Shown here piece after piece: positions 1-61,734 of a stretch of 61,734 nt of DNA (the stretch's first letter is position 1; every line of letters begins with the position of its first letter). The DNA comes from Lachnospiraceae bacterium. Its GTDB lineage: Bacteria; Bacillota; Clostridia; Lachnospirales; Lachnospiraceae. Below the pieces are notes generated by a model. It worked only from the letters and a program-made list of their open reading frames with translations, was not told the DNA's origin and did no database searches. The translations under genes were made by a program, and so were the position numbers. The stretch spans positions 1 to 61,734 of the forward strand of contig JAFZSQ010000097.1 in NCBI GenBank assembly GCA_017619295.1, given 5' to 3'.

Positions 1-345
1 GAGTTTGCTCCAAGAACCGGTGAAAAGAGATTTGAAAAGAATGTAAACAGTGCTTTTCATCCTATGACCGGGTTGACAGAATACCTGCAGTCTAAAGGCG
101 AGAAAGACATTATAACTATCGGTGTTTCAACGGATTATTGCATGGATGCAACAATTAAAAGTGGATTTGAAAAAGGGTTTAATATATTTGTGCCTTCATA
201 TACCAATTCAACCTATGATAATCCGTATTTTGATAAGGAGACCGCATACAAATATTATAATGAATTCATGTGGGGTACTCGCTACGCAAAGATAATAACT
301 GTTGAACAGGCAATTGAGCTCCTACATTCTGAAAATAAAGATTGA
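1..345 (+). CDS. Isochorismatase-like cysteine hydrolase, C-terminal part
   Basis: The reading frame is open from base 1, so the 5' end lies outside the window; about 114 residues are visible. The segment VSTDYCMDATIKSG matches the catalytic-cysteine region of the isochorismatase/nicotinamidase hydrolase fold, where a cysteine after a (T/S)(D/E)xC-type motif is the nucleophile. Family members hydrolyse isochorismate, nicotinamide or other small amides, and the substrate cannot be told from this fragment. The catalytic Asp and Lys expected upstream are outside the window. The next gene starts just after the stop, so the two are probably co-transcribed. Family call fairly sure, function not. 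Confidence 0.75.
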   Translation, partial: EFAPRTGEKRFEKNVNSAFHPMTGLTEYLQSKGEKDIITIGVSTDYCMDATIKSGFEKGFNIFVPSYTNSTYDNPYFDKETAYKYYNEFMWGTRYAKIITVEQAIELLHSENKD

Positions 346-359
346 AAGGGAAAATAACG

Positions 360-1427
360 ATGACTAAATCGGCCTCGAGAGGGTCTCGAATTAACTACAT
401 AGATAATCTCAGATGGATGTGTGTATTTCTGCTGATACCTTATCATGCAGCAATGTCATATAACATCTGGGGAGAAGATTTTTATATATTTTTTGAACAA
501 AGCAAACCTATTGCAGCGCTTGTTTTATTCTGCTCACCCTGGTTTATGCCTTTGATGTTTCTGCTGGCAGGAGTATCCGCCAAGTTTTCTCTGAAAAAGA
601 GGGGATACCTTGGTTTTATAAAAGAGCGATTTATAAAATTGGGAATGACATTTATTCTTGGAGTTTTGTTGATAAATCCTGTGCTTAGTTACTTTGCTGA
701 TGTTACACATAATGGGTATATCGGCAATTATTTCGAGCATTACAAAGTCTTTTTTACAAGGATAACTGATTTATCAGGTAATGATGGTGGCTTCGCAGTG
801 GCCCACTTGTGGTTCATCCTGGTCCTTATGATTATTTCTCTTGAGGCTTGTGTGATAATCAAAATAGTGGAAATTATACCTGTCAAGAAGAGGGAGAGCC
901 TGGGCCTGATTTGTTTTATCGTATTGACTTTGGCGGCAATAGCCACCTATAAAATAAGACTGTTTGATAAACCGGTCCACACGTATTTTTTCCTGTTTCT
1001 GCTGGGATACTACTTCTACAGTGATAAGAATTACATCGAGAAGTTAAAGGGATTGAAGTGGTTTATAGTGCCGATATTTCTAATATCAGCGACTCTAAAT
1101 GTATATCTGGTTGAATGCACAGAGGGCTTCTACCGACTTAATACTATATGCAATTATTTGGCATTTATTTTGGGAGTGCCGGCTCTAATCTGCTTGGGTT
1201 CCCTGTGGCTTGACTTTAGAAATGATGTTACAGGCTTCTTCTCGGAAATATCATATTTGTACTACGTAATCCACTTCCCGGTACTTGTGTTTTGCCAGTA
1301 CACTTTGGACCAAATCGGAATGAACCACACAGGAAATTTCTTTGTGACAATACTGCTTGCAGTTCCAATAACGTTGACGCTTTGTATCATGTATAAACGC
1401 ATTAAAAGGCACCTTGCTAGAAAATAG
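360..1427 (+). CDS. Acyltransferase family 3 membrane protein
   Basis: A 355-residue polytopic membrane protein with about ten hydrophobic segments. The N-terminus (RINYIDNLRWMCVFLLIPYH) is typical of acyltransferase-3/OafA-YrhL proteins, with the conserved His at the end of the first membrane helix (PYHAA). Family members transfer acyl groups to extracytoplasmic carbohydrates or other envelope molecules; the acceptor is unknown here. I chose ATG 360 because GGG at 348-350 gives good ribosome-site spacing; a TTG at 342 overlapping the previous stop is the alternative. The stop codon lies inside the terminator stem that ends the unit. Confidence 0.8.
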   Translation: MTKSASRGSRINYIDNLRWMCVFLLIPYHAAMSYNIWGEDFYIFFEQSKPIAALVLFCSPWFMPLMFLLAGVSAKFSLKKRGYLGFIKERFIKLGMTFILGVLLINPVLSYFADVTHNGYIGNYFEHYKVFFTRITDLSGNDGGFAVAHLWFILVLMIISLEACVIIKIVEIIPVKKRESLGLICFIVLTLAAIATYKIRLFDKPVHTYFFLFLLGYYFYSDKNYIEKLKGLKWFIVPIFLISATLNVYLVECTEGFYRLNTICNYLAFILGVPALICLGSLWLDFRNDVTGFFSEISYLYYVIHFPVLVFCQYTLDQIGMNHTGNFFVTILLAVPITLTLCIMYKRIKRHLARK

Positions 1428-1443
1428 CAAGGTGTTTTATTTT
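1410..1443 (+). terminator. Intrinsic terminator of the acyltransferase gene
   Basis: A perfect 10-bp stem, CACCTTGCTA (1410-1419) with TAGCAAGGTG (1425-1434), a 5-nt loop and TTTTATTTT. The gene's TAG stop is the first triplet of the 3' arm. Confidence 0.93.
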
Positions 1444-1447
1444 CTGT

Positions 1448-1502
1448 TTGACCATACGCAACGTGTATGATAATATAATATCGAATATACGCAATGAGTA
1501 TG
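1448..1502 (+). promoter_or_regulatory. Promoter with two copies of a 16-bp palindromic operator
   Basis: A -35-like TTGACC (1448-1453) and an AT-rich -10 region (TAATAT at 1471-1476, spacer 17) precede the small HTH gene. The motif ATACGCAACGTGTATG (1454-1469) recurs as ATACGCAATGAGTATG (1487-1502), 14 of 16 identical, 33 bp apart, which is about three helical turns. Each copy is an imperfect palindrome (CATAC...GTATG). One copy overlaps the promoter spacer and the other lies just before the ribosome site. This suggests autorepression by the HTH protein encoded next; that binding is inferred. Confidence 0.7.
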
Positions 1503-1514
1503 GAGAGGTTTGGA

Positions 1515-1724
1515 ATGAATAGTAGAGAATATTTAATTGAACTCAGAAACAGTACAGGTATGTCTAGAAAAGAATTCTGTGAATACTTTGAAATCCCATA
1601 TCGAACATTGCAGGATTGGGAGCTGGGCAACAGAAAAATGCCCGAGTATTTGCTCCGACTTATGGCATACAAAATTGAGGTCGAGAAACATTCCAAAGGA
1701 GAGAAGAATAATGGAGATATTTGA
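1515..1724 (+). CDS. Small helix-turn-helix DNA-binding protein
   Basis: A 69-residue protein that is almost entirely one HTH domain: helices around SREYLIELRNSTGMS, RKEFCEYFEI and a recognition helix YRTLQDWELGNRKMP. The size and fold resemble antitoxin-like or autorepressor Xre proteins. ATG 1515 was chosen because AGAGG at 1504-1508 lies 6 nt upstream; an ATG at 1494 sits inside the second operator copy. It is the first gene of a three-gene cassette and overlaps the next gene by 14 nt. The twin palindromes upstream are its most likely binding sites (inference). Confidence 0.75.
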   Translation: MNSREYLIELRNSTGMSRKEFCEYFEIPYRTLQDWELGNRKMPEYLLRLMAYKIEVEKHSKGEKNNGDI

Positions 1725-2319
1725 TGTAGAAAAAATAGAGAAAACTATTGTATATGTTAAACGTATTGCTGATGGGAAGGATCCGGTTACAGATGTATTG
1801 GCAAATGATGGAGATGTTTTGAATAATCCTGACGTTATCCGCTGTATGTTTTTTATAAAGGATGTATTATCAGCCGTAAAAAATAACGGTGGAGTAATTG
1901 GAAGAACTGTGAAGACAAAGAAGAAGCCTTTCCCGCTGGATTCATTATCATCTTTTCAGTATCAGGAAAAGAAAACTATTACAAAGCTGACAGAGCAACT
2001 TAATGCTCAAATTAATACTAACGAGTACACTAAACTTCAATATAAGACTGTTACTGATTGGTTGAAGAGAAATGAATATTTGACCGAAGCAGAGGATGAT
2101 ACTCTCGGAAAAAAAGTAACTATTTCAACAGAGAAGGGGAATTTAGTTGGAATAACACATTCTCTGCAGACCAGTATGAGTGGCATATCTTATTATCGAG
2201 TGGAATATGACAGAGCAGGTCAGGAGTTTGTGATACGTAACCTTCCGGCAATGCTTAACGAGGATGATAATGGAAGTAAAGAAAAGAAGTATGGAGGGGA
2301 TGATGGTGAAGACAGATAA
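1711..2319 (+). CDS. Conserved hypothetical protein of the HTH-RhuM cassette
   Basis: A 202-residue soluble protein with no domain I recognise. Features seen: an N-terminal helical part (DVEKIEKTIVYVKRIADGKD), a basic GRTVKTKKKPFPL stretch, a middle part YKTVTDWLKRNEYLT that resembles a winged or accessory helical domain, and a hydrophilic tail (NEDDNGSKEKKYGGDDGEDR). ATG 1711 follows AAAGGAGAGAAG with good spacing. It overlaps the HTH gene by 14 nt and the RhuM-Fic gene by 17 nt, so the three are translationally coupled. An antitoxin or adaptor role for the RhuM-Fic protein is possible but unproven. Confidence 0.6.
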   Translation: MEIFDVEKIEKTIVYVKRIADGKDPVTDVLANDGDVLNNPDVIRCMFFIKDVLSAVKNNGGVIGRTVKTKKKPFPLDSLSSFQYQEKKTITKLTEQLNAQINTNEYTKLQYKTVTDWLKRNEYLTEAEDDTLGKKVTISTEKGNLVGITHSLQTSMSGISYYRVEYDRAGQEFVIRNLPAMLNEDDNGSKEKKYGGDDGEDR

Positions 2320-3256
2320 TGAAATTGTACTATTTGAGACCGGAGACAAAGAAATAAAGCTAAATGTTACTGTTAAACAGGATACAGTTTGGCTAAACAG
2401 GGCCCAAATGGCAGAACTATTCGACAGGGATGTAAAGACGATAGGCAAGCATATTAATAATGCATTGCAGGAGGAGTTAGACAATTCAACTGTCGCAAAA
2501 TTTGCGACAGTTCAAAATGAAGGCGGAAGAGATGTTGAAAGAGACATAGATTATTATAATCTTGAAATGATTATATCTGTTGGTTATCGCGTAAAGTCAC
2601 AGCGTGGTATCGAATTTAGACGCTGGGCCAATAAAGTACTGAAAGATTATATTATAAAAGGCTATGCTATTAACGACAAACGTCTTGAAGCTTTACAGAA
2701 AACAGTTGAAATCCAGTCAAAGATGATATCTTCCATCCTGGAAATAGATGGAGAGGGCGTACTCAAAGCTGTAACTCAATACACCAAAGCATTGACGCTG
2801 CTTGACCAGTACGATCACCAGTCTTTGACCAAGCCGGAAGGCGAAAACCCTGTATATAGAATTACATATGCTGATTGCAGGAAGATGGTTGACAGCATGG
2901 AGGATACTTTCAAGTCCGATGTTTTTGGCGTTGAAAAAGAAGACGGAAAGGTCGAAGGTATTATTGCCGCTGTATATCAAAGTGTATTTGGTGGAGATGT
3001 TTACCCATCATTGGAAGAGAAAGCGGCAAATCTCCTTTATTTTATGATAAAGGATCATCCTTTTGCTGACGGATGTAAGAGAATAGCAGCATCTTTGTTC
3101 CTTGAGTTTCTGAATCGAAATAACTCTTTATTCAAGGACGGAGAAAAGGTGATAAGCGATAGTGCTCTCGTAGCCATAACGCTCATGATTGCGGAGTCTG
3201 ATCCTAAAGAAAAAGATATTATGACGACCTTGGTCATGAATTTAATCAAAATATAA
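2303..3256 (+). CDS. RhuM-Fic/Doc fusion protein
   Basis: About 317 residues. The N-terminal half is a RhuM domain (TVWLNRAQMAELFDRDVKTI ... YNLEMIISVGYRVKSQRG), a DNA-binding-like region also found in phage and pathogenicity-island proteins. The C-terminal half is a Fic/Doc domain with the core HPFADGCKRIAA. Fic/Doc enzymes transfer AMP or phosphate to protein targets, and RhuM-Fic proteins are often found in mobile or toxin-antitoxin settings. The active-site His and the Asp, Gly, Lys and Arg are present, but the usual Asn of HxFxDGNKR is Cys. ATG 2303 was chosen because GGAGG at 2293-2297 lies 5 nt upstream; ATG 2291 and 2300 are alternatives. Last gene of a cassette closed by a terminator. 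Confidence 0.85.
   Translation: MVKTDNEIVLFETGDKEIKLNVTVKQDTVWLNRAQMAELFDRDVKTIGKHINNALQEELDNSTVAKFATVQNEGGRDVERDIDYYNLEMIISVGYRVKSQRGIEFRRWANKVLKDYIIKGYAINDKRLEALQKTVEIQSKMISSILEIDGEGVLKAVTQYTKALTLLDQYDHQSLTKPEGENPVYRITYADCRKMVDSMEDTFKSDVFGVEKEDGKVEGIIAAVYQSVFGGDVYPSLEEKAANLLYFMIKDHPFADGCKRIAASLFLEFLNRNNSLFKDGEKVISDSALVAITLMIAESDPKEKDIMTTLVMNLIKI
2488..2512. repeat. Perfect 12-bp-arm palindrome inside the RhuM-Fic gene
   Basis: The arms AACTGTCGCAAA (2488-2499) and TTTGCGACAGTT (2501-2512) are exact reverse complements around one central A. The element encodes part of the RhuM segment STVAKFATVQ. It could be an RNA hairpin, a cruciform or a protein-binding site within the coding sequence. 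Confidence 0.9.
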
Positions 3257-3272
3257 TCCACATGTCACAAAG

Positions 3273-3304
3273 CAGCATCGGACAATTTCCGATGCTGTTT
3301 TTTT
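3273..3304 (+). terminator. Intrinsic terminator after the RhuM-Fic cassette
   Basis: A 10-bp stem CAGCATCGGA (3273-3282) with TCCGATGCTG (3288-3297), a 5-nt loop, then a run of seven T. It closes the cassette. Confidence 0.93.
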
Positions 3305-3357
3305 AAAAATATGCGATAATAGAAAACGAGGCAAAAACAGACCCACGGAGGCCGTAA

Positions 3358-4128
3358 TTGAAGGAAATGATTGTATGCCCTAACTGTGGGGCGCAAATTG
3401 AAAAAGATACAACTAAATGCCCATACTGCGGATATATCAATAAAGAGGCTGCAGAGGAGAAGTTCCAAAGAGACCTGGGTGAGATCAGGGATAGCATAGA
3501 AGAGACGAAGAAGGAACCTTCAAAGGCATTGGTGAAGGGGTTCACCGGTGGGACCAAGACCATTCTTATTACAATAGGAGTCTTGGTTGTTCTTGTGGTT
3601 CTTTTTTTCCTGGAACTCTTAAGAGAGAGTAAAGATAAGCCCAAACTTTTTCTTTCTGCAGAAGAGAAGCAATATGCATCCGCATACACGGAAATTGCAG
3701 GCGAACAGCTGTCGGAAGCATATGATGAAAAAGATATAGCCAAAATGGCAGAGATATATGACAAAGCGTATTCCGTGGACAGGATATCCATTTGGGGGGC
3801 ACCCCATTACGAAGTGGGGTATGCATCGAGCTGTTACATGAAGCTACAGGAATGTCTCCCAAATTTGGATAAGGAAGAGATATCTGATAAGGAAGCAGAA
3901 GAGATAACATACTATTGTTTCTACTTTTATTACAGAGCCTACGGAGATGACGGAGCAGAGATTTTCGATCCTATAAGAGAAACTGAGATTATTCCTATCA
4001 TAACTGAAAGACTGGGATTTACTGCCGATGACATGGAAGCTTTCAGGGAAAAAGTCGTTGTATCTCCTAACGTAAATAGATCCAAGGTTCACAAAGTTAC
4101 TAAGAAGTATTATAAGAACTACCATTAA
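3358..4128 (+). CDS. Zinc-ribbon membrane protein (first of three)
   Basis: A 256-residue protein. The N-terminus carries a zinc ribbon, CPNCGAQI ... CPYCGYI (residues 6-24), then a charged linker, one membrane segment around residues 67-87, and a C-terminal region of about 165 residues with helical repeat-like character on the far side of the membrane. GGAGG at 3347-3351 fits the TTG start at 3358 (6-nt gap) better than ATG 3367 (15 nt). The stop and the next start share a base (TAATG). The set resembles zinc-ribbon membrane sensors of Firmicutes, but no function can be assigned. Confidence 0.7.
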   Translation: MKEMIVCPNCGAQIEKDTTKCPYCGYINKEAAEEKFQRDLGEIRDSIEETKKEPSKALVKGFTGGTKTILITIGVLVVLVVLFFLELLRESKDKPKLFLSAEEKQYASAYTEIAGEQLSEAYDEKDIAKMAEIYDKAYSVDRISIWGAPHYEVGYASSCYMKLQECLPNLDKEEISDKEAEEITYYCFYFYYRAYGDDGAEIFDPIRETEIIPIITERLGFTADDMEAFREKVVVSPNVNRSKVHKVTKKYYKNYH

Positions 4129-4937
4129 TGAGGAGAGAAAACAGGGTGAAGTGTAAATATTGCGGAAGCAATCTGGGAATTGAAGACGAGTTCTGTCCAT
4201 ATTGCGGGAAGGTAAACAAAAAGGCCGTTAAGTACCTGGCAGAGAAGAACAAATACCTTAACGAGTATGAGCAGACCAAAACCGAAGTGAAAAAGAAGTC
4301 GATTTCAGCCGGACGAATGGGCAGATTAATAGTTATCGGCTTGATGCTTGTTGCCATCTTGTTTATGAAAATCAGCATAAGCAGAAACTCTGACTTCGAT
4401 TACCGCGAAAAGAAAAATGAAAGCGACATTGCAAAAGAAGTAAACAGGAACAAGGACAATATAAGCCTTGCACTTCAGGAGATGGAGAAGAACCGCGAAT
4501 ACATGGCACTAGAGAGCTACATGCTTAACTATCGTTTGAGGGGCAGTAACGAATATGATGATTACTTCAGAGTCTTTACAGCGGTGATTGATTACAGGGT
4601 AATCTGTGAAGATATAATGAATATCCTTGATGGCTATGACGGATATGAGGGAAAGACCAAAAAAGATTGGTGTGACGATGCCGCCATCTATATCAGTGGC
4701 TGGAACAGTTATGTGGAAGGCGGATTTTGGGGAGATTCACCGGATTCACCCATGCATTCGGGAGAGCACGGAGCATTCCTTTCCGACATCAAAAAAGACA
4801 CCCAGGACATTGTACAGGTATATTTTGATCTGACAGATGAGCAGGCATCTTCTATGTGGAAAATGGAAAAGGAAGCTTTAAGCGATATGTTATATGAGAA
4901 TAGCAGGAATCTTTATCCTGAAGAGGGAAGCAAATGA
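4128..4937 (+). CDS. Zinc-ribbon membrane protein (second of three)
   Basis: A 269-residue protein with the same layout as its upstream neighbour: an N-terminal zinc ribbon (CKYCGSNL ... CPYCGKV), a basic coiled linker, one membrane helix around residues 65-82 (LIVIGLMLVAILFMKIS) and an extracytoplasmic C-terminal region rich in acidic and aromatic residues. It overlaps the previous stop by 1 nt and the next start by 4 nt (ATGA), so the three are translationally coupled. Probably a paralogue of the first protein; role unknown. Confidence 0.7.
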   Translation: MRRENRVKCKYCGSNLGIEDEFCPYCGKVNKKAVKYLAEKNKYLNEYEQTKTEVKKKSISAGRMGRLIVIGLMLVAILFMKISISRNSDFDYREKKNESDIAKEVNRNKDNISLALQEMEKNREYMALESYMLNYRLRGSNEYDDYFRVFTAVIDYRVICEDIMNILDGYDGYEGKTKKDWCDDAAIYISGWNSYVEGGFWGDSPDSPMHSGEHGAFLSDIKKDTQDIVQVYFDLTDEQASSMWKMEKEALSDMLYENSRNLYPEEGSK

Positions 4938-5371
4938 TTAAAGAAAACAATGCAAAAGAAAAGAAGAGAAAAGATCCGATAATAATACTTTTAGATATAA
5001 TAATTATCGTTTTGATATTTGTGATGATTTATGTGGGCCGGGACACGTTATTCTATAAGATGCAGGCCAATAAAAGTTCTACCTTTTCTCAGGACGTGGA
5101 AATAATGTCTTTTGAGCTTCAAAGGGGGGACTATGCCGGACTGATTCATGGCAAATACATGAACGAAATTAACGGAAAAACAGAGACTTCAGGTTACCAT
5201 GCCCTGGCTGATTATATAGAAGCTGCTTTCACTTATAAGGTGTATGATACCAAAGGATACACAGAGAAAGCGAATAAACAGAAGGCCATCATGGATGAGG
5301 CCCGGGTAAAAATGAAGGAACTTACGATTTTTGCTGATAAGGCAGATAAAATGTTTATGATATCTTATTAA
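4934..5371 (+). CDS. Small membrane protein linked to the zinc-ribbon pair
   Basis: A 145-residue protein with a lysine-rich N-terminus, one membrane helix (residues 15-35, IIILLDIIIIVLIFVMIYVG) and a soluble C-terminal domain that resembles the far-side domains of its two upstream neighbours but lacks a zinc ribbon. It starts in an ATGA overlap, so it is probably made with them as a membrane complex. No known family recognised. Confidence 0.6.
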   Translation: MIKENNAKEKKRKDPIIILLDIIIIVLIFVMIYVGRDTLFYKMQANKSSTFSQDVEIMSFELQRGDYAGLIHGKYMNEINGKTETSGYHALADYIEAAFTYKVYDTKGYTEKANKQKAIMDEARVKMKELTIFADKADKMFMISY

Positions 5372-5395
5372 TAAATTTGAAAAGAGGAAATTCTA

Positions 5396-6757
5396 ATGGA
5401 ACAAGGTAACAGAGAAAACTTTGGAAGCCGATTGGGCTTTATTCTTGTTAGTGCGGGCTGCGCTATCGGAATCGGAAACGTATGGAAATTTCCATATGTG
5501 ACAGGAGAAAACGGAGGAGCGATTTTTGTACTTTTCTATCTTTTGTTTTTAGTTATTATGGGTATTCCTGTTTTGACTATGGAGTTGGCTGTCGGAAGAG
5601 CCGGCAGGAAAACTATTGTCGGAGCATATAAGGAGCTGGAGAAGGATGGCAGCAAATGGCACATTCACGGATGGCTTTGTATTGCGGGAAACTACATTCT
5701 TATGATGTATTACTCCACGGTTTCAGGGTGGATGCTTGCATATTTCTGGAAGTTTCTCACAGGTTCTTTCGAGAATAAACAAGGTGATGAGATAGCAGCG
5801 GTTTTTACCGATATGCTTTCGAACCCTGTTGAAATGACAGTGTTTATGGTAGTCGTAGTTGTGGTAGGATTCCTTGTCCTCAGCTTTGGCGTGCAAAAGG
5901 GCCTGGAGCGAGTTAACAAAGTGATGATGACAGGACTTTTGTGTTTGATAGTTCTGTTGGCAATCCACAGCCTAACCCTTCCGGGAGGAAATGAGGGTAT
6001 TAAATTTTACCTGCTTCCCAATATTGATAATGTAAGAAAGGTTGGACTTGGCAACGTAATCACCGCAGCCATGAATCAGGCATTCTTTACCCTGAGCCTT
6101 GGAATAGCCTCAATGGAGGTGTTCGGAAGCTATATGTCAAAGGAGCATTCGCTTACAGGTGAAGCGGCAAGAATCTGTGCACTTGATACTTTCGTTGCCC
6201 TGATTTCAGGCCTCATTATTTTCCCCGCTTGCTTTAGCTTTGGGATTGAACCTGCCCAGGGACCTTCACTTATTTTTGTCACATTACCCGGTGTATTTCT
6301 TGACATGACAGGCGGAAGAATATGGGGAACTCTGTTCTTCCTGTTTATGACCTTTGCAAGTTTCTCAACGGTTACGGCAGTTTTTGAGAACATTGTCGGA
6401 TCATCCATGGACAATTTCAAATGGTCAAGAATCAAATCGGTGGTTGTGAACGGCGTGTTTATGCTGATTGCGAGCCTGCCTTGCGTGTTTGGTTATAATA
6501 TCTGGTCAACCCTTCGCATCATTGGAGACAGGGACGTTCTTGACAGCGAAGACTTTATAGTAAGCAACCTGCTTCTTCCCATTGGATCGTTAGTCTTCCT
6601 GTTATTCTGTGTAACCAGGTTCGGCTGGTGTGCGGACAAATATCTTGAAGAGGTTAATACCGGTAAGGGACATAAAATGAGCGCTAAGCTTTTGCCATAT
6701 TACAAGTTTGTTCTTCCGGTTTTGATACTGGTTATTCTAATAAACGGACTGATTTAG
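5396..6757 (+). CDS. Sodium-dependent transporter of the NSS/SNF family
   Basis: A 453-residue polytopic protein. The first membrane segment carries the family signature (GCAIGIGNVWKFPYVTGENG), in which unwound TM1 binds Na+ and substrate. NSS members import amino acids or related amines with sodium. Length is normal for the prokaryotic 11-12-helix subgroup. The start follows GAGGAAA at 5382-5388. It lies 24 nt after the zinc-ribbon trio, so it may be read through with it, and ends at its own terminator. Substrate not predictable. Confidence 0.9.
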   Translation: MEQGNRENFGSRLGFILVSAGCAIGIGNVWKFPYVTGENGGAIFVLFYLLFLVIMGIPVLTMELAVGRAGRKTIVGAYKELEKDGSKWHIHGWLCIAGNYILMMYYSTVSGWMLAYFWKFLTGSFENKQGDEIAAVFTDMLSNPVEMTVFMVVVVVVGFLVLSFGVQKGLERVNKVMMTGLLCLIVLLAIHSLTLPGGNEGIKFYLLPNIDNVRKVGLGNVITAAMNQAFFTLSLGIASMEVFGSYMSKEHSLTGEAARICALDTFVALISGLIIFPACFSFGIEPAQGPSLIFVTLPGVFLDMTGGRIWGTLFFLFMTFASFSTVTAVFENIVGSSMDNFKWSRIKSVVVNGVFMLIASLPCVFGYNIWSTLRIIGDRDVLDSEDFIVSNLLLPIGSLVFLLFCVTRFGWCADKYLEEVNTGKGHKMSAKLLPYYKFVLPVLILVILINGLI

Positions 6758-6767
6758 GACTAAATCA

Positions 6768-6805
6768 AAGCATTATGTATTTTATATGCATAATGCTTTT
6801 TATTT
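6768..6805 (+). terminator. Intrinsic terminator after the NSS transporter
   Basis: Stem AAGCATTATG (6768-6777) with CATAATGCTT (6789-6798), an 11-nt loop, then TTTATTTG. Confidence 0.85.
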
Positions 6806-6869
6806 GTATGCAATGGTAAAATAGGATGAAAGGGTAAAGATTATATATAAGAAGCAGGAGGGGAAACAT

Positions 6870-7445
6870 ATGCTTCCAACAATCGAAGTTGCTGTGGAGG
6901 AACTAAGAAAAGCCGGGGAAATGAACCCCGGTAAATGGGTCGGACATAGTGAGAATGTAGCTAAGGCAGCAAAACTTATCGCATATAATTGCAAAGACTT
7001 GAATCCTGATAAAGCGTATATACTCGGACTTCTTCATGATATAGGAAGGAGGTTTGGTGTCAGTTATTTGGCACATGTTTATGACGGGTATCACTATCTT
7101 ATGGATTTGGGATATGATGAAGCCGCAAAGATAGCATTGACCCATTCATTTAACCTTTCGAAAATAGAAGATTACATCGGTGAATTCGATATATCGCCTG
7201 AAAAGCAGAATGAAATCAGGAAACTTCTTTCCGATACAAAGCAGGATGATTATGATTATTTGATACAGCTATGTGACGCACTTGCTTTACCGGAAGGAAT
7301 TGTTCAACTTGAGCAAAGAATGTTGGATGTAAAAAACAGATATGGCCATTATCCTCAAGAAAAATGGGACAGAAATATCTACCTTAAAGAATATTTTGAA
7401 AGAAAAATGGGCATGAAATTGTACGATGCTCTATTGATTAAATAA
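6870..7445 (+). CDS. HD-domain phosphohydrolase
   Basis: A 191-residue soluble protein of the HD superfamily. Visible metal-ligand motifs are H26 (VGHSENVAKAA), the HD pair in GLLHDIGRRFG, and a downstream Asp (LIQLCDALALP), giving the H...HD...D order. HD enzymes hydrolyse phosphomonoesters or phosphodiesters of nucleotides. AGGAGGGG at 6857-6864 precedes the ATG. First of a run of short enzymes (HD, Nudix, small protein, deaminase-like) that may act on nucleotides or signalling molecules. Substrate unknown. Confidence 0.8.
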   Translation: MLPTIEVAVEELRKAGEMNPGKWVGHSENVAKAAKLIAYNCKDLNPDKAYILGLLHDIGRRFGVSYLAHVYDGYHYLMDLGYDEAAKIALTHSFNLSKIEDYIGEFDISPEKQNEIRKLLSDTKQDDYDYLIQLCDALALPEGIVQLEQRMLDVKNRYGHYPQEKWDRNIYLKEYFERKMGMKLYDALLIK

Positions 7446-7476
7446 AATAGGGAATCAGGATATGAGGGGCCATATT

Positions 7477-7965
7477 ATGACAATCGACGAATATATAGAA
7501 TTATATAAGAAAAATGGATATATAAAAGAAATGCGAAAGCTCGTTGGGCACGCACCAATAATGACCTGCGCGTGTGGTGTGATTATTGAGAACAGCGAGG
7601 GTGAGATTCTGCTGCAAAAGAGGGCGGATAACGGATGCTGGGCAATCATAGGTGGAGCTATGGAAATGGGAGAAACCTTTGAGGAGGCAGTCAGACGAGA
7701 GGTCATGGAAGAATCCGGCTTGTCATTGGGTAAGCTGGAGGTATTTCAGCTGTATTCCGGCAGGGATCGTATTATAGAGTATCCTAATGGAGATATTTGC
7801 TTTGGACCCGGAATAGTTTTTATAACGAAGGAATATAAGGGTAAAATAGTAAATGATCCGGAAGAAGTTATGGAGCACTGCTTCTTCAAAAGGTCTGAGC
7901 TACCCGATAATTTGAACAAATATGATAAGGATATCATATTGGAATGGGCTGACAGGAATGCGTAA
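7477..7965 (+). CDS. Nudix hydrolase
   Basis: About 162 residues with a full Nudix box, G-x5-E-x7-REVMEES-G (GAMEMGETFEEAVRREVMEE), which binds the divalent metal and cleaves nucleoside diphosphates linked to another moiety. The N-terminus (DEYIELYKKNGYIKEMRKLV) precedes the Nudix fold as in several Firmicute ADP-ribose or MutT-like enzymes. I chose ATG 7477 because AGGGG at 7465-7469 lies 7 nt before it; ATG 7462 has no comparable site. It sits in a short-gene string with the HD protein. Precise substrate not predictable. Confidence 0.88.
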   Translation: MTIDEYIELYKKNGYIKEMRKLVGHAPIMTCACGVIIENSEGEILLQKRADNGCWAIIGGAMEMGETFEEAVRREVMEESGLSLGKLEVFQLYSGRDRIIEYPNGDICFGPGIVFITKEYKGKIVNDPEEVMEHCFFKRSELPDNLNKYDKDIILEWADRNA

Positions 7966-7977
7966 GGGAGGAGACTT

Positions 7978-8205
7978 ATGGGATTGATTCATTTTAAAAA
8001 GAAGAAGTCTGAAGAAGAGATTAAGTTTGATCCGGAAACTCAATATGCAGTCATAAAAAGCTCTATCTGTACAGGAGAAAAAGTTGCGGGATTCAAGAAT
8101 AAGACGGATGGGCATTTTATAGAAGTAATGCTTATTAAGAATCCTGAAGATGAGAAACGATTCAAGGAAATATATGGAATCGATAATATAAAGGTGGAGT
8201 ATTAA
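7978..8205 (+). CDS. Small conserved protein
   Basis: A 75-residue protein with a basic N-terminus (GLIHFKKKKSEEE) and a compact core containing VIKSSICTGEKVAGFKNK and a YGIDNI ending. The single Cys in SICTGE and the pattern recall a family of short Firmicute proteins of unknown role. GGGAGGAG at 7965-7972 gives a strong ribosome site. It lies between the Nudix and deaminase-like genes with gaps of 12-14 nt, so it is probably in the same transcript. Confidence 0.6.
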   Translation: MGLIHFKKKKSEEEIKFDPETQYAVIKSSICTGEKVAGFKNKTDGHFIEVMLIKNPEDEKRFKEIYGIDNIKVEY

Positions 8206-8219
8206 AAGGAGGGTTTTAT

Positions 8220-9161
8220 ATGAATTTCACAGATGCATTGGGGAATGGGGATCTTGAATCGATCCGCAAATGCCCCAAAGCTGATTTGCACAATCATTTT
8301 GTGCTGGGAGGAAGCCGAAGATATTTGCTGGAGAATTCCGGGAGAGATATTCGGCCCATAACCAAGCCCCTTAATTCCATGGATGAGATGCATGCCTGGA
8401 ATGCCGCAAACATAGGGGATTTCTTTGACACACCTGAAGGTCGGAGAACGCTGATAAGAGCCACATTTGAACAGGCAAAAGAAGATGGCGTTACGGTTCT
8501 TGAAATAGGTGAGGACGTTTGGGGACTTGGAGCTTTTTTCAATAATAATATTGATGAACTTGTTGATGCCTTTGAAGCGGCTCACAGGGAGATTGCGCCT
8601 GAGATAGAGCTCAGGCTTCAAATAGGTATGTCAAGACACTGCGATGTGGCTTATCTGGAAGATTGCCTTTCTCATTTCTGGGGATGCAAAGCGTTTTATT
8701 CCATTGATTTGTATGGGGATGAGCTGGCGCAGCCAATAGAAAACTTTATTCCCATTTATCAGAGGGCTAAAGCTGAAGGGCTTAGGCTGAAAGCACATGT
8801 TGGAGAATGGGGAACGGCGGATGATGTGCGTCGGGCTGTGGAGTGTCTTGAACTTGACGAAGTTCAGCACGGGATAGCAGCTGTAAATGATCCTTCCGTT
8901 GTTCGCTTTCTGGCAGATAATAATATAAGGCTAAACATCACACCATCCAGCAATTATCTGCTTGGCAGAGTAAAAGAATTAAAGAATCATCCAATTGCCG
9001 AATTGTATAGAAGTGGCGTTGATGTAACCATCAATTCCGATGATGTACTGATATTTGATTCGGACGTATCCAAGGAGTATCTGAGACTGTATCAAAGCGG
9101 ATGCCTCAAAGCGGATGAACTGGACGAAATCCGTAAAAATGGATTAAAAAAACATTTATAA
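8220..9161 (+). CDS. Adenosine deaminase-like amidohydrolase
   Basis: A 313-residue protein of the adenosine/AMP deaminase TIM-barrel family. Metal and catalytic motifs in order: DLHNHF (H24 and H26), HVGEWG (H193, E196, matching HAGE), VQHGI (H217) and NSDDV (D274, D275, matching the NTDDP motif). Members deaminate adenosine, adenine or other purine-like substrates. The protein is slightly shorter than typical adenosine deaminases, mostly at the C-terminus, so the substrate may differ. AAAGGAGGG lies just upstream of the ATG. Probably last gene of the HD-Nudix unit. Confidence 0.82.
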   Translation: MNFTDALGNGDLESIRKCPKADLHNHFVLGGSRRYLLENSGRDIRPITKPLNSMDEMHAWNAANIGDFFDTPEGRRTLIRATFEQAKEDGVTVLEIGEDVWGLGAFFNNNIDELVDAFEAAHREIAPEIELRLQIGMSRHCDVAYLEDCLSHFWGCKAFYSIDLYGDELAQPIENFIPIYQRAKAEGLRLKAHVGEWGTADDVRRAVECLELDEVQHGIAAVNDPSVVRFLADNNIRLNITPSSNYLLGRVKELKNHPIAELYRSGVDVTINSDDVLIFDSDVSKEYLRLYQSGCLKADELDEIRKNGLKKHL

Positions 9162-9183
9162 AACTGTTTGATAATGAAAATCA

Positions 9184-9231
9184 TTGACAAGTGACCGAAC
9201 GGTAACTATAATAAAGTTACCAATCGGTCAC
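9184..9231 (+). promoter_or_regulatory. Consensus promoter overlapping a two-site TetR-type operator
   Basis: TTGACA (9184-9189), a 17-nt spacer and TATAAT (9207-9212) match the sigma-70/SigA consensus exactly. GTGACCGAACGGTAAC (9191-9206) fills the spacer, and GTTACCAATCGGTCAC (9216-9231) follows the -10 as its inverted partner (14 of 16 matched). Each half is itself a TGACCGNNCGGTCA-like palindrome, as seen for TetR-family dimer sites, with centres 25 bp apart. Repression of the hydrolase-TetR pair by its own TetR protein is the natural inference. Confidence 0.9.
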
Positions 9232-9280
9232 TTTTGCTTTTTGAAGTGTCAGGAAAGACTTTTAGGAATGAGGTATTTAG

Positions 9281-10195
9281 ATGAGAAAAAATAGAAGGAA
9301 GATTACTATGATAGCTCTATGTATATTAGGTATTATCGTTTTGGCTCTTGCTATAGATTTTTTTGTGGTCAGGAAAGCAGCTCTGGACAGATTTTCAGGC
9401 TATGAGGCTAAAGCAAAAAGCACAAACGGTTCTTATGGTAAAATCAGCTATATCGACGAGGGCGAAGGAGAGCCGTTTCTTGTCTTTCACGGAATTACAG
9501 GAGGGTATGACCAGGGCTTTGACGTATTAAGCGGACGTACAGATGATTACAGAGTTATTGCGCCATCGAGATTCGGATATCCCGGAACGGATATGCCGGA
9601 GAACGCCACAGTAGATATGCAGGTGGAAGCATTTGTTGAATTGCTGGACACACTTGGTATTGAGGAAACCTTTGCTGTAGCCACCAGCGCGGGAGGGACA
9701 GTTGCCCAGAGGTTTGCATTGATGTATCCTGATAGATGTAAAGGTCTGGTGCTATACTGTTCGGGATATCCGGCATTGGAGAAACCAACAGAACCTGCTT
9801 CGGGAATGACGGGGCCTCCGGAGGCAGCATGTAACGACTTTGTCATGTGGTTAATCAGCCCCCTATTCAAACCGATTATGGGAATGGAAAGCAGTGTAAT
9901 AAAGCAGATTATGCCCATGAAAGAGCGCAGAGCCGGCATCGTATTTGATGGAGATGTGGTGAATAAGGATCACACCAATAACTATGAGAATTATGATTTA
10001 AGAAATATTAAAGTACCTGTTCTCATAATCCATTCTGAGGATGATAAGCTGGCAAATCCGGTGAAAGCGAAGTATTGGAGTAAAGAGATCCCCGGTTGTA
10101 CATCTGTTTTCTTTTCCGGTGGTGGGCATTTGATGACGGGTAACGACGAAGATATTAATCATGCACTTGATGAGTTTGTGGAGAAGAATAAATGA
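9281..10195 (+). CDS. Membrane-anchored alpha/beta hydrolase
   Basis: A 304-residue protein. An N-terminal basic stretch and hydrophobic segment (residues 8-30) act as an anchor or uncleaved signal. The hydrolase fold follows: VFHGITGG oxyanion loop (68-75), nucleophile S136 in TSAGG, an acid in HSEDD (251-255) and H283 in GGGHLM. Such proteins hydrolyse esters, amides or lactones; the substrate is unknown. GAGGT at 9268-9272 supports the start. It overlaps tetR by 4 nt (ATGA) and is driven by the operator-bearing promoter, so it is probably induced by a ligand of the TetR protein. Confidence 0.85.
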   Translation: MRKNRRKITMIALCILGIIVLALAIDFFVVRKAALDRFSGYEAKAKSTNGSYGKISYIDEGEGEPFLVFHGITGGYDQGFDVLSGRTDDYRVIAPSRFGYPGTDMPENATVDMQVEAFVELLDTLGIEETFAVATSAGGTVAQRFALMYPDRCKGLVLYCSGYPALEKPTEPASGMTGPPEAACNDFVMWLISPLFKPIMGMESSVIKQIMPMKERRAGIVFDGDVVNKDHTNNYENYDLRNIKVPVLIIHSEDDKLANPVKAKYWSKEIPGCTSVFFSGGGHLMTGNDEDINHALDEFVEKNK

Positions 10196-10830
10196 ACACA
10201 AAAGAACTGATTCTTGAAGAGGCACTTAAACAGTTTTCGCAAAAGGGCTACGACGGGACATCTATGAGTGATATTGCCCATCCGTTGGGGATATCTAAAG
10301 CCGCGCTTTATAAACACTTTGAAAGCAAACAGCAGATTTTTGACGAAATCATAGCGCAGTCAGAAGAAAATTATAAAGACTTCTTTGAGAAACTTACGGT
10401 TCATTTTCCTGAGCATGATGAAGCAGAGATAAATGCCGAAGATGTGGAATATTACGGCAAAATTTCTGCGGAAGGACTGAGTGAAAGCGTTTTAACATTC
10501 GTCCGATTCTTCATGAGTGACGAATATTCAAGGCGGGTACGTCGCATGTTTACCATATCACAATTCCAGAGCGCGGAGCTGGGTGCGATGTATACGAGAC
10601 GTTATATAGACTCTATGATGGGATATGATGAAAGAATCTTTAAACAGCTAATCAAAGTTGGTGCGATAAAAAAAGGAGATCCGAAGGTGCTTGCTGCCAT
10701 GTTCTGCGGCACGGTTATCATGTATATGGGAATCTGGGACAGAGAGCCTGACAGGGCCAAGGAATGTGAGAAAGCAATTAGGGAGCATGTGGAACAGTTC
10801 TTTTTGATGACGAGCAACGGAGAAAAATAA
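10192..10830 (+). CDS. TetR-family transcriptional regulator
   Basis: A 212-residue protein with the TetR N-terminal HTH (ILEEALKQFSQKGYDGTSMS ... GISKAALYKHFESKQQIFDE) and a variable helical ligand domain. It overlaps the hydrolase gene by 4 nt. The TGACCGNNCGGTCA-type sites in the shared promoter 1 kb upstream are the expected operator, making this an autoregulated pair. The ligand is unknown; it may be the hydrolase substrate. Confidence 0.92.
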   Translation: MNTKELILEEALKQFSQKGYDGTSMSDIAHPLGISKAALYKHFESKQQIFDEIIAQSEENYKDFFEKLTVHFPEHDEAEINAEDVEYYGKISAEGLSESVLTFVRFFMSDEYSRRVRRMFTISQFQSAELGAMYTRRYIDSMMGYDERIFKQLIKVGAIKKGDPKVLAAMFCGTVIMYMGIWDREPDRAKECEKAIREHVEQFFLMTSNGEK

Positions 10831-10858
10831 AAAATGAATTAAGAAAAGGATATTAGAG

Positions 10859-10887
10859 GAAATGCGCACCTTCAGGTTGCGCATTTC
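10859..10887. other. Hairpin in the gap after tetR
   Basis: GAAATGCGCA (10859-10868) pairs perfectly with TGCGCATTTC (10878-10887) over a 9-nt loop. No T-run follows on either strand, so it may be a weak terminator, an RNA stabiliser or an operator. The rest of the gap to 11001 shows only the strong ribosome site of the next gene. Confidence 0.5.
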
Positions 10888-11001
10888 TCAGATAAAGCAC
10901 TTGTGGGTTGGTGGAGTAATTCACCTTTTGAAAGTAATCTATATTTGCAACGCGAGGCCAACACATAAAAACGGCATATATAGATGAAAAGGAGAAACAA
11001 T

Positions 11002-11670
11002 ATGAGCTTTGGTAAGAATCTTCAGTATTTACGCCAACTTAGCAGGAATATGACGCAGGAGGCGCTGGCTGAAAAACTCAATGTAAGTCGTCAAACAATC
11101 TCAAAATGGGAAATGGATACGGCCAACCCGGAAATGGATAAGGCGCTTGAAATCTGTAAAATATTTAACTGCTCTTTGGATAATCTTTTCAGAGAGGAAA
11201 TGGACAAACGCAGTGATGCGTACTCAAATCTGCGTGTGGAAGAGGTTGCCGGATTTCGTTATATTGAGCATACAGTAATCAGTACAGAACCGGAAAGTGA
11301 TGCAATTGGTCACTTGCGCAGAATTGCAAAAAAGAATGGCATCGATAATCCGAGAATAATCGGATGGGATTTTCCAAATTTGTCACAAGAGCAGACTAAC
11401 GTCTTTAATATGCATGGGTATACAGCTGCATTGATTTTGCCTGACGGCAAGAAAATCGATGGAGTTGACATCAGGGAACAATCTGCTCATAAATATGTGG
11501 CAATCCATATAGACAGACCATTTGATAATCCATTTGTTACTATACCCGGAGCCTATCATACACTGAGTGATTTCATGAGAACCAATGGCTTGGAACAAGT
11601 GTATGATGGAGTAATACCGTGTTTTGAAACAGGTTGTGAGAGTATGGATGTATATATAGCGTGTAAGTAG
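11002..11670 (+). CDS. XRE regulator with a GyrI-like effector domain
   Basis: A 222-residue protein. Residues 1-65 form a classic XRE HTH (LRQLSRNMTQEALAEKLNVS, RQTISKWE). The rest resembles the GyrI-like/AraC-effector small-molecule binding fold (FRYIEHTVIS ... YVAIHI ... MDVYIACK). Such regulators sense small ligands, often hydrophobic ones. ATG 11002 was chosen because AAAAGGAG ends 7 nt upstream; an earlier ATG at 10984 has no ribosome site. It lies 9 nt before a GNAT gene and probably leads the 11002-13033 group. Confidence 0.85.
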   Translation: MSFGKNLQYLRQLSRNMTQEALAEKLNVSRQTISKWEMDTANPEMDKALEICKIFNCSLDNLFREEMDKRSDAYSNLRVEEVAGFRYIEHTVISTEPESDAIGHLRRIAKKNGIDNPRIIGWDFPNLSQEQTNVFNMHGYTAALILPDGKKIDGVDIREQSAHKYVAIHIDRPFDNPFVTIPGAYHTLSDFMRTNGLEQVYDGVIPCFETGCESMDVYIACK

Positions 11671-11679
11671 GGGGCCTTT

Positions 11680-12135
11680 ATGAATTTACAATTATTAAAG
11701 GCTGGTACTGCTGACGCGTTAACGTTGAATGGAATATCAAAGCGTGCGTTTGATAGCGATATTTTGGTTGGAGCGACATCACCGGGAGGACCTCCGGGAT
11801 ATATGTCAGTGCAATTTCATACGAAAATGGCAAGACAGGGGCATCTGTATAAATTGACGGATGATGGGTTGATTGTCGGAGGTGCAATCCTGTTTTTGAG
11901 CGAGAATATTTTGAATATCGGAAGAATCTTTGTTGCACCGGAGTATTTTCGCAGAGGCTTCGGATCCTTTATGATGAACGAAATCGAAACAATGTTTTCG
12001 GGAGTTCAGGAGTACATTCTGGATACCCCTATTTGGAATGAAAGAACGAATTCATTTTATTCAAAAATGGGATATACGGAAGTGAGACGGGATAATGATT
12101 TCATTTATTACTCTAAGCAACGAGGAAGAGGTTAA
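11680..12135 (+). CDS. GNAT-family N-acetyltransferase
   Basis: A 151-residue single-domain protein. The acetyl-CoA loop appears as IFVAPEYFRRGFGSFMM, matching the V-x-P-x-(R/Q)-x-x-G-x-G/A signature, followed by NSFYSKMGYTEV, the typical C-terminal beta-bulge of the fold. The target (small molecule or protein N-terminus) is not predictable. It sits 3 nt before a methyltransferase gene and after an XRE-GyrI regulator, suggesting a small modification operon. Confidence 0.85.
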   Translation: MNLQLLKAGTADALTLNGISKRAFDSDILVGATSPGGPPGYMSVQFHTKMARQGHLYKLTDDGLIVGGAILFLSENILNIGRIFVAPEYFRRGFGSFMMNEIETMFSGVQEYILDTPIWNERTNSFYSKMGYTEVRRDNDFIYYSKQRGRG

Positions 12136-12138
12136 TAT

Positions 12139-12783
12139 ATGGCCAATGATATTTTCGAAGATGTGAGCAGGTGGGAAAAAACAGAAGGCGCTAATATATT
12201 TTCGACGGTGCTTAATGTATCCAATCCGGTAATTCTTGATTATGGTTGTGGCGCCGGTAATTATTCTTTTGCTGCGGCATATGCTTTTAATCAGGAGTGC
12301 TTAATATACGCAGTAGACATAAATAAACAGTTCCTTAATTTTATTAACGAAAAAGCTAAGAATCAAAAGATTAACTGCATTACTACGGTTGAAGGCAGAG
12401 AAGACTATCACCATGATTTTGACAACAACACTTTTGATCTTGTTATCTATGCAGATATGTTCCATGGAGAAGAAAAGATGTATGGGGGCCTTCACCGTTT
12501 TGTGATGCTGGAAGAAGCAAACAGGACTTTAAGAGAAGGGGGCATCCTCGCGGTCTTACCTTTTCATCTTTCGAATTTCAGAGATAAGAACAAGAAAAAG
12601 AGCAAGTATTCATATCAGAGATTAATAGATGAAATCAGCGATAGCGGTTTCACATATATCGAAAAGGATTTACAGGGAATTCATTTTGAGAAGGTGTACA
12701 GCCCATATTATCAACAAAAGGGTGGGGTAACCCTTGACAGTCTCGAACGGGGCCAGTTATTGGTGTTTGAAAAAAATGAGTGA
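12139..12783 (+). CDS. SAM-dependent methyltransferase (class I)
   Basis: A 214-residue protein with motif I VILDYGCGAGNYS (residues 31-43), the acidic motif II end AVDIN, and a motif IV-like FDLVIYADMFH. It belongs to the Rossmann-fold small-molecule methyltransferases; the substrate is unknown. The ATG is 3 nt after the GNAT stop. The next gene starts inside its last codons. Confidence 0.82.
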   Translation: MANDIFEDVSRWEKTEGANIFSTVLNVSNPVILDYGCGAGNYSFAAAYAFNQECLIYAVDINKQFLNFINEKAKNQKINCITTVEGREDYHHDFDNNTFDLVIYADMFHGEEKMYGGLHRFVMLEEANRTLREGGILAVLPFHLSNFRDKNKKKSKYSYQRLIDEISDSGFTYIEKDLQGIHFEKVYSPYYQQKGGVTLDSLERGQLLVFEKNE

Positions 12784-13033
12784 AGAAAAAAGATATAAAC
12801 ACAAATTGAATATGCTGGAGCCGGGGACAAGGATGCTTAAATGGATGGGCATCCTGATTCTTATAGGCTTACTGCTGTACGTTTTTCAGTTTAGAATGGT
12901 AGCTTTTGCTGTATGGGCGATATCGGGAATTATTTTTGCTGTTTTACTGATTTTATTAGCCATAGAATCCCATCAGGACAATGTGATGAATGAAATCGCT
13001 ATAGAGGAAAACAGAAAAAACGGAGAAAAATGA
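12776..13033 (+). CDS. Small two-helix membrane protein
   Basis: An 85-residue protein with a charged N-terminus, two membrane segments (about residues 23-40 and 43-62) and an acidic C-terminal tail. It starts inside the end of the methyltransferase gene (8-nt overlap), with only a weak ribosome site, so translation is probably coupled. No family recognised. Confidence 0.6.
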   Translation: MSEEKRYKHKLNMLEPGTRMLKWMGILILIGLLLYVFQFRMVAFAVWAISGIIFAVLLILLAIESHQDNVMNEIAIEENRKNGEK

Positions 13034-13068
13034 CGAAAACCACGTGCATAAATTTCTAAGGACAGGAA

Positions 13069-13893
13069 ATGAAATCTTTTATAAGACTTACCGATTTCAA
13101 GAAAAGTGAATTATTGGAGGTATTCAGAATTGCTGATTCTATAGAGCAGTATGGTGGCTTTTTGAAGGGAAAGACTGTCGTTATGTTCTTCCCGGTATCT
13201 AGCATAAGAACCAGAGTGTCTTTTGAAAAGGGAATTTATCTTCTTGGCGGGCAATCCATATTATTTGATCCCTCAACGCTGGATAAAAAAGAAGATATCA
13301 GGGATGTATGCGGATATCTGCAGAATTGGGCAGATGCAGTTATAGTGCGATATCCGGATATTACCATGCTTGATAAAATGTCAAAAGCTATGGCAGTTCC
13401 GGTTATAAATGCGCTGACTGATGATAACCACCCTTGTGAAATGATGTCTGACCTCTATTCGCTTTCCAAAATCAGAGCGGATTATCTGCGGGATAAGTAT
13501 TTGTTTGTTGGTTCAGATGGAAATATAGGTAGGGCTTGGAAAGAGGCTGCAGACGCATTTGGTTTTTCGCTGTCTCAGAGCAGCCCTGCTAAGCACCAGA
13601 TTCCGGGAGTCACCTATAATGATAACTTGAAGGATGCAATTGTTGGAAAAGATGTTATATGCACAGATTCAACCTCTTCAGATATGATAAATGATTTCAA
13701 GGATTATCAGATTTCTAAAGAATTGATGGGATTAGCTAATAAAGGTGCAATCCTGAATCCGTGTCCCCCATTTTATCGAGGCGAAGAAGTAACAAAAGAT
13801 GTAATTGATTCTGATTACTTTGTGGGATATGAGTTCAAACAGAGCTTATTAAAAATACAGCAGGCAATACTGATTTATTGTCTATCTGATTAA
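13069..13893 (+). CDS. Divergent ornithine/aspartate carbamoyltransferase-like protein
   Basis: A 274-residue protein of the carbamoyltransferase superfamily, about 40 residues shorter than usual. The carbamoyl-phosphate site appears as SSIRTRVSFEKG (matching STRTR), and DDNHPCEMMSDL matches the HPC(Q) motif. The amino-acid-binding HCLP motif is replaced by NPCPP and the usual (E)NR near the C-terminus by a YEFKQS segment. Carbamoyl-phosphate binding therefore looks intact while the second substrate is probably not ornithine. No arginine genes lie nearby. AAGGACAGGAA precedes the ATG. Family call fairly sure, activity unknown. Confidence 0.75.
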   Translation: MKSFIRLTDFKKSELLEVFRIADSIEQYGGFLKGKTVVMFFPVSSIRTRVSFEKGIYLLGGQSILFDPSTLDKKEDIRDVCGYLQNWADAVIVRYPDITMLDKMSKAMAVPVINALTDDNHPCEMMSDLYSLSKIRADYLRDKYLFVGSDGNIGRAWKEAADAFGFSLSQSSPAKHQIPGVTYNDNLKDAIVGKDVICTDSTSSDMINDFKDYQISKELMGLANKGAILNPCPPFYRGEEVTKDVIDSDYFVGYEFKQSLLKIQQAILIYCLSD

Positions 13894-13987
13894 CGGGAGA
13901 ATACATGGATTGAGATGACTCTACTCTCCGTAGGTACCATCATTAGAAAAACTGATTTACAATCTGTGCATGGAGGTAAGAACGAAA

Positions 13988-14659
13988 ATGAACCAATATG
14001 TTACAGGTGCAGTTATTAAGGAATTGCGAGAAAAGAACAAGATGACACAGCTTCAGCTGGCAGAAAGGCTGGGAGTAACTGACAAAAGTATCTCAAAATG
14101 GGAAAACCTGAGAGGATTGCCGGATATTACTCTGCTGGAGCCTATAGCGAAGGCATTTAAGATTTCAGTTACAGAGTTAATATCGGGTAATACCATTCAC
14201 AATGCGAATGTATCCGCAAATATGCTGCGGTCGAAGTTCTATGTTTGTCCAATCTGCGGTAATGTGATACACAGTATGGGGGAGGCGGCAATCCATTGTC
14301 ACGGTATCCAGCTCATGCCTTTAGAGGCGGAACCAACAGATGAGCGTCACATGGTCTTTATCGAGCGTGTTGAAGATGAATATTATGTGCGTATCGATCA
14401 CAGCATGACAAAAGAGCATTATATTTCGTTTGTGGCGGCGGCTTCATCCGATGATATGCAGATGGTGAAGCTCTATCCGGAAGGGAGCGCTGAAGCACGG
14501 TTTAAGATCAGGGGAGTCAGAAGAATATTCTTCTACTGCAACCGTGACGGCCTGTTTTTGATTGATCCGGTAAAGGGGATTGATGACAAGGAAAGCGGTT
14601 ATGATGATTCTCAGGAGAGAAGAGAACTGGAAAAGGCTGCAGATATGCTGTTTGGATAG
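13988..14659 (+). CDS. XRE regulator fused to a desulfoferrodoxin-like domain
   Basis: A 223-residue fusion. Residues 1-65 are an XRE HTH (MTQLQLAERLGVTDKSISKW). Residues 83-191 resemble desulfoferrodoxin/superoxide reductase: a desulforedoxin-type ribbon CPICG ... HCHG (C87, C90, C104, with His where the fourth Cys is usual), then ERHMVF (E119, H121), DHSM (H138), KEHYI (H144) and YCNRDG (C184). These match the SOR iron ligands except that the last His of CNxHG is Asp187. This looks like a DNA-binding sensor of superoxide, iron or redox state. ATG 13988 is 10 nt after GGAGGT; an ATG at 13970 lies inside that site. Confidence 0.82.
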   Translation: MNQYVTGAVIKELREKNKMTQLQLAERLGVTDKSISKWENLRGLPDITLLEPIAKAFKISVTELISGNTIHNANVSANMLRSKFYVCPICGNVIHSMGEAAIHCHGIQLMPLEAEPTDERHMVFIERVEDEYYVRIDHSMTKEHYISFVAAASSDDMQMVKLYPEGSAEARFKIRGVRRIFFYCNRDGLFLIDPVKGIDDKESGYDDSQERRELEKAADMLFG

Positions 14660-14677
14660 TGTGACGGAGGCCGGATT

Positions 14678-15037
14678 ATGAAGAAATGGTTTGACGAAGA
14701 GTATGAATTTACCGTAGAGGTTGTGGGATTCCTTCGAGGGGATCATACTGAGCGATATTGCAGAAACGGAGAAGAGATCGGCGATAAGTATACCTGCACA
14801 TATGGCTGTCCTGTGAATCAAGATGGATACGGTATATGTTCTAAGACAATGATGATGCTTTATCCGTTGATGGAAGCAATACGGAGCGGCGGGGATCTTG
14901 AAAATCTGGGTGGCGACGGTAAATATAGCAAGACGATAGTTTGCCCGGATGGTTGTGTTATGTTTCGATTAACAGCAGAGCCACTTGGAAATGAGAATTT
15001 TCATAAGGGTGGATTCTGGAAGGATCCGGAGGAATAA
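14678..15037 (+). CDS. TIGR04076-like small cysteine protein
   Basis: A 119-residue protein with the pattern KTMMMLYPLMEAIRSGGDLE followed by CPDGCVMFRL, which I recognise as typical of the TIGR04076 family, whose function is unknown. Six cysteines are spread over the protein (RYC, YTC, GC, IC, VC, GC), suggesting metal binding or redox activity. It is 18 nt downstream of the XRE-desulfoferrodoxin gene, with a GGAGG ribosome site, and 2 nt upstream of a TfoX-like gene, so the three are likely one transcript. Confidence 0.7.
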   Translation: MKKWFDEEYEFTVEVVGFLRGDHTERYCRNGEEIGDKYTCTYGCPVNQDGYGICSKTMMMLYPLMEAIRSGGDLENLGGDGKYSKTIVCPDGCVMFRLTAEPLGNENFHKGGFWKDPEE

Positions 15038-15039
15038 TA

Positions 15040-15354
15040 ATGGCATCGAGCAAGGATTATTTGGATTTCATATTAGAACAGCTTTCGGAGCTGGATGAAA
15101 TATCGCATCGGGCGATGATGGGAGAGTATGTTCTATATTATCGCGGGAAAGTCTTCGGCGGCATTTATGATGACCGTTTCCTTGTCAAACCTACGAAAAC
15201 GGCTAAAGCCATGATGCCGGAAGCTGGTCTGGAACTTCCATACGAGGGAGCGAAGGAGATGCTCCTTGTCGATAATGTTGAGAACAAAGAGTTTCTTCGC
15301 AATCTGTTAGAGGCAATGTATGAAGAGCTACCTGCGCCGAAGAAAAAGAAGTGA
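15040..15354 (+). CDS. TfoX/Sxy N-terminal domain protein
   Basis: A 104-residue protein consisting of a single TfoX N-terminal domain (RAMMGEYVLYYRGKVFGGIY ... DDRFLVKPT ... EMLLVD) with a lysine tail. In Gammaproteobacteria the domain is part of a competence regulator; stand-alone forms in Firmicutes have no assigned role. It lies 2 nt after the upstream gene's stop in a three-gene set with the XRE-desulfoferrodoxin regulator. Confidence 0.85.
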   Translation: MASSKDYLDFILEQLSELDEISHRAMMGEYVLYYRGKVFGGIYDDRFLVKPTKTAKAMMPEAGLELPYEGAKEMLLVDNVENKEFLRNLLEAMYEELPAPKKKK

Positions 15355-15413
15355 GCTATAGTAAGGAAAATTGGAAGTTAATCTTCCTATTAGCCCGATT
15401 TTCTGTAAAATGA

Positions 15414-15454
15414 CTGAAGCTTCAGCAGCCTGGCAAACTGGCGCAAACTGAAGC
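15414..15454. repeat. Palindrome and third half-site in a 127-bp intergenic gap
   Basis: CTGAAGCTTCAG (15414-15425) is a perfect 12-bp palindrome, and CTGAAGC recurs at 15448-15454, so GCTTCAG (15419-15425) can also form a stem with it. A separate GGAAG/CTTCC hairpin lies at about 15373-15387. Position before the phosphatase gene suggests an operator or RNA structure; no clear promoter or terminator was recognised. Confidence 0.4.
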
Positions 15455-15481
15455 ATATTGATGCGGCTTTGGAGGTAAGAA

Positions 15482-15970
15482 ATGCCGATAAAAGTATTAT
15501 TCATCTGCCACGGCAACATTTGTCGTTCCCCCATGGCGGAGTACATGATGAAGGATATGGTTGAGAAGATGGGAATAGAAGATGATTTCTACATTGCATC
15601 AGCGGCCACATCCACAGAGGAAATCTGGGGAGGGGTGGGAAACCCGATTTATCCTCCGGCCAAGTCGGAGTTAAAGAGGCATGGAATAGGCAGCACACCG
15701 TATACAGATTTCAGCGGCAAGAGAGCAGTTCAGGTAACCAAAGCTGATTATGGAAAATATGATTACATCCTTTGCGCCGAGAGTGTGAACATAAGAAATA
15801 CCATAAGAATTATCGGGGCCGACCCCGAAGGAAAGATAATGAGACTTTTGGATTTTTCTGACAATCCGAGAGACATAGCAGATCCCTGGTACACGGGAGT
15901 CTTTGACATTACCTATAACGACATCGAGGAAGGCCTGAAAGCCTTCCTCGACAAGGTATACTATAAGTAA
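15482..15970 (+). CDS. Low-molecular-weight protein-tyrosine phosphatase
   Basis: A 162-residue protein. The catalytic P-loop CHGNICRS has C9 as nucleophile and R15 binding phosphate (CX5R), and the general-acid Asp is D134 in DPWY. Length and motif layout fit the LMW-PTP family, which dephosphorylates tyrosine on proteins such as bacterial tyrosine kinases, or arginine-phosphate in some Firmicutes. TTTGGAGGTAAG precedes the ATG. It converges on the HD gene with 2 nt between stops. Confidence 0.93.
   Translation: MPIKVLFICHGNICRSPMAEYMMKDMVEKMGIEDDFYIASAATSTEEIWGGVGNPIYPPAKSELKRHGIGSTPYTDFSGKRAVQVTKADYGKYDYILCAESVNIRNTIRIIGADPEGKIMRLLDFSDNPRDIADPWYTGVFDITYNDIEEGLKAFLDKVYYK
15925..15950. other. 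10-bp hairpin in the end of the phosphatase gene
   Basis: CGAGGAAGGC (15925-15934) and GCCTTCCTCG (15941-15950) form a perfect GC-rich stem with a 6-nt loop, 20 nt before the stop and close to the convergent junction. No T-run follows on either strand, so it is not a standard terminator; it may protect or pause the convergent transcripts. Confidence 0.6.
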
Positions 15971-15972
15971 TA

Positions 15973-16533
15973 TTATTCACCTTTGATTTTCTTTTCGGTT
16001 TCTCTTCTTACCAAAGCTCTGAAAGCGGTAAGGTAATCGGAGAATGCAACCTTGTCATCACCATAGGTAAGATTTAAGGTATACTCCTTACCAATCCATG
16101 TGGAAAGATCTGATTCGTTATGGGAAATAACGGCTTCCAGATTATCAAGTGCTTTATAAATGCGTGCTTCTGTGGTTTCCAGAGCATGCATTTCTTCATA
16201 TAAGGAAGAAAGCTCATCACAGTAAGGAGCAGGAAGGGATTTAACCCAGTCATCAAGGAGTTCCTCCTCTGTGGACTCATCCTTATTCGTCTTCTCAAAG
16301 GAAGGAATATCACCTGTAAATATTTCTCCTATGTCGTGAATTAAACACATCTTTATAAGCTTAAGCAAATCCACTTCCGGGAATTCATCCTGAAGGAAGT
16401 AAGCCATCATGGTCATTCGCCATGTGTGTTCCGAAACACTTTCATGTCTTCCCTGAGGAGTGTAACAATGTCTGGTTACATCCTTCTGTAATCCCAGTAA
16501 ATGAACAGTTTCCAAATACTTGTTTATATCCAT
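15973..16533 (-). CDS. HD-domain hydrolase (YfbR/HDDC2-like)
   Basis: A 186-residue HD-superfamily protein. Motifs: R...H in TRHCYTPQGRHESVSEHTWR, the HD pair in MCLIHDIGEIFTGDIPSF, and a later Asp in ALDNLEAVISH, in the pattern of 5'-deoxynucleotidase YfbR and HDDC2. This group removes 5' phosphate from deoxynucleotides, so a role in nucleotide-pool control is likely but inferred. GGGAGGG lies upstream of the ATG. The gene is convergent with the phosphatase gene and divergent from the sulfur operon. Confidence 0.82.
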   Translation of the reverse strand: MDINKYLETVHLLGLQKDVTRHCYTPQGRHESVSEHTWRMTMMAYFLQDEFPEVDLLKLIKMCLIHDIGEIFTGDIPSFEKTNKDESTEEELLDDWVKSLPAPYCDELSSLYEEMHALETTEARIYKALDNLEAVISHNESDLSTWIGKEYTLNLTYGDDKVAFSDYLTAFRALVRRETEKKIKGE

Positions 16534-16565
16534 ACAAACCCTCCCAAAATCTTCAATATAGGCTA

Positions 16566-16574
16566 ATTATAGCA
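16566..16574 (-). promoter_or_regulatory. Extended -10 promoter of the HD hydrolase gene
   Basis: On the minus strand the sequence reads TGCTATAAT, a perfect extended -10, about 35 nt upstream of the start codon. The -35 region is AT-rich with no good hexamer. Confidence 0.55.
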
Positions 16575-16613
16575 TGTAAAAAATAAAAATATAAAAAATT
16601 TTAAATAAACCTA

Positions 16614-16642
16614 TTGACATAGTAGGCGAATGGTGTTAAAGT
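16614..16642 (+). promoter_or_regulatory. Promoter of the sulfur amino-acid operon
   Basis: TTGACA (16614-16619), a 17-nt spacer and TAAAGT (16637-16642) with an extended TG at 16634-16635. Transcription would start near 16649, giving a leader of about 260 nt. GTAAC ... GTTAC (16641-16655) just downstream could be a small operator. Confidence 0.75.
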
Positions 16643-16683
16643 AACAACCAAGTTACAAAAATCTTCAAAGGAGAGACACGAAA

Positions 16684-16791
16684 ATGTTTAACTTAAGAAA
16701 CAGCAAATTAAATATGTGTATGTGTTGTTACATGTTAAACTCCCGGGCATTTGAAATGGCTGGTGTTTGTTCGTGTCAACGACACACCTGA
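16684..16791 (+). CDS. Cys/Met-rich leader peptide of the mcc-met operon
   Basis: A 35-codon open frame, ATG to TGA, with a strong AAAGGAG (16667-16673) 10 nt upstream. The peptide has five Cys and four internal Met, including the run MCMCCYM at codons 11-17 and VCSC at codons 28-31. It lies between the operon promoter and an intrinsic terminator, and the downstream genes make or import Cys and Met. The codons just after the run (TTA AAC TCC CGG GCA) form one strand of an alternative RNA pairing. This is the layout of a leader peptide controlling transcription attenuation by ribosome stalling when charged tRNA-Cys or tRNA-Met is low; stalling itself is inferred. Confidence 0.82.
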   Translation: MFNLRNSKLNMCMCCYMLNSRAFEMAGVCSCQRHT

Positions 16792-16845
16792 AGAAATAAA
16801 GCCATTACGAGACATTGAAGTCACATGCCCGGTACCTGAGTTTAA
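16686..16845 (+). promoter_or_regulatory. Alternative pairing elements of the attenuator
   Basis: Four elements can pair. GTTTAAC (16686-16692) matches GTTAAAC (16734-16740). TTAAACTC (16735-16742) plus CCGGGCAT (16743-16750) match GAGTTTAA (16838-16845) and ATGCCCGG (16825-16832), giving 16 bp with one 5-nt bulge: the antiterminator. AATGGCT (16755-16761) pairs with AGCCATT (16800-16806), with GGTGT/ACACC inside it. The antiterminator strand at 16825-16845 is the same sequence that builds the terminator, so the two cannot coexist. A ribosome stalled on MCMCCYM would keep the first pair apart and favour antitermination (inference). Confidence 0.8.
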
Positions 16846-16862
16846 GGTCCCGGGCTTTTTTT
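16827..16862 (+). terminator. Leader terminator (attenuator) of the mcc-met operon
   Basis: Stem GCCCGG-T-ACCT (16827-16837) with AGGT-C-CCGGGC (16845-16855), loop GAGTTTA, then seven T (16856-16862). It lies 47 bp before the first structural gene and would stop transcription unless the antiterminator forms. Confidence 0.93.
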
Positions 16863-16909
16863 GCGCATTAATTACGAATTACCAAACAAAGAAAGAGAGA
16901 AATTAGAAA

Positions 16910-18061
16910 ATGAGTTACGCAATCGAATCACTACTTATACATGGTGGAAAGGACATGGACAAGGAAACCGGAGCGGTAAACATTCCGGTATATCAAACAT
17001 CAACTTACAAACAACAGGAACTTGGAGTTAACTCCGGATGGGAGTATTCCAGAACAGGAAATCCCACAAGAGATGCTCTTGAAAAACTAATAGCAGATTT
17101 GGAGGGCGGAAAATATGGACTTGCATTTGCATCAGGCCTGGCAGCGATCCACACAGTTCTTTCACTTTTTAAAGCGGGTGACAAGCTGGTTGTTTCAGAC
17201 AACATTTACGGAGGTACATTCAGAGTACTTCAAAATGTATTTGAGCCACTCGGAATTCTATATGAAATAGTTGATACCACAAAGCCTTCAAACGTCGAGG
17301 CGGCAATCGATGATTCGGTAAAAGCCATTTACATCGAAACCCCGGCAAATCCTTTACTCAGTGTCACAGACATTGAAGAGGTATCAAAGATAGCTAAAAA
17401 GCATAACAAACTTCTGATTGTAGATAATACCTTCTTAACCCCCTACTTACAGCAGCCTCTAAAGCTCGGAGCCGACATTGTAATCCATAGCGGAACCAAG
17501 TACCTTGGCGGACACAGTGATGTAGTATCCGGGCTGGTTGTTGTAAAAGAAAAGGAAATCGCAGACAGGCTTTACTACCTTCAGAATGCAATAGGCGGAA
17601 TCCTCGCTCCCTGGGACAGCTTCCTTATGATAAGAGGAATCAAAACTCTTGGAGTAAGAATGGACAGACATCAGGAAAACGCCATAAAGATAGCCAACTG
17701 GCTTAAGGACAGCGGATATGTCAGCAAGGTTTACTACCCCGGTCTTGAAAGCGACCCCGGATACGAAACCCAGAAGAAGCAGGCCAAAGGTCCCGGAGCA
17801 ATGATATCCTTCGTTCTTAAAGAAGAATATGACTACAAAGCATTCTTCAAAAACATCAAATTGATTACATTGGCCGAGAGCCTTGGAGGTGTGGAGTCTT
17901 TGGTATGCCATCCCGCAACCATGACACATGCAGCAATCCCCAAGGACATAAGAGAGAAAGTCGGAATAGTAGATGAACTTATAAGACTTTCGGTAGGCAT
18001 TGAGAATGTAGACGACTTAATAGAGGATTTGGAAAAAGCCATAAAGTCCTCCAAAAAGTAG
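16910..18061 (+). CDS. mccB: Cystathionine gamma-lyase/synthase-type PLP enzyme
   Basis: A 383-residue member of the Cys/Met metabolism PLP family. The PLP-binding Lys lies in HSGTKYLGGHSD (about residue 197), and YSRTGNPTRDALE and ETPANPLLSV are typical family blocks. Enzymes of this group are cystathionine gamma-lyases, gamma-synthases or O-acetylhomoserine sulfhydrylases, and sequence motifs alone do not fully separate them. The downstream CBS-type gene favours reverse transsulfuration (MccB, cystathionine to cysteine). AAAGAGAGAAA precedes the ATG. First structural gene behind the attenuator. Confidence 0.87.
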   Translation: MSYAIESLLIHGGKDMDKETGAVNIPVYQTSTYKQQELGVNSGWEYSRTGNPTRDALEKLIADLEGGKYGLAFASGLAAIHTVLSLFKAGDKLVVSDNIYGGTFRVLQNVFEPLGILYEIVDTTKPSNVEAAIDDSVKAIYIETPANPLLSVTDIEEVSKIAKKHNKLLIVDNTFLTPYLQQPLKLGADIVIHSGTKYLGGHSDVVSGLVVVKEKEIADRLYYLQNAIGGILAPWDSFLMIRGIKTLGVRMDRHQENAIKIANWLKDSGYVSKVYYPGLESDPGYETQKKQAKGPGAMISFVLKEEYDYKAFFKNIKLITLAESLGGVESLVCHPATMTHAAIPKDIREKVGIVDELIRLSVGIENVDDLIEDLEKAIKSSKK

Positions 18062-18091
18062 CAAACGAGTCGGGAAAGGAGAGTGATGATA

Positions 18092-19006
18092 ATGGATGTA
18101 TATATGGACATCCACGATATGATCGGAAACACCCCGGTGATAAAGCTTAATAACCTTGGTGTAAGGAAAGGAGTTAACTTATACGCAAAACTCGAACTCA
18201 TGAATCCGGCAGGAAGTGTGAAGGACAGAGTTGGAGCTTACATGATAAAAGACGCTGAGGAAAGAGGAATTTTAAAACCGGGCGGAACAATCGTTGATGC
18301 AACAGCGGGAAACACAGGAATAGGAATTGCGCTGGCAGCACTTAATAAAGGATACAGAATTATTTTTACCGTACCCGAGAAGTTTTCGGTGGAGAAGCAG
18401 AAACTGATGGCAGCACTCGGAGCGGAAATAGTTCACACTCCCAGAGAGGAAGGAATGCTTGGTGCCGACAGAAAGGCGGACGAGATTATAGCAGGAATTC
18501 CCGGAGCAATATCCCTTAAGCAATTCAACAACCCCGCAAACCCCAGAGCCCACTACGAGACAACGGGCCCTGAAATCTACACCCAGCTTGACGGAGAAAT
18601 TGATTACTTCGTAGCAGGAGCCGGAAGCGGCGGAACATTCTCCGGAGTGGTGAAATACCTGAAAGAGAAGAAGCCTGAAATACAGGGAGTTCTGGCAGAT
18701 CCCATAGGCTCAATAATAGGCGGAGGTGAACACAAGGATTACGACATTGAAGGAATAGGAAATGACTTTATAGCGGACACCATGGATATTAACCTGGTAG
18801 ATACGGTAATAAAGATATCCGATAAGGAAGCATTCGAAACCGTAAAGCTCTTGGCTAAAAAGGAAGGCATAATCGCAGGATCCTCATCCGGAGCCGCATT
18901 GGCCGCATCGCTTAAGCTTGCAGAGCGAATTGAGAAAGGAAACATAGTAACACTTTTCCCCGACAGAGGCGACCGCTATATAAGCAAGGGACTGTTTGAT
19001 GAGTAA
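18092..19006 (+). CDS. mccA: O-acetylserine-dependent cystathionine beta-synthase/cysteine synthase
   Basis: About 304 residues of the PLP fold-type II cysteine synthase family. The PLP Lys is in NPAGSVKDRV, the substrate loop reads TAGNTGIGIAL, and GAGSGGTFSGV is the phosphate-binding loop. The pattern (PEKFSVEKQKLM, QFNNPANPRAHYETTGPEIY) is closer to MccA/CBS than to CysK, pairing it with mccB for homocysteine-to-cysteine conversion. AAAGGAG ends at 18081; ATG 18092 (10 nt) was chosen, with ATG 18086 and GTG 18083 as close alternatives. It overlaps metN by 8 nt. Confidence 0.88.
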   Translation: MDVYMDIHDMIGNTPVIKLNNLGVRKGVNLYAKLELMNPAGSVKDRVGAYMIKDAEERGILKPGGTIVDATAGNTGIGIALAALNKGYRIIFTVPEKFSVEKQKLMAALGAEIVHTPREEGMLGADRKADEIIAGIPGAISLKQFNNPANPRAHYETTGPEIYTQLDGEIDYFVAGAGSGGTFSGVVKYLKEKKPEIQGVLADPIGSIIGGGEHKDYDIEGIGNDFIADTMDINLVDTVIKISDKEAFETVKLLAKKEGIIAGSSSGAALAASLKLAERIEKGNIVTLFPDRGDRYISKGLFDE

Positions 19007-20003
19007 CGTATTTGAACTTGAGCATGTATCCAAAACATATGTGAATGAAGGCAAGGAATTTGAAGCCTTAAAGGATGTCAACCTCTCAGTTAAAGAGGGA
19101 GAGATATTCGGAATAATCGGAATGAGCGGAGCCGGTAAATCTACTCTCGTAAGAACCTTAAACAGACTTGAGAAAGTAAATGAAGGAAGCGTTAAGTTCT
19201 ACGACAGAGACCTGGCAGACCTTAAACCCTCAGAGCTAAGAAATGTAAGACACTCCATTTCGATGATTTTCCAAAGCTTCAATCTTGTTAATCAGAGGAG
19301 CGTCATTGACAACGTTATGCAACCCCTTCGAATTGCGAAGGTTCCACGAAAAGAGCGAAATAAAATTGCCTTGGAGATGCTTAAAGTAGTGGGACTTGAG
19401 GAGAAGAAAAATGCTTTTCCCGCAAGATTATCCGGAGGACAAAGACAAAGGGTTGCCATAGCAAGAGCACTGGCGTCTGACCCTAAAGTTCTTCTTTGTG
19501 ACGAAGCAACAAGTGCCCTTGATCCTAAGATTACTGCTGAGATTCTTGATCTTTTAAAAGAGATAAACAAGGACAGGAAGCTTACCATAGTAATCATTAC
19601 ACACGAAATGGCAGTGGTCGAAAAGATTTGTGACAGAGTAGCGATTATCGATGACGGAAGACTTGAGGAAGTGGGAGAGGTGAAAGAGGTATTCAGAAAT
19701 CCCAAATCCAAAGCCGCAAGGAAGCTGGTATTCCCCAGTAACCCTTACGACCCTTCCAAACCGGAATCAAGACTCATAAGAATAGTCTTTGACGGCCTGG
19801 CAGCAAGCGAACCATTTATAGCAAGTCTGGTTGAAAAAACCGGAAAGAAAGTCAATATTCTAAGCGCCAATACCAAAAGCGTCGGCGGAATAGGATACGG
19901 ACAGATGGTCCTGGAACTTCCTGAATCGGGAGAGGATCAAAAAATAATAATCGACTTCTTTAAAGAAGGTGGATTAAGTGTATCGGAGGTGACGAGAGAA
20001 TGA
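18999..20003 (+). CDS. metN: Methionine ABC transporter, ATP-binding protein
   Basis: A 334-residue ABC ATPase. Walker A GMSGAGKST, signature LSGGQRQRVAIARAL, Walker B VLLCDEATSALDP and the H-loop ITHEM are all present. The C-terminal 75 residues form a NIL/ACT-like domain (IRIVFDGLAASEPF ... VLELPESGE), which in MetN binds methionine and inhibits transport. The start overlaps the mccA stop and its own end overlaps metI (ATGA). With MetI and MetQ it imports methionine or related sulfur compounds. Confidence 0.95.
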   Translation: MSNVFELEHVSKTYVNEGKEFEALKDVNLSVKEGEIFGIIGMSGAGKSTLVRTLNRLEKVNEGSVKFYDRDLADLKPSELRNVRHSISMIFQSFNLVNQRSVIDNVMQPLRIAKVPRKERNKIALEMLKVVGLEEKKNAFPARLSGGQRQRVAIARALASDPKVLLCDEATSALDPKITAEILDLLKEINKDRKLTIVIITHEMAVVEKICDRVAIIDDGRLEEVGEVKEVFRNPKSKAARKLVFPSNPYDPSKPESRLIRIVFDGLAASEPFIASLVEKTGKKVNILSANTKSVGGIGYGQMVLELPESGEDQKIIIDFFKEGGLSVSEVTRE

Positions 20004-20653
20004 GCGAATATATAGTTGACGCCATTAAAATGGGTATTCTCGAAACCATAGAAATGACATTTTTCTCGGCCCTGATATCTTATATTTTAGGTCTCCCACT
20101 GGGTGTCGTCCTATACGCCACTTCAAAGGGAAGGCTTCTGGAAAACAAACCGGTTAACCTGGTTCTTGGAACGATAGTAAACATTTTAAGATCGCTTCCT
20201 TTCCTGATTCTTCTGGTTTTGTTGATTCCGTTTACAAGGCTTGTGACGGGTTCTTCCATAGGAACAGTCGCATCCATTGTCCCTTTGACTGTCGGGACAA
20301 TTCCGATTGTGGCACGAATGGTAGAGTCATCTCTCTGCGAAGTGTCACCGGGAATAATTGAGGCAGCAACCGCCATGGGAGCATCCCCCTTATACACAAT
20401 ATTACATTTCATTCTTCCTGAAGCGACCCCATCACTGTTGTTGGGCGGAGCTATCAATGTGGCAACTGTGTTGGGATACTCCGCAATGGCGGGAGTAATC
20501 GGAGGCGGCGGCCTTGGGGCCATAGCACTCCAGTACGGATACTACAGATACCAGAAAGAGGTTCTGTGGACCACAGTTACACTTCTTGTAATCATGGTAA
20601 TGCTGATTCAGGAAGCCGGCGAATTAATCGCCAAGAAAAAAAGAAAAATATAA
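20000..20653 (+). CDS. metI: Methionine ABC transporter, permease
   Basis: A 217-residue permease with five to six membrane segments and the EAA-type loop (EAATAMGASPLYTILHFILP) that contacts MetN. Length and sequence are typical of MetI. It overlaps metN by 4 nt and is followed by metQ 34 nt later. Confidence 0.95.
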   Translation: MSEYIVDAIKMGILETIEMTFFSALISYILGLPLGVVLYATSKGRLLENKPVNLVLGTIVNILRSLPFLILLVLLIPFTRLVTGSSIGTVASIVPLTVGTIPIVARMVESSLCEVSPGIIEAATAMGASPLYTILHFILPEATPSLLLGGAINVATVLGYSAMAGVIGGGGLGAIALQYGYYRYQKEVLWTTVTLLVIMVMLIQEAGELIAKKKRKI

Positions 20654-20687
20654 AAGTTATAAACGTAGAAAGAGGAGAAAAAACATT

Positions 20688-21581
20688 ATGAAAAAAAGAA
20701 TTTTATCAATCTTATTAACAGGTGCACTTGTAGCGGCATTTGCAGGATGCGGAAGTGCACAGACCAAAGCAGAGGATAACAAGAACATTGCAGAAACTGA
20801 AACAGCAACAGCAGCAGCAACAGAGGAAGCTCCCGCTGAAGAAGCAACCGAAAGCGTAACCATCAAAGTTGGTGCCAACATCACACCTCACTCAGAGATT
20901 TTGCAGGAAGCTAAGCCTTTACTTGAGGCAAAGGGAATCACACTTGAAATCGTACAGCTTGAAGATTCAATCACACCCAACACCGGCGTAATCGAGGGAA
21001 GCCTTGATGCCAACTACTTCCAGCACGTTCCTTACCTTGAGCAGTTCAACAAGGAAAACGGTTCAGATCTCGTTTCCATCGGTGCTGTTCACTACGAGCC
21101 CTTCGGAATCTATGCAGGAAAAACCACAGACCTCTCAGCACTTCCTGACGGCGCACTTGTAGCAGTTCCCAACAACGTAACAAACGAAGCAAGAGCACTT
21201 CTTCTCCTTGCACAGGAAGGTCTCCTTACATTAAAGGATGATGCCGGAATCAATGCAACAGTTGAAGATATTGTTGAGAATCCCAAGAATATTCAGTTTA
21301 AGGAACTTGCTCCCGAGCAGCTTGTGGCAGCACTTCCCGATGTAGAAGTTGCAGTTATCAACGGTAACTACGCAATCGAAGGTGGATTACATGTAAGCCA
21401 GGCTCTGGCAGTTGAAGCAAACGACGGACTTGCAGCCAAGACTTATGGAAACATCGTTGCAACATCTCCCGATAAGGCTGATGACGCAGCACTCAAGACA
21501 CTTGTTGAGGTTCTTCAGGGACCTGAAATCAAGGCATTCATTGAAGGAAAATATGACGGAGCAGTAGTTCCGCTTAACTAA
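20688..21581 (+). CDS. metQ: Methionine-binding lipoprotein (NLPA family)
   Basis: A 297-residue lipoprotein. A signal peptide ends in a lipobox (AFAG-C21), followed by a low-complexity Ala/Glu/Thr linker (residues 24-55), then the NLPA/MetQ binding fold (VGANITPHSEILQEAKPLLE ... DANYFQHVPYLEQFN). The protein is anchored outside the membrane and delivers L- or D-methionine to MetI-MetN. AGAGGAGAAAA precedes the ATG. Confidence 0.94.
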   Translation: MKKRILSILLTGALVAAFAGCGSAQTKAEDNKNIAETETATAAATEEAPAEEATESVTIKVGANITPHSEILQEAKPLLEAKGITLEIVQLEDSITPNTGVIEGSLDANYFQHVPYLEQFNKENGSDLVSIGAVHYEPFGIYAGKTTDLSALPDGALVAVPNNVTNEARALLLLAQEGLLTLKDDAGINATVEDIVENPKNIQFKELAPEQLVAALPDVEVAVINGNYAIEGGLHVSQALAVEANDGLAAKTYGNIVATSPDKADDAALKTLVEVLQGPEIKAFIEGKYDGAVVPLN

Positions 21582-21592
21582 GGAGAAGAGAA

Positions 21593-22753
21593 ATGATTGG
21601 ATTCGAGTACTACAATCCGGCGAAAATTGTGTTCGGAGAAAACAGTGAAAAGAAAATTAAAGACCTCCTTAAGGCATATGAAGTCAAATCCCTTCTTCTG
21701 GTTTACAGCGGAGATTTCATAAAGACCCTCGGAATATACAATGTAATAGAAGATGCGGTAAAAACACTTGGTATCTCCTTCATAGAAAACGGGAACGTAG
21801 TTCCGAACCCCAGCATCGATCTTGTAAGAGACCTGGTAAAACAGGGTAAAGAAAACAAAACAGACTTTGTTTTGGCAGTCGGTGGAGGAAGCTCCATCGA
21901 CACCGCCAAGGCGGTGGCTCTCGGTATTCCATACGATGGTGATGTCTGGGATTTCTTCGAAAAAGGTGTGTCACCTAAGGAAGTTCTTCCTGTAGGCGTT
22001 ATTGCAACAACAGCCTCCAGCGGATCCGAAACTTCAAACTGTGCAATTCTTTCAAGCGGAGAATGGAAGCTTGGTTTTGAGGACGACAGAATTATCCCTA
22101 AGTTTGCAATCATGAATCCCAAGTTTACAGTGGGTCTTCCCGCATATCAGACTTTCGTGGGAATCGCAGATGTATTATCCCACTTACTTGAGAGATATTT
22201 CTCAGATGAGAAGTACTCAGACACAACGGATTACCTGATTGAAGGAGCTATAAGAGCCCTTCTTGTAAACGCAGACAGACTTATAAAGAACCCTAAAGAT
22301 GTAAACGCAAGAGGTGAAATTCAATGGCTTGCAAGCGTAGCTCACAACAACTTCCTTGACGCAGGAAGACGAGCTGATTGGGGATCACACAGAATAGAAC
22401 ATGAACTGTCAGCACAGTATAACATCACACACGGCGAAGGAATGGCAGTTGTCACAATCGCCTGGACCAAGTATATGGCCGAAGTTAAACCCTGGAGACT
22501 TGCACTTCTTTCAAGCAGAGTGTTTGGAGCAGATTCTTATGATTATTCAGAGAAAGAAAGAGCCTATATACTTTCCGAGAAGTTAACCGAGTTCTTTAAG
22601 AAGCTTGGTCTTAAGACCACACTTACAGAGCTTGGCATAGATGACAAGGACTTTGAAACAATGGCGGGGAGAGCCACAAGAAACGGCACAGTGGGACACT
22701 ACGAGCCCCTTGATGCCAAAGCATTTACAGAAATTCTAAAACTTGCATTATAA
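21593..22753 (+). CDS. Iron-containing alcohol dehydrogenase (butanol dehydrogenase-like)
   Basis: A 386-residue group III alcohol dehydrogenase. The NAD(P)-binding stretch is AVGGGSSIDTAKAVALG, and metal-ligand regions are visible around the D-x3-H pattern (GIADVLSHLLERYF), IEHELSAQYNITHGEGMAV and the C-terminal TRNGTVGH. The family reduces aldehydes such as butanal. Its place inside a Cys/Met operon is odd; it may act on an aldehyde produced by sulfur amino-acid breakdown, for example methional or 2-oxobutanoate-derived products (inference). It begins 11 nt after metQ. Confidence 0.87.
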   Translation: MIGFEYYNPAKIVFGENSEKKIKDLLKAYEVKSLLLVYSGDFIKTLGIYNVIEDAVKTLGISFIENGNVVPNPSIDLVRDLVKQGKENKTDFVLAVGGGSSIDTAKAVALGIPYDGDVWDFFEKGVSPKEVLPVGVIATTASSGSETSNCAILSSGEWKLGFEDDRIIPKFAIMNPKFTVGLPAYQTFVGIADVLSHLLERYFSDEKYSDTTDYLIEGAIRALLVNADRLIKNPKDVNARGEIQWLASVAHNNFLDAGRRADWGSHRIEHELSAQYNITHGEGMAVVTIAWTKYMAEVKPWRLALLSSRVFGADSYDYSEKERAYILSEKLTEFFKKLGLKTTLTELGIDDKDFETMAGRATRNGTVGHYEPLDAKAFTEILKLAL

Positions 22754-22775
22754 ACGGTACGGAGGAGAAAAAGAG

Positions 22776-23330
22776 ATGGCAAGAGTACATTTAAAACAAC
22801 CTGATGAGTTAACAGGCGAAGCAAAGAAGGCTTATGACGAGCTTAACGCAAAAGGCAAAATCACAAACATGAAGCTTGTAATGCTTCAGGATTATGGAAC
22901 ATATAAGGCATTTATGGGCTGGTATGATTCATGGGGAAGCCTTGTGGACGTAGTTGGACTTCGTGCAGCAACAATTTATGCTCACTCAGTTTCAACAACC
23001 AACGGATGCCAGTTATGCTCATTGTTCTTTATCAGTGACCTTAAGGAGCTTGGCCTTGACCCCAACAACTTTGAGACAACCGAAAACGAGGCTTTACTTC
23101 AGCAGCTTGGTCAGCAGATTGTAAAGGATCCCACCAAGGTGTCAGATGAGCTTCTGGATGGTCTCAGAAAGTTCTATACCGATGAGCAGATAATTGTAAT
23201 TGTTGGCTTCGGCGCTCAGATGCAGGCAACAAACAACTTCAACTCAGTACTTGGGGTTGATGTGGATGCAAGACTTCTTCCTCTCAAGGATCAGTTCAAA
23301 CCTGCAACATGGAGAGAAGCGATTAAATAA
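22776..23330 (+). CDS. Carboxymuconolactone decarboxylase/AhpD-like protein
   Basis: A 184-residue all-helical protein with CQLC (about residue 76) in VSTTNGCQLCSLFFIS, the CxxC arrangement of AhpD/CMD proteins that perform alkylhydroperoxidase or disulfide-exchange reactions. GGAGGAG (22761-22767) lies 8 nt before the chosen ATG; an upstream TTG at 22743 overlaps the alcohol dehydrogenase gene. Last gene of the mcc-met operon, ending at a terminator. A role in thiol redox linked to the sulfur pathway is plausible. Confidence 0.78.
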   Translation: MARVHLKQPDELTGEAKKAYDELNAKGKITNMKLVMLQDYGTYKAFMGWYDSWGSLVDVVGLRAATIYAHSVSTTNGCQLCSLFFISDLKELGLDPNNFETTENEALLQQLGQQIVKDPTKVSDELLDGLRKFYTDEQIIVIVGFGAQMQATNNFNSVLGVDVDARLLPLKDQFKPATWREAIK

Positions 23331-23343
23331 ATCTGTCCTAAAT

Positions 23344-23371
23344 AAAGGGAACCTTCGGGTTCCTTTTATTT
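23344..23371 (+). terminator. Intrinsic terminator of the mcc-met operon
   Basis: GGAACC (23348-23353), TTCG tetraloop, GGTTCC (23358-23363), extended by A/T pairs, then TTTTATTTT. Confidence 0.9.
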
Positions 23372-23446
23372 TGCTTATTCTTGAAATTAGCGTTTTTCAA
23401 TGCTACACTATTGAAAGATTTATACACCGACCTAGGAGGGCCTGAT

Positions 23447-24406
23447 ATGAAGATAGTTGCGCTTGAAAGAAGCTGTGTGGGAATGGATATTGACTTTGAT
23501 TTTACCGAATTTGGAGAGATGATTGTTTATCCAAACACCACTTCACCAGAAGATACTAAGGAAAGAGCCGCTGAGGCAGACATAATCATTGCCAACAAGG
23601 TTCCCTTGAATGCAGAGACTCTTAAGGACGCAGCAAATCTTAAGCTTATTTGCGAGACAGCTACAGGCTTTGACAATATTGACCTTGAGTACTGCAAGAG
23701 CAGAGGTATTCAGGTAAGAAACGTTAAGGGTTATTCCACAACAATGGTTGCACAGCACACATTTGCTTTGGCGTTAACCCTTGCTCATCATATGCCCTAT
23801 TATGATAACTTTGTTAAGTCCGGCGCATATTCTGCTCAGGATAAATTCTCATACTTTGACAATACTTTCCGCGAACTTGAGGGCCAGACCTGGGGTATCG
23901 TCGGAATGGGCAATATAGGTAAAAGAGTTGCATCCATTGCCACAGCATTCGGATGCCGTGTAATCTTCTATTCACCTACAGGCAAGAGTACAGTAACCGA
24001 GTACGAGAGAGTTGACTTCGATACTCTTTTAAAGGAAAGCGATATTTTATCCCTTCACTGTCCCTTAAGTGATTTGACCAGACATATCATCAACGCAGAT
24101 GCGTTTAAAAAGATGAAAAACTCTGCTATACTTGTTAACGTTGCCAGAGGAGCGGTTATCGATCAGGCCGCTTTGGCAGACGCACTTGATAACGGAGAGA
24201 TTCTGGCAGCAGGTCTTGATGTTCTTGAGGGTGAGCCCATGAAGGTTGACAATCCCTTGGCTCGCATTAAGGACAGCAACAAGCTTATCATCACACCTCA
24301 CATCGCATGGTGTGCCGTTGAAACCAGAACCAGACTTCTTGATGACGTTAAGGAGAATATCAGAACCTTCCTTAAGGGCGTAGACAGAAATGTAGTAAAT
24401 AAGTAA
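23447..24406 (+). CDS. D-isomer-specific 2-hydroxyacid dehydrogenase
   Basis: A 319-residue NAD-dependent dehydrogenase. The Rossmann motif is GMGNIGKRVA, and the catalytic Arg, Glu and His are in NVARGAVID, GLDVLEGEP and TPHIAW. Members reduce 2-oxoacids such as hydroxypyruvate, glyoxylate or branched-chain oxoacids. AGGAGGG (23434-23440) supports ATG 23447; an in-frame ATG at 23381 has no ribosome site. It leads a dense series into gtrA-lspA-murG. Exact substrate unknown. Confidence 0.9.
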   Translation: MKIVALERSCVGMDIDFDFTEFGEMIVYPNTTSPEDTKERAAEADIIIANKVPLNAETLKDAANLKLICETATGFDNIDLEYCKSRGIQVRNVKGYSTTMVAQHTFALALTLAHHMPYYDNFVKSGAYSAQDKFSYFDNTFRELEGQTWGIVGMGNIGKRVASIATAFGCRVIFYSPTGKSTVTEYERVDFDTLLKESDILSLHCPLSDLTRHIINADAFKKMKNSAILVNVARGAVIDQAALADALDNGEILAAGLDVLEGEPMKVDNPLARIKDSNKLIITPHIAWCAVETRTRLLDDVKENIRTFLKGVDRNVVNK

Positions 24407-24415
24407 GGATTTTTT

Positions 24416-24913
24416 ATGAAGAAACTTTTTGATTTTTGCAAAACCATGTACAAGAAATATGAGGAGCTTGTGAATTACTTCGTTGTGGGTGTTGCCACAA
24501 CTGTAGTTTATTTCCTTGCCTGCCTCTTCTTTAAGCTTTTCTGGGACCCCAACATTCCCTTCCAGAATGCTCTTATAAACTTCTGGGGATGGGTTGTAGG
24601 TGTAATATTTGCTTACTTCACCAACAGAGCCTTTGTTTTTAAGAGCAAAGATCCCCACATGTGGACTGAATTTTTCAAGTTCACACTGGGAAGAGTGGCA
24701 ACCCTTTTGCTGGATTTGTTTATTATGTGGCTCTTTGTAAATGCCATGGACTGGGGTCATTGGACCTACAAGGGATTTGATGCAGGATATTGGCTTGCGA
24801 AGTTTATTTCCTGTGTTCTTGTTATGATTGCCAACTATGTAATAAGCAAGCTTGTGGTTTTCACCGGTAAAGATAAGAATAAGGAAGTAACAAATGAAGA
24901 AGCTGACGCTTAA
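24416..24913 (+). CDS. GtrA-like membrane protein
   Basis: A 165-residue protein with four membrane helices and the GtrA signature (NYFVVGVATTVVYF ... FAYFTNRAFVFKS ... KFTLGRVATLLLDL). GtrA-like proteins are thought to flip or supply lipid-linked sugars for envelope glycosylation. The gene overlaps lspA by 20 nt. Target polymer unknown. Confidence 0.88.
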   Translation: MKKLFDFCKTMYKKYEELVNYFVVGVATTVVYFLACLFFKLFWDPNIPFQNALINFWGWVVGVIFAYFTNRAFVFKSKDPHMWTEFFKFTLGRVATLLLDLFIMWLFVNAMDWGHWTYKGFDAGYWLAKFISCVLVMIANYVISKLVVFTGKDKNKEVTNEEADA

Positions 24914-25442
24914 AAGGACTGTCATTGCAGTAATAGCGGTAATTCTGCTTGTGTGCTTTGACCAGCTCTCCAAATATCTTGTTAAAGCCAATTTTGAACT
25001 TGGCGGAACAAAGATGCTGATTGACGGAATTCTCCGTTTCAGATACATTGAGAATATAGGTATGGCGTGGAGCCTTTTGGAAGGAAAACAGATACTTTTT
25101 GCGGTAATTACCCCCATAGTTATCTTTTTCCTTGGCAAAACCTTCATCTGCTTACCTGAAGAAAAGAGATATACACCCATCAGAGTTTTGTGTGTATTCA
25201 TTACCGCCGGAGCCATCGGAAATCTGATTGACAGAGTATGGAACGGTGAAACTCTTTTCACAGGCGGAGTCGTAGATTTTATCGATGTATATGTAATTCA
25301 TTTTCCCGTATTTAATGTAGCGGATATATATGTAACCTGTTCGGAAATCGCACTTGTTTTATTACTCATCTTTTTATACAAGGATGAGGACTTTAAGATA
25401 ATCATAGATAGCTGTACAGATTTTAAGAAAGGGAATAAATAA
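24894..25442 (+). CDS. lspA: Lipoprotein signal peptidase II
   Basis: A 182-residue membrane aspartic protease with four helices. Conserved blocks are FDQLSK, ENIGMAWS, AGAIGNLIDRVWNG, VVDFID (catalytic D128) and FNVADIYVTCS (catalytic D144). It cuts lipoprotein signal peptides before the lipidated Cys; the window encodes at least two lipoproteins. It has a short cytoplasmic C-terminal tail. It overlaps gtrA and shares a base with the next start. Confidence 0.95.
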   Translation: MKKLTLKRTVIAVIAVILLVCFDQLSKYLVKANFELGGTKMLIDGILRFRYIENIGMAWSLLEGKQILFAVITPIVIFFLGKTFICLPEEKRYTPIRVLCVFITAGAIGNLIDRVWNGETLFTGGVVDFIDVYVIHFPVFNVADIYVTCSEIALVLLLIFLYKDEDFKIIIDSCTDFKKGNK

Positions 25443-25678
25443 TGCAGTATAAGACACAGGGAACATGTTCAACAGCAATTGATTTGGAACTGGATGGAGA
25501 CATTATCAAGTCCGTATCTTTCACAGGCGGATGTAACGGAAACCTTCAGGGAATCAGTAAACTTGTTGAAGGAATGAACAAAAACGATGCTATTGCAAAG
25601 CTCAAGGGCATAAAATGCGGATTTAAGAACACTTCTTGTCCCGATCAACTGGCTCATGCTTTGGAGGCGTATAACTAA
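25442..25678 (+). CDS. TSCPD-domain protein (TIGR03905-like)
   Basis: A 78-residue protein made of one TSCPD domain: the motif NTSCPDQLAHAL lies near the C-terminus with GGCNGNLQGI before it. The conserved cysteines suggest metal binding. The same domain is found at the end of some ribonucleotide reductases, but stand-alone forms have no proven function. It overlaps both neighbours by a single base, so it is translated with lspA and murG. Confidence 0.88.
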   Translation: MQYKTQGTCSTAIDLELDGDIIKSVSFTGGCNGNLQGISKLVEGMNKNDAIAKLKGIKCGFKNTSCPDQLAHALEAYN

Positions 25679-26748
25679 TGAAGAAAATTGTTCTTACAGG
25701 CGGCGGAACAGCCGGACATGTCACAGCAAATATAGCTCTTTTGCCTTATCTTAAAGCAGAAGGATATGAGGTAAGTTATATAGGTTCCTACGATGGAATC
25801 GAGAAGAGACTTATTTCTGATTTTGACATTCCCTATTATGGAATTGCAACAGGTAAGTTCAGAAGATATTTCGATCCCAAGAACTTTTCCGATCCTTTCA
25901 GAGTTCTTAAAGGCTTCTCAGAGGCCAAAAAGATTCTCAAAGAGATTAACCCTGATGTGCTTTTTTCCAAGGGTGGTTTTGTTTCTGTTCCCGTAGTAAG
26001 AGCAGCGGCATCTCTTAAGATTCCCTGCATAATTCATGAGTCCGATATGACACCGGGTCTTGCCAACAAGATTTGTTTACCTGTTGCCAAGAAGCTTTGC
26101 TGTAACTTCCCGGAGACCATGAAATATGTCAAGGAGGGAAATGCTCTCCTTACAGGAACTCCTATTAGAGACGAACTTCTTAAAGGCAATGCCGAAGAGG
26201 GATATAAGTTATGTGGATTTACCCATGACAAGCCGGTAGTAATGGTTATCGGCGGAAGTCAGGGAGCAGCCGCAATCAATAAGACTGTAAGAGACTCTCT
26301 TAACCTTATGCTTAAGGATTTTCAGGTTGTGCATATATGCGGCAAAGAGAAAGTCGACAATATGCTTCTTAATGTGGAAGGATATAAGCAGTTTGAGTAT
26401 TTAAAGGGCGAACTGAAACATGTTTTTGCCATGGCTGATCTGGTGATTTCAAGAGCCGGGGCAAACTCAATCTGTGAGCTCCTTGCTCTTAAGAAACCCA
26501 ATATTCTCATTCCCCTTCCCACCTCTCAAAGCAGAGGCGACCAGCTTCTCAATGCGGCGTCCTTTGAATCTCAGGGATTCAGTATTGTAATTAATGAGGA
26601 TGATTTGTCCGAGAAGTATCTTATGGAGAAGATACATGAGCTGTATTTTTCAAAGCAGAGTTATATAGATGCCATGAAGAACAGCGGACAGCAGAATGCT
26701 ACCGCAACAATCATGAAGCTTATTAATGAGGTTTCTGAAGAGAAATAG
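25678..26748 (+). CDS. murG: UDP-GlcNAc:undecaprenyl-PP-MurNAc-pentapeptide transferase
   Basis: A 356-residue GT-B glycosyltransferase. The N-terminal glycine loop is TGGGTAGHVTANIALLPYL, the second loop VIGGSQGAAAIN, and the UDP-binding block SRAGANSICELLALKKPNIL. It forms lipid II in peptidoglycan synthesis at the inner membrane face. Length is normal for MurG. Its pairing with lspA rather than a mur/fts cluster is common in Lachnospiraceae-like genomes. Ends at a bidirectional terminator. Confidence 0.92.
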   Translation: MKKIVLTGGGTAGHVTANIALLPYLKAEGYEVSYIGSYDGIEKRLISDFDIPYYGIATGKFRRYFDPKNFSDPFRVLKGFSEAKKILKEINPDVLFSKGGFVSVPVVRAAASLKIPCIIHESDMTPGLANKICLPVAKKLCCNFPETMKYVKEGNALLTGTPIRDELLKGNAEEGYKLCGFTHDKPVVMVIGGSQGAAAINKTVRDSLNLMLKDFQVVHICGKEKVDNMLLNVEGYKQFEYLKGELKHVFAMADLVISRAGANSICELLALKKPNILIPLPTSQSRGDQLLNAASFESQGFSIVINEDDLSEKYLMEKIHELYFSKQSYIDAMKNSGQQNATATIMKLINEVSEEK

Positions 26749-26755
26749 AGAAAAT

Positions 26756-26780
26756 AAAAAAGCGCTTTAAGCGCTTTTTT
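26756..26780. terminator. Bidirectional terminator between murG and the GNAT gene
   Basis: AAAAAAGCGC (26756-26765) and GCGCTTTTTT (26771-26780) give a symmetric stem with A and T runs on both sides. It serves convergent transcripts from both strands. Confidence 0.9.
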
Positions 26781-27267
26781 ATTGCTTTCCTGCAAGTGCT
26801 GTCAGGGTGCTGTAAATTGTTTTCTTCGGGTCGGAGTCCGGAATGCGAAAGCCCTTAAGGCAGGCTTCATAGAATTTGACTGCATCGTCCATCCAGCCGA
26901 TAATGGCGTATCCGTATCCTGCTTCCTTCATTCCTTTTAGGGTTGCATACAATAGACCCTGGCCTATTCCCATGCCCTTTAATCCGGGCTTGACACCGAT
27001 GGGGCCGAAGTATCCTTTCGCTGTGGCGTCGTAACATGAAACACCTACAACTTCGCCATCTTTAATAGCTACATATGCGGAAATTGGATTGTTTGTGAAG
27101 GCATTTGATGATTCGCTGTACCACCCGTCACCATAATGCTCTTTCATAAAACCGATGACTTTCTCTTTATCGGGACTAAGTGCTCTGCAGATGACAACTC
27201 CGTTTTCTTTCAATCTGTCATCGACAGGTTTCTCTCCCATATCATATAGATTTACAAGGAAATCCAT
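26779..27267 (-). CDS. GNAT-family N-acetyltransferase
   Basis: A 162-residue protein. The acetyl-CoA loop is visible in IGVKPGLKGMGIGQGLLYATL (matching V-x-P-x-(R/K)-x-x-G-x-G), followed by WMDDAVKFYEACLKGF. Target unknown. It is 8 nt downstream of the lipoprotein gene on the same strand, so the two form a small operon from the promoter near 28360. Confidence 0.85.
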   Translation of the reverse strand: MDFLVNLYDMGEKPVDDRLKENGVVICRALSPDKEKVIGFMKEHYGDGWYSESSNAFTNNPISAYVAIKDGEVVGVSCYDATAKGYFGPIGVKPGLKGMGIGQGLLYATLKGMKEAGYGYAIIGWMDDAVKFYEACLKGFRIPDSDPKKTIYSTLTALAGKQ

Positions 27268-27275
27268 ATTGCCTC

Positions 27276-28310
27276 CTAATACAGGTTCTTAAATACATCC
27301 CTGCGGTTATACTTCTTGCCGTTACTTACAATGGTATCGGCGTTCTCCATATAGAACCAGCCCTTAACGGTTTCACCCTTTTCCATATATACCCAATGAG
27401 AATCATCTGTCTGGGTGAACTTTACTTCCTCATCAGACTTTGGAACAGATGTCTGTTTGGAAGAGGTGCTTCTGGACTCATACAAGTACAAGTCAATAAG
27501 CTGCGTTACGGGTTCTGTATTCTGATCCTCATACGGATAGAGGATATCACTCTTATACATCTTAAAGTTGGAAGTGATCTGCTGGTCGGAACCGGATACC
27601 CATGTGGCGGGAGCTTTCCAGTTCTGAAGAATGTGAAGGTCATAAGCAGATTCAATCTGTCCGTTGCCCTTGATTACAAAGTATTCATCTCCCGGGAAAT
27701 AGGGAACATGTCCGAGACAATATGTACCGCTTCCGGTGAATCTGATGAAGTAGGTGTAGGGTGTTCCGTTTGCACCGTAATCCAAGATGGCAATTTCTCT
27801 GTATCTGTCCCTGGTGTCGATGTCCGTAATGTAGTAGGACATGAGATTGGGATCCTGTATATGAATACCCTGATCGCTTAAAAACAGGGTGTATTTGTAA
27901 TCTCCGCCGTTAATGGTAAATGCATCCACGGCTGTACCATATTCTGCAATGGAAGAACGTGATGCGTTGTAGTAAACCGTGTCAAGGTTGCCGTCACAGT
28001 CCAGATCCACAAGGCAGGTATCCCCCACAGGGACTTCCTCCATATAGTCGTTGTCAAAATCCAGAATGTCGATTATGGTACCATCGGTATTCTCGGAATC
28101 CTCTTCATCCTCATCCCCCTCTTCGGAAGGTGCATTACCTGAACCGTCTGTATAGGAGAGGGTATCTTCATCGAAAATTTCCATAAAATGGGATTCGGGA
28201 TCCACGGTAACAACTTCTGTCTTACCCAGATTCTCAAAAGCACATCCGGAAAGAGCAACCGTTAATGAAATTGTAATTCCCAGTGTTCTTACAAGGGATT
28301 TTCTGCTCAT
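27276..28310 (-). CDS. Predicted surface lipoprotein
   Basis: A 344-residue protein with a signal peptide and lipobox ALSG-C23. After an acidic linker (EEGDEDEEDSENTDG, about residues 63-77) comes a domain rich in aromatic and Asp residues (VDLDCDGNLDTVYYNASRSS, IAILDYGANGTPYTYFIRF), which resembles the Asp-rich beta-propeller/FG-GAP-type repeats of extracellular proteins. No enzymatic motif. Likely processed by LspA and displayed on the cell surface. It is divergent from pepT. Confidence 0.75.
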   Translation of the reverse strand: MSRKSLVRTLGITISLTVALSGCAFENLGKTEVVTVDPESHFMEIFDEDTLSYTDGSGNAPSEEGDEDEEDSENTDGTIIDILDFDNDYMEEVPVGDTCLVDLDCDGNLDTVYYNASRSSIAEYGTAVDAFTINGGDYKYTLFLSDQGIHIQDPNLMSYYITDIDTRDRYREIAILDYGANGTPYTYFIRFTGSGTYCLGHVPYFPGDEYFVIKGNGQIESAYDLHILQNWKAPATWVSGSDQQITSNFKMYKSDILYPYEDQNTEPVTQLIDLYLYESRSTSSKQTSVPKSDEEVKFTQTDDSHWVYMEKGETVKGWFYMENADTIVSNGKKYNRRDVFKNLY

Positions 28311-28345
28311 TGGGCGCCTCCAAAAGCTCTCTGTGACTCTACTTC

Positions 28346-28374
28346 ATTTTATGATATTTTCGAAGTTTTGTAAA
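28346..28374 (-). promoter_or_regulatory. Promoter of the lipoprotein-GNAT operon
   Basis: On the minus strand, TTTACA (28369-28374), 17-nt spacer, TAAAAT (28346-28351). Confidence 0.7.
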
Positions 28375-28386
28375 CGTTGCCCTCGG

Positions 28387-28415
28387 TTGATAATTAAGGG
28401 TCCCGGTTATAAAAT
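28387..28415 (+). promoter_or_regulatory. Promoter of pepT
   Basis: TTGATA (28387-28392), 17-nt spacer, TAAAAT (28410-28415), about 30 nt before the start codon. The two divergent promoters are 12 bp apart. Confidence 0.65.
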
Positions 28416-28447
28416 AGTCATAGAAAAATAAACATAGGAGTAAATAT

Positions 28448-29668
28448 ATGAAAGCATACGAAAGACTTATTAAATACGCCAAGGTTCATACCACTTCCGA
28501 TGAAGCCAGCGGAACACATCCAAGCTTCAAGGGAGAATTTGACCTTGCCAATATACTTGTTGAAGAAATGAAAGAACTGGGACTTCAGAATGTTTTTGTG
28601 GACGATTTATGTTACGTTTATGGAACACTTCCCGCAACCAAAGGATATGAAAGCGCAAAGCCTTTGGGACTCATAGCTCATATGGATACTTCTCCCGATG
28701 CATCGGGAAAGGACGTAAAGCCCATCCTTCATGAAAAATACGACGGAAGCTCCATTATTCTTCCCGGCTCAGGTGCAGCAATGACCCCCGAGAAGTTTCC
28801 TTTCCTTAAGAGCTTTGTGGGCGAAACCGTAATAACAACGGACGGAACCACTCTTCTTGGAGCCGATGATAAGGCAGGAATCTCAGAAATCTTAACAACT
28901 GTTGAAAGACTTATAAATGAGAAAAGACCTCACGGAACAATAAAGATTTGCTTTACTCCGGATGAGGAGATTGGTGAAGGCGCCGATAATTTCGACATTA
29001 AGGGATTTGGAGCGGCTTACGCTTTTACCGTTGACGGAGGAGACTCCAACTGTCTGGAATATGAGAACTTTAATGCAGCATCCGCGGAAATCACCATCAA
29101 TGGATTCAGTGTTCATCCCGGTGACGCCAAAGATGTAATGATTAACGCGTCCCATCTTGCAATGGAATTCCATTCAATGCTTCCTGAGAACGAGACCCCT
29201 GCGCACACAGAGAAGAGGCAGGGATTTTACCATCTGACTCAGATGAAGGGAAGGGTGGGAGAAGCAACTCTTTCCTATATTATCAGGGACCACGACAAGA
29301 GTATTTTTGAAAAAAGAAAGGCAACGGTGGAAGCTCTTGCCGATAAGATGAACGAAAAGTACGGCGAGGGAACCGTTACCGCAAAGATTACGGACTCCTA
29401 CTATAACATGCTTGAGAAGATTACTCCTCACATGCACCTTATCGAAAATGCAAGAATTGCAATTAAGAAAGCAGGTATGGAGCCTGAGGAGATTCCTGTA
29501 AGAGGAGGCACGGACGGAGCCAGACTTTCCTACGACGGACTTCCCTGCCCCAACCTTGGAACAGGCGGATTCAACTTCCACGGCAACTTCGAATGCACCA
29601 CAGTAGAGCGGATGGACAGGGCTGTTGAGGTGATTTTGAACCTGGTTGATATCTACAAAGATAAATAA
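28448..29668 (+). CDS. pepT: Peptidase T (tripeptidase)
   Basis: A 406-residue M20 metallopeptidase. Zinc ligands sit in LIAHMDTSPD (H78, D80), GADDKAG, DEEIGEGAD and the C-terminal GGFNFHG; all match PepT, which removes the N-terminal residue of tripeptides in the cytoplasm. Length is the usual one. CATAGGAG precedes the ATG. It stands alone between the divergent promoter pair and the two-component system. Confidence 0.95.
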   Translation: MKAYERLIKYAKVHTTSDEASGTHPSFKGEFDLANILVEEMKELGLQNVFVDDLCYVYGTLPATKGYESAKPLGLIAHMDTSPDASGKDVKPILHEKYDGSSIILPGSGAAMTPEKFPFLKSFVGETVITTDGTTLLGADDKAGISEILTTVERLINEKRPHGTIKICFTPDEEIGEGADNFDIKGFGAAYAFTVDGGDSNCLEYENFNAASAEITINGFSVHPGDAKDVMINASHLAMEFHSMLPENETPAHTEKRQGFYHLTQMKGRVGEATLSYIIRDHDKSIFEKRKATVEALADKMNEKYGEGTVTAKITDSYYNMLEKITPHMHLIENARIAIKKAGMEPEEIPVRGGTDGARLSYDGLPCPNLGTGGFNFHGNFECTTVERMDRAVEVILNLVDIYKDK

Positions 29669-29740
29669 AGTTTATAAAAAGTTTATAGAATTATTCGATT
29701 TATTTAATGGTATTTTGCAATCCGATTCGATAGAATAAAA

Positions 29741-29817
29741 ACCGTAGACGACACAGTCGCCTAAATCCCCCTTTCCTCTAATATGTGAGCGCGGCCTACG
29801 GTACTTCTACCGTAGGC
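29741..29817 (+). promoter_or_regulatory. Structured leader before the sensor kinase
   Basis: The 172-bp gap contains a perfect 10-bp hairpin, GCCTACGGTA (29794-29803), CTTC loop, TACCGTAGGC (29808-29817), with no T-run after it. ACCGTAGAC (29741-29749) upstream could pair with the same GCCTACGGT (8 of 9), giving two exclusive folds. GACGACACAGTC near 29747-29758 can also fold. It may regulate translation or transcription of the two-component genes. No known riboswitch was recognised. Confidence 0.5.
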
Positions 29818-29840
29818 TCGTTGGTTTGTGAGGATAAAAT

Positions 29841-30998
29841 ATGAAATTAAAAACTCGTTCCAAACTTACATTTGTTCTGATAGTCGTTATACCTCTACTT
29901 TTAAGTGTGGTAACGGTTATGGCGGTTAAGCCCATCGTTATCAAAGAGGTCGCACTTCAGATGGTTGAGAAAACTGAAGACGGATTGTTTACCATTTCCC
30001 TTCAGGATGAAGAGGCATTCAGGAGAATCGTTACGGACACCTGTGTGGCTATCTTCATTATTTTGGTTTTCACAGCATTGATGCTTACCATTTGGATTAA
30101 CAAGAGTATCATTGATCCCATCAATCAGTTGAATGTAGCCATGACCAAGATAAAGGACGGAAACTTTGACTACAGACTGGAGACCGACAGTAAGGGTGAA
30201 ATCGGTGAACTTTACAGAAACTATGAGGACATGCGTCTCAGGCTAAAGGAATCCACTGAGGAGAAGATGGCGCATGAGGCTAGAAACAGAGAACTCATAA
30301 GTAATATTTCTCATGATTTGAAGACACCTATCACTGCGGTCAAGGGATATGTGGAAGGCATCATGGATGGAGTCGCAGATACGCCGGAGAAGATGGACAA
30401 GTATATTAAGACCATCTACAACAAGGCCAACGACATGGACAGGCTCATCAATGAGCTCACCATTTACTCCAAGATAGACAGCAATCGCATTCCCTATGAT
30501 TTTCATAGAATCAACGTTGCCGATTACTTTGGAGATTGTGTTGAGGAAGTGGGAATAGATCTTGAGTCCAAGAATATCAGGCTCAACTATTCCAACATTG
30601 TAAGTCCCGACACAAAGGTAATTGCAGATCCCGAGCAGATGAAGCGAGTTGTCAACAACATCATAAGCAACTCGGTGAAGTACATGGATAAGCCCAACGG
30701 GGAGATTGATATTCGAATCCTTGATGAGGTTGATTCAATACGAGTTGAAATTGAAGATAACGGAAAGGGAATTGCCCAGAAAGATTTACCCAACATTTTT
30801 GACAGGTTTTACAGAACCGATGCTTCCAGGAACTCTGCACAGGGTGGAAGCGGAATCGGTCTTTCCATAGTAAAGAAGATTATTGAGGACCACGGCGGAT
30901 ACATATGGGCTACCGGAAAAGAAGGAGAAGGAACCTGTATCCATTTTGTCCTTCGTAAATACAAGGAAACGAAAGGAGAAGACGACATAGATGAGTAA
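29841..30998 (+). CDS. Sensor histidine kinase
   Basis: A 385-residue kinase. Two membrane helices (about 9-28 and 67-86) flank a very short external loop of about 38 residues, followed by HAMP (87-139), HisKA with H158 in ISNISHDLKTPITAVKGYVE, and an HATPase domain (NIISNSVKYM, DNGKGI, GSGIGLSI). The small loop suggests that the signal is sensed at the membrane or by a partner. It overlaps its response regulator by 8 nt. Confidence 0.94.
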   Translation: MKLKTRSKLTFVLIVVIPLLLSVVTVMAVKPIVIKEVALQMVEKTEDGLFTISLQDEEAFRRIVTDTCVAIFIILVFTALMLTIWINKSIIDPINQLNVAMTKIKDGNFDYRLETDSKGEIGELYRNYEDMRLRLKESTEEKMAHEARNRELISNISHDLKTPITAVKGYVEGIMDGVADTPEKMDKYIKTIYNKANDMDRLINELTIYSKIDSNRIPYDFHRINVADYFGDCVEEVGIDLESKNIRLNYSNIVSPDTKVIADPEQMKRVVNNIISNSVKYMDKPNGEIDIRILDEVDSIRVEIEDNGKGIAQKDLPNIFDRFYRTDASRNSAQGGSGIGLSIVKKIIEDHGGYIWATGKEGEGTCIHFVLRKYKETKGEDDIDE

Positions 30999-31683
30999 GA
31001 TTCTTATTATTGAGGATGAAGAAGCCATTGCCGATTTGGAGAAAGACTATCTCGAAATGAGCGACTTCTCCGTAGACATAAAGAATACCGGAAATGAAGG
31101 TTTAGATGCTGCTTTGGCTTCAAACTATGACCTTATCATTCTTGACTTGATGCTTCCCGGTGTGGATGGATTTGAAGTCTGCAAGAAGATAAGAGAGAAA
31201 AAGAATGTGCCCATTCTTATGGTTTCCGCAAAGAAAGATGATATCGATAAGATAAGAGGCTTAGGTCTTGGAGCAGACGATTACATGACCAAACCTTTCA
31301 GCCCCAGCGAACTGGTGGCAAGGGTTAAAGCCCATCTTGCAAGATACAGCAGACTGGTTGGTTCAGCTGAAGCCAAGCAGAATGAAACCATCGAAATCAG
31401 AGGTCTTAAGATAGATAAGGCTGCCAGAAGAGTATTTGTTGACGGTGAGGAGAAGACTTTTACCGGCAAGGAGTTTGAACTTCTGACATACCTTGCAGAG
31501 AATCCCAACAGAGTATTTTCAAAGGAAGACATCTTCAGAGCCATTTGGGGAATGGAGTCCTACGGCGACATTGCCACAGTTACCGTTCATATTAAGAAAA
31601 TACGAGAGAAGATTGAATATGATACCGCCAATCCCCAGTATATTGAAACCATATGGGGCGTTGGATATCGCTTCAAAATTTAA
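30991..31683 (+). CDS. OmpR/PhoB-family response regulator
   Basis: A 230-residue protein: receiver domain with phosphoacceptor D52 (IILDLMLPG) and K101 (TKPFSP), then a winged-helix DNA-binding domain (FTGKEFELLTYLAENPNRVF ... VTVHIKKIREKI). Partner of the overlapping kinase. Regulated genes unknown. Its transcript ends at a terminator that also contains the start codon of the next gene. Confidence 0.95.
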   Translation: MSKILIIEDEEAIADLEKDYLEMSDFSVDIKNTGNEGLDAALASNYDLIILDLMLPGVDGFEVCKKIREKKNVPILMVSAKKDDIDKIRGLGLGADDYMTKPFSPSELVARVKAHLARYSRLVGSAEAKQNETIEIRGLKIDKAARRVFVDGEEKTFTGKEFELLTYLAENPNRVFSKEDIFRAIWGMESYGDIATVTVHIKKIREKIEYDTANPQYIETIWGVGYRFKI

Positions 31684-31700
31684 CAAAAGAAATGCAAGTT

Positions 31701-31742
31701 ATCCTCATGCTGTGATAAAATCATGGCATGAGGATTTTTTTT
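31701..31742 (+). terminator. Terminator whose 3' arm contains the next gene's start codon
   Basis: ATCCTCATGC (31701-31710) pairs perfectly with GCATGAGGAT (31726-31735), followed by a run of eight T (31735-31742). ATG 31728 of the pseudouridine synthase gene is inside the 3' arm, and the T-run encodes its Ile-Phe-Phe residues. Confidence 0.88.
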
Positions 31743-32414
31743 GAAGACAAACACATTTTGGTGGTTTGGAAGGAAGCCGGAATAGCTGTTGAGGACGCCA
31801 ATATCGCAAAAAGCGATTTGGTGAGCGAGCTTAAGAAGCACCTGGGCGGAGGCTATCTTGGTGTTGTCCACAGGCTTGATATGCCGGTGGAGGGGCTGCT
31901 TTGTTTTGCCAAAACAAAAGAAGCGGCAGCAGCACTAAGCAAAGGACTTTCGCATGGTGGATTAAATAAGAACTATCATGCCCTGGTTTGTGGAAAAGTT
32001 AAGGAAGAATCCGGAAGACTTGTGGATTACCTCTCAGTAAAAAAGCTTGTACCTAAGGGAGGCAAAAGCGCCATTATCTCCAACGAGAAAGATCCAGAAG
32101 CAAAGAAAGTAATTTTGAATTATAAGGTCATAGGTTCATCTTCGGTGGAAGAAAACATCGTGACTCTTTTAGATATATCAATAGAAACGGGAAGATTTCA
32201 CCAGATAAGAGCCCAGCTTTCCCACATGGGAAATCCCATAGTGGCGGACAGAAAATACGGAAATGAATTGTCCGAGAAGATGGCCCGTCTTATGGGGGTC
32301 AGAAATGTGGCACTTTTTGCGGACAGAATTTCTTTCATCCATCCCCTAACAGGCGAAAGGATGGAGTTTGAATATATACCGGAGAATAAATACGTTAAGG
32401 AGCTTATTCAATGA
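31728..32414 (+). CDS. RluA-type pseudouridine synthase
   Basis: A 228-residue enzyme of the RluA family without an S4 domain. The catalytic Asp is in VVHRLDMPVEGLL, and FHQIRAQLSHMGNPIVADRKY is the second family block. It makes pseudouridine in rRNA or tRNA. The N-terminus MRIFFEDKHILVVWKEAG fits the family, so ATG 31728 is the true start, yet there is no ribosome site and the codon lies in the terminator stem. GATAAA at 31714-31719 would place a transcription start almost on the ATG, so a leaderless mRNA is possible. It overlaps the next gene by 4 nt. Confidence 0.88.
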   Translation: MRIFFEDKHILVVWKEAGIAVEDANIAKSDLVSELKKHLGGGYLGVVHRLDMPVEGLLCFAKTKEAAAALSKGLSHGGLNKNYHALVCGKVKEESGRLVDYLSVKKLVPKGGKSAIISNEKDPEAKKVILNYKVIGSSSVEENIVTLLDISIETGRFHQIRAQLSHMGNPIVADRKYGNELSEKMARLMGVRNVALFADRISFIHPLTGERMEFEYIPENKYVKELIQ

Positions 32415-33970
32415 AGAAGTCCGGCTTTTTGGAGCTGATGCGTCAGTCGGAGGAGACGCTTTGCTTTATCTTTACATTAATGCTTGCGGCAATATATCCC
32501 TTTTTCTTAAGTCACGGCTATATGAAGGCCGGGACAGATAAGGGTGTTTTGTATATATACATTTCGGGAGCTTTTTGCCTTTTCGGAATCACTCTTTTTA
32601 TTCTTTATTTTCTTGGGAAAATAAAAGAAAGAGGGCTTGCGGCGGGATTTGCCAAGCCAACTGTTTCCGATATTTTTATGATTATATATCTGATAATCAT
32701 TAACGTTTCTTTCTTTTTCTCCTACAACAAGAGAGTTGCAATAGTCGGAGAGGGAGGCTGGTATCAGGGATACCTTACCTCTGTCTTTTTGGTTCTTTCC
32801 TATTTTCTTATTTCAAGATTTATGAGAAGAGCAGGAGCTATCACCGTTATATTCTGCATAGTTTCGGGAATTGAGTTTATACTGGGAAGCCTTAACAGAA
32901 TGGGCATATACCCCATTCCCTATGAGGGGGCGGAATCAGGATTCATCTCAACCCTCGGAAACATTAACTGGTTCTGCGGATTCTGGGCAGTTTTCTTTGC
33001 CCTTGCGGCGGGACTGTTTTTCAGAGAAGAGGGAACAATCAAAAAGATTCTTCTTGGAATTCTTTTGGCCATAGGCTCGGTTACCGGTGCACTTCAGGGA
33101 AGCGACAGCGCATTGGTTGTATACACCGTGGTTATCCTTGTGGCATTTTATAAGTCTGTGGATGAGGACATGGAATCAAGAGTAAGAAGCATGGTTCTTG
33201 CCTGCATTATCTTAGGTCCCATGACTTTGGCATATCTGTTCTTTAAAACAATTTCCGTCAGCCTTGATTATGACTCATTTACCATTACGCTGCTTTTATA
33301 CTCACCTGTACCCTTAATCCTTTTTGTGGTTGCAGCGGCTATTGCCGTAATGGCTTATGTTTTTGGAGAGGATGGATCGGCTGTATTATTTAAAGTTCTG
33401 AGAACTGTTTCCATTGTCGTTATAGGAGCGGTTTTCTGTTTTTACCTGTTAATACTCCTGGTCAGAACCGGAAATCCCGAGGCATTTTCATTTATTCCGA
33501 AAGAGAGCCCATTCCTGCCGAACTACGAGTGGGGAAACAGCAGAGGATACACATGGGTTGCAGGAATTAAAGCTTACTTTGACGGAGGAGTTATACAGAA
33601 ACTTGTAGGATGGGGTCCCGACTCTTTAGCCTACGCAGTCTATCGAGGCGGAAGCAGTGTGGCAGGTTTTGTAACCGACAAGTTTGGAGAGGCAAGACTT
33701 ACAAACGCCCACAACGAGTGGATTACGGTTCTTGTAAACTATGGATTCCTGGGTATGGTGGCTTTTATGGGAGCACAGATTTCCAAGGCGAAGGAACTCT
33801 TAAAAGGAAATAATGGGCTGTCATTTGCCTGCGGAATGGCACTGGTTTCATACATGGCCCACAATTTTTTCAGCTTTGCGCAACCTGTAAACATTCCATA
33901 CATATTTATCCTTATGGGTTTGGGAACATGGGCATTACAAAGCAAAAATGCCGAAACAGTTGATTTTTAG
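32411..33970 (+). CDS. O-antigen ligase/Wzy-like membrane protein
   Basis: A 519-residue protein with about 12 membrane helices. Near the C-terminus, GYTWVAGIKAYFDGG ... GWGPDSLAYAV ... LTNAHNEWITVLVNYGFLGM is the typical periplasmic-loop and AHN pattern of the O-antigen ligase/WzyE-like family, which links or polymerises lipid-bound glycans outside the membrane. In this Gram-positive the product may be a cell-wall polysaccharide or a glycosylated surface protein. ATGA overlap with the upstream gene. Confidence 0.82.
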   Translation: MKKSGFLELMRQSEETLCFIFTLMLAAIYPFFLSHGYMKAGTDKGVLYIYISGAFCLFGITLFILYFLGKIKERGLAAGFAKPTVSDIFMIIYLIIINVSFFFSYNKRVAIVGEGGWYQGYLTSVFLVLSYFLISRFMRRAGAITVIFCIVSGIEFILGSLNRMGIYPIPYEGAESGFISTLGNINWFCGFWAVFFALAAGLFFREEGTIKKILLGILLAIGSVTGALQGSDSALVVYTVVILVAFYKSVDEDMESRVRSMVLACIILGPMTLAYLFFKTISVSLDYDSFTITLLLYSPVPLILFVVAAAIAVMAYVFGEDGSAVLFKVLRTVSIVVIGAVFCFYLLILLVRTGNPEAFSFIPKESPFLPNYEWGNSRGYTWVAGIKAYFDGGVIQKLVGWGPDSLAYAVYRGGSSVAGFVTDKFGEARLTNAHNEWITVLVNYGFLGMVAFMGAQISKAKELLKGNNGLSFACGMALVSYMAHNFFSFAQPVNIPYIFILMGLGTWALQSKNAETVDF

Positions 33971-34043
33971 GCAAATAATGACTATAATTGTTTAGAATTG
34001 GATTTAGACGCAATCACATATCAGATTAAAGAGAGGTTACCAA

Positions 34044-35357
34044 ATGGGTAAGTACAGTAACAGATGGACCAGGGCAGCTATCCCTGCACTCCTTTTACAC
34101 TTCAGTATCGGAACAGTTTATTGCTGGTCCATTTTCTCACAGGAGATCGCTGATTACATCGGATTCTCCAAATCAGCAGTAGAATGGGCATTCTCATTCG
34201 CAATTTTCTTCCTTGGCATGTCAGCAGCATTCCTTGGAAACGTAGTAGAAAGAGATATTCATAAGTCATCTCTTATCGCAACAATCGCATTCACACTCGG
34301 TATGGTCGGAACCGGATTCTTCATCTGGTACGGCGGCAAGGTATTTGCCGAAACCGGAACAGGAAGCGTTCCCGCACTTATCGGTATTTATTTAAGCTAT
34401 GGTTTCGTAATGGGCGTTGGTCTCGGAACAGGATACCTTTCACCCGTTAAGACACTTATGCTTTGGTTCGAGGATAAGAAAGGTCTTGCAACCGGTCTTG
34501 CAGTAGCAGGTTTCGGTGGAGCTAAGGCTATTGCTTCTCCTATCATGCAGAAGATTCTCGGTGAGAACCAGAACGGCGAAATCTATAAGATGTTTTGGAT
34601 TCTTGCAGTTGTTTACTTCATCATGATGTTTGTCGGACACCTTCTTCTTGCTAAGCCCGCAGGCTGGCATGAGCCCGACAAGTCAGAGAAGAAGCCCGGA
34701 ATCTGGGAGACAATCAAGACCAGACCCGTTTCCAACTACATCGGAATCTGGCTTATGTTCTATATTAATATCACATGTGGTCTTGCAATCATTTCTCAGG
34801 AGAAGATGATTGTTAAGTGTATCGGTCTTGCTGCAAGTGTAGGAATCATTTCCACAGTATCCGCTATCTTCAATGCAGGCGGACGTCTCGGATTCTCAGC
34901 TTGGGCTGACTACATGAAGGATCGTAACACAATCTACAAGATGATCTTCATCATTTCCATCGCTTTCACAGCACTTGTAATCGTTACAGGCGCTATCAAG
35001 AACGGTGAGGGAAATGCATTCCTTATCATCCTTGTACTTGCTTTGATTTTCATGGTAAATGCAGGATACGGTGGAGGCTTCTCCAATGTTCCCACACTCC
35101 TTTCCGATCACTACGGAATGGGATCAATCAGTGCCATCCACGGAATCACACTTTCCGCATGGGCATTTGCAGGACTTACAGGTAACCAGATGGCTACATA
35201 CATCGTTAACCACTTTGGTACTCCTGAAGATCACGGCGGAGTAATGGTTAACCCCACAGGTTATCAGATGGTTCTTTATGTAACAGGAGTTCTCTATATT
35301 GTTGCTCTCCTTCTTTCACTTTTCCTTGTAAAGAAGTCAGATAAGGCAGCAAAGTAA
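34044..35357 (+). CDS. OFA-family MFS transporter
   Basis: A 437-residue permease with 12 membrane segments. The N-terminus RWTRAAIPALLLHFSIGTVY and WSIFSQEI fit the oxalate/formate antiporter-like OFA family of MFS carriers for small carboxylates. GAGAGGTTACC precedes the ATG. The next gene, proS, begins 23 nt later without a terminator. Substrate unproven. Confidence 0.87.
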   Translation: MGKYSNRWTRAAIPALLLHFSIGTVYCWSIFSQEIADYIGFSKSAVEWAFSFAIFFLGMSAAFLGNVVERDIHKSSLIATIAFTLGMVGTGFFIWYGGKVFAETGTGSVPALIGIYLSYGFVMGVGLGTGYLSPVKTLMLWFEDKKGLATGLAVAGFGGAKAIASPIMQKILGENQNGEIYKMFWILAVVYFIMMFVGHLLLAKPAGWHEPDKSEKKPGIWETIKTRPVSNYIGIWLMFYINITCGLAIISQEKMIVKCIGLAASVGIISTVSAIFNAGGRLGFSAWADYMKDRNTIYKMIFIISIAFTALVIVTGAIKNGEGNAFLIILVLALIFMVNAGYGGGFSNVPTLLSDHYGMGSISAIHGITLSAWAFAGLTGNQMATYIVNHFGTPEDHGGVMVNPTGYQMVLYVTGVLYIVALLLSLFLVKKSDKAAK

Positions 35358-35380
35358 TTTAGACAGATAGGATATTTGAA

Positions 35381-36817
35381 ATGGCAGATAACAAGAAACA
35401 GGTAGAAGCGATTACTTCCATGGAGGAAGATTTCGCCCAGTGGTATACGGACGTTGTTAAGAAAGCAGAGCTGGTTGACTATACATCTGTTAAGGGATGT
35501 ATGGTATTTAAGCCCGCGGGTTACGCAATCTGGGAGCTTATCCAGAAGCAGCTCGATGCAAGATTTAAAGAGACAGGTGTAGAGAATGTATATCTTCCCA
35601 TGTTCATTCCCGAGAGCCTTCTTGAGAAAGAGAAAGATCACGTTGAGGGATTTGCCCCCGAAGTTGCATGGGTAACTCAGGGTGGACTTCAGCCCCTTTC
35701 CGAGAAAATGTGCGTACGACCCACATCTGAGACTTTGTTCTGTGATTTTTACAAGAATGATGTTCACTCCTACAGAGATCTTCCCAAGGTTTACAACCAG
35801 TGGTGCTCAGTAGTTCGCTGGGAGAAGGAGACACGTCCTTTCCTTCGTTCCAGAGAGTTCTTATGGCAGGAAGGTCATACAATCCATGCCACCGCTGAGG
35901 AAGCAGAGGAGAGAACAGTACAGATGCTTAACCTCTATGCAGACTTCTGCGAGCAGGTTCTTGCAATCCCTGTTGTAAAGGGACAGAAAACCGAGAAAGA
36001 GAAATTTGCCGGCGCTGAGGCTACTTACACAATCGAGGCCCTCATGCATGACGGAAAGGCTCTTCAGTCAGGTACCAGCCATAACTTCGGTGACGGCTTT
36101 GCCAAGGCCTTTGACATCACTTTTGCCGACAAAGACAATACATTAAAGCATCCTTTCCAGACATCCTGGGGAATGACTACAAGACTTATCGGTGCCATCA
36201 TCATGGTACACGGCGACAACGACGGATTGGTTCTTCCTCCCCTTGTTGCTCCTACACAGATTTGTATTATTCCCATTCAGCAGAAGAAGGAAGGAGTTCT
36301 TGATAAGGCATATGAATTAAGAGATATGCTTAAGAAGAACTTCAGAGTTAAGGTAGATGATACCGACAAGACTCCCGGATTTAAGTTTGCTGAGGCAGAG
36401 ATGAGAGGATATCCCATCCGAATCGAAATCGGACCCAAGGATATCGAGGCAGGTAAGTGCGTAATCTGTCGTCGTGATACCAGAGAGAAGATTGAGGTTA
36501 ATCTTGACGCTCTTGAGACAGAAGTTCCCGCAATCTTAGAGAAGATCCAGAAGGAAATGCTTGAGAGAGCAAGAACTCACCGCGATGCTCACACTTACAC
36601 CGCAGCAACCAAGGAAGAGTTCAAGAATGCATTCAACACCAAGGCAGGCTTTGTAAAGGCTATGTGGTGTGGCTGCAGAGAATGTGAAGATGCAATCAAA
36701 GAAGAGTTAAGTGTTACCAGCCGATGCATTCCTTTCGAGCAGGAAACCATTGCCGACACCTGTGTATGGTGTGGTAAGCCTGCAAAGAAGATGCTTTACT
36801 GGGGACGCGCATATTAA
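35381..36817 (+). CDS. proS: Prolyl-tRNA synthetase, archaeal/eukaryotic type
   Basis: A 478-residue class II synthetase of the shorter (type 3) lineage without the INS editing domain of the bacterial type. Motif 2 and 3 regions ([35 protein letters not shown]) are present, and the C-terminus carries Cys pairs (CGCRECE ... CVWCGK) of the zinc-binding domain. It charges tRNA-Pro. No T-box is visible upstream, only the 23-nt gap from the transporter gene. Confidence 0.95.
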
Positions 36818-36819
36818 AG

Positions 36820-37677
36820 ATGGCGAATCTCGGAAATATCAAAAACACCTTACAAGTATTGGATAAATACGGCTTCAGTTTCCAGAAGAAGTTTGGTCAG
36901 AACTTTCTTATTGATGCCCATGTCCTTGAGAAAATCGTGGATGCAGCTGAAATAACAAAGGATGACTGTGTTTTGGAAATTGGACCCGGAATCGGAACAA
37001 TGACCCAGTATCTGTGCGAACGCGCAGGCTGGGTTTTTGCGGTTGAAATAGACAAAAATCTGATTCCGATTCTGGAGGATACCCTGTCCGAATACGACAA
37101 CGTAAAGGTTATCAACGAAGACGTATTAAAACTTGATATTCAGAAACTTGCAGATGAGGAAAACGGGGGCAAACCCATAAAGGTAGTTGCCAACCTGCCT
37201 TACTATATCACCACACCCATCGTTATGGGTCTTCTTGAAGGAGGAGTTCCCCTTAAGAGTATCACCATGATGATTCAGAAGGAAGTGGCTGACAGAATGC
37301 AGGTGGGACCGGGAACCAAAGATTACGGTGCCCTGTCTCTTGCGGTTCAGTACTACAGTAAACCTTCGGTAATCTGCCAGGTTTCACCGGAGTGCTTTAT
37401 TCCAAAGCCCGGAGTGGGAAGCAGTGTTATTAGGCTTGAGTGCTATGATGTGCCTCCCGTTGAAGTTCGTGACGATAAGAACATGTTTAAACTTATAAGG
37501 GCAGCTTTCAATCAGCGCCGAAAGACCCTTACCAATGCCATTTCAAACGGAGGCCTTGGTATATCAAGGGAGCAGTGCGCCGAAGCATTGAGAAACCTTG
37601 GCCTTTCTGAGACCATAAGAGGAGAAGCTCTTACTTTGGAACAGTTTGCCGCGCTTTCGGATGAGCTTTTTAAATAA
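36820..37677 (+). CDS. rsmA: 16S rRNA dimethyladenosine transferase
   Basis: A 285-residue KsgA/RsmA enzyme. Motifs: KKFGQNFLID at the N-terminus, SAM loop EIGPGIGTMT and catalytic NLPYYITTPIV. It dimethylates A1518/A1519 (E. coli numbers) of 16S rRNA during 30S assembly; loss gives kasugamycin resistance. Only 2 nt separate it from proS, so translation is coupled. Confidence 0.96.
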   Translation: MANLGNIKNTLQVLDKYGFSFQKKFGQNFLIDAHVLEKIVDAAEITKDDCVLEIGPGIGTMTQYLCERAGWVFAVEIDKNLIPILEDTLSEYDNVKVINEDVLKLDIQKLADEENGGKPIKVVANLPYYITTPIVMGLLEGGVPLKSITMMIQKEVADRMQVGPGTKDYGALSLAVQYYSKPSVICQVSPECFIPKPGVGSSVIRLECYDVPPVEVRDDKNMFKLIRAAFNQRRKTLTNAISNGGLGISREQCAEALRNLGLSETIRGEALTLEQFAALSDELFK

Positions 37678-37700
37678 CAGAGTGTTAGGGGAATAACTGA

Positions 37701-38969
37701 ATGGATAATGTTAAAAGGTTTGATATGTCCATCCCACCGACAAGGACCAAGTGGTATCTTAGACCACTGACGATTCTGATAAGTCTCCCGTCGGTTCTGG
37801 CACATAAATCTAAGATTGTTAAAACAGGAATGGAGGGAATTAAGCCCCCCTTTATTCTTTTATGCAATCATAATGCGTTTCTGGATTTTAAAGTGGCTAC
37901 AAAGGCAATTTGGCCCTCCAGAGCAAATTACGTTGTGGCTATAGACGGGTTTATCGGAAGAGAAAAACTTTTAAGAGATGTGGGATGCATCTGCAAAAGA
38001 AAGTTCACCAGTGATTTGACACTAATAAAAAACCTTTGGAAAACCATAAAAAATAAAGATATCGCCATCATATATCCCGAGGCAAGATATTCTCTTTGCG
38101 GAACCACAGCAGTCCTTCCGGAGTCCCTGGGGAAAATGTGCAAAATGTTTGGCGTTCCGGTGGTGACACTTATTTGCCACGGACATCATGTGAATTCTCC
38201 CTTCTGGAACCTTCATGACAGAGGGGTAGCTCCTACCGAAGCGGAGCTGTCGCTGCTTTTCACACCTGAGCAGTTAAAGAGCCTTTCTGTTGATGATATT
38301 AATGACGGAATCGTTGAAAGATTTCAATATGATGATTTTGCATGGCAAAAGGAAAGAAAGATAAGAACAAAATATGAGGGCAGAGCGGAAGGCCTTCATA
38401 AGGTGCTGTACCAGTGTCCTTCCTGCAAAACCGAGTTTTCAATGACTTCAAAGGGCACAAAACTTATCTGTAACTCCTGTAAGAAAACCTGGACCATGTC
38501 TGAGCTTGGGGAATTAAGTGCAGATACGGGGGAGACAGAATTCAGTCATATTCCCGATTGGTATGAATGGGAAAGGCAGAATGTTCGAAAAGAAGTGGAA
38601 AGCGGAACATATTCTTCCGGAGAATTGGAAGTTCACGTGAATTCACTGCCCAATGCGGACAGGTTCATAGATATAGGAACAGGAACTTTGACCCACGATA
38701 TGGAAGTATTTAAGGTCAGAGTTACCGATAAGGACGGAAAAGTCAGGGAGATGACCAAGACGGTTCCTTCCCTTTATTCCTGCCACATTGAGTATGAATA
38801 TCTGGGTAAATACGGGGATTGTGTTGACCTTAATACCCTTGAGGACACCTGGTATATATATCCTCACGGAGACAAGTTCTCCGTAACAAAAATGGCTCTT
38901 GCCACGGAAGAGCTGTTTGCGAATTACAGAAACAAAGCCGGAAAGCCTTGCAGACCCGGATTAATGTAA
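37701..38969 (+). CDS. PlsC-like acyltransferase with a zinc-ribbon extension
   Basis: A 422-residue protein. The N-terminal third is an LPLAT domain with the NHNAFLD (NHx4D) catalytic motif near residue 57 and YPEARYS (matching FPEG). A zinc ribbon CPSC ... CNSC (about residues 237-256) follows, then a C-terminal domain of 150 residues (PDWYEWERQNVRKEVESGTY ... YIYPHGDKFSVTK) I do not recognise. Typical PlsC is about 240 residues, so the C-terminal half is additional. An acyl transfer to a lipid or lysophospholipid is likely. Follows rsmA by 23 nt. Confidence 0.8.
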   Translation: MDNVKRFDMSIPPTRTKWYLRPLTILISLPSVLAHKSKIVKTGMEGIKPPFILLCNHNAFLDFKVATKAIWPSRANYVVAIDGFIGREKLLRDVGCICKRKFTSDLTLIKNLWKTIKNKDIAIIYPEARYSLCGTTAVLPESLGKMCKMFGVPVVTLICHGHHVNSPFWNLHDRGVAPTEAELSLLFTPEQLKSLSVDDINDGIVERFQYDDFAWQKERKIRTKYEGRAEGLHKVLYQCPSCKTEFSMTSKGTKLICNSCKKTWTMSELGELSADTGETEFSHIPDWYEWERQNVRKEVESGTYSSGELEVHVNSLPNADRFIDIGTGTLTHDMEVFKVRVTDKDGKVREMTKTVPSLYSCHIEYEYLGKYGDCVDLNTLEDTWYIYPHGDKFSVTKMALATEELFANYRNKAGKPCRPGLM

Positions 38970-38971
38970 TA

Positions 38972-39007
38972 AAAAACCTGACACCTTTTGGTGCCAGGTT
39001 TTATTTT
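38972..39007. terminator. Convergent terminator before the clostripain gene end
   Basis: AACCTG-A-CACC (about 38975-38985) with GGTG-C-CAGGTT (38990-39000), loop TTTT, then TTATTTT. Flanking A and T runs allow use in both directions. Confidence 0.88.
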
Positions 39008-39009
39008 GC

Positions 39010-41472
39010 CTAGTATGTTAACATTGGTGTCCAGTATTTCTGACCGTAAATATCGGTGAAGCAGTAAGACATAAGTGCATCACCGTCACCCATGAAGGTG
39101 TTGCTTATAAGCATGTCTTTCATGTCCTTATCCACAACCAATGTGTTACCCAGGAGATAACTGTCTTTGTACTCCTTATTGTAGGTGTAGTAGTCGCAGA
39201 TGAAATCGATTCTGTCGCCTACCTCAAGTTCTGTCAAGTTCTTTGCGATTGTATCAGTCTCACCGTCAACGTAATCGAATCTTGCTCCGGCAATGAAGCC
39301 GTCCTCATTTTCTGAAGTGAAAGCAATAATCAAATCACAGCGAACATCATTTAAGAAGCAGGGAACACGTCCCGTGATGATATAGGAATCATCATCCCAC
39401 TGAGTATCCAGGTGATAGTAAGCAACGGGCTGACTTTCAATTGACAGCCAGGTCTTATCTGTGGGAGCCAGAAGATTTCCATTGTCATCATATTCGAAGA
39501 CATTATCCATACCAAGGTCAATATATCCTGCTCCGTCGTCATAGAAGGCGTTGAGTTCCAAATCTTTTATATACGACCACTGATCCTCAGAGAGTGTGAT
39601 AATGGAGTTGCCATATTCATCAGCACTCCAGGTAAGAGCAGAGGGGTCAAAGTGGTTGGATGCAATGTATTCTGAAGCGGCATCAATATCAAGCGCCTTC
39701 CCAAGGAAGCCTGTGTTTGATGAAGACAAGCCGGAGATTGATGAAAAATCACTGCCCATAAAGCTTGTGAGCAACTGGCTTATCATATCGGCGGAACCCA
39801 GGGAACCTGAGCCTGAATTTGATCCTGTCAAATCAAACAGCGAACCCATGGGGGATTGAGAGCCGCCGGAAGCAACCTGACCTGCCACTTCCAGGGAAGC
39901 AAAGTTCTGGATGCACTTGGCATATTCTTCATCCATACCTATATCTTCATAGGTATTAACCATGCTGTCGACTTTTGAAGCTTTCTTGTAAGGGAAGTAG
40001 ATGGATAGGCCATAAGCATTTGTCATGCTCTTGCTTGTTCTGTTGTACTTAACACTTCCAAGGAGTGCTTCAGCCAGGGCTTTACCCTCTGAGGTTCCTA
40101 CTCTGTTGGCAAAATCTACTAAATCTACCTGGTCGATTCTTGAGGAGGTTGCGAACTCTCTTGTAGCTCCTCTTGCATCTGAAACAGTCTTATATTCTTT
40201 ATTCTTAATTAAATCAGATGTATCTTTTGAAAAAGCAGCAAGTTCCGAAGGAACGGTTGCCGATAATTCCGCAAGGTCAATTAGGGAAAGTGTTGTCTTC
40301 TGACCGGCCACATTCTGTGCGCAGGCTTCTGTAAATGAATCAACTATATTCTTTCCGATATCGATGGTAGCCATTGAAGTATCGGATGAAAGTTTCTTAA
40401 GCCAATCTGTGTAATACCATCCGATACCGGGCTCGGTTTCCTCAGATGCAATCATGTAATCACTGTAGTTGGAAACCACCAAAGCTGTTTCAACTGTAGC
40501 CATTAAGCATGCATCGAAACCAACGAAATCAAAGTTAACTCCGCCGTCTTTAAGGGCTTTGTTGATTCCTGATAAAGACATGGCTCCTTTGGATGCGTAC
40601 TTCTCGTCATAGCCGTATCCGCTGGTGGATCCGCCGCCGTGATCCCAAAGGATGAGGTCATATCTGTTAGCAGGAAAATTGGAAGCAGTCCATTTAATAA
40701 ATCCTGAAAGAGTATCGGGCTCAACCATGGGTGACTGTCCAAGATCCTTCTGGAGACATACCATCTGCTGACCCTTAATCTGGTAAACCTGGTTGGTGGA
40801 ACTGCTTACTACGTTGTTCTGCCATCTCTTACATCCACCGGTATAGATGATAAGATTTATCTTCTCTCCGATATTTGCAGCCAGCATTTCCTGTAAGTCT
40901 TTGGATGCCATGGCACCGCGGCTTTCAAGGTCTGTACCGCACATGTAAACCATGATGGTTATAACGTCTTCACCATTTCCTTTAATCTGAGTGCGTTTTG
41001 CACGTGCTGAGCTTGCAACGGATCTGTCAAGGACACCTGTGTTGGAGTTGCCGCTCCAGGTAGCTGCGCTTTCCATACTGTAGCCACCGCCACCTCCAAG
41101 GAAATTTCCGAGTATGGAGCTAAGTCCTAAGGATTCTGTTCCCGTAGAGCTTGTAGAGGTCGTGGTCTGTGCAGGTGAAGGAGTATATGATGTCAGGGAA
41201 GAATCGTCTCCGCCGAAACCGCCAAGTAAGGAGCCAAGGCCCCCGCCTCCACCTAATAAAACAAGTACAATAATAACGATTAGAAAGAAGAGAGGACTCT
41301 TTCTTCCGCCCCTATTCATATTCCCGCCGGAGGGCCCTGAAGATATGGGGGAACTTCCGCTCCCATAACCGCCTGTTCCCACGGGACCGATTCCAAGCCC
41401 ATCCCCTCGTTTATGAACACCGGAGCCTCCTCCGGTAACATTCTTTTTTCTTCCAAGTGGTCTGTTAGCCAT
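39010..41472 (-). CDS. Membrane-anchored clostripain-family (C11) cysteine protease
   Basis: An 820-residue protein. The N-terminus is Gly/Ser-rich and basic, then one membrane helix (about 60-74), a low-complexity Gly/Ser/Thr linker to about 155, and the C11 peptidase domain from about 165: catalytic H278 in LILWDHGGGS and C322 in GFDACLMATVE, with CGTDLESRG at the domain start. The C-terminal 250 residues form an extra domain. C11 proteases cut after basic residues, often after self-processing. The minus strand AGGAGGTG lies 6 nt before ATG 41472, so this start is preferred over the GTG at 41481. A fixed extracellular protease is likely. Confidence 0.87.
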   Translation of the reverse strand: MANRPLGRKKNVTGGGSGVHKRGDGLGIGPVGTGGYGSGSSPISSGPSGGNMNRGGRKSPLFFLIVIIVLVLLGGGGGLGSLLGGFGGDDSSLTSYTPSPAQTTTSTSSTGTESLGLSSILGNFLGGGGGYSMESAATWSGNSNTGVLDRSVASSARAKRTQIKGNGEDVITIMVYMCGTDLESRGAMASKDLQEMLAANIGEKINLIIYTGGCKRWQNNVVSSSTNQVYQIKGQQMVCLQKDLGQSPMVEPDTLSGFIKWTASNFPANRYDLILWDHGGGSTSGYGYDEKYASKGAMSLSGINKALKDGGVNFDFVGFDACLMATVETALVVSNYSDYMIASEETEPGIGWYYTDWLKKLSSDTSMATIDIGKNIVDSFTEACAQNVAGQKTTLSLIDLAELSATVPSELAAFSKDTSDLIKNKEYKTVSDARGATREFATSSRIDQVDLVDFANRVGTSEGKALAEALLGSVKYNRTSKSMTNAYGLSIYFPYKKASKVDSMVNTYEDIGMDEEYAKCIQNFASLEVAGQVASGGSQSPMGSLFDLTGSNSGSGSLGSADMISQLLTSFMGSDFSSISGLSSSNTGFLGKALDIDAASEYIASNHFDPSALTWSADEYGNSIITLSEDQWSYIKDLELNAFYDDGAGYIDLGMDNVFEYDDNGNLLAPTDKTWLSIESQPVAYYHLDTQWDDDSYIITGRVPCFLNDVRCDLIIAFTSENEDGFIAGARFDYVDGETDTIAKNLTELEVGDRIDFICDYYTYNKEYKDSYLLGNTLVVDKDMKDMLISNTFMGDGDALMSYCFTDIYGQKYWTPMLTY

Positions 41473-41499
41473 GTATTTCACCTCCTAAAATACACTATA

Positions 41500-41528
41500 A
41501 ATATAGCATAGAAACGGGGAAAGTCCAA
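41500..41528 (-). promoter_or_regulatory. Promoter of the clostripain gene
   Basis: Minus strand TTGGAC (41523-41528), 17-nt spacer, TATATT (41500-41505), about 28 nt before the start codon. Confidence 0.65.
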
Positions 41529-41594
41529 ATAAATGCGGAACATGGGCAAACCACAACATCTTGTACTAATTAGTCAAAAAAACTCTATATATTA

Positions 41595-41624
41595 TTGAAA
41601 AGCACCCCTATCTTGTGGTAAACT
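41595..41624 (+). promoter_or_regulatory. Promoter of the TPR/pseudo-AAA gene
   Basis: TTGAAA (41595-41600), 18-nt spacer, TAAACT (41619-41624) with an extended TG at 41616-41617. It lies about 50 nt before the start codon in the divergent gap, which otherwise shows nothing clear. Confidence 0.55.
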
Positions 41625-41675
41625 TATTCTGAATGAAAGTGGGAAAATTTATCCCGCAGGTTAGAGGTGATTACC

Positions 41676-44285
41676 TTGGATAAGTACGAATACAAAGTAA
41701 GACTGGGAGAAATAGATACCCTTATCATAGACAAAGATTTCGAAGAAGCCGCTATTATAGCCGATTCCATTGACTGGAAACGTGTTAAGAGCGTCAAGAC
41801 TTTGTGTATGATCAGTGACGTATATAAATATGTGAACAGACTTGAGGATGCTCAGGAGCTCCTTGGTCTGGCTTATGAACGACACCCTTCTTCGAAGAGT
41901 GTTGTTTTTGCGCTCTGCGAGCTGTGCATTAAACTTGACCAGTACGTTCCTGCTCTCGAGTACTATAAGGAATACGTTCAGCTTGCTCCCGATGATTACG
42001 GAAGATATGTTTTACAGTATAAATTATATGTTGCTCAGGATGTTTCCCTTGAGGAGAGAATCGAAGTTCTTCTTGAGTTAAAGAAGCATACACCCATTCC
42101 CAAATGGCAGTATGAGCTGGCATATCTTTATCATCGAATCGGCGATTCTGCAAAGTGTATAGAAGAGTGTGACGAGATTATTCTTTGGTACGGAGAAGGA
42201 AAGTATGTAACCAAAGCCATGGAGCTTAAGATGCAGCACTCTCCCCTTACTCCTACCCAGCAGGCCAAGTACGACACAAAGGATATTACAGGTACACTTT
42301 TCCCCGCTGAGGAGAAACCTTATACCACAGTGATTCCTAATGTGGAGGCAGATACAATTCCTACAGCTCCTCAGGCAACAGAGGATGATCACGTTGCGAA
42401 TCTGCAGGTTAAGACCGATGTTGGTGAATATAACACGATTAACCTTCAGAAGGAACTCGCCGACAGCATGAAGGATATGTGGGAAGTGACTCCCGATAAC
42501 CTTATCCGTCCTGTAAGCACATCCCTTCATCCCGGAGATGTTAAGCCCGTTGGCGGAACCGATACGGAAGATTATCCTGACGCATACACCGAGGCAGGAT
42601 TCGTTGAAGACGATCCTATGGCTACTAAGGTTCTTAAAGAAATCAGAGAAGAGAACAATTCCGACGCTGTGGAAGAGGTGTTCTTCAATGATGAGAATAA
42701 GAACAACGGATTCGGTGATGATAATTTTGACCACATTCTCGGAATGGAATACGACGGACAGATGTCCATGGTAGTTCCTGAGCAGACAGTGGATGACGAT
42801 ACACAGATAACCGGTCAGCTGAGACTTGAAGATATTTTGGCTGAGTGGGAACAGAAGAAGAAAGATAACGAGAAACAGTTAGAGGAAGAAGTTCGCCAGA
42901 GAGTTTTGGAGCACACAGGAAACATTCTGGTAGACTTTGATTTCGCTGTAAGAGATGGCCTCCTTGAGAAACTTGAGAAGGAGCCCATAGACGAGAACGC
43001 CGATTACTCAGACTTACCTGATTATGACGAAGAAGAGGAATATCAGGCTGAAGGTGAGTACACAGACGAGGAATACTCGGAAGAGGAGTATCCTGAAGAA
43101 GAGTATGCCGAGGACGAGAACTTCGAGGATGATTTCGAAGAGGCTGAGCCTGTAGAAGAAGAGGCTGAGGCAGTGGAGGATTCCACCGGTGAGATGACCT
43201 TCGAGGAGGATCTGGAAACTGAGGAAACCGAAGAGGCTGAAGTAGTAGAAGAGGCAGAAAGCACCGAGGAAGTTGCGGAGGCAACCGAGGAAACTGCTGA
43301 TGAAGCAGCGGAAGAGACCGAGGAAGCAGTAGAGGAAACAGAAGCTGTTGCAGACGCTGAAGTTGAAGAAGCAGAAGAATCCGAAGAAGCCGAGCCCGTA
43401 GAAGAAAAGGGAGAAGAGGAAGCTGCAGAAGAAGCTGTAGAGGATAAGGCAGAGAAAGAGGAGAAGGCTGAGAGCACAGAAAACGCTGACGTTGTGGCAG
43501 CTGAAGCCGCTGCTGAGGCAGAGGACAATTCTCCTTCACCCAGAGAGCTTTCAAAGGAAGAGAAAGAACTCTACGCTTCCTACATTCAGAATAAGAAGAT
43601 ACAGGCACAGCTTGTTAATGCCGTAGATTCTGTAAGCCTTGCTCCTTACGCAGGCAACTTGATTATCACAGGTGAAGAGGGCATGGACCCTACAACCCTT
43701 GCGAAGAATATCATGAAGGAGATTCAGCTTATTGACAGCAACTTCTCCGGAAAGATTGCAAAGATAAGCGGCAACTCCCTTAATGCGAGAGAGCCTTCCG
43801 AAATAATCGGAAAGATTTCCAACGGCGCTCTCATCATCGAGAACGCAGGCCGCATGAGCCCTGAGACAGCCGACCAGCTGTACAAGTCGCTCCAGAACGA
43901 AGATGCAGGAATCATTATCGTAATGGCGGGAACCAAGAAGTCCATAGCAAAACTTATGGACGCATCGCCGAAGCTCAAAGAGTGCTTCGCTGCACAGATT
44001 GATTTGGAAGCATTAGATAATGACACTCTTGTCAGATTCGGTAAAGAGTATGCTCTTTCACAGGAGTACTCAATTGATGAAATGGGACTTCTTGCACTCC
44101 ATACCAGAATTTCCGATCATCAGACCAGCGACCATGCAGTAACGATGATAGAGGTCAAGAAGATGATTTCCGATGCAATCAGAAATGCCAACAGAAAGAA
44201 TGTCGGACATTTCTTTGATGTTTTGTTCGGAAAGCGTTATGATAATGAGGACATGATCATTCTTAAGGAAAAAGACTTCGCATAA
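41676..44285 (+). CDS. TPR protein with acidic repeat region and degenerate AAA-like domain
   Basis: An 869-residue cytoplasmic protein. Residues 1-190 are TPR-like (EEAAIIADSIDWKRVKS, LGLAYERHPSSKS, ALEYYKEYVQLAPDD). Residues about 449-620 are extremely acidic Glu/Ala/Val repeats. The C-terminal 230 residues resemble CbxX/CfxQ-type AAA modules, but Walker A reads GEEGMDPTT (no Lys) and Walker B reads ALIIENAG (no Asp-Glu pair), so ATP hydrolysis is unlikely. AGAGGTGA fits TTG 41676; GTG 41667 lies inside that site. It precedes glgB by 14 nt and is probably co-transcribed. Role unknown, perhaps scaffolding. Confidence 0.72.
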   Translation: MDKYEYKVRLGEIDTLIIDKDFEEAAIIADSIDWKRVKSVKTLCMISDVYKYVNRLEDAQELLGLAYERHPSSKSVVFALCELCIKLDQYVPALEYYKEYVQLAPDDYGRYVLQYKLYVAQDVSLEERIEVLLELKKHTPIPKWQYELAYLYHRIGDSAKCIEECDEIILWYGEGKYVTKAMELKMQHSPLTPTQQAKYDTKDITGTLFPAEEKPYTTVIPNVEADTIPTAPQATEDDHVANLQVKTDVGEYNTINLQKELADSMKDMWEVTPDNLIRPVSTSLHPGDVKPVGGTDTEDYPDAYTEAGFVEDDPMATKVLKEIREENNSDAVEEVFFNDENKNNGFGDDNFDHILGMEYDGQMSMVVPEQTVDDDTQITGQLRLEDILAEWEQKKKDNEKQLEEEVRQRVLEHTGNILVDFDFAVRDGLLEKLEKEPIDENADYSDLPDYDEEEEYQAEGEYTDEEYSEEEYPEEEYAEDENFEDDFEEAEPVEEEAEAVEDSTGEMTFEEDLETEETEEAEVVEEAESTEEVAEATEETADEAAEETEEAVEETEAVADAEVEEAEESEEAEPVEEKGEEEAAEEAVEDKAEKEEKAESTENADVVAAEAAAEAEDNSPSPRELSKEEKELYASYIQNKKIQAQLVNAVDSVSLAPYAGNLIITGEEGMDPTTLAKNIMKEIQLIDSNFSGKIAKISGNSLNAREPSEIIGKISNGALIIENAGRMSPETADQLYKSLQNEDAGIIIVMAGTKKSIAKLMDASPKLKECFAAQIDLEALDNDTLVRFGKEYALSQEYSIDEMGLLALHTRISDHQTSDHAVTMIEVKKMISDAIRNANRKNVGHFFDVLFGKRYDNEDMIILKEKDFA

Positions 44286-44299
44286 GGGGGCTACGCCAA

Positions 44300-46216
44300 A
44301 TGGCAGAGAAGGTATTTATTTCAGAGGACGACCAGTATTTATTTGCTCAAGGTTCTCATTATGATATCTACAAGAAGCTTGGTGCGCACATTTCTGTTGA
44401 GAACAAGACAAGAGGCACATACTTTGCGGTATGGGCCCCCAATGCTGCATATGTTAATGTGGTGGGATCATTCAACGAATGGAATGAATGGTCACATCCC
44501 ATGCAAAAATTAGGACCCGGAGGAATCTGGGCTCTTTTTGTACCCGGAGTCGGAGAGGGAGATGTTTATAAATATCTCATAACCACCCCGTCCAATGAGA
44601 AAATCTACAAGGCAGATCCCTTTGCTAACTACAGTGAATTAAGGCCCGCCACTGCTTCGGTTGTAACCGATTTGTCCGGTTTCGACTGGGAAGATTCCAA
44701 GTGGCTTAAAAAGAGGGCCAAGGTTGATAAGCAAAGAGAACCCCTGGCTATTTATGAGTGCCACATCGGTTCCTGGATGAAGCATCCCAACGGAACAGAG
44801 GACGGCTTCTATTCCTACAGGGAGTTTGCCGACAGAATAGTAAAATACCTAAGTGAAATGAAATATACCCACGTGGAGCTTATGGGTATTGCCGAGTATC
44901 CCTTCGACGGTTCCTGGGGATATCAGGTAACGGGTTACTATGCTCCCACGGCAAGATACGGAGAGCCCAAGGACTTCATGTATCTTATTAATGAACTGCA
45001 CAAAAATGACATTGGCGTCATTTTGGACTGGGTACCCGCTCATTTCTGTCCCGATGCCCACGGCCTCGGAAGATTTGACGGAACCTGCATTTACGAAGAT
45101 CCAGACCCCAGAAGAGGCGAGCATCCCGAATGGGGAACAAAGATATTTAATTATGGCAAAACCGAAGTCCGCAATTTCCTCATCGCCAACGCAATCTATT
45201 GGATGAGAGAATTCCACGTTGACGGATTAAGAGTTGATGCCGTTGCTTCCATGCTGTATCTGGACTACGGAAAGAAAGATGGACAGTGGCTTCCCAATAT
45301 TTACGGCGGCAACAAGAACCTTGACGCCATCGAATTCTTTAAACACCTGAATTCCATCATTCACAAGATGGATCCCGGATTTATGACCATAGCCGAAGAA
45401 TCCACTGCATGGCCCAAGGTTACCGCACCACCGGAGGATGACGGACTTGGCTTCTCCTTTAAGTGGAACATGGGCTGGATGCATGATTTCTGCGAATACA
45501 TGAAGCTGGACCCCATCTATAAGAGAGACAATCATTACAACATGACTTTTGCCATGAGCTACAATGAGTCGGAAAATTATATTCTTCCGCTTTCTCATGA
45601 TGAGGTTGTTCATCTTAAGTGCTCCATGGTAGAAAAAATGCCGGGCTACGAAGTAGACAAGTACGCAAATCTTCGTGCCGGATATACATTTATGTTTGGA
45701 CATGCAGGAAAGAAGCTTTTATTCATGGGTCAGGAGTTTGCCCAGGAGAGAGAGTGGAGCGAAGCCAGAGAACTTGACTGGTTCCTTCTTTCCAAACCTT
45801 TAAACAAAGGAATGCATGATTACGTAAAGAGACTTCTTGAGATTTACCGCAAGTACCCTGCCATGTATAAGCATGACAACAACTGGGGCGGATTCGAGTG
45901 GCTTTCTGCTGACGATAAGGATTACAGCACATATGCCTTCTACAGGAGAGATGAGTCAGGCAAAAACAACATCCTCTTCGTATTGAACTTCACCCCTGTT
46001 AAGAGAGAAGGGTTCAGAGTAGGTGTTCCTTTCGACACCAAATATAAACTTCTTCTCAACAGCGACGATAAGGAGTTTGGCGGAAACGGTACGGTGATAC
46101 CTGCCACCCTTAAGGCTGAGAAAATCGAGGCGAATTACAAGGAACTTTCCATAAGTTTTGACCTTCCTGCTTTCTCAGCAGAAGTATTTGTTTTTGACAG
46201 TCCTAAAGAAAAGTAA
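44300..46216 (+). CDS. glgB: 1,4-alpha-glucan branching enzyme
   Basis: A 638-residue GH13 enzyme with an N-terminal CBM48 domain (FAVWAPNAAYVNVVGSFNEWN). Catalytic residues are D313 (GLRVDAVASM), E366 (TIAEEST) and the stabilising D434 (LPLSHDEVVH). It makes alpha-1,6 branches in glycogen in the cytoplasm. The length is typical. No other glycogen gene lies in the window. Ends at its own terminator. Confidence 0.95.
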   Translation: MAEKVFISEDDQYLFAQGSHYDIYKKLGAHISVENKTRGTYFAVWAPNAAYVNVVGSFNEWNEWSHPMQKLGPGGIWALFVPGVGEGDVYKYLITTPSNEKIYKADPFANYSELRPATASVVTDLSGFDWEDSKWLKKRAKVDKQREPLAIYECHIGSWMKHPNGTEDGFYSYREFADRIVKYLSEMKYTHVELMGIAEYPFDGSWGYQVTGYYAPTARYGEPKDFMYLINELHKNDIGVILDWVPAHFCPDAHGLGRFDGTCIYEDPDPRRGEHPEWGTKIFNYGKTEVRNFLIANAIYWMREFHVDGLRVDAVASMLYLDYGKKDGQWLPNIYGGNKNLDAIEFFKHLNSIIHKMDPGFMTIAEESTAWPKVTAPPEDDGLGFSFKWNMGWMHDFCEYMKLDPIYKRDNHYNMTFAMSYNESENYILPLSHDEVVHLKCSMVEKMPGYEVDKYANLRAGYTFMFGHAGKKLLFMGQEFAQEREWSEARELDWFLLSKPLNKGMHDYVKRLLEIYRKYPAMYKHDNNWGGFEWLSADDKDYSTYAFYRRDESGKNNILFVLNFTPVKREGFRVGVPFDTKYKLLLNSDDKEFGGNGTVIPATLKAEKIEANYKELSISFDLPAFSAEVFVFDSPKEK

Positions 46217-46231
46217 ATATTTGTCCGAAAT

Positions 46232-46262
46232 AAGAGGTGAGAGTATCACCTCTTTTTATTTT
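46232..46262 (+). terminator. Intrinsic terminator after glgB
   Basis: AAGAGGTGA (46232-46240) and TCACCTCTT (46246-46254), 5-nt loop, then T-rich tail. Confidence 0.9.
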
Positions 46263-46291
46263 TTATTGACTTTTCTGTTTGGAGAACATGT

Positions 46292-49078
46292 ATGAAGATT
46301 TCGTTTGAAAATGCAAACACATACGTGGACAGGACAGGAACTTACGAGAAAACTCAAACAAACAACAAAATAACCGGGCAGCAAGCTTACAGTGCAGACA
46401 TTTCCGGAATAGTTATGGATAACGAAGCATATACGGTTCACGGACGAACCATGCGGGATGTTATGCAGGATGCGCAGAATATTGATGTTAAGGCGCAGAC
46501 TGACTATTTGACGGTAATGTCTCATTCTATGTCCGGGGAAGATTTTGGAAAGTTGCTTGAGGAAGGCGTAGATCCTGCATCCTGTGACGCACATACGACA
46601 GTTACCATTATGGATAAAATTAAGGCAGAGCTTGCCAAATCCGGAGTATCCGTGGAAGGCTTTACCGATGATATAGACCCCGAGGCTCTTAAGGAGATCG
46701 CAGGGTCCGAGGCTTATGCAAACCATCTTGCAAACTCTTTGAAAAAAGCAGATGTTCCCGTTACCAAAGAAAACATGAAGGAAGCTGATGAGGCGGTGCA
46801 GAGAGCTTTGGAACTTAACCCCCTTTCAGAGGGCGAGTTGAAATACCTTGTTCAGAACAACCTTGGACCTTCAATCGAGAATATCTATCTTGCAAATCAC
46901 TCGGGAGCAGTGGATGCAGATAGACAGTCAAGAGGATATTTCATGGAGGGTAACGGATATTATGCCAAGAAAGCTGACGAAGCGGATGTGGCATCATTGG
47001 GAGCCCAGGTTGAAGAAATCCTCGCAGAAGCGGGAATCGAAACAAGCGAAGAAAATATAGAGAAAGCAACATGGCTTATAGAGAAAGGAATCCCTTTAAC
47101 TGACCGCACTTTCAACACTCTTGATAAAAACAAGAGCGTAAATCTTCCCGTAAGTGAAGAACAGGCAGTGAAGGCGGTTGTGACAGCAATGTCAGATTCT
47201 ATACCTGCCATGAAGGCTGACCTTACCAATACAGAAACAAAATATGAAAAGGCAGCGAAACTTGAAAAGAGAGTCGAAGCTTTATTAAACGACAGCAGCA
47301 TTGACCTTCACGACAGAAGAGTTCTTGAGGAAACCCGCCTTAAGATGACGGCTGAAGTGAATGTTAAACTTATCGAAAGCGGTTTCTCAATCGACACCTC
47401 CGATTTGGAAGAACTGGTTGAGGCTTTGAAGGAAGCCGAGATAAGCGTAGCCAAGAGATATTTCCCCGAAGAGGAAGCAGACGCAGCAGTTTCAAACAAA
47501 CAGTTATTGGATGAAACAATATCCAAGAGAAACAGCTTATATGACATGCCTGCATCCACTCTCGGAAGCCTTGTTTTTACAAGACATGAGAGCATTTCGG
47601 TGGAGACATTATATGATGAGGGCTTAAGACAAAAGAGTGCATTCGATGCAGCCAAATCTTCTTATGAAACCCTCATGACTGCACCCAGAAGAGACCTTGG
47701 AGACAGCATCAAGAAGGCTTTTGCCAACGTTGATGATATCTTAATGGATCTTGATATGGACCTCTCTGACAGAAACAGAAGAGGCGTAAGAATCCTTGCG
47801 TACAACCGCGTTGAAATAACCGAGGAAAACATCGAAAAGATGGTTGAAGCGGACAGAAGAGTAAACCGTGTGGTTGAGAGAATGACTCCCGCGGCAGCAC
47901 TTAAGATGATCCGCGACGGAATCAACCCTCTTAAGACATCCTTTGATGAACTTGAGAACTATCTCAAGGGCGAAAACGAGGATACCGAAAAGCAGATGGA
48001 AACTTACTCAAGATACCTTTACAGACTTGAGCAAAGCGGTGAAATCTCAGATGATGAAAGAACTGCTTACATCGGAATCTTCAGGATGTTAAGACAGATT
48101 GAAAAGAGTGACGGAGCCGTAATCGGAAGAGTGCTTGAGGCAGGGAGAGAATTGAATTTTTCAAACCTCTTAAGCGCAGCAAGAATCGCCAAAAAATCCG
48201 GAATGGACATCTTAGTTGATGACAACTTCGGAGGCCTTAAGGATTTGGTTTACTCCGACACACCCATAGACGTTCAGGTATCCGCAGGTGATTCCGGAAG
48301 TGACTTCCTCTACAAGCAGACCTTTGAGGAATTAAAGGAAATCAATGCAGAAACCATAAATGATAAAGAGATTACCGAGCTCTTGGAAAAAGCAGATTTA
48401 TCTCCAACCCTCCCTCACATTAAAGAGGCCGTAGAGGGTAAGAATAATCCTTCCAAATCCTGGAATAGGGTTAACAAGTTTATCGGTAAGGAGAGATTAG
48501 ACGCTTTTGCCGAAAATATACTTGATGCATTTACCGGAAGAGATGAGGCGGTAGAGGCATACGAGAAGGAAGCGGAAGAAATCAAAAACTCCCTTACAGA
48601 GGATATGTTTAATCCTTCCCTTAAGGCTTTGGATATCAGAGATATGAAGTCATCTCACATTTTCTTATCCGTTGCAGTGGGAATGGCAAGAGAAGAAACC
48701 TACGAGATTCCTGTATCAGGAGTTGACGGGGAATCTTCAATCAGACTTACCATCAGACATGACAGTGAAAATAAGGGTAATGCACTTATTACTCTTCCCA
48801 CTGAGGACATGGGAGATGTATCCGTATCCTTAAGACTTGAAGGTAACGAGGCAAGCGCATTTTTAATCAGCAGCAAAGATAATAAAGAAAAACGAGAAAC
48901 TCTGCAGAATATGCTAAACATTGCCTTCGAAAAAGACGATATATCCTTTAGGAATCTTCTCTACACCGATCGTCTTAAAACCCCCGAATCAAGGGGAGAA
49001 GAAATAGAGAATCAATCCACCTACAGAATCTACAAAGCAGCAAAGACAGTGGTGGAAGCAATGAGACAAGTCTACTAA
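46292..49078 (+). CDS. Large DUF6240-like flagellar protein with a FliK-like C-terminus
   Basis: A 928-residue, mainly helical protein of low sequence complexity in Glu, Lys and Ala. Repeating segments of the form V(T/S)EENIEKAxxxxxxGIPL appear near residues 140, 250 and 500. The last 100 residues (EDMGDVSVSLRLEGNEASAF ... TLQNMLNIAFEKDDISFRNL) follow the layout of the FliK/Flg_hook C-terminal domain. I recall such large proteins (DUF6240) next to flagellin in Lachnospiraceae. It has no signal peptide. It is 24 nt upstream of flagellin, so a role in flagellar hook or filament assembly is a reasonable inference. Confidence 0.68.
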   Translation: MKISFENANTYVDRTGTYEKTQTNNKITGQQAYSADISGIVMDNEAYTVHGRTMRDVMQDAQNIDVKAQTDYLTVMSHSMSGEDFGKLLEEGVDPASCDAHTTVTIMDKIKAELAKSGVSVEGFTDDIDPEALKEIAGSEAYANHLANSLKKADVPVTKENMKEADEAVQRALELNPLSEGELKYLVQNNLGPSIENIYLANHSGAVDADRQSRGYFMEGNGYYAKKADEADVASLGAQVEEILAEAGIETSEENIEKATWLIEKGIPLTDRTFNTLDKNKSVNLPVSEEQAVKAVVTAMSDSIPAMKADLTNTETKYEKAAKLEKRVEALLNDSSIDLHDRRVLEETRLKMTAEVNVKLIESGFSIDTSDLEELVEALKEAEISVAKRYFPEEEADAAVSNKQLLDETISKRNSLYDMPASTLGSLVFTRHESISVETLYDEGLRQKSAFDAAKSSYETLMTAPRRDLGDSIKKAFANVDDILMDLDMDLSDRNRRGVRILAYNRVEITEENIEKMVEADRRVNRVVERMTPAAALKMIRDGINPLKTSFDELENYLKGENEDTEKQMETYSRYLYRLEQSGEISDDERTAYIGIFRMLRQIEKSDGAVIGRVLEAGRELNFSNLLSAARIAKKSGMDILVDDNFGGLKDLVYSDTPIDVQVSAGDSGSDFLYKQTFEELKEINAETINDKEITELLEKADLSPTLPHIKEAVEGKNNPSKSWNRVNKFIGKERLDAFAENILDAFTGRDEAVEAYEKEAEEIKNSLTEDMFNPSLKALDIRDMKSSHIFLSVAVGMAREETYEIPVSGVDGESSIRLTIRHDSENKGNALITLPTEDMGDVSVSLRLEGNEASAFLISSKDNKEKRETLQNMLNIAFEKDDISFRNLLYTDRLKTPESRGEEIENQSTYRIYKAAKTVVEAMRQVY

Positions 49079-49102
49079 ACGCACTAGCGAGAAAGAGGAA
49101 CT

Positions 49103-50224
49103 ATGAGAATCAATTACAACGTATCCGCAATGATAGCCAACAACTCATTACAGAGAAATGACAATAATCTTGCAGCATCTTTGGAGAGACTCTCTTCCGG
49201 ACTTAAGATTAATCATGGTAAAGATAATCCCGCAGGACTTGCAATGGGAAAAAGAATGAACGCTCAGCTTAAAGGACTTTCCGTAGCAACACAGAATGCA
49301 TCAAACGGAATTTCCATCATCGAAACAGCAGATGGTGCAATGGCTGAGATGCAGGATATTTTGCAGCGTATCAATGAACTTTGTGTAAAGGCCAACAACG
49401 GAACCCTCAGTGATGACGACAGAAAGATTATCAATGATGAGGTTGTTGAACTTAAGGACGAGCTTACAAGAATCAAGAACACAACAGAGTTCAACTCAAT
49501 GCCCATCCTTAACGGCGAGTTCGAATACCGTGGATATACAAGCGACAAGGAAGTAAAGGTTTCCGAGTATGACAAGGATATGAACACAGCTACTCCTTAC
49601 GTTCTTGATACACTTGCACTTACATGGGATGATGCAGGAAAAGTTTCCGATGCCACCATGACATCATCAGATCCAAAGCTTACTAACGCTACGATTGAAA
49701 CGGAAGACAATCTTGTAACCATCACAACCCAGGACGGATATAAGATTGAGCTTGATATGAACCAGGTTACTCCCGGTGCAGCAGGCACAACAACCACCAA
49801 AACAGCCCTTTCCATCGACCTTACAGGTGTCGGTTCCATGAGACTTCAGGTTGGTGCCAATGAGGGACAGGTTCTTGAAATCCCCATTCCCGACGTTTCT
49901 CTTCGTCACATGGGAATCAGAGATATAGACGTTTCTACCAGAGAAGGTGCACAGGATGCCCTTGAGAGAATCGGTGGAGCAATCTCTTATATCTCACAGG
50001 TAAGAAGTGAACTTGGTGCATTACAGAACAGACTTGAAAGTAATGTAGACAGCCTTGACATAACCTACGAAAACATGACTTCTTCATACTCACGTATTAT
50101 GGATGTTGATATGGCAGAAGAAATGTCCGAGTACACAAAGAATCAGATTCTCACCCAGGCAGGTACTTCAATGCTTGCCCAGGCTAATGAAAGACCCTCT
50201 CAGGTATTACAGCTTCTTCAGTAA
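49103..50224 (+). CDS. Flagellin
   Basis: A 373-residue filament protein. The N-terminal D0/D1 (MRINYNVSAMIANNSLQRND ... SSGLKINHGKDNPAGLAM) and C-terminal D1/D0 (ENMTSSYSRIMDVDMAEEMS ... ILTQAGTSMLAQANERPSQV, ending LLQ) are conserved; the middle (about residues 140-275) is variable and Thr-rich. It is exported by the flagellar type III system with FliS as chaperone. GAAAGAGGAAC precedes the ATG. Clustered with FliS. Confidence 0.95.
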   Translation: MRINYNVSAMIANNSLQRNDNNLAASLERLSSGLKINHGKDNPAGLAMGKRMNAQLKGLSVATQNASNGISIIETADGAMAEMQDILQRINELCVKANNGTLSDDDRKIINDEVVELKDELTRIKNTTEFNSMPILNGEFEYRGYTSDKEVKVSEYDKDMNTATPYVLDTLALTWDDAGKVSDATMTSSDPKLTNATIETEDNLVTITTQDGYKIELDMNQVTPGAAGTTTTKTALSIDLTGVGSMRLQVGANEGQVLEIPIPDVSLRHMGIRDIDVSTREGAQDALERIGGAISYISQVRSELGALQNRLESNVDSLDITYENMTSSYSRIMDVDMAEEMSEYTKNQILTQAGTSMLAQANERPSQVLQLLQ

Positions 50225-50248
50225 TACCGGAAGTAAGGAGGTAATGGT

Positions 50249-50725
50249 ATGACTAACGAGAAAAAGCAACAGTTTACACTCCGAATATCAAAAGCCAACA
50301 AGACAGATCTGATAGTAGTCCTTTATGACATGGTTCTGGAATACTTGGAAGACGCAAGAGTTGCCCATGCAAGTGATGATACGGAAGCATTCAAGGAGTC
50401 AATCCGAAAGATCAGAAACTGCATGCAGGAACTTATAGCATCACTTCACTTTGAGTATGATGTGGCAGCAAATCTTCTTTCCCTTTACATCTATGTGAAC
50501 AAGGAGCTTGTAAGAGCTTCCGTTCACTATGATGACGATGTTCTCGATCATGTAGAGTCTGTAATTATTAAGCTTAGAGACGCCTACAGTCAGATTTCCG
50601 TTAACAACCATGAGGAACCTCTGATGCAGAACACACAGAACGTGTATGCAGGTTTGACCTACAACAAGAACCTCATGAATGAAGAGCTGTTTGATGATAA
50701 ACCTAACAGAGGTTTATACGTTTAA
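50249..50725 (+). CDS. fliS: Flagellin chaperone FliS
   Basis: A 158-residue helical protein with the FliS core (DLIVVLYDMVLEYLEDARVA ... ALHF-like IASLHFEYDVAANLLSLYIY ... LRDAYSQI) and a C-terminal extension not usual in FliS. It binds the flagellin C-terminus in the cytoplasm to prevent early polymerisation. GGAGGTAATGGT precedes the ATG, 24 nt after flagellin. Confidence 0.85.
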   Translation: MTNEKKQQFTLRISKANKTDLIVVLYDMVLEYLEDARVAHASDDTEAFKESIRKIRNCMQELIASLHFEYDVAANLLSLYIYVNKELVRASVHYDDDVLDHVESVIIKLRDAYSQISVNNHEEPLMQNTQNVYAGLTYNKNLMNEELFDDKPNRGLYV

Positions 50726-50770
50726 CATATAGATTTTCAGGAAAAAATTATAAAGAGCGGAGGAATTTGC

Positions 50771-51121
50771 ATGGACGCAAGAGAGGTATTTCTGGAACTT
50801 GGCGAGGACTACGAAGAAGTTCTTGGCAGACTTGTTACTGATGAGAGAATCACAAAGTACCTTAAGAAATTCGCGGACGGTGGCTCAATAGCCGATATAC
50901 ACGGCTTTCTCGCAGATGAAAACTACGAGGAGGCTTTTCGTCTTGTCCACACGGCAAAGGGTATGGCCATGAATATGGGTCTTTCAAAACTCACTGCTGT
51001 GACCAGTGACTTATGCGAAGAACTTAGAGGTGGCAAACCTAACAAACCCATCGACGATATGATTAAGGCGGTGGAAGAAGAATTTGAAAAAACTAAGGCA
51101 GTTATAGGCCAAATGGATTAG
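50771..51121 (+). CDS. HPt histidine-phosphotransfer protein
   Basis: A 116-residue protein that is a single HPt domain: the phospho-accepting His is in FRLVHTAKGMAMNMGLSKL, matching the H-x-x-K-G signature. It would pass phosphate between a hybrid kinase and a response regulator, neither of which is in the window. Position after fliS suggests motility signalling. CGGAGGA precedes the ATG. Confidence 0.85.
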   Translation: MDAREVFLELGEDYEEVLGRLVTDERITKYLKKFADGGSIADIHGFLADENYEEAFRLVHTAKGMAMNMGLSKLTAVTSDLCEELRGGKPNKPIDDMIKAVEEEFEKTKAVIGQMD

Positions 51122-51171
51122 TACTATTAAGCCTGTTTCTTCTTATATTTATGTGATTTGAAAAATCGAGA

Positions 51172-51220
51172 GGCTTTGACATCCTTTAAACCCAGTGTTT
51201 ATCGAATGTTGAGGCCTTTT
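51172..51220 (+). terminator. Terminator after the flagellar module
   Basis: GGCTTTGACAT (51172-51182) and ATGTTGAGGCC (51206-51216) pair at all 11 positions counting three G-U pairs, with a 23-nt loop and TTTT after. It separates the motility genes from the Tad locus. Confidence 0.65.
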
Positions 51221-51286
51221 GTGTTTGCCAAAAAGCAGTCACATTTGTAACATTTTCACGAAAATCAACTTTTTGGATAAAACCTA

Positions 51287-51316
51287 TAGACAAAGTACCA
51301 TTGTCATGATTATAAT
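51287..51316 (+). promoter_or_regulatory. Candidate promoter of the Tad pilus locus
   Basis: TAGACA (51287-51292), 18-nt spacer, perfect TATAAT (51311-51316). A palindromic ATTTTC/GAAAAT at about 51253-51266 and a TGCGG/CCGCA hairpin near 51355-51374 flank it. The leader before the first gene is about 75 nt. Confidence 0.65.
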
Positions 51317-51393
51317 CCAGATTGTCGTTAAGACATTCCGAAGGTATTAATCTTCATTGCGGTTTTCTCCGCATAATTCCAAATATTGCAGAG

Positions 51394-51813
51394 GTGAGAG
51401 TTATAGATATTAAACATATCATCTTGCTTTGTACGCTCTGTAGTGATTTAAGGGAACGCCTTATACCTAACGTGTTGGTAGGGGTGCTGCTCGTATACGG
51501 GTTGGCGTTTCGATGGATTGATGAAGGGATTAAGGGAGTTTTAATAGGCGCTGCAGTTGTTCTGATTGTAATCGGGATTATGATTCCGTTTTACTTTTTG
51601 AGAATGATTGGGGCGGGGGATATCAAATTGCTGGGGACTGTATCCGGGATTATTATGCCGGAACAGATACTTCACTTTTGGTTTTATTCATTTGCCTTGG
51701 CATTTCTTATTGCCCTGGTAATGAATCTGGGCTATGGAACAAAAAAATCTGAAGGGGTTCCCTTAGCCTTGCCAATATGTTTGGCGTTCTTTTTCGTAAC
51801 GGGAGGAAAATAA
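51394..51813 (+). CDS. Prepilin peptidase (TadV/CpaA type, A24)
   Basis: About 139 residues with four or more membrane helices and the two aspartate motifs of the A24 family: SDLRERLIPN and RMIGAGDIKLLG (GxGD). It cleaves and may methylate prepilins at the membrane. The start is unclear: GAGGTGA (51391-51397) is a good ribosome site, but the only canonical in-frame starts nearby are GTG 51394 inside that site and TTG 51424; ATA/ATT at 51403/51409 would be best spaced. First gene of the Tad locus, 2 nt before the CpaE-like gene. Confidence 0.8.
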   Translation: MRVIDIKHIILLCTLCSDLRERLIPNVLVGVLLVYGLAFRWIDEGIKGVLIGAAVVLIVIGIMIPFYFLRMIGAGDIKLLGTVSGIIMPEQILHFWFYSFALAFLIALVMNLGYGTKKSEGVPLALPICLAFFFVTGGK

Positions 51814-51815
51814 TT

Positions 51816-52835
51816 ATGGTGGAAATTACTATCTTGTGCTCTGACAAAGGGTACGCAAATGCACTTATGGAAAGCTTAAGTGAGGAATTCAGGCCCGGCG
51901 CTCGAATCAGCGTGTACACGGACCCGATCAAATATAATCCCCAGGAAGTCGATGATGTTTATTATGTGACAGCCTATGAGGAATTATCTGATTGGGAAGG
52001 GTTAATTATTCCCGAAAGGACACTGTTTCTTACGGAGCTTGACCAGAAATGCCCAAACAGAAATGCTGTTTCAAAATACAGTTCTGTGGAATTAATCAAG
52101 ACCAAGTTGATTGAAATAATGACCGGTAACGATAAGACCGGAGCATTTAGGCAGGACAGTGTCGGAACCAATTCGACAAAATCTCCAAAACTTGTTGGCT
52201 TTTTTTCACCGGTTCGCAGGTGCAGCCAAACAACATTAAGCCTGACCATGGGCAATGTTATTTCAGAAACCAACAAGGTATTATTCATAAGCTTTGAAAG
52301 CTTTTCTCCCCTATTTTCACTTATTGAATCTTCCAAGAAGAAAACGATGGAAGACCTTCTTTTAATCACAAAGGAGTCACCTGAAAAATTCAATTTATTT
52401 TTCGAGACTGTGGTATATCATGGTGACTTTATCGACATTCTTCCCCCAATTAAATCACTTCATCAGATTTTGGACGTCAGAGCAAAGGATTGGATTGATT
52501 TAATCAACCAAATAAAGATCAAATGTGATTACGATGTGATCATTCTGGATCTATCGGAAACAATACACGGATTACTGGATTTGATGGGAATGTGCGAGCG
52601 AATTTACACACTTACCCAGGAGGACCGCTTCGCTAAGGCAAAACTGAATGAGTATGAAACGCTCTTAAGGAACTGTGAACACGATGACATTATGTACAAG
52701 ACGGTTAAGCACAGATTGCCTTATATCGAAGAGATTCCGGATGCCTTTCATTATCAACCATTCTCTGTTTTTGCTAAATATGTAAGAGAGATGATTATGG
52801 GGGATGGCTTATATGCACGACTATGCGTGGATTAA
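51816..52835 (+). CDS. CpaE/TadZ-like protein with a degenerate P-loop
   Basis: A 339-residue protein with an N-terminal receiver-like domain (EITILCSDKGYANALMESL) and a MinD/CpaE-type domain. The deviant Walker A (KGGxGKTT) is replaced by SPVRRCSQTT (residues 131-140), losing both Lys; the later YDVIILDLSET fits the Walker B region. It probably localises the pilus machine rather than hydrolysing ATP. GGGAGGAAAATA precedes ATG 51816, and the gene overlaps TadA by 23 nt. Confidence 0.8.
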   Translation: MVEITILCSDKGYANALMESLSEEFRPGARISVYTDPIKYNPQEVDDVYYVTAYEELSDWEGLIIPERTLFLTELDQKCPNRNAVSKYSSVELIKTKLIEIMTGNDKTGAFRQDSVGTNSTKSPKLVGFFSPVRRCSQTTLSLTMGNVISETNKVLFISFESFSPLFSLIESSKKKTMEDLLLITKESPEKFNLFFETVVYHGDFIDILPPIKSLHQILDVRAKDWIDLINQIKIKCDYDVIILDLSETIHGLLDLMGMCERIYTLTQEDRFAKAKLNEYETLLRNCEHDDIMYKTVKHRLPYIEEIPDAFHYQPFSVFAKYVREMIMGDGLYARLCVD

Positions 52836-54033
52836 AGACAAAGTAAAAGCAGAATTTATGGAGTATATCAGCACTGAAGGTGAGCTTACGGATGAAGAAG
52901 CCCTGGAAGAGATACGGCGGATTGCATCAGAGACAACCCTTACAGCTTCATTATCTATTGACGAAAGAATCAGACTTGAAAAAGAGATTTTTTCATCAGT
53001 AAGAAAGCTTGATATTCTTCAAAGCCTTCTTGATGACCCGAATATAACAGAAATAATGATAAACGGTGTTGACTCGGTTTATGTGGAGAAGGAGGGAAAA
53101 CTCGTAAGGAGAGAAGAACGTTTTGAAAGAGAGAAACTCGAGAATGTAATCCAGCAGATTGTGGCCGGATGTAACCGAACGGTAAATGAAGCGTCCCCTA
53201 TAGTCGACGCCAGACTCTCTGACGGATCCAGAGTAAATGTCGTCCTGTCACCGATTGCTCTTAACGGGCCCATATTAACTATCCGACGCTTCCCAAGATC
53301 ACCAATGAAAATGGATGACTTGATCAGATATGGATCGATTACATCGGAGCTTGTTGATTTTTTGAAAAAACTGATTAAAGCAAAATACAACATTTTCATT
53401 TCCGGAGGTACAGGTTCGGGGAAAACCACTTTTCTGAACGTCCTGTCCGAGTTTATCCCGTGTGATGAGAGAGTGATTACCATCGAGGACAGTGCCGAAT
53501 TGCAAATCGCATGGATAGAGAATCTGGTGAGACTTGAAACCAGAAACAGTAATGTAGAGGGCTGCAATCCTATTTCCATAAGAGATTTAATCAAATCGGC
53601 TCTTCGAATGAGACCGGACAGAGTAATTGTCGGGGAAGTAAGAGGCGCAGAAGCATTGGATATGCTGCAGGCTATGAATACAGGTCATGACGGATCACTG
53701 AGTACCGGACATGCAAACAGTGCAGCAGATATGCTATCTAGACTGGAGACCATGGTTCTGATGGGAATGGATTTACCTCTTGCGGCAATAAAGAAACAGA
53801 TTGCATCAGGAATAGATATTCTGGTTCATCTTGGAAGACTCAGAGACAGGTCAAGAAAATTACTTCAGATTAATGAAATATTGGGATATGAAGATGGAGA
53901 AATTATAACAAGAGTTTTATATGAATTTGAGGAGGAATACGAAGATGAATCCGGAAAGATTCACGGGAAATTCATTAAAAAATCGAATCTTTCCCACACT
54001 GAAAAACTCAAAGCAGCGGGAATTGGACTATAG
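52813..54033 (+). CDS. tadA: Tad secretion ATPase TadA/CpaF
   Basis: A 406-residue type II/IV secretion ATPase. Walker A SGGTGSGKTTF (residues 197-207), ASP box TIEDSAEL, Walker B ALRMRPDRVIVGEVRG and His box STGHANS are present. It powers Flp pilus assembly at the inner membrane. ATG 52813 was chosen because the G-run at 52799-52803 is 9 nt upstream; ATG 52804 directly abuts it. The 3' end overlaps tadB by 89 nt. Confidence 0.94.
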   Translation: MHDYAWIKDKVKAEFMEYISTEGELTDEEALEEIRRIASETTLTASLSIDERIRLEKEIFSSVRKLDILQSLLDDPNITEIMINGVDSVYVEKEGKLVRREERFEREKLENVIQQIVAGCNRTVNEASPIVDARLSDGSRVNVVLSPIALNGPILTIRRFPRSPMKMDDLIRYGSITSELVDFLKKLIKAKYNIFISGGTGSGKTTFLNVLSEFIPCDERVITIEDSAELQIAWIENLVRLETRNSNVEGCNPISIRDLIKSALRMRPDRVIVGEVRGAEALDMLQAMNTGHDGSLSTGHANSAADMLSRLETMVLMGMDLPLAAIKKQIASGIDILVHLGRLRDRSRKLLQINEILGYEDGEIITRVLYEFEEEYEDESGKIHGKFIKKSNLSHTEKLKAAGIGL

Positions 54034-54760
54034 GATTTATCGATTTTCAACTAAAGAATACATACTGTACATTTCACTGATTGTCTGTGCTTTGATCGGA
54101 GTTTCGTATTTGTTTTACAGAAGTCTATGGGGACTGATTGTACTCGCACCGATGGGTTTATATTTTCTGAAGACTATAAAGGAAGACGAGTGTAAGAAGC
54201 GAAAAACCAGACTGGCGCTTCAGTTTAAGGATTGTATTAAGTCAGTATCGGCATCTATGAAAGCCGGCTATTCGGTTGAGAACGCATTTAGAGAAAGCTT
54301 AAAGGATATCAATCTTGTATATGGCGAAGATTCTTTAATGTCCGCTGAACTTAGAAGTATTATTTCAGGTCTTTCCAATAACGTGACGATAGAAGACAAA
54401 CTGATATCTTTGGGAGAAAGAAGCGGGATTGAGGATGTAAGGGAATTTGGAGAGATATTCAGAATAGCCAAACGAGGCGGGGGAAACTTGACGGAGATTA
54501 TATACGACACGGTTTCTCTGATGGAGAAGAAGTCGGAGATAGATGCAGAAATCGATGTTTTAATCAGTTCAAGAAGGACAGAGAGCAGAATTATGGAAGC
54601 CGTTCCATTTGCGATTATAGTTTATATTTCCGCAACGTCACCGGGCTTCTTCGAGAGTTTATATCATAACATAACCGGAATCGTGATAATGACCATATGC
54701 CTGGGTGCATACTTTGGGGCAGTTATCCTCTCAAAAAAAATAGTAAGTATAGAGGTGTAA
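53945..54760 (+). CDS. tadB: TadB-like membrane protein (T2SF)
   Basis: A 271-residue protein. Two membrane helices (about 36-73), a type II secretion F domain (LQFKDCIKSVSASMKAGYSV ... FGEIFRIAKRGGGNLTEII) and two C-terminal helices. It forms the inner-membrane platform with TadC. GGAGG at 53931-53935 is 9 nt before ATG 53945, giving an 89-nt overlap with tadA, unusually long. Confidence 0.87.
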   Translation: MNPERFTGNSLKNRIFPTLKNSKQRELDYRIYRFSTKEYILYISLIVCALIGVSYLFYRSLWGLIVLAPMGLYFLKTIKEDECKKRKTRLALQFKDCIKSVSASMKAGYSVENAFRESLKDINLVYGEDSLMSAELRSIISGLSNNVTIEDKLISLGERSGIEDVREFGEIFRIAKRGGGNLTEIIYDTVSLMEKKSEIDAEIDVLISSRRTESRIMEAVPFAIIVYISATSPGFFESLYHNITGIVIMTICLGAYFGAVILSKKIVSIEV

Positions 54761-54762
54761 AA

Positions 54763-56235
54763 ATGCTAAAGCTGATTCTTTACTCGCTTTTGTTACTGGT
54801 GATGATAGGGATAATGATTGCATCGCATATAAAATTCCCGAAGAATAAAGACTTGCATAAAGACCTGTTTTATATGTCTGCACTTCTTATTTACTCATGG
54901 ATCGATAAGAGAAAACATGAGATGAATATTATTCAGACCGGAAGAGGGATGAGCGAGACTCTTCGAGCCTTAAATCCCGGCGGAAAAGTTGAGACTTTGA
55001 AAAAAGAGTACGCAATCGGAAAAATCAAAATGGTGTTTATAATCCTTCTTTCAGGAAATGTGCTTGCTATTGCTGTCTGTTTAAGCGGAATGGGTAAAGG
55101 AAACCTTATGGAAGGGGGAATTATTGAGAGGAATGATTATGGGAAAGGAGCTAAAGTCGCGGAAGTGAGGGTGGAGGCTCAGGGACTTCCTTTTCATGAA
55201 GATTTCTCGGTAAGCGTTCCTGAACGAGAGTATTCCGTTGAACAGCTTGAATCAATGACAGGTGATTTTCTGGAGAGCCTTGAGAAGAAAGTGATTGGGC
55301 CAAACGAGAATTCTGATCAAATAAAAAGGAACATCAATCTGGTAAGAAGCCTTGATGGATATCCCTTCACAATTTCATGGGACAGCAGAAATTATAACCT
55401 TATAGATTCGGAGGGAAGGGTAAGAAATGAGACTGTGTCCGATGACGGAGAGATAGTGGTTTTGACATGTGAATACAAGTACGAAGATTATGTCGGAAAC
55501 TACGAATTTGCCGTAAGGGTACTTCCGCCGGACTATTCGGAGGAGGAAATATGGAGAAATGCAGTTGAGGAAGAGTTGCAAAAATCACAAGAAGCTACAA
55601 GCATGGATTCCGATTTACTACTTCCTGCTGTGGCGGATGACACGGACCTAATATGGACGGAGAGAGATACAGATGAGAGCGCGATTCTTTTGATCCTTTC
55701 GTTTGTTATCGGATTCATAGTGTTTCATCTGAAAGACAAGGATTTGGAGAAGAATTATAAAGAAAGAAACAAAGAACTTGTAAGTGATTATTGCAAAGTA
55801 GTTAATCGACTTGCGCTATATATGTCGGCAGGAATGACTACGCGAGCTGCTTTTAACAAAATAGCCGAGGACTACAAAAGAAATATGTATAAACAAAAGA
55901 AGAAAAGATTTGTTTATGAGGAGATGTTATTGGCTTGTAACGAAATGCTAAACGGAGAGTCAGAGGTCAAATCCTATGAAAATTTCGGTTTAAGATGCTC
56001 GGTTGGTGAATATGCGAGACTGGTGGGGTTGCTTGGACAAAGTCTGAAAAAAGGAAACGCAGGTATTCTGTCAGACTTAAAAGCTGAAGCCTACCGGGCG
56101 CAGACAGAAAGGCAAAACACTATAAGAAAGAAAGGAGAAGAGGCGGGGACAAAGCTTTTGCTTCCTATGACGATAATGCTTGGAATAGTAATGGTGTTAA
56201 TCATGATGCCGGCTTTTATGTCCTTCGCGGGTTAA
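54763..56235 (+). CDS. TadC-like membrane protein with a large inserted domain
   Basis: A 490-residue protein. After membrane helices near 2-22 and 88-108 comes a 200-residue hydrophilic region (EVRVEAQGLPFHEDFSVSVP ... YEDYVGNYEFAVRVLPPDYS) that should face outside, then a helix at 311-330, a T2SF domain (VNRLALYMSAGMTTRAAF ... YARLVGLLGQSLKKG) and a final helix. Ordinary TadC has about 300 residues without this insert. AGAGGTG lies before ATG 54763, just after the tadB stop. Confidence 0.82.
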   Translation: MLKLILYSLLLLVMIGIMIASHIKFPKNKDLHKDLFYMSALLIYSWIDKRKHEMNIIQTGRGMSETLRALNPGGKVETLKKEYAIGKIKMVFIILLSGNVLAIAVCLSGMGKGNLMEGGIIERNDYGKGAKVAEVRVEAQGLPFHEDFSVSVPEREYSVEQLESMTGDFLESLEKKVIGPNENSDQIKRNINLVRSLDGYPFTISWDSRNYNLIDSEGRVRNETVSDDGEIVVLTCEYKYEDYVGNYEFAVRVLPPDYSEEEIWRNAVEEELQKSQEATSMDSDLLLPAVADDTDLIWTERDTDESAILLILSFVIGFIVFHLKDKDLEKNYKERNKELVSDYCKVVNRLALYMSAGMTTRAAFNKIAEDYKRNMYKQKKKRFVYEEMLLACNEMLNGESEVKSYENFGLRCSVGEYARLVGLLGQSLKKGNAGILSDLKAEAYRAQTERQNTIRKKGEEAGTKLLLPMTIMLGIVMVLIMMPAFMSFAG

Positions 56236-56238
56236 GAA

Positions 56239-56409
56239 ATGAGAGATTTAATGAGAAGGTTTTTTAAAGAAGAAGATGGAATGGGTACTGTCGAGATAAT
56301 CCTGATAATCGTGGTGCTTATTGGACTGGTTATTATTTTCAAGAACCAGATTACCGGTGTAGTGAATGCTCTCTTCGGAAAGATAACAAATGAAATTTCA
56401 GGATTCTAG
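56239..56409 (+). CDS. Flp1-like type IVb prepilin
   Basis: A 56-residue protein. A charged leader (MRDLMRRFFKEEDG) precedes a processing site G|MGTVE with Glu at +5, followed by a hydrophobic helix (IILIIVVLIGLVIIF) and a short amphipathic tail. This matches Flp-type pilins, the main pilus subunit of Tad systems. It begins 3 nt after tadC and its last 20 nt overlap the DUF5702-like gene. The ribosome site is weak; ATG 56251 is an alternative start. Confidence 0.82.
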   Translation: MRDLMRRFFKEEDGMGTVEIILIIVVLIGLVIIFKNQITGVVNALFGKITNEISGF

Positions 56410-57835
56410 GCTTGGCGGATACATAACAGTATATTGCACTTTGACATTTATGGTAATGATGTCACTTGTGATGCTTCTTACGGAAGGAGCAAGAACCAGC
56501 GGAGCCAGATTTATGTCTGAATATGCAGTGGATGTCGGATTGGATTCCGTATTGGCCGAATATCACAGGGAACTGTTCTATAAGTACAATCTTTTGTTTA
56601 TAGACACATCCTATGGAAGTCTCCAGCCGGATTTGGGTAAAACTTCGGCTCATATGAAAGATTATGTGGACAAGAATCTCGCAGTGAGAGGTTTGGCTAA
56701 ATTGGCCGGTGGTACCGATTTATACGGGTTAAATGTTGGGGATGTCAGTTCAACAAACGCTTCTTATATTACAGACAATTTCGGAGAGGTATTCAGAAGG
56801 CAGGCGGAAGATGAAAGAAGGCAGATGCTTGGCTTAGGCCTGCTATCGGATCTTACGGGTATAGGAGAAAAAACACCCCAGGGAATTACAGAAGGGAAAT
56901 ATGACTCTCTTAGAGAAGAGGTTGAAAACGGAATTAATGAAGCAAGGAATACTAAGATAAAAATTTCGGAAGACGAATATGAGAATCTTGAAGTCAATAA
57001 TCCCGCCGATGGTGTCAACTCAAAAAGGGGAATGGGAGCTCTTGTTCTTGCATTGAAAGACACATCAGGAATTTCTAAGGCGAAGGTTGACTTGAATAAC
57101 CGGATTGGGCGAAGGGCAATAAATATGGGGATTGGTGTTAATCCGGAAAAATATGCGGCAGAGACCACTGCAGATAAATTGCTTTTTAAAGATTATTTAA
57201 AGACCTACTTTGGCTGCTATAACAAAGAGTTTGAAGATTCATATTTACGGTATGAGAGAGAGTACATCCTTCTTGGGAAAGGCTCGGATCTTGAGAACCT
57301 TGAGGGGGTAGCCAGAAGACTTTTGGGGGTAAGAGAGACTTCAAATATAGAATATCTTCTAACCTGTGAGAGTAAACGTATGGCAATAAAAGCTGTGGCT
57401 GCAACGGTTAGTGCAATAACAACACTTCCATGGCTGGAACCGTTATTGGAATATTCTATCCTGTTTGGATGGGCATTTGCAGAAAGCGTGACAGATTTGC
57501 GATGCCTGTTTAATGGGGGAAAGGTTCCCCTCATTAAAACGGATGCCTCGTGGAAGACTGATTTAGATAGTGCGTTGGAAAACGCATATATGGATTATGA
57601 CGGCAGTGGAGGCGAGGGATTAAGTTATGAAGAATATTTGGATATGTTTTTGATGATACAGGATGTCTCCGAACAAAGTGAGAGGGCCTTGGACATTATG
57701 GAATTAACAATAAGAAAAACACCGGGCAACTCGAATTTTAGAATAGATGGCTGCGTAGAGGGGTTAACTATTCAAACCAATATCAAGAGCAGATACGGAG
57801 ATGATTTTTACTTAACAAGAAATATATTTTACTGA
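56390..57835 (+). CDS. DUF5702-like pseudopilin-type protein
   Basis: A 481-residue protein with a prepilin-like N-terminus (RLGG|YITVYCTLTFMVMMSL; +5 is Tyr, not Glu) and one membrane helix, followed by a large outer domain rich in Lys, Glu and Gly. It resembles the DUF5702 proteins of Firmicute Tad loci. A GGAAAG site at 56378-56383 precedes ATG 56390, inside the end of the pilin gene. Likely a minor pilus component. Confidence 0.75.
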   Translation: MKFQDSRLGGYITVYCTLTFMVMMSLVMLLTEGARTSGARFMSEYAVDVGLDSVLAEYHRELFYKYNLLFIDTSYGSLQPDLGKTSAHMKDYVDKNLAVRGLAKLAGGTDLYGLNVGDVSSTNASYITDNFGEVFRRQAEDERRQMLGLGLLSDLTGIGEKTPQGITEGKYDSLREEVENGINEARNTKIKISEDEYENLEVNNPADGVNSKRGMGALVLALKDTSGISKAKVDLNNRIGRRAINMGIGVNPEKYAAETTADKLLFKDYLKTYFGCYNKEFEDSYLRYEREYILLGKGSDLENLEGVARRLLGVRETSNIEYLLTCESKRMAIKAVAATVSAITTLPWLEPLLEYSILFGWAFAESVTDLRCLFNGGKVPLIKTDASWKTDLDSALENAYMDYDGSGGEGLSYEEYLDMFLMIQDVSEQSERALDIMELTIRKTPGNSNFRIDGCVEGLTIQTNIKSRYGDDFYLTRNIFY

Positions 57836-57854
57836 TGAACAAGAAGGTGAACCT

Positions 57855-58658
57855 TTGAAAGATGCTTTTCCTGAAACAAGTCTAAGAAAAATAAAAAATT
57901 CAAAAATGGAAAAACCTCTATGCATCTTAAACGATGTGTCTATTGTACCCTCTCTGAAGGAAATTATCGCACCCCATAAACAAGAACAGTTATCAGGAAG
58001 AGCGTCTTTCAGAGGTTCACAAAAATTAAAGGGAAGTATGGCAGTGGAAGCTGCTGTGGCTATACCCATTTTCATATTTGCAATACTAACTGTTTATGTA
58101 TATTTTACAGCGCTTTCTACCCAGACCAAACTGGTGATGGAGCAGAGGGAGAAAGGGAAAAAAATATGCGTTTATGCAAACTTATATGAGTCATTTCTTG
58201 GTGTGGGAGATACCGTTAGTCTTACGGAGAGCAGGCAAGTCAGCCCCATATCTCCCACACTTCTCATATCTGATTACCGAGTATGGGCAAGCTTTTATGC
58301 CCACGCTTGGACGGGGTATGACATTTCGGGAAATTCGGGTGCATCCGAAGAAGAGGAGTATGTGTACATAACACCTGAAGGGAGTGTGTACCATAGAGAT
58401 ATTAACTGTTCGCATCTGAGACTATCGATAAAAAGTACAACATTAGAAGATGTTGGGAGCCTCAGAAACTCAGATGGTGGGAAATATCAAAAATGTGAAT
58501 ACTGCGGCAGAAGAGCGTATAACGGTGCAATTTATATAACCGATTACGGAGACTGCTATCATACGACACTTGGCTGTCCCGGATTAAAAAGAACAATAGA
58601 AACTATACCGATTTCAAAGGTTGGCAGCAGAACACCTTGCAGTCGGTGCGGAGGATAA
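57855..58658 (+). CDS. TadE-like pseudopilin with two Cys-His repeats
   Basis: A 267-residue protein. A long 60-residue leader precedes a processing site LKG|SMAVE (Glu at +5) and a hydrophobic helix (AAVAIPIFIFAILTVYVYF). The outer part ends in two tandem units of the form VYIT-x-x-G-x-x-YH-x4-C-x-x-L ... C-x-x-C (EYVYITPEGSVYHRDINC ... CEYCG; AIYITDYGDCYHTTLGC ... CSRCGG). Such units look metal-binding. AAGAAGGTGA at 57841-57850 supports the TTG start. Probably a minor pilin with a surface metal-binding tail. Confidence 0.75.
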   Translation: MKDAFPETSLRKIKNSKMEKPLCILNDVSIVPSLKEIIAPHKQEQLSGRASFRGSQKLKGSMAVEAAVAIPIFIFAILTVYVYFTALSTQTKLVMEQREKGKKICVYANLYESFLGVGDTVSLTESRQVSPISPTLLISDYRVWASFYAHAWTGYDISGNSGASEEEEYVYITPEGSVYHRDINCSHLRLSIKSTTLEDVGSLRNSDGGKYQKCEYCGRRAYNGAIYITDYGDCYHTTLGCPGLKRTIETIPISKVGSRTPCSRCGG

Positions 58659-58659
58659 A

Positions 58660-59067
58660 ATGAGCTACATATTTTTAATTCCTGCCACATACTCTGATTT
58701 AAAGGAAAAGCAGATTTCTTTGTTTGCCATGGTAGCAGGAATAACTTTAGGAATGGTTAAACTGATTTGGGGAATCATAAACGATGGGCCTTTTTATATG
58801 ATTGCACTTATTCCGGGGGTGGCCCTGATGATCTGTTCCTTTATTTTTGCAGGAAAAATTGGAAAGGGAGATGGACTGGCATTATTAATCCTTGGATCTA
58901 TAGAGGGGTATAGAAGATGTGTGGTTATTACGCTGATAGGTATAGGGGCGATGTTTGTTTTTTGCCTGGTTGGATTGATTATAAGAAAGCTGAATCGAAA
59001 CACCGAAATCCCATTTATTCCGTTCTTAACGGTAGGAATGGTAATCTCGCATTTGGCGGGTATATGA
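58660..59067 (+). CDS. Second prepilin peptidase (A24 family)
   Basis: A 135-residue membrane protein with the A24 motifs YSDLKEKQIS and GKIGKGDGLALL (GxGD). Short, as usual for TadV-type enzymes. CGGAGGA ends 5 nt before ATG 58660, 1 nt after the upstream stop. Its 3' third contains the start of the next gene in another frame. Confidence 0.8.
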   Translation: MSYIFLIPATYSDLKEKQISLFAMVAGITLGMVKLIWGIINDGPFYMIALIPGVALMICSFIFAGKIGKGDGLALLILGSIEGYRRCVVITLIGIGAMFVFCLVGLIIRKLNRNTEIPFIPFLTVGMVISHLAGI

Positions 59068-59498
59068 CAGTTGAGGCAACGATTCTTCTGCCAATAGTTT
59101 TCTTCGTAATTATTCTTCTGATATATATAGGTTTTTATATGTATGATGATTGCCTTATCAAGCAGGACAACGCGCGAATGATAATCCGCATGGGACAAAT
59201 AAAGTGGAGCGACGACAATAACATCACAAAAAGGTTCAATGAATATGAAAATGAGTGGTATTACGACAAATACGTTACCTTTTCAAAGGATTCCAGGGAC
59301 TTGAACATATCATTAACCAAATTTGTTGTCAGTGAAAAAGCACATTTAAACGTGCCAAATATAGTTCCTTTCGATACAAATGAGTGGGTTATTTCGGACT
59401 CCATAGAAAGCACCCGATTTGAGGTTGTCAGAATATTGAGGGATTTAAGGAAGGTTGAAAATAATGGACGAAATTATGCATTGCCGGATAATGGGTAA
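58917..59498 (+). CDS. TadE-like pseudopilin
   Basis: A 193-residue protein with a processing site FGG|YMTVE (Glu at +5), a hydrophobic helix (ATILLPIVFFVIILLIYIGF) and a charged outer domain. The G|xxxxE site needs a start upstream of ATG 59064. AGAGGGG (58902-58908) is 8 nt before ATG 58917, so the gene overlaps the prepilin peptidase by 151 nt in another frame. The neighbouring TadE-like protein also has a long leader, which supports this start. Confidence 0.72.
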   Translation: MCGYYADRYRGDVCFLPGWIDYKKAESKHRNPIYSVLNGRNGNLAFGGYMTVEATILLPIVFFVIILLIYIGFYMYDDCLIKQDNARMIIRMGQIKWSDDNNITKRFNEYENEWYYDKYVTFSKDSRDLNISLTKFVVSEKAHLNVPNIVPFDTNEWVISDSIESTRFEVVRILRDLRKVENNGRNYALPDNG

Positions 59499-60729
59499 GA
59501 ACTGTTTGAAGGTAAGCGTATCCAATGAGGATAGAAAAAACTACATATATAAAATGTGGATTAATAATCCTATGGAGGGATTTGTTAAGGGAAACGAGAG
59601 AATCGAGGACGGAATAAACTATCTGGTTTACTATGTTGATACTCTTAAGCCTATAAATGCAGTTTATAAAGAGGGAATGCTTAATCTGGAAGAACTAAGT
59701 CACCTTATTTTTTCGGTTTGCAAAACAAGGGAGCGACTTAGGAAATATATGCTTCCGGGATTACACATAATTCTTTCGGAAAAGTATATTTACAAGGATC
59801 TGGATTCGTCAGATTTTTCTTTTGTCTATTTGCCATTACAAGATGTTCATATCGAAAACACTTTGGCTGACTACCTGATAGGAATGGTAGATTACGATGA
59901 TGAGGAGCTGGTTGAAGCTATATATGATGTTTACACCATGAAGGATGATGAGGGGTGGCCGGAGGTTCTCAGACAGAGGCTTATTAACCTTAGGGAACAA
60001 CGTCGAATTTTTTCGGTCGAACCAACTGACAATGTTTCGATGGATAGAACGTTTATGGCAGAGAGTAAGCGTGACGGAAACCTCGAGAAACCCAAAGAGG
60101 TAAAACCAGACAGGGTAAAGGATGCGCTTTGCTATGGGGGCATATATCTTGTTGTAACATCAGTAGCAGTATATAGCATAATAGAAGAATTCCTTTTGGA
60201 GAACTACGAGGTGATTCTTTTAGGTGTAGGGGTTGTTGCTATGAGCCTTTTGGCTGCGACAATAATCACGAGAGTATTAACCCCTTCTATATATGAAAGA
60301 ATAATGGAAGTTATAGGAACTAAAAATAAAAGGAAAGAAAAGAAATCAGAAGAAACCGATTTCGGCAATACGTTACTAGAGGAAATAATTACCAAGGAAG
60401 CAGATTATGGTAAGACGGTTTATATTGAAGCACCAAAACCAAAGAACATGCTGTACGGACAAGGAGATAACCACTTCAATATAGACTTAAACAGTTTGCC
60501 GATTACTATAGGACGAATGGAAGGTAATGCGGACATTGTTATCAACAACAAAAGTATAAGTAAACTTCACGCAAAAATATATGCCGGAGACGAGGGTATT
60601 CTCATTGAAGATCTTTACTCCACGAACGGCACAATTAAGAATGGTATACGGCTTGCCCCCGGGGAAGCTGTTCCACTAAATTTGAAGGACGACGTTACCC
60701 TTGGCAACTTGGATTTTGTGTTTGCATAG
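59464..60729 (+). CDS. FHA-domain membrane protein of the Tad locus
   Basis: A 421-residue protein. The N-terminal part (about 180 residues) resembles DUF6382, two membrane helices lie near 223-262, and the C-terminus is an FHA domain (ITIGRMEGNADIVINNKSIS ... LHAKIYAGDEG ... DLYSTNGTIKNG) with the phosphothreonine-binding GR-S-H-N residues. It may link pilus activity to a Ser/Thr kinase elsewhere. ATG 59464 is 9 nt after AAGGAAGG; overlap with the upstream gene is 35 nt. Last gene of the locus. Confidence 0.83.
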   Translation: MDEIMHCRIMGKNCLKVSVSNEDRKNYIYKMWINNPMEGFVKGNERIEDGINYLVYYVDTLKPINAVYKEGMLNLEELSHLIFSVCKTRERLRKYMLPGLHIILSEKYIYKDLDSSDFSFVYLPLQDVHIENTLADYLIGMVDYDDEELVEAIYDVYTMKDDEGWPEVLRQRLINLREQRRIFSVEPTDNVSMDRTFMAESKRDGNLEKPKEVKPDRVKDALCYGGIYLVVTSVAVYSIIEEFLLENYEVILLGVGVVAMSLLAATIITRVLTPSIYERIMEVIGTKNKRKEKKSEETDFGNTLLEEIITKEADYGKTVYIEAPKPKNMLYGQGDNHFNIDLNSLPITIGRMEGNADIVINNKSISKLHAKIYAGDEGILIEDLYSTNGTIKNGIRLAPGEAVPLNLKDDVTLGNLDFVFA

Positions 60730-60744
60730 TGTGTTGCTTGGAAA

Positions 60745-60772
60745 TTGACTTTTAACTTAAAGATGTTAAAGT
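60745..60772 (+). promoter_or_regulatory. Promoter before the DUF4160 pair
   Basis: TTGACT (60745-60750), 16-nt spacer, extended TGT-TAAAGT (-10 at 60767-60772). The inverted repeat CTTTTAAC ... GTTAAAGT (60749-60772) overlaps it and may be an operator. The 11-nt stretch TGTTAAAGTAA is shared with the mcc-met promoter. Confidence 0.55.
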
Positions 60773-60854
60773 AAAAGTGTAGCTATGAAATGCAGAATCC
60801 AAGTACCGCGTCCTTGTATAAAAACGTACAATGGTACGGGAAAGGAGAAAGGAA

Positions 60855-61145
60855 ATGAAGGTTATGGAGCACAATCCCCTTTTGTCATTTGAAGATGGTT
60901 TAGAAATAACATATTCGGATCTCAAATGTAGAGAAGATGGAAAAGACTATATTACGATATATTTCGAAAGACCAAATGCTGAGGGCTTTTTTGATTCTGC
61001 TCAATTAGACTTCCCTGGGTCGGATTTCGAAAAAATAAAAGGATTTTCGAATGAAGATTTAGAGGGATTCCGCTTTTACGTTGAACGTAGTGGAAAAACA
61101 GCCTTACAATTCTCCAGAGAAGAGGCGAATGCCAAGCTTTCCTAA
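60855..61145 (+). CDS. Small protein paired with DUF4160 protein
   Basis: A 96-residue acidic protein (MKVMEHNPLLSFEDGLEI ... YITIYFERPN ... DFEKIKGFSNEDLE ...). I do not recognise the family. AAAGGAG ends 7 nt before ATG 60855. It overlaps the DUF4160 gene by 17 nt. The paired, overlapping layout of short genes with their own promoter is typical of toxin-antitoxin or similar modules, but no activity is known. Confidence 0.6.
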   Translation: MKVMEHNPLLSFEDGLEITYSDLKCREDGKDYITIYFERPNAEGFFDSAQLDFPGSDFEKIKGFSNEDLEGFRFYVERSGKTALQFSREEANAKLS

Positions 61146-61419
61146 GGTTTTGGGATATAAAGTGTTTTTTTGGTCAAATGAAGGTAAACCGATTGAACCA
61201 ATTCACATTCATGTTTCAATGGGAAGTCCTAGTCCCAAGGCAACTAAGTTGTGGATATTGAGTACTGGAAAGATTGAACTTGCAGAAAACACAGGAAACA
61301 TACCGGATAAGGATATTTCAAAACTGATTCGAGCATTGGAAGATTATTCGGACATGTTTATAAAAAAATGGGAGTCATATCACCAAGTAAAAGCGAAATA
61401 CCGAGATCTTCAAAACTAA
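61129..61419 (+). CDS. DUF4160 protein
   Basis: A 96-residue protein with the DUF4160 pattern MPSFPKVLGYKVFFWSNEGK ... PIHIHVSMG ... (HxHV motif). DUF4160 proteins are short and found in many bacteria beside DUF2442-type or other small partners. AGAGG at 61121-61125 is 3-4 nt before the ATG, inside the previous gene. Function unknown. Confidence 0.82.
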   Translation: MPSFPKVLGYKVFFWSNEGKPIEPIHIHVSMGSPSPKATKLWILSTGKIELAENTGNIPDKDISKLIRALEDYSDMFIKKWESYHQVKAKYRDLQN

Positions 61420-61432
61420 AAAGTTGATTTGG

Positions 61433-61470
61433 ATAAAAGGGCTACAGACTTGCTTGCGTGGCCCTTTTAT
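61433..61470 (+). terminator. Terminator after the DUF4160 pair
   Basis: ATAAAAGGGC (61433-61442) pairs with GCCCTTTTAT (61461-61470), with an 18-nt loop and T-rich tail inside the 3' arm. The remaining gap to the next gene shows no other clear element. Confidence 0.8.
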
Positions 61471-61601
61471 ATATATCGGATTTTTTGAAACATAGACTTA
61501 AAATAGCTGGAAGTAAAAATCTGACATGTCTGTGGCATCGTGTTTCATTTTGTTATATAATTATTAGGAAACTTGAGGCTAATACCAAGGGGAACGGCAT
61601 A

Positions 61602-61734
61602 TGAACATTAACATTTATTACGGCGGAAGGGGTCTTGTTCCGGATTCAACGCTGTATGTTCTCACAAAAATGACAGAGGTGCTTGAGGAACTCAGGGTTG
61701 AAGTAAGACGCTACAACCTTTTTGAGATGAAGCA
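61602..61734 (+). CDS. N-terminal fragment of an unknown protein
   Basis: ATG 61602 follows AAGGGG with good spacing and the frame is open to the window end; 44 residues are visible (INIYYGGRGLVPDSTLYVLT then a helix with EELRVEVRRYNLFEMK). The beta-strand, GGRG loop and following helix suggest a flavodoxin or NADPH-dependent FMN-reductase-like fold, but this is a guess from a fragment. Confidence 0.5.

Follow-up and report, generated by a model that had tools for sequence, protein, structure and literature searches.

What regulates the mccB-cysK-metNIQ operon of a Lachnospiraceae bacterium, in front of which a short reading frame rich in cysteine and methionine codons is followed by a transcription terminator? 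The usual view of Firmicutes is that amino acids are sensed through T-boxes and riboswitches, and T-box and SAM (S-box) riboswitches control amino-acid and sulfur genes in this phylum through the choice between a terminator and an antiterminator. These usual tools are available to this bacterium, since its genome has seven T-box matches, three of them above cut-off and all on contigs without the two leaders described below, and a single SAM riboswitch, ahead of metK and likewise on a contig without either leader. The T-boxes precede leuS, trpE, thrS, valS and ileS, and one more precedes what we read as the gene of a substrate-binding protein. At the two sulfur operons of this genome that carry the leader, neither a T-box nor a SAM riboswitch was found. 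In the window, by which we mean the whole stretch analysed (61,734 nt, forward strand of contig JAFZSQ010000097.1, assembly GCA_017619295.1), no Rfam family matched at gathering score, the T-box (RF00230) and SAM riboswitch (RF00162) covariance models included. When eight leader loci were compared with Rfam at E values up to 5, just one tRNA and one microRNA model appeared, both off the leader, and the SAM riboswitch did not.

A sequence-only reading of the window had proposed translation-dependent attenuation, and this proposal is largely supported, since the Cys/Met frame, the terminator and an antiterminator exclusive of it recur with compensatory change in many genera. From the comparative and folding evidence, we put the probability at about 85% that the leader is a ribosome-mediated transcription attenuator that turns the operon on when cysteine is short. 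The same switch stands ahead of similar genes in many Clostridia and most likely activates them, too, under cysteine shortage. As that reading had it, the signal would be charged tRNA-Cys and/or tRNA-Met.

Anatomy of the leader and its operon

The leader peptide frame (16684-16788, plus strand, as are all features below) comprises 35 codons with the translation MFNLRNSKLNMCMCCYMLNSRAFEMAGVCSCQRHT*, and has relatives in other genomes. It contains five Cys codons (12, 14, 15, 29 and 31) and four internal Met codons (11, 13, 17 and 25), and stands behind the ribosome binding site AAAGGAGAG (16667-16675). Codon counts in relatives and the folds mark Met11-Cys12-Met13-Cys14-Cys15-Tyr16-Met17 (16714-16734) as candidate sensor codons. 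The coding 5' strand of the antiterminator, TTAAACTCCCGGGCAT (16735-16750), is supported by covariation in relatives; it pairs with 16825-16832 and 16838-16845 in 16 of 16 Watson-Crick pairs, leaving a 5-nt bulge (16833-16837) in the 3' strand (16825-16845), which is supported by sequence, covariation and fold and shares the 5' arm of the terminator. This intrinsic terminator (16827-16862), seen in the fold, by our own terminator script and in covariation, consists of a hairpin at 16827-16855 and a T7 tract ending at 16862, with a score of -17.6 kcal/mol in our script; a simple consensus scan did not list it because the stem is interrupted. The frame with its ribosome site, the five Cys and four internal Met codons in the run MCMCCYM, the terminator and the bulged 16-bp antiterminator using its 5' arm are thus all present in the window as the earlier reading had described them. 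Finally, the minimum-energy fold and outer-stem complementarity in relatives point to a sequestering (anti-antiterminator) hairpin at 16721-16786, in which 16721-16734 would pair with 16772-16786 around an inner part at 16736-16769, so that the sensor codon segment from 16721 onward doubles as its 5' arm. The fold of the leader region was matched by 2 of 200 dinucleotide shuffles (z -2.7).

Upstream lies a sigma-70-type promoter-like site, TTGACA-17-TAAAGT with a TG ahead of the -10 box (16614-16642), which scores 10/12, sites of this class as such being no more frequent there than in shuffles (15 vs 14.1). The imperfect palindrome CCTATTGACATAGTAGG (16610-16626) spans its -35 box and is the probable operator of a repressor, which we guess to be a protein of the Rrf2/CymR type. 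In the collection of relatives described below, the motif CTATTGAC..TA[GT]G occurs upstream in 113 of 163 entries vs 6 of 2821 control windows; it is absent, as written, from 50 of the 163, and 17 further entries have a GATAA..TTATC-type repeat in its place. Since the predicted repressor site overlaps the -35 box, the operon is probably doubly controlled, with this operator adding a second regulatory layer. The operator-like motif was also seen upstream of two leaderless metY genes (L255 and L256).

The first gene behind the leader is mccB-like (16910-18061) and encodes a PLP enzyme of Cys/Met metabolism nearest to the cystathionine gamma-lyase and homocysteine desulfhydrase models, under their curated cut-offs. 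It is followed by a cysK/mccA-like member of the cysteine synthase family (18083-19006; TIGR01136, above cut-off), a metN-like ABC ATPase (18996-20003; TIGR02314 as top match, under cut-off), the metI permease (20000-20653; NF008049, above cut-off) and a metQ/NlpA-like lipoprotein (20688-21581; TIGR00363, under cut-off). Last come a gene resembling iron alcohol dehydrogenases and one with weak similarity to peroxidase-related enzymes (21593-23330; family scores under cut-off). The operon apparently stops at 23330, and a terminator-like site then stands at 23340-23371.

Relatives of the leader in Clostridia and beyond

A second copy of the leader stands ahead of metY in the same genome (79% identity over 91 nt), and a congener has copies ahead of mccB and cysK as well as a divergent one. 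A profile of four peptides run across 299 family genomes gave something at E<=1 in 140 of them, many surely by chance; many of the top matches have the common core MCCRMxNSRAxxMAG. A 70-nt core model, sequence-only and made from 16 cores, matched 49 of 397 family genomes and 45 of 334 genera at E<=0.01, the other 348 genomes being without a match at this threshold; class-wide, it matched 12 of 391 genomes at E<=1e-4, the genome of the window among them. The many family genomes without a match weigh against the attenuator reading, given that 147 of 150 have a MetY relative at E<=1e-80. An exact pattern was found in at least 118 stretches of named records, some of which overlap with the family-genome set. 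Its carriers, among the matches listed, are mostly metagenome bins and include Lachnospiraceae, Ruminococcaceae, Oscillospiraceae, Saccharofermentans, Christensenella, Blautia, Faecalibacterium, Clostridium porci and Anaerovibrio, the last a member of the Negativicutes and represented by A. lipolyticus DSM 3074, a cultured carrier. One copy with metY (L186) lies in the record of an uncultured Eggerthellaceae bacterium, which we take to belong to an actinobacterial family; it reflects either transfer or mis-binning.

From 171 places collected, 164 entries were retained, one (G074) having no anchor by rule and six being duplicates. Peptide-profile matches that lacked the core motif (L018 and L022-L035) were judged to be chance matches and excluded, and in one entry (G168) the anchor is off by one codon. 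The exact pattern supplied 113 of the 164 entries, in which TGTCGAATG and most of CTCYCRGRCA are therefore fixed by choice; the remaining 51 were found without it, and in these the letters were free to vary.

Conservation of the reading frame and its codons

In 152 of 158 testable entries a ribosome site and a start lie in frame ahead of the core, vs 7 and 9 in the two alternative frames, which suggests that the leader frame is translated. The peptides have a median of 39 codons, 14 of them before the anchor Cys. The earlier reading had suggested comparing relatives for conserved Cys and Met codons, and these were indeed found: the six positions ahead of the anchor hold 210 Cys and 229 Met codons, i.e., 439 of 984 codons in the 164 entries, and other long frames at the pattern loci contain 1.5% Cys and 2.4% Met. 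Cys occupies the anchor in 161 of 164 entries, partly by choice of the pattern, and the preceding codon in 115 of 164; among the 51 pattern-free entries the corresponding numbers are 48 and 43. Two observations count against the preferred reading: in 29 of the 164 entries just one Cys occurs among the seven codons that end at the anchor, and a Met two codons past the anchor equals the Cys in conservation, although a stall there should not antiterminate.

Pairing and covariation of the alternative structures

Terminators were located in each entry from the hairpin and T tract, with no use of the leader. A terminator was found 60-230 nt beyond the anchor in 150 of 164 entries; 10 entries gave none (in three of them the stretch ended), four more lay outside this range, and at least two of the picks (L122 and L206) appear mistaken. 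Between the leader 10-mer and the 5' arm of its own terminator, 9.4 of 10 positions form Watson-Crick pairs vs 5.7 for shuffled ones, and among non-consensus leaders 23 of 45 fit their own partner at every position vs 1% after swapping. At one antiterminator pair, all 15 entries with A have U opposite and all 116 with G have C (Fisher p 5e-20); at another there are 9 A-U, 115 G-C, 5 G-U and 2 unpaired combinations (p 1e-10). These contingency counts cover 131 of 164 entries, the rest being without the GGGAG anchor, the CTCYC start or an in-range terminator; the window copy is itself among the uncounted entries. The figures of 15 and 116 are sequences and not independent events, and many of the A-U copies are alike (e.g. 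L112, L117, L171, L187 and L223) and may share a single origin.

Compensatory changes in both stems, which the earlier reading had also recommended looking for, are evident. In an alignment of 57 rows (A5), 10 of 15 antiterminator pairs change on both sides, with 43 doubly changed cells vs 11.0 in shuffles, and sliding the partners drops the pairing from 90% to 25-46%. For the terminator, there are 10 doubly changed cells vs 2.6. As the rows of this alignment were hand-picked from the 164 entries to take in variants, the pair counts are not those of a random sample. A second antiterminator helix, AUGGC/GCCAU, covaries less (A-U in 7 of 14, G meeting U in 5 of 78; p 2e-4); 92 entries were countable here, with the window copy off-register in the alignment.

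The sequestering structure is supported by complementarity and not by covariation. For the segment around the Cys codons and CGAATG, a partner lies close downstream that, compared with shuffles, falls in the best 5% in 54 of 161 entries vs 11 expected (mean z -1.03; +0.17 for the control region). Taken as a whole, the hairpin region folds only mildly better than its shuffles (mean z -0.62), ranking in the best 5% in 22 of 161 entries, and the inner and outer parts of the hairpin are paired in 81% and 71% of the cells, respectively; covariation in the alignment of relatives was no higher in this hairpin than in shuffles. The earlier reading had assigned the sequestering role to another pair, 16686-16692 with 16734-16740. 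Its letters, GTTTAAC and GTTAAAC, are indeed present and are kept in the mccB copy of the congener; the pair is not conserved generally. As a general part of the leader it was discarded, the metY copy of the same genome and the cysK copy of the congener reading GTTTAAC in both segments. On these comparisons, the Cys-codon hairpin (16721-16734 with 16772-16786) is the more likely of the two to take the sequestering role.

A model of the switch

Equilibrium folding of the full-length window leader with no ribosome gave a terminator probability of 0.98. When the RNA ended at 16846, so that the 3' arm of the terminator was unmade, the antiterminator had a probability of 0.96, again with no ribosome. 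A stalled ribosome was assumed to cover the RNA up to 12 nt beyond the first base of its A-site codon. With Cys12, Met13 or Cys14 in the A site, the antiterminator probability was 0.94, 0.76 and 0.21, respectively, and with Cys15, Tyr16 or Met17 it was 0.01 or less; the low values for Cys14 and Cys15 speak against the cysteine reading.

The same kind of model was run on 127 relatives; in that analysis the mask applied to the window leader was two bases longer. With no ribosome, the antiterminator was favoured in these RNAs (mean terminator probability 0.20, above 0.5 in 25 of 127); a stall brought the mean to 0.12, lowering the probability in 33 and raising it in 12. The equilibrium model did not reproduce default termination in the 127 relatives, and most of them failed to switch. 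As the antiterminator is favoured there when no ribosome is present, default termination must rest on the kinetics of folding or on the moving ribosome, and we assume that in the relatives the order of events during transcription, rather than equilibrium, decides.

We propose the following sequence of events. When charged tRNA-Cys, and probably tRNA-Met too, is ample, the ribosome would clear the codon run, and the Cys-codon segment and the 5' strand of the antiterminator would then fold into the closed hairpin; with this hairpin closed, the terminator would form and RNA polymerase would halt at about 16862. When cysteine is scarce, the ribosome would stop early in the run and mask the 5' arm of the hairpin, leaving CTCCCGGGCA free to pair with TGCCCGG. 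Once this pairing is made, the terminator could not form, and mccB-cysK-metNIQ would be transcribed.

Weighing other explanations

One alternative is that methionine is the main signal, with ribosomes stalling at the Met codons and the Cys codons serving the pairing of the RNA. Met is as frequent as Cys ahead of the anchor (229 vs 210 of 984 codons), relatives of metY and metQ are the most frequent first genes (88 and 36 of 156), and in the window model stalling with Met13 in the A site gives an antiterminator probability of 0.76. The Cys codons themselves argue against this idea, given their frequency at the anchor and the codon before it, which holds also in the entries collected free of the pattern, and the existence of runs with an extra Cys (CCCRM). 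Furthermore, TGC replaces TGT in 37 of 210 Cys codons, and the Cys codon is therefore not one fixed RNA word. We consider methionine as the main signal unlikely, although it is the strongest of the competing ideas. An arrest peptide, which would stall the ribosome itself, perhaps by binding a metabolite, was also considered, as the core CRMxNSRAxxMAG resembles a conserved peptide. The residues upstream of the run (positions -8 to -4) are variable, however, and NSRA becomes NSQA or SRT (Arg to Gln, Ala to Thr) in step with the partner RNA strand, so that RNA pairing accounts for this part of the core and it is the RNA, not the peptide, that is conserved there. On both grounds the arrest-peptide reading was rejected as very improbable.

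The leader could instead be an RNA that binds a metabolite or protein (a riboswitch or the target of an RNA-binding repressor), the frame being incidental. Strong nucleotide conservation at TGTCGAATG and CTCCCGGGCA, which in some rows is partly a product of the pattern, would agree with this. However, the ribosome site and frame are kept in 152 of 158 entries, an insert found inside the run is three bases long, and neither the window nor the eight leader loci gave an Rfam match on the leader, all of which makes a binding RNA highly unlikely. Scarcely more probable is regulation by the promoter repressor alone, in which the leader terminator would merely set a fixed basal level: the operator-like motif is frequent and occurs ahead of leaderless metY genes as well, but a fixed terminator would have no need of a Cys-rich frame and a covarying antiterminator, and the motif as written is missing in 50 of 163 entries. 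The preferred reading remains the ribosome-mediated attenuator responding to cysteine.

Genes behind the leader

A readable first gene 3' of the leader was available in 156 entries, and in 132 of them it is a relative of metY, metQ, mccB or cysK (88, 36, 6 and 2, respectively; other, 24). The metY tally counts one gene twice, as L136 has two cores, and 87 names are distinct. The 24 other genes were classed through representatives (ten representatives were scanned, eight from this group): by Pfam they include solute-binding proteins and permeases of ABC transporters for polar amino acids, in groups of 8 and 5, GST-like proteins (a group of 3) and M20 peptidases (a group of 2), along with a cyclase, a LysR regulator and a LanC-like protein; one scanned representative was without a Pfam match. 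The divergent copy in the congener (L073) stands ahead of a LysR-type regulator gene, and the cassette may thus control a regulator too.

The MetY proteins behind the leader are nearly free of Cys and, the initiator aside, of Met (C 0.07%, M 0.31%; 87 proteins). A comparison was made with MetY from regions without the core motif, of which 16 of 20 fetched (L245-L264) were readable, the other four having no complete frame; 19 of the 20 genomes have no match to the model, one (G120) has a weak match elsewhere, and one readable region taken as leaderless (L260) carries a leader-like word far upstream. These proteins are equally poor (C 0.10%, M 0.31%), so the scarcity belongs to the enzyme and not to the leader, and it was dropped as a leader-specific trait. 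A low content of Cys and Met fits a protein that is needed during shortage of sulfur amino acids.

As the same type of cassette stands ahead of metY, metQ, cysK and other genes elsewhere, we tentatively suggest a broader role, which we hold to be possible rather than probable: a gene-hopping cassette that serves many Clostridia and some Negativicutes as a general switch for Cys and Met starvation, replacing T-boxes and S-boxes, with a gate coded by position. Early stalls at Met or Cys codons would open the operon and stalls at Cys15, Tyr16 or Met17 would leave it closed; because the gate depends on codon position, a shortage of sulfur amino acids could be told from a general slowing of translation.

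Relation to known attenuators

No publication describing this leader, or a Cys/Met leader family across Clostridia, was found in the open-access library searched. T-boxes and S-boxes lack a leader peptide, and their Rfam models fail to match here. The mechanism is nevertheless of a known kind, as leader-peptide attenuators of his and ilv genes are known in Firmicutes. Closest in logic is uORFC-8-2 (PMC8632094), described ahead of cysS in Rhodobacterales, where a short uORF has two adjacent Cys codons, in most cases codons 14-15. Like the present leader as proposed, it has a stem over the Cys codons, a U run suiting an intrinsic terminator and inferred ribosome stalling. As described there, uORFC-8-2 concerns only cysS in one alphaproteobacterial order, whereas the leaders here stand mostly before genes of sulfur assimilation and transport in Clostridia and Negativicutes (132 of 156 first genes are not cysS, and the hosts differ), and they have a compensatory antiterminator and an upstream operator-like site; the two systems were compared by description only. 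Candidate cys leaders have been reported in Actinobacteria, the mycobacterial ones without a conserved terminator hairpin (PMC1262725), and the polycysteine case of M. smegmatis is termed translation attenuation (PMC13236596). Such leaders resemble ours in having a Cys-rich peptide ahead of sulfur genes, and ours differ in having a ribosome site and an intrinsic terminator. The polycysteine sORFs of mycobacteria are reportedly leaderless, to go by the title of a 2020 work by Canestrari.

Within the Firmicutes, Rli60 (PMC5864092) is an attenuator of the Listeria ilv-leu operon with a 13-codon peptide, joined to the repressor CodY; like the present leader as proposed, it combines a leader peptide, a terminator and an antiterminator with a repressor, and it differs in serving branched-chain amino acids and in its 13-codon length. 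In Bacillus, histidine leader peptides of hisS/hisZ replace a T-box, and attenuators move among genes (PMC2965389). The likeness, drawn by description only, lies in a leader peptide where a T-box would be expected and in an attenuator that hops between genes; the amino acid and the genes are different.

If the proposed attenuation is correct, many rumen and gut Clostridia would set their supply of sulfur amino acids by translating a Cys-rich peptide, which would bear on how these organisms produce cysteine, methionine and sulfide and trade them with one another. The result would also be an RNA family that had no match in Rfam here; it would explain the tiny frames ahead of metY and metQ, and allow a direct test of whether a single leader reads two charged tRNAs.

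Terminal cysteines of the leader peptides

Many leader peptides terminate in Arg-Cys-stop (CGATGTTGA), as in L009, L012 and L017. The final residue is Cys in 40 of 152 leader peptides, and a Cys lies among the last three in 67 of 152; this terminal Cys may act as a further sensor or contribute to a small hairpin.
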